From Deltaproteobacteria bacterium (GTDB taxonomy: Bacteria; Desulfobacterota_B; Binatia; UBA9968), in contig JACZQL010000020.1 of NCBI GenBank assembly GCA_022545745.1, forward strand, positions 1 through 9,478: DNA of 9,478 bases, given 5' to 3'. Made by a program: the position numbers and the translations under genes. Below the pieces are notes generated by a model, which saw nothing but the letters and a program-made list of their open reading frames with translations, was not told the DNA's origin and searched no databases. Position 1 is the first letter of the stretch, and each line of letters starts with the position of its first letter. Positions 1 through 9,478 of the stretch are shown here, in pieces.

Positions 1-9
1 AACCCCGTC

Positions 10-29
10 ACACAAGCTTACGCCCGTGG
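10..29 (-). repeat. Element 1 3' terminal hairpin (8+4+8)
   Basis: The minus strand reads CCACGGGC, loop GTAA, then GCTTGTGT. Seven of eight positions pair, two of them as G-U in RNA, around a GNRA-type loop. It matches the hairpins at 7186-7205 and 7354-7373 in stem length and loop. Confidence 0.6.
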
Positions 30-34
30 CTTTC

Positions 35-96
35 CCCTGTGGAGTAACCTTTCGGTCGAGACCACTCATCTCAGTCGTGGATAATACTCCACAGGG
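35..96 (-). repeat. Element 1 central 12-bp inverted repeat
   Basis: CCCTGTGGAGTA at 35-46 is the exact reverse complement of TACTCCACAGGG at 85-96. The 38 nt between contain a shorter competing pairing: on the minus strand, GTGGA at 88-92 pairs with TCCAC at 77-81. There is no T tract beside it, so it does not read as an intrinsic terminator for rbfA. Confidence 0.75.
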
Positions 97-101
97 CAAT
101 G

Positions 102-121
102 CCACGAACCTTCGCCCGCGG
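102..121 (-). repeat. Element 1 5' terminal hairpin (8+4+8)
   Basis: The minus strand reads CCGCGGGC, loop GAAG, then GTTCGTGG, an 8-bp stem with three G-U pairs if RNA. Length and placement match the other terminal hairpins, but the loop is GAAG, not GTAA. Confidence 0.5.
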
Positions 122-152
122 TACGGAGTCTATCCAGGGGTGTGCCTCCCGG

Positions 153-506
153 CTATTCGCTATCCTTAACCTGCACCTGCCGTAAAAGCTCCTCGATTCG
201 TTGGGCGTTTGCCGGGGTATCATCATAAATGAACTCTAGGGTCGGTACAAATCGCAACTTGAGTCCTCGGGCGATCTTGGAGCGAATAAAACCCGTCGCA
301 CTTTTTAATCCGGAAAGGACCTCTTCCTTCCCTTGCTGATCCACAAGAACACTAAAATAGATACGCGCGTGTTTGAGGTCACTACTCACGTTTACCCCTG
401 TGAGTGTCACCACCCCGACACGCGGATCATTGATCTCTCGGCTGAGCAATTGGGAAACAAACTCTAGGATCAGGTTCCCAACCCGTTCCGAGCGTTTGGT
501 CTGCAT
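153..506 (-). CDS. rbfA: Ribosome-binding factor A
   Basis: The product is a 117-residue RbfA, a single-domain KH-like protein that binds free 30S subunits in the cytoplasm and helps mature the 5' end of 16S rRNA; it also matters in cold adaptation. The start at the ATG at 504-506 gives MQTKRSERVGNLILEF, which aligns with the usual RbfA N-terminus and gives the normal length of about 120 residues. Family features seen are the N-terminal helix, SREINDPRVGVVTLTGVNVS, the DLKHARIYFSVL strand, and a late FVPTLEFIYDD strand. It is the last gene of the rimP-nusA-infB operon, 37 nt after the DUF503 stop. The Shine-Dalgarno is weak, and an in-frame extension to 587 would overlap DUF503, so it was not chosen. 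No truB follows as in many bacteria; structured element 1 follows instead. Confidence 0.95.
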   Translation of the reverse strand: MQTKRSERVGNLILEFVSQLLSREINDPRVGVVTLTGVNVSSDLKHARIYFSVLVDQQGKEEVLSGLKSATGFIRSKIARGLKLRFVPTLEFIYDDTPANAQRIEELLRQVQVKDSE

Positions 507-543
507 GGTTCTGGTCAGTTTTTTGGAAAAGTAAGATAGTAAT

Positions 544-831
544 TTAGCAGTGGAAAAACTCGACTTGTGTTTCCCCCACCTGGGCAAGCTTTAGACGGTC
601 CACAAATTCAATCACCTTCTGCAATGTCGCATCAACAATCGGTTGGCTGCTGCCCACCACCCCGAAGCCTAAGACCGCCCTCTGCCATCGATCCTGATCG
701 CCACACTCTGTCACGGAAATATTGAATTGGTGTGCAACCCGCGCCTGGACGCTCCGCAGCACTCCCCTTTTCCCCTTCAAGGAATGGTTTTCTGGAAGGA
801 TCAGGACCAGCTTCAGAACCCCCACGACCAT
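544..831 (-). CDS. ylxP: DUF503 family protein (YlxP-like)
   Basis: This 95-residue protein belongs to the DUF503/YlxP family, small proteins of poorly defined role that occur between infB and rbfA in many bacteria. Evidence is the N-terminal strand VVGVLKLVLILPENHSLKGK, where the HSLKGKR segment is the family hallmark, followed by a helix with RSVQARVAHQFNISVTE and a strand with AVLGFGVVG. A C-terminal helix, VIEFVDRLKLAQVGETQVE, fits the ferredoxin-like fold expected for the family. The ATG at 829-831 gives a full-length product, 32 nt downstream of the infB stop, with no strong Shine-Dalgarno, so coupled translation from infB is possible. Context suggests an accessory role in ribosome maturation or translation. 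This is inference, since no enzymatic motif is visible. Confidence 0.88.
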   Translation of the reverse strand: MVVGVLKLVLILPENHSLKGKRGVLRSVQARVAHQFNISVTECGDQDRWQRAVLGFGVVGSSQPIVDATLQKVIEFVDRLKLAQVGETQVEFFHC

Positions 832-863
832 GTGAATACGGGCTGGCTTTAGGTAACTTTACG

Positions 864-3539
864 TTAGCGATCCGTTGCGGCTGAACTCTGGGAGGCCTCA
901 CGTCCCGAGCTGGGACTCAATTGTCTCGCTACCGCCACCCGCTCGTAGGCCTCAATCAAATCCCCTACCTTCACATCCTGGTAACCCTGGATGGCCATAC
1001 CACATTCGTAGCCCACGGCCACCTCCCGCACATCGTCCTTAAAGCGCCTGAGGCTGGCTAGCTCCCCTTGGTGGACAACCACTTGATCCCTTAGCAGCCG
1101 GATAAGGCTGCCGCGCTGAAATTTTCCTTCACTGACATAGCACCCCGCCACCGTACCTACCCCACGGGCGTGGAAAGTCTCTCGGACCTGTGCGCGTCCC
1201 TGCAGCACTTCCCTGTAGGTAGGTTCCAACATTCCTTCCAAGGCCGCCTTGATGTCTGCGAGGACTTCATAGATCACCGTGTAGAGGCGAACATCCACCC
1301 CTTCTTGGGCCGCCATGCTTCCCGCCTTTGCCTCTGGACGCACATTGAAGCCAATGACTATGGCATTTGAGGCAGTGGCCAACAAAACATCGCTCTCCGT
1401 GATCCCACCTACGGAGCTATGGATAACTCTGGGCTTCACTTCGTCGGTGCCAAGGCGGTTCAAGGATTCGGCCAATGCCTCCACTGAGCCGTGGACGTCG
1501 GCCTTTAGCACCACTTGCAATTCTTTAACATCGCCAGCTTTGATCTGGTCATAAAATTCTTCGAGGGAGACCCTACTGGATTTAGCCAAATCTGTTTCTC
1601 TCTGCCGGTCGTGCTGATGCGCTGCGATCTGCCTTGCCTTATTCTCGTCCGAAAGTGCGGAAAAGGTCTCCCCTGCTCGTGGAACCCCCTGTAATCCCAG
1701 GATCTCCACAGGAAACGATGGGGTTGCTTCATTTGTCTTCCGTCCGCAGTCGTCGATCATGGCCCGAACCTTCCCATAGAAGACCCCGCACACCACCGAA
1801 TCTCCCACCCTTAGAGTCCCCTCCTGCACCAGAATCGTGGCAACGGGCCCTTTTCCCCTGTCTAACCTAGCTTCGACAACGGCCCCGCGAGCCAACTTAT
1901 CTGGGTTTGCCTTGAGTTCCAGGATATCCGCCTGGAGCAGCAGCATCGCCATCAGGTCAGGGATACCTTGCTTCGTCTGGGCCGAGACAGGGACCATAAT
2001 GGTATCCCCCCCCCAGTCCTCTGGAACCAACCCGTGTTCGGATAGCCCCCTCTTGACTCGATCCACATTGGCATCCGGCTTATCGACTTTATTGATCGCC
2101 ACCACAATGGTATTCCCTGCAGCGCGAGCATGGTTTATGGCCTCGACGGTCTGCGGCATGACCCCATCGTCGGCGGCGACAACCAACACAACGATATCGG
2201 TAACCTTGGCCCCTCTCGCCCGCATGGCGGTGAATGCCTCATGCCCTGGTGTATCCAAAAACGTCACGCTTCTCCCATCCACATCGGTGCGATAGGCCCC
2301 TATATGCTGGGTGATTCCCCCGGCTTCTTGACTCGTAACGTTAGCGTTCCGAATGGCATCGAGCAGGGAAGTTTTTCCATGATCCACATGTCCCATCATG
2401 GTCACCACGGGTGGTCTGGGCCGCAGAGCAGCCTCGGGCTCCTTCACCTCATGGTCCACCTCCATGGCCGACTCGACGTCTAAGGCCACGTTCTCCACTT
2501 GGTAGTCGAATTCGGACGCCACGAGGCCCGCGGTCTCCGAATCGATCACCTGATTGATGGTCGCCATCATCCCCAGATCCATGAGCTTCTTAATCACATC
2601 ACCTGCCTTCACACCCATGTTCCTTGACAGGTCACCCAAACTGATTGCTTCGGATATTTTGACAACTCGCTTACTGGCCTTTGGGACCGTGATCTCGGTC
2701 TTCTTCAGGTCCTTTCCAGGCAGGGCCCTCTTTTTCTTCGGCAAATATCCTGGCCGAAACCCCCGCCCTCTGGCCTCAAGACCCTCTACCCTTTGGATCA
2801 CGCGTCTCTTACTTTTGACACCCTTGGGCTGGCTACCCACTTCCTCAGCCACCCCATCCGTGGGTTCTGCTGACTTTCGAACTTCTCTCCGCTCTTTTTG
2901 GGGTTCCACCACGGCGGGGGTGGAATCAGGTTCTTTAATGGGTTCGCGCCGAGCAACATCCTTGGATTCGACTTGGTTGACTTGTTTTAAATCGATTCGT
3001 CCCAGGACCCTGGGCCCCTTTGCTTGCCCCGTTGCCTCTGCTCCCGCTTCCTGAGCGGTCGCAGCAGGAGAAGCGGTCTCGGTTGGTGGGGCCTGTACAA
3101 CAGGCGCCCCTTCCTCAGCTGCCGCAGTAGATTCCGCCCCGACTGAAGGAGGAGTGTCGGGCGGCACCTCTACGATCGGGCTTGAAGGTGACTCCTCTAT
3201 GGGAGGCGGGGTTTGTTGCACGATTTCTGTTCGACTTGTGCGTCGGCGAATCACGTTGGCATGAACCCTGCGCTCCACTACCTTTTCTCGGGCTTGGATA
3301 TCCCCCAAGACCTCATCCTGCCCAGTCACCATCCGATCCGACGTTACCTTTTCTTGTCCTAGCTGGACTTGACGCTTTTCAGCCGCCGCGAAAGCTGATC
3401 GGATGCTGGCGACCTCTTCTGTCTCAAGGGAACTCTGCGCCCTTTTCCCTCGCACCCCCAGCTTTTCCAAACGCGCAATGAGGTCCTTCGGTTCGATCCC
3501 CAATTCTTTGGCCAGTTGATGAACCCTTACCTTACCCAT
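864..3539 (-). CDS. infB: Translation initiation factor IF-2
   Basis: This is a full-length IF2 (891 residues), the GTPase that brings fMet-tRNA to the 30S subunit and promotes subunit joining. Order of parts: an N-terminal IF2_N domain (about 1-50, [14 protein letters not shown]), a long low-complexity Pro/Ala/Glu and basic linker (about 55-290), and a second IF2_N domain (about 298-350). The GTPase domain follows, with G1 GHVDHGKT at 383-390, [13 protein letters not shown] near 429, NKVDKP near 483, and SAQTKQGI. Domains II to IV follow, including the C-terminal [19 protein letters not shown] segment that binds the initiator tRNA. The ATG at 3537-3539 is preferred over the one at 3543-3545 because GGGAG sits 7 nt ahead of it. 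It overlaps the end of ylxR by 8 nt, implying coupling. A run of nine G on the coding strand (2006-2014) lies in the GTPase domain without breaking the frame. Confidence 0.98.
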
Positions 3540-3864
3540 CTCCATTCTCCCGACATCGATCGCGTAACCCTTGAATCAGTTTTCCTCTAGCCTCTCGCCC
3601 AATCTCCAGGTGAAAGGCACGGTAGAGTTTCTTCTTGCCCAAGAAGGTTTCCCAACAGGTTTCCTTCTCGTGAAGATAACCTCCGCGTCCAGTTCCCATC
3701 TGATCGACCATCAATTCTCCACTGGGTGTGGCCACGAGACGCAGCAAATTTCCTTTGTCGTCCCTGACACCACAACCGAGGCAGGTGCGTTCTGGGCGAT
3801 AATTTCGCTTCAAGCGTTCCCGCTTACTCTGCCTTTGGTTCTTCCTTTCCTTTATTCTCTTCAC
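3532..3864 (-). CDS. ylxR: YlxR family RNA-binding protein (DUF448)
   Basis: This 110-residue YlxR family protein is a small, basic, presumed nucleic-acid-binding protein encoded between nusA and infB. The hallmark PERTCLGCG at about 24-32 is visible, with the two cysteines at 28 and 31. It is followed by [15 protein letters not shown], by GTGRGGYLH, and by a [19 protein letters not shown] segment, all typical of the fold. The residue after the second Cys is Gly, where Arg is often found. The GTG at 3862-3864 is chosen because a strong GAGGAGG (3874-3880 on the plus strand) lies 9 nt ahead of it. This gives a Lys/Arg-rich N-terminal extension of about 23 residues and a 41-nt overlap with the end of nusA. 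In Bacillus the order is nusA-ylxR-ylxQ-infB; here ylxQ is absent. Confidence 0.93.
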
Positions 3865-5305
3865 CTTCCGCTGCCTCCTCGGTCACACCCACCTCGGTGT
3901 CGCCTGCCTCGGCAGCAGGTACAGGAGACGCCTGCTCCTCAGGCGACCCCTCTTCCAATTGTTCTTCTGCCTTCAATTGTTCTTCCGCCTTCAATTGTTC
4001 TTCCGCCTTCAATTGTTCTTCTGCCTTCAATTGTTCTTCTGCCTTTTTCTGCTCCTCCAATTGCTTCTGTTCTTCCACGTGGGCTCTGCTTGCCTGATGA
4101 ATCGCTTCTGCCTTTTCCGCCACTATGCCGTCCACTTCCTGAATCGCCTCAAGCTCCGCCTCGGCCAGTTCCTCGGCCGACTTATACCCGGCCTGATAGA
4201 GAAGCTCCGCAACCATGTCATTCACTCCCGGAATGGCGCCGAGGGAGATCCGGGCTCGACGGCTTTCCTCCTCTGCTTCGGCCTCACTACGAACGTCGAT
4301 TCTCCACCCGGTCAATCGGCCGGCGAGCCGCACATTCTGCCCCTTTCTTCCAATGGCCAAGGAAAGCTGTTCGTCGGGGACGACAACCTCCATACTGTGC
4401 TCGTCCTCCGTCATGATGATCTTGGTCACCTTGGCGGGGGCCAATGCACGACAGGCATACTCTGCCTGGTCAGCGATCCAATGGACAATGTCGATTTTTT
4501 CTCCGCGCAGTTCCTGAACCACCGCCTGGACCCTCATACCCCTCATCCCCACACAGGCCCCCACCGGATCCACATCGGGATCTCTAGAGGCCACCGCAAC
4601 TTTTGCCCGGCCTCCCGGCTCCCTGGCGACTCCTTTTATCTCGACGATCCCTTCGTAGATCTCTGGAACTTCCTGCAAAAAGAGTTTCTGCAACATCCCA
4701 GGGTGGGTACGCGATAGAATGATTTGCGGACCTCGGGTAGTCATCTCCACACTGACGATATAGACGCGAATTCGATCGTTCTGCCGGTAGCGTTCCCGGG
4801 GGACCTGCTCCTTTTCGGGGAGAATGGCGTTCGTCCTCCCCAGGTTTACGATGATGCTCCTCTTTTCGAAACGCTGGACGATCCCGTGGATCAACTCCCC
4901 CTCACGCTTCTTGAATTCGTTATAGATAATTTCGCGCTCGGCGTCCCTCACTCGCTGGACAATGTTTTGCTTGGCTGCCTGGGCCGCGATTCGACCAAAG
5001 GAACTGGCATCCAACTTGGTCAAGAGTTCATCGCCCAGCTCCGCCTCAGGATCGAGGGTGTCCCGTGCCTCTTGAAGGGTAATCTCGGTATCCGGATCAC
5101 TTATCTCCCCTACGATCCGCCTGGTTTCAAAAAGCTCAACCTCCCCAAGCTCGGGGTTAAACTGCGCCTCAATCTTCCGTTCGTGACCATAGGTCTTTTT
5201 AGCGGCCGAGATCATGGCGTTTTCCAGGGCACCAATGAGGATAGACTTATCAATGCCCTTTTCCTTACTGACCTGGTCAATGACTCTATTTAAATCCTGC
5301 TGCAT
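3824..5305 (-). CDS. nusA: Transcription termination/antitermination factor NusA
   Basis: NusA (493 residues) binds RNA polymerase and nascent RNA, prolongs pauses, and modulates both intrinsic termination and antitermination. Visible domains are an N-terminal polymerase-binding domain (about 1-125), an S1 domain (about 130-200, starting GELIHGIVQRFEKRSIIVNLG), and two KH domains (about 200-345). Conserved KH segments include REPGGRAKVAV, DPVGACVGMRGMRVQ and LSLAIGRKGQNVRLAGRLTGW. A helix-hairpin-helix segment follows (GAIPGVNDMVAELLYQAGYKS), then an acidic coiled tail with five exact KAEEQL repeats (residues 421-450). The ATG at 5303-5305 is used because GGGAG stands about 7 nt ahead; an upstream TTG at 5315-5317 is less likely. 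It lies 64 nt after rimP, with a hairpin in the gap. The repeat tail is unusual; the core is standard. Confidence 0.97.
   Translation of the reverse strand: MQQDLNRVIDQVSKEKGIDKSILIGALENAMISAAKKTYGHERKIEAQFNPELGEVELFETRRIVGEISDPDTEITLQEARDTLDPEAELGDELLTKLDASSFGRIAAQAAKQNIVQRVRDAEREIIYNEFKKREGELIHGIVQRFEKRSIIVNLGRTNAILPEKEQVPRERYRQNDRIRVYIVSVEMTTRGPQIILSRTHPGMLQKLFLQEVPEIYEGIVEIKGVAREPGGRAKVAVASRDPDVDPVGACVGMRGMRVQAVVQELRGEKIDIVHWIADQAEYACRALAPAKVTKIIMTEDEHSMEVVVPDEQLSLAIGRKGQNVRLAGRLTGWRIDVRSEAEAEEESRRARISLGAIPGVNDMVAELLYQAGYKSAEELAEAELEAIQEVDGIVAEKAEAIHQASRAHVEEQKQLEEQKKAEEQLKAEEQLKAEEQLKAEEQLKAEEQLEEGSPEEQASPVPAAEAGDTEVGVTEEAAEGEENKGKEEPKAE
3956..4045 (-). repeat. Five tandem 18-bp repeats inside nusA
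   Basis: The plus strand shows five head-to-tail 18-bp units CAATTGTTCTTCYGCCTT, differing only at the one Y position. They encode KAEEQL five times in the NusA tail. More diverged copies run on to about 4075. Unit length is a multiple of three, so gain or loss of units keeps the frame. Confidence 0.95.
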
Positions 5306-5320
5306 CTCTTCTCCCAAATT

Positions 5321-5342
5321 CAGTCGTCAGTGACGACGACTG
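5321..5342 (-). promoter_or_regulatory. Hairpin between rimP and nusA
   Basis: CAGTCGTC (5321-5328) is the exact complement of GACGACTG (5335-5342), with a 6-nt loop. In the mRNA it would lie just upstream of the nusA Shine-Dalgarno (GGGAG), leaving that site free. No T run follows, so it is not a classical terminator. It could be a processing site, a pause site or a NusA binding site; this is speculation. Confidence 0.5.
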
Positions 5343-5369
5343 TATATGGATTTCCTATATGGAGAAATT

Positions 5370-5864
5370 TTACTGGCGGTATTTGTTCTTACCCTCTCGA
5401 ACCCAATCGTGCTCGTAGTTCGCTTTCTCAATCATCCCGTGGGGTATGTAAACCTCCACTTTTTCCTGGGAAACCACGATTCCATCTTGGGTGGTCTCTT
5501 TGAGAAGACCCAAAAACGATCTCCGGCCTTCGATCCTCTCCCGGGTCCGAACTCGAATCTTCTTCCCAAGGAACCGGGTAAAATGCTCTGGTCTCTTGAG
5601 TAAGCGGTTGACGCCTGGAGAGGAAACCTCCAAGGTATAAGACCTCTGAAGGACATCGTGGACATCCAAAAGATCGCCCAATTGGCGGCTTACACGGGTT
5701 AAGTCGTCGAGATTGGGTCCGCCCTCCTTATCCAGGTACAACCTTAAAACCCAACCTCCCCTCCCCTCACGGCGAAACTCTATGTCAAAGATTTCTAACC
5801 CTTCATCCGCCACCAGTGGCGCCGCAATCTCCCAGACCTGCGATACTATGGAATCGCCATTCAT
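5370..5864 (-). CDS. rimP: Ribosome maturation factor RimP
   Basis: RimP (164 residues) is a two-domain cytoplasmic protein needed for 30S assembly, acting on free 30S subunits. The N-terminal domain shows IVSQVWEIAAPLVADEGLEIFDIEF, then GGWVLRLYLDKEGGPNLDDL, then RVSRQLGDLLDV. The junction ending YTLEVSSPGVNRLLKRPEHF is the family signature (EVSSPGxxRxL). The C-terminal SH3-like domain follows, with LGKKIRVRTRE and IEGRRSFLGLL. The ATG at 5862-5864 is chosen because it fits the family N-terminus and has GGGGG (5869-5873) close upstream; longer in-frame extensions run into the leader. It is the first gene of the minus operon, and its leader holds a terminator-like hairpin, suggesting regulation of the whole operon at this point. 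Confidence 0.96.
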   Translation of the reverse strand: MNGDSIVSQVWEIAAPLVADEGLEIFDIEFRREGRGGWVLRLYLDKEGGPNLDDLTRVSRQLGDLLDVHDVLQRSYTLEVSSPGVNRLLKRPEHFTRFLGKKIRVRTRERIEGRRSFLGLLKETTQDGIVVSQEKVEVYIPHGMIEKANYEHDWVREGKNKYRQ

Positions 5865-5873
5865 GATACCCCC

Positions 5874-5904
5874 AAAACAAAAAAAGCGGGCATAGGCCCA
5901 CTTT
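5874..5904 (-). terminator. Intrinsic terminator in the rimP leader (possible attenuator)
   Basis: On the minus strand AAAGTGGGC pairs with GCCCGCTTT around a CTAT loop (9 bp including one G-U), followed by TTTTTTTGTTTT. This is a strong rho-independent terminator on the minus strand only. No minus-strand gene lies upstream of it, since the neighbour is divergent. The T tract abuts the rimP Shine-Dalgarno. An upstream segment CTTTGG (5916-5921) could pair with CCAAAG (5901-5906), overlapping the terminator's 5' arm by four bases. Attenuation is therefore possible. Confidence 0.75.
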
Positions 5905-5931
5905 GGGAGTGACCACCAAAGCTTCAAATAT

Positions 5932-5960
5932 TTTCTAACATGGGGACATTGTGAATGCAA
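5932..5960 (-). promoter_or_regulatory. Candidate sigma70 promoter for rimP-nusA-infB operon
   Basis: The minus strand has TTGCAT (5955-5960), a 17-nt spacer, and TAGAAA (5932-5937), giving an expected start near 5925. The -10 box is weak, matching four of six. The start would leave a leader of about 60 nt containing the terminator. Confidence 0.35.
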
Positions 5961-5965
5961 GACGT

Positions 5966-5993
5966 TTGCCCGTGAGGTATTATTTGCTATCAT
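5966..5993 (+). promoter_or_regulatory. Candidate sigma70 promoter for the histidine kinase gene
   Basis: The plus strand has TTGCCC (5966-5971), a 16-nt spacer, and TATCAT (5988-5993). The expected start is near 6000, about 20 nt before the chosen ATG at 6021. The -35 box lies only five bases from that of the opposite rimP promoter. Confidence 0.45.
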
Positions 5994-6020
5994 TCGATTT
6001 TGCGAATGGGGACACAAGCA

Positions 6021-7136
6021 ATGAGCAGGCAAACCAAAGAGGACAGGCGCGTCTCTCCATTGTCCTGGAAGGATATCCTGACGAGCCTCGAAGATGCCGT
6101 GGTGGTCATCGATCAACGCGGCAGGGTCTCCTTTTTAAACCAGGCCGCCGAAAGCCTGACGGGGATCTCTGCCCTCCAGATCCAAGGGCAACCCTACAGC
6201 CAGGTGTTCAAACGAAATCTATGGCTCATCGAAATGGTAGAGAAAAGCCAGCTCCCACTGCACAGCAGTACACGGGGAGAAGGCGACTTCGTCACCCAAC
6301 GATTGAGTCAATTCCCGGTGAGCTTGATGGTCTCACCCCTCCAGGATCAATTTGGGAAACAGGGGGGGAGCATTTTGCTCCTGCGTGACCTGACCTATCA
6401 GAAGCAGATGGAGGAACAGTTAAAGCGCTCAGACCGATTGGCCCTGTTGGGGACCCTCGCTGCGGGACTGGCCCATGAGATCAAGAATCCTTTAGCTGGA
6501 ATCAAAGGGGCCTCCCAACTGCTCAAGAAAGAGATGGCTCAGGAAACCTCACTGGTGGAATACACGGACATCATTATTCGCGAAGTCAATCGTATCGATC
6601 AGTTGATGGAACAACTGCTGGACCTGTCACGGCCTCCTAAGCTCCATCTCACTGCGTTGAACATTCACGAGATCCTGGACCATGTCCTCTTTCTCGAATA
6701 TCAGGCCATCTCAAGCGGCAAGGTAGTGGTCAACAAAAACTTCGACCCTAGCCTACCCCCAGTTCTCGGAGACCGAGACCGACTCATCCAGGTCTTTTTG
6801 AATCTGGTAAAAAATTCCCTTCAGGCCATGAAGGTCGAGGGGCAACTGACCATTACCACCCGAATGGAAACCGACTATCATATCCGAGAAGTGGGGAGCG
6901 GCGGAGGGAAATTCATCCGAGTCGGCATCGAGGACAATGGGCCGGGAATTAAAAAGGAACACCTCTCGCAAATCTTTTCCCCTTTCTTCACCACAAAGAG
7001 CAACGGTACCGGGCTTGGCCTGGCCATTTGTCATCGAATCATCAATGAGCATGGTGGTTTCATAGGGGTGGAGACCTTCGAGGGGGAAGGGGCAGCTTTT
7101 AGGATCTCATTGGTTGTCGCGGATGAAACGCCCTAG
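6021..7136 (+). CDS. ntrB: Soluble PAS-domain sensor histidine kinase, NtrB (GlnL) type
   Basis: This 371-residue cytoplasmic histidine kinase has no membrane segment. An N-terminal PAS domain (about 10-125, DILTSLEDAVVVIDQRGRVS to SILLLRDLT) is followed by a HisKA dimerisation domain with AHEIKNPLAGIKGA, the phosphorylated His at about 152. The ATPase domain carries NLVKNSLQAM (N box near 261), DNGPGI (G1 near 305), FSPFFTTK (F box) and GTGLGLAI (G2 near 329). HEIKNPLAGIKGASQLL is the NtrB-style H box, and the downstream gene encodes an NtrC-type regulator, so this is most likely its partner kinase. The ATG at 6021 has GGGGA 8 nt ahead; the ATG at 6006 or TTG at 6000 would add a few residues. 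The signal is unknown: nitrogen control through PII is typical of NtrB, but other NtrB-like kinases serve other pathways, so the symbol is tentative. Confidence 0.9.
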   Translation: MSRQTKEDRRVSPLSWKDILTSLEDAVVVIDQRGRVSFLNQAAESLTGISALQIQGQPYSQVFKRNLWLIEMVEKSQLPLHSSTRGEGDFVTQRLSQFPVSLMVSPLQDQFGKQGGSILLLRDLTYQKQMEEQLKRSDRLALLGTLAAGLAHEIKNPLAGIKGASQLLKKEMAQETSLVEYTDIIIREVNRIDQLMEQLLDLSRPPKLHLTALNIHEILDHVLFLEYQAISSGKVVVNKNFDPSLPPVLGDRDRLIQVFLNLVKNSLQAMKVEGQLTITTRMETDYHIREVGSGGGKFIRVGIEDNGPGIKKEHLSQIFSPFFTTKSNGTGLGLAICHRIINEHGGFIGVETFEGEGAAFRISLVVADETP

Positions 7137-7185
7137 GAGCACCGCTTGAAACGACCCCACTGGATTTATCCGCCTGCACAGAAGA

Positions 7186-7205
7186 CCATGGGCGTAAGCC
7201 CATGG
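7186..7205 (+). repeat. Element 2 5' terminal hairpin (8+4+8)
   Basis: CCATGGGC, loop GTAA, GCCCATGG: a perfect 8-bp stem with a GNRA-type loop. Confidence 0.8.
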
Positions 7206-7243
7206 ATGAATGCAACGGTCGGACCCTGCGAAGCTCGGCTCGC

Positions 7244-7302
7244 ACCGTGGAGTACTCCCCACGGTCGAAACGAGAGCCTCCGAGTGAGTACTTACTCCAC
7301 GG
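7244..7302 (+). repeat. Element 2 core: two competing inverted repeats
   Basis: CCGTGGAGTA (7245-7254) pairs perfectly with TACTCCACGG (7293-7302). Alternatively ACCGTGG (7244-7250) pairs perfectly with CCACGGT (7259-7265). The two share the left arm, so only one can form at a time. The longer pairing corresponds to the 12-bp repeat of element 1. Confidence 0.75.
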
Positions 7303-7320
7303 AGCAAACGAAGGAGGGTG

Positions 7321-7341
7321 CTTCGGCGGATTCCGCCGAAG
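7321..7341 (+). repeat. Element 2 9-bp hairpin
   Basis: CTTCGGCGG and CCGCCGAAG pair perfectly around ATT. Purine-rich sequence follows (GAAAGGAAGG counting from the last stem base), not a T tract, so it is not an intrinsic terminator on this strand. Element 1 has no counterpart. Confidence 0.75.
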
Positions 7342-7353
7342 AAAGGAAGGATA

Positions 7354-7373
7354 CCACGGGTGTAAACTCGTGG
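7354..7373 (+). repeat. Element 2 3' terminal hairpin (8+4+8)
   Basis: CCACGGGT, loop GTAA, ACTCGTGG: an 8-bp stem with one G-U if RNA. Compared with the hairpin at 7186-7205, the T-A pair at stem position 4 becomes C-G and the closing C-G becomes T-A, so pairing is kept while sequence changes. Confidence 0.8.
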
Positions 7374-7400
7374 AGGCTTCATTAGAGACCAAGAGACGGG

Positions 7401-7440
7401 ACCTTGACCTGTCAATCCAATTCGGGTCAAGGTGAATTGG
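7401..7440 (+). promoter_or_regulatory. Two mutually exclusive hairpins over the ntrC ribosome-binding region
   Basis: ACCTTGACC (7401-7409) pairs perfectly with GGTCAAGGT (7425-7433), covering the AAGG of a likely Shine-Dalgarno (AAGGTGA, 7429-7435, about 12 nt before the ATG). CCAATTC (7417-7423) pairs perfectly with GAATTGG (7434-7440), which would leave that AAGG in its loop. A second AAGG at 7443-7446 is too close to the ATG to be ideal. A nested pseudoknot is unlikely, as no bases link the two right arms. A DNA-level operator is an alternative. Confidence 0.45.
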
Positions 7441-7447
7441 GCAAGGT

Positions 7448-8896
7448 ATGGACCAAGGAAAGATCCTCGTTGTCGACGATGAAGAATCGCTACGTCTGGT
7501 TCTGAAGAAGGCCCTCGAAAGAGAGGGCTTTTGGGTCCAGACCGTTGAAAACGGTCAACTCGCCAAGGTCTGCCTCCACGACAATCCCTTCGACGTCTCC
7601 CTGGTAGATATCAGACTGCCGGATATCGATGGATTAACGCTCCTCAAGGAAGCCAAGAAAGAGGGACTCGATACCTCTTTCATTGTGATGACCGCTCAGA
7701 ACACCATGAAGAACGCCATCGAGGCCATGAAAGGGGGAGCCTTTGATTACATCACCAAGCCCTTCGACCTCGATGAGATGCTGTTGGTGGTCCAGCGTGC
7801 GCTAGAAAATCGAAAGTTGCGTCGGGATTTCCGCGAGCTCAAGGAGGAAGTCAAAAAGAAATACGAACCAAGGGGTAACATGATCGGCGAGAGCCCCGCC
7901 ATGCAGAAGGTCTTTAAGACCATCGGACAAGTGGTATCCGCTCGCGCCACCATCCTGATTCAGGGAGAGAGCGGCACCGGAAAAGAGCTGGTAGCAAAAA
8001 CCATCCATTATAACTCTCCTCGCTGGAACAAACCCTTCATTGCCGTCAACTGTGCCGCCATTCCCAAAGAGCTCCTGGAGAGCGAGTTCTTTGGCCATGA
8101 AAAGGGCTCCTTCACAGGGGCCTTGGAGCGCAGGATCGGGAAGTTTGAACTGGCTGAAGAGGGTACCCTCTTCCTCGATGAGATCGGTGAACTCCCCACG
8201 GATCTCCAGACCAAACTCTTGCGGGCCCTCCAAGAGGAGGAGTTCAGTCGAGTAGGCGGACGGGAGACACTGAAGACGGACGTACGCATCCTTGCCTCCA
8301 CAAACCAAGACTTGGAGAAGGCCGTGCGGGAGAAGAGATTTCGGGAAGATCTCTACTTCCGGTTGAAAGTCATCCCCATCCACCTCCCACTCCTCAGGGA
8401 ACGCAAGGGGGACATTGCCCTTTTAGTCGCCTTCTTTATCGAAAAGCATAATCGAGACATGGGGACTCAGATTTCCGGTGTCTCCCCGGAGGCCCTCAAA
8501 TTGCTGGAAGAATATCCATGGCCAGGCAACATCAGAGAGCTGGAGAACGTCATGATTCGCGCCGCGGTTCTTTCCCCGGGGACCATCCTGTTTCCCAAAG
8601 ATTTCAACCTGGTCACCGGGTCGGAAACGGCTCCCCCGGATTACGAAAACCTCTCCCTGGAAGAGATTATTCAGCGCAAGCTGGACGACTACTTCAACAG
8701 GACTCGTGGCGTGGACGTGGAAAACCTGTACTCCCTGGTGATCGAACGGGTGGAGCGGCCCTTGATCGAACTGACACTAAAGGCAACGCGAGGAAACCAG
8801 ATCCGTGCAGCCCAGATCCTCGGCATCAACCGCAACACGTTGCGCAAGAAGATCACCAATCTCCGTATCAGCGTCAAAGACTCTTATGAAGAGTAG
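7448..8896 (+). CDS. ntrC: Sigma54-dependent response regulator, NtrC (GlnG) type
   Basis: This 482-residue regulator switches on sigma54 promoters by ATP-driven remodelling of the polymerase closed complex. The receiver domain (about 4-120) shows the acidic pair D10/D11, phospho-acceptor D54 (SLVDIRLPD), T82 and K104. The AAA+ domain (about 145-380) has Walker A GESGTGKE (173-180), GSFTGA (220-225, the sigma54-contacting loop with Ser in place of the usual Ala), Walker B LFLDEIGE with D244/E245, and the FREDLYFRL arginine-finger region. The C-terminal Fis-type helix-turn-helix (about 440-475, ending GINRNTLRKKI) binds enhancer DNA. All key residues are present, so it should be active. It follows an NtrB-type kinase but is separated by 311 nt of structured DNA. 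Its end overlaps thiE by 11 nt. The exact regulon cannot be told from sequence; other NtrC-family members such as ZraR/HydG types are possible. Confidence 0.93.
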   Translation: MDQGKILVVDDEESLRLVLKKALEREGFWVQTVENGQLAKVCLHDNPFDVSLVDIRLPDIDGLTLLKEAKKEGLDTSFIVMTAQNTMKNAIEAMKGGAFDYITKPFDLDEMLLVVQRALENRKLRRDFRELKEEVKKKYEPRGNMIGESPAMQKVFKTIGQVVSARATILIQGESGTGKELVAKTIHYNSPRWNKPFIAVNCAAIPKELLESEFFGHEKGSFTGALERRIGKFELAEEGTLFLDEIGELPTDLQTKLLRALQEEEFSRVGGRETLKTDVRILASTNQDLEKAVREKRFREDLYFRLKVIPIHLPLLRERKGDIALLVAFFIEKHNRDMGTQISGVSPEALKLLEEYPWPGNIRELENVMIRAAVLSPGTILFPKDFNLVTGSETAPPDYENLSLEEIIQRKLDDYFNRTRGVDVENLYSLVIERVERPLIELTLKATRGNQIRAAQILGINRNTLRKKITNLRISVKDSYEE

Positions 8897-9478
8897 CGCC
8901 CTCCGCTTACCCTCACCTCTCTACACCATCTTTGACCCTAGCCAGAGCGGAAATCGCCCATCTCTTGCTATTTTGAACGACCTGCTCAAGGGCGGGAGCT
9001 CAGTGATCCAACTCAGGGTCAAAGAGAAGCCCGCGAAGGAATTCCTCCAGCTGGCCGTCGAGATGAGGCGGCAAACCTCTCAAGCGGGTTGCCTCCTCAT
9101 TGTAAACGACCGAGTCGATATCGCTCTGGCTTGCGGGGCGGATGGTGTTCACCTGGGGCAGGAGGACCTCCCCCTCGCGGCTGCTAGAAGGATCATGGGG
9201 AATAAGCTTATCGGGATTTCGACCCATACCCCGGAACAAGCAAAGGAGGCGGAACGTGGAGGGGCCGACTATATCGGCTTTGGACCCATCTTTGGTTCTG
9301 TGACTAAGGAAACGGGTTATCCCCCGCGCGGCCTCACCATGCTCCAGGAGATCCGTAGCGCCGTCCGACTTCCCATCGTCGCCATCGGCGGCATTACCGA
9401 GGCGAATGTCACGAAGGTTTGGCAAGCTGGGGCCGATGCGGCGGCGATGATCAGTGATTTGATAGCGGCGAAGGATAT
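8886..9478 (+). CDS. thiE: Thiamine-phosphate synthase (3' end outside window)
   Basis: These are the first 197 codons of a ThiE-type TIM-barrel protein; the 3' end is cut by the window edge. ThiE joins HMP pyrophosphate and HET-phosphate (carboxylated thiazole phosphate) to form thiamine phosphate in the cytoplasm. Seen in order are SVIQLRVKEK (phosphate and pyrimidine side), LIVNDRVDIALACGADGVHLGQEDL (active-site Asn-Asp and His-Leu-Gly-Gln), STHTPEQAKEAERGGADYIGFGPIF, then VTKETGYPPRGL and LPIVAIGGI (phosphate binding). The start is the ATG at 8886-8888, inside the end of ntrC, with an 11-nt overlap and weak Shine-Dalgarno, suggesting translational coupling. The TenI subgroup is related; the conserved NDR and HLGQEDL segments favour ThiE. 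Why thiamine synthesis sits behind an NtrC regulator is unclear, and other thi genes may follow beyond the window. Confidence 0.92.
   Translation, partial: MKSSALRLPSPLYTIFDPSQSGNRPSLAILNDLLKGGSSVIQLRVKEKPAKEFLQLAVEMRRQTSQAGCLLIVNDRVDIALACGADGVHLGQEDLPLAAARRIMGNKLIGISTHTPEQAKEAERGGADYIGFGPIFGSVTKETGYPPRGLTMLQEIRSAVRLPIVAIGGITEANVTKVWQAGADAAAMISDLIAAKD

Follow-up and report, generated by a model that had tools for sequence, protein, structure and literature searches.

The ntrB-ntrC spacer of the window (the whole 9,478-nt stretch of DNA analyzed here) contains a 213-nt element that is very probably non-autonomous and of the IS200/IS605 type (a PATE), moved in trans by a Y1 transposase encoded elsewhere. 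This reading follows from dispersed copies with fixed ends, a precise empty site, the absence of target duplication at that site, a length that leaves no room for a transposase, and covariation of guides with their targets. PATEs have been described from the archaeon Haloquadratum; the family to which the window copy belongs is a large one dispersed among environmental bacteria that displays the same side phenomena, and its natural target variants with matching guides test the guide rule of IS608 outside the laboratory.

The copy between ntrB and ntrC

The spacer measures 311 nt with the element in it (Table 1). The left hairpin (HL), CCATGGGC-GTAA-GCCCATGG, is a perfect 8+4+8 structure, and the right hairpin (HR), CCACGGGT-GTAA-ACTCGTGG, has the same plan with one G-T pair. 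When G-T pairs are allowed, these are the only two 8+4+8 hairpins with a GTAA loop in the whole window, both of them inside the spacer; windows resampled from dinucleotide transitions held a mean of 0.0045 such hairpins, and none of 2,000 held two. The twin 20-nt hairpins around which the earlier note had drawn a segment therefore hold up, as do their outer bounds at 7186 and 7373. The extent of the segment has to be revised, since the mobile unit begins directly 3' of TTAT and comprises 213 nt instead of 188 nt.

TABLE 1 Features of the element and its surroundings in the window
Feature	Position	Strand	Evidence
ntrB	6000-7136	+	gene name from the earlier note
Target tetranucleotide TTAT (CL) in the left flank; host site, outside the mobile unit	7166-7169	+	empty-site pair of a related copy; window letters
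Mobile unit, 213 nt, 71 codons, stop-free in the translated frame	7170-7382	+	boundaries of copies in G277, G297, G298, and G304; empty site in G298
Left end CCGCC; together with target AT complementary to 7325-7331	7170-7174	+	pairing analysis across copies
Candidate left guide (GL) AAGA, 5' of the left hairpin	7182-7185	+	GL4-CL4 pairing in 75 of 82 complete copies
Left hairpin HL, 8+4+8, GTAA loop	7186-7205	+	hairpin scan; two-sided changes at 4 of 8 pairs in A2
H2 region, arms ACCCTGC.. and ..GGAGGG, enlarged tip (long form)	7223-7318	+	fold; H2 helix paired in 97.4% of cells, 15 short relatives
Segment of ~66 nt specific to the long form, within the H2 tip; borders approximate	7239-7304	+	alignment with short copies; long forms elsewhere, e.g., P0001-P0005
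H3 stem-loop; alternatively, its 5' arm paired to the left end	7320-7341	+	H3 alone, -14.8 kcal/mol; left-end duplex, -11.8 kcal/mol
GGCGGAT, an internal stretch complementary to ATCCGCC (7168-7174) by 7 of the 9 pairs that some other families have	7325-7331	+	sequence comparison
Candidate right guide (GR) GATA	7350-7353	+	GR4-CR4 pairing in 58 of 68 two-hairpin copies (no shuffle null)
Right hairpin HR, 8+4+8, GTAA loop, one G-T pair	7354-7373	+	window letters; alignment of copies
Right cleavage site (CR) TCAT, last four bases of the unit	7379-7382	+	CR4 = CL4 in 78 of 82 complete copies
ntrC	7448-8896	+	gene name from the earlier note

Two further stem-loops lie between HL and HR, namely, H2 (arms at approximately 7223-7231 and 7309-7318) and H3, and the tip of H2 carries approximately 66 nt that are absent from short relatives. 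Folded as RNA, positions 7180-7380 reach -90.1 kcal/mol (z, -5.15; equaled by 0 of 200 shuffles); the z values of positions 7166-7382 folded as single-stranded DNA are -6.22 (plus strand) and -5.88 (minus strand). Positions 7000-7600 yielded no sigma-70-like promoter on either strand and no terminator-like site on the plus strand; the one terminator-like site of this interval (0.8 expected) is on the minus strand and corresponds to the left hairpin. The most likely role of the element at ntrBC is that of a passenger, one that makes the spacer longer. An Rfam search of the window gave 0 matches at the gathering score. A weak match to Clostridiales-2 at 7266-7349 (20.6 bits against a cutoff of 58.6) spans the 3' arm of H2 together with H3, and a distant mobile relative might be among the members of that RNA family.

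A dispersed family and its insertion sites

Nucleotide searches (blastn) with positions 7137-7447 produced zero matches to plasmids, phages, and E. coli genomes, and the best match in the 27 genomes behind the first loci had an E value of 0.118, which is taken as chance; no viral contig contained NtrC or the element frame. The translated plus-strand frame at 7146-7382, used as a query against 5.8 billion proteins, matched 45 predicted proteins at E <= 10 and 39 at E <= 1e-3 (best, 4.6e-29), one of which is named Candidatus Binatia. The matching proteins are taken as read-throughs of other copies of the element, in the long form and in a short form with ~66 nt less, and some of them have different sequence on one side or both.

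At E <= 1e-6, blastn recovered the element from 5 of 148 genomes in the class of a Candidatus Binatia genome; the closest to the window copy is G277 (91 to 93% identity in the right part and 83 to 86% in the left part for the better copies), followed by G304, G297, G298, and G305. A 22-nt left-end pattern, allowing up to 2 mismatches and with the reversed pattern as a control, was present at 50 places in these carriers (3 in G277, 29 in G297, 13 in G298, 3 in G304, and 2 in G305), compared with 1 for the control across all five. Across the phylum, the same pattern occurred at 139 places in 41 of 395 genomes (control, 18 places in 17 genomes), totals in which single two-mismatch matches may be chance; the matches are concentrated in G059 (26), G505 (16), G038 (15), and G529 (14). 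Another phylum, that of the Acidobacteria MAG G014, was at background, with 8 places in 8 of 396 genomes and 14 for the control. A shorter pattern of 18 nt with at most 1 mismatch matched 17 of the 148 class genomes, including several inspected loci that are not elements, and copies recognizable by eye are present in nine class genomes (G277, G285, G286, G287, G297, G298, G299, G304, and G305).

In total, 154 distinct left-end matches were collected. Both ends could be defined in 82 of them, which range from 42 to 239 nt and are too short to encode a transposase; the other 72 have no right end by the pattern (being degenerate, chance matches, or copies whose end was missed) and are excluded from the counts over 82 copies. 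Window-like copies are designated subfamily A (TTAT target, GL mostly AAGA, CR TCAT), and subfamily B comprises copies with TTAC, GL mostly AAAG or AAGG, and CR CCAC. The window copy and the G277 copies L121 and L126 (147 nt) have lengths that are multiples of three and are stop-free in one frame; four A copies of G297 (150 nt) contain stops in the frame that is stop-free in the window copy.

All 28 relatives with an NtrC 65 to 76% identical to that of the window lack an element between ntrB and ntrC. Their spacers range from -4 to 91 nt in the 27 computed cases; for the 28th (L091), the computed value of -46 is a frame-extension artifact, and the actual spacer of the same gene pair is 2 nt. 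Insertion could be followed at base level in one occupied/empty pair. The occupied site in G297 reads ..GTGTCTTTAT, element, TGACTTTGG.., and the matching empty site in G298 reads ..GTGTCTTTATTGACTTTGG.., such that exactly 150 nt was gained after TTAT and nothing was duplicated. The gene downstream of this copy is presumably rplU, judged from its start. At this pair of loci (L198 1501-1654 and L258), the copy in G297 adjoins a TTGACT resembling a -35 box, which was kept after insertion because the unit and the target both end in AT.

Copies elsewhere sit in many different flanks. Similar flanks were seen for L194 and L205, one copy from G297 and one from G298, and some insertions may therefore predate the split of these genomes. 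By eye, P0042, from another contig, has the window's own right flank (..SLETKRGDLDLSIQFGSR; window 7377-7435) beside a short form, so that both forms seem to be present at the ntrC site; the ~66-nt segment of the long form was apparently acquired or lost at that very site. Among 36 copies with both ends, 15 keep a reading frame open through the empty junction, with minima of 40 and 25 codons. NCBIfam models found no matches in five read-through proteins, and Pfam models applied to eight of them gave only sub-cutoff similarities, to Rhomboid in P0020 and to UPF0150, HicB-like, and WYL in P0031. These Pfam matches, all below the cutoff and on only two proteins, were therefore not taken to prove insertion inside genes.

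Ends, guides, and the source of the transposase

Copies of the family start directly 3' of TTAT or TTAC and end in TCAT or CCAC. The 24 copies with both ends in the carrier genomes comprise 10 at TTAT, ending in TCAT (9) or TCTT (1), and 14 at TTAC, ending in CCAC (13) or TCAC (1). Over the complete copies, the target is TTAT or TTAC in 68 of 82, as found with a search pattern that favors TTAY, and TCAT in 7. The two ends, CCKCC.. and ..CTYCAY, are by eye not inverted repeats of each other. Watson-Crick pairing of GL4 with CL4 (75 of 82) compares with a within-genome shuffle mean of 55.7, and identity of CR4 with CL4 (78 of 82) compares with a mean of 54.8, neither count being reached in any of 10,000 shuffles; the copies are related rather than independent, and the shuffles overstate their independence. 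The search patterns favor A/G at GL4 and C/T at CL4 and CR4 and do not impose these associations. GR4 forms a Watson-Crick pair with CR4 in 58 of the 68 two-hairpin copies that have a clear right hairpin (Table 1), and the commonest CR/GR combinations are CCAC/GGTG (23), TCAT/GATA (11), and CCAT/GGTA (6). The rule is broken between GL4 and CL4 in 7 of 82 complete copies and between CR4 and CL4 in 4, two of which (L365 and L368) probably had the right end placed too early by the pattern. In G059, the target TCAT accompanies the guide GAAA in 5 of 6 matches, a combination reminiscent of the right-end TCAA/GAAT pair of IS608; elsewhere TCAT is found with GAGA, AAGA, or AAAA.

By analogy with IS608, a Y1 (HUH) transposase from elsewhere would bind both hairpins while the strand is single-stranded. 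Pairing of AAGA with TTAT (left flank) and of GATA with TCAT (right end) would set the cuts, and the unit would then exit as a single-stranded circle and re-enter 3' of another TTAT. In the parts of PMC5934647 used here, IS608 inserts 3' of TTAC, with TTAC as CL and AAAG as GL and with TCAA as CR and GAAT as GR. Many copies of subfamily B have the identical CL and GL, and the window family shares with IS608 and IS200/IS605 elements, as presented in parts of PMC5934647 and PMC8266576, a tetranucleotide retained in the left flank, a guide 5' of the left hairpin, and a candidate guide 5' of the right one. It differs from the IS608 of those parts in having neither tnpA nor tnpB, in a CR that is mostly CCAC, TCAT, or CCAT and not TCAA, and, as seen in the window copy, in hairpins without the unpaired stem T described there. 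The proposal in the earlier note of a non-autonomous IS200/IS605 member is well supported by the multiple copies 3' of TTAT or TTAC, the precise empty site, the near-terminal hairpins in the same orientation, and the IS608-like covariation.

The PATEs of Haloquadratum walsbyi, in the parts of PMC3119063 considered, have no terminal inverted repeats, carry near-terminal palindromes, cause no target duplication, and are too short for a transposase; their boundaries resemble those of IS605-type transposons, their copies are divergent, and they include core-deleted, terminal-only forms and small mobile repeats inside the near-terminal palindromes. As far as those parts extend, the window family has in common with them the short length, the near-terminal palindromes, the lack of terminal inverted repeats and of target duplication (the latter in one pair), the divergence among copies, the terminal-only forms, and the small repeats nested in palindromes. 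In contrast to the PATEs presented there, it is found in bacteria, mostly uses TTAT or TTAC (68 of 82), and has conserved internal helices, and some of its copies contain an internal complement of the target and left end that goes unmentioned in the same parts of PMC3119063. A PATE-like sequence of Halanaerobium hydrogeniformans, covered in part of PMC7290912, is also bacterial and consists of ends only, without a transposase; that sequence is a single copy from a resident IS605, whereas the window family is multicopy and has no recognized parent. A classical MITE of a DDE transposon was rejected, as there are no terminal inverted repeats and no target duplication in the one occupied/empty pair.

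Y1_Tnp genes are present in all five carrier genomes. They are also present in 80 of the 148 class genomes, compared with 5 of 148 that have a blastn match to the element, and the presence of a Y1 gene is therefore no discriminator. None of 38 Y1 loci scanned with a stricter signature had element ends, and none of 30 loci in an overlapping set, from incomplete draft genomes, had both ends; L151, missed by the stricter scan, has one stretch resembling a right end, which lies ~1.4 kb upstream of its Y1 gene. The tnpA or tnpB gene with matching ends that the earlier note had proposed to look for did not turn up in the Y1 loci scanned. Likewise, no IS605-type transposon with similar ends was found in the same genome among these loci of draft assemblies, which weakens the filing as a PATE without excluding it. 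The IS200-like loci L148 and L153 of G298 were considered as a parent and rejected for having their own, different hairpins.

Which enzyme acts on the family is a separate matter, and it is possible, if not what we favor, that a RAYT (TnpA-REP) takes the place of a classical IS200/IS605 TnpA; this would involve the same single-strand chemistry and is compatible with most of the PATE reading. Of 47 Y1_Tnp matches in the five carriers, 27 are open frames of 280 to 340 amino acids, and G304, whose only Y1 match is one of these long frames, has three left-end matches. We assume these long Y1 genes to be RAYTs. REPs and TnpA-REP are described in PMC8266576, in the relevant parts of which REPs carry a GTAG tag. 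REPs, REPtrons, and REPINs (PMC8266576, PMC3116915, and PMC3733652, each in part) resemble the window family in their short hairpins with a 5' tetranucleotide, their dispersed copies, and, as proposed for the window family, the action of a Y1 protein in trans. Against a RAYT, the GTAG tag that serves as the criterion for E. coli-type REPs is absent from the window copy, which has AAGA and GATA, and in the family the left tetranucleotides are mostly AAGA, AAAG, or AAGG and the right ones GGTG, GATA, or GGTA. A pair of equally oriented hairpins whose left and right cleavage sites differ corresponds to the plan of IS200/IS605, and relative to the REPs in those partial sources, the family has two different ends in direct orientation and a conserved, complex interior.

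Elements with tnpB typically carry structured RNA at their right end, and the earlier note had offered as an option a solo omega-RNA, possibly adopted as a regulatory RNA. A solo omega-RNA or IS605 remnant, whose internal helices would form the scaffold of a TnpB guide RNA working in trans, might account for the helices P1, P2, HL, H2, and HR being kept with compensating changes, but it is very improbable given that no Rfam family is matched at the gathering score, the best weak match being Clostridiales-2. The TnpB zinc-ribbon (PF07282) is over the cutoff in only one of the five carriers, all drafts (G298; below the cutoff in G305 and with no match in G277, G297, or G304), and no tnpB is present in cis in the window, as judged by eye from the ORF list. 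An ancestral regulatory leader of ntrC, which the coding-strand location in the ntrB-ntrC spacer would suit, can be dismissed almost entirely, since the segment is missing from all 28 relatives and its copies occupy many different flanks. The case that the earlier note had set against its own reading, a single-copy segment constant at ntrC as an ancestral leader, is contradicted by the same relatives and by a multicopy family.

Interior helices, internal complement, and nested hairpins

RNAalifold analysis of 15 copies without nested inserts or deletions predicted 44 pairs, 13 of which have two-sided changes (8.6 in shuffles; 2 of 500 as high). In these short copies, 94.8% of cells pair, compared with a shuffle mean of 88.1% (0 of 500 as high) and with 28 to 45% in slid controls; further pair types were not above shuffles in this alignment (27 versus 27.8; 408 of 500 as high). 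An exhaustive scan for helices of 6 to 8 pairs with at least 90% of cells paired identified one long-range helix with compensating changes, formed by the left end, including target AY, and the 5' arm of H3. The minimum-energy folds of the window copy form H3 and not this pairing.

An internal 9-mer complementary to the target and left end was found in 19 copies of families other than that of the window, with the targets TTAC, TTAT, TCAT, and TTTT. The target-end and internal sequences are TTACCCGCC/GGCGGGTAA in 6 copies (TTAC/GTAA), TTATCCGCC/GGCGGATAA in 8 (TTAT/ATAA), TCATCCGCC/GGCGGATGA in 4 (TCAT/ATGA), and TTTTCCGCC/GGCGGAAAA in 1 (TTTT/AAAA). Seven of these 9 pairs are present in the window copy, and the A and B families, which are closest to it, are without the full 9-mer. 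Exact four-base agreement between target and internal complement was observed in 19 of 62 copies, compared with 8.9 under a global null (0 of 10,000) and with a mean of 16.0 in within-genome shuffles, 416 of 10,000 of which reach 19. A graded agreement, a statistic chosen after the exact-match result, amounted to 212 over 70 copies (within-genome null, 203.6; 0 of 10,000) and, when the window, G277, G297, G298, and G304 were left out, to 130 over 38 copies (null, 122.8; 4 of 10,000), 25 of these 38 matching at 4 of 4 bases. Odd or mismatched targets are found in L366, L403, L409, L410, L422, and L428.

A tentative and rather doubtful interpretation is that the internal 9-mer represents a second target code, in which GGCGG and the reverse complement of the target would span the insertion junction (the 3' end of the target plus CCGCC) and serve the single-stranded intermediate as a splint. 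Changed together with the 5' guide, it would allow retargeting, and the window copy, with its incomplete pairing, would be a degenerate user. The splint function is proposed from the sequences of the copies; if functional, the internal complement would add a second layer of target recognition to single-strand transposition. No description of an internal target complement, or of this element family, was found in the literature searched, which consisted mostly of open-access papers.

Several copies contain smaller hairpins within their own. A hairpin of 38 to 42 nt, CCCGGCCTTYGYAGCC...GGAGTRGGC, was matched 14 times inside HL, H2, HR, or a fused hairpin (L145, L180, L184, L193, L194, L204, L205, L207, L210, L220, L221, L224, L294, and L304); it follows a G in 13 of 14 cases and precedes TRA in 7 and AAG in 5, and is reminiscent of the small mobile repeats that lie within the PATEs of Haloquadratum. 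A second mini-hairpin is nested in H2 in four copies (L122, L128, L145, and L192), in one of them reversed, and a third is nested in H3 in L141, L211, and L212, where TCGG precedes the insert and recurs at its end. Single-hairpin forms of 42 to 57 nt, in which the left end is joined to the right end, make up 9 of the 82 complete copies (L187, L227, L360, L362, L367, L378, L386, L415, and L438), and five of these are exactly 42 nt long.
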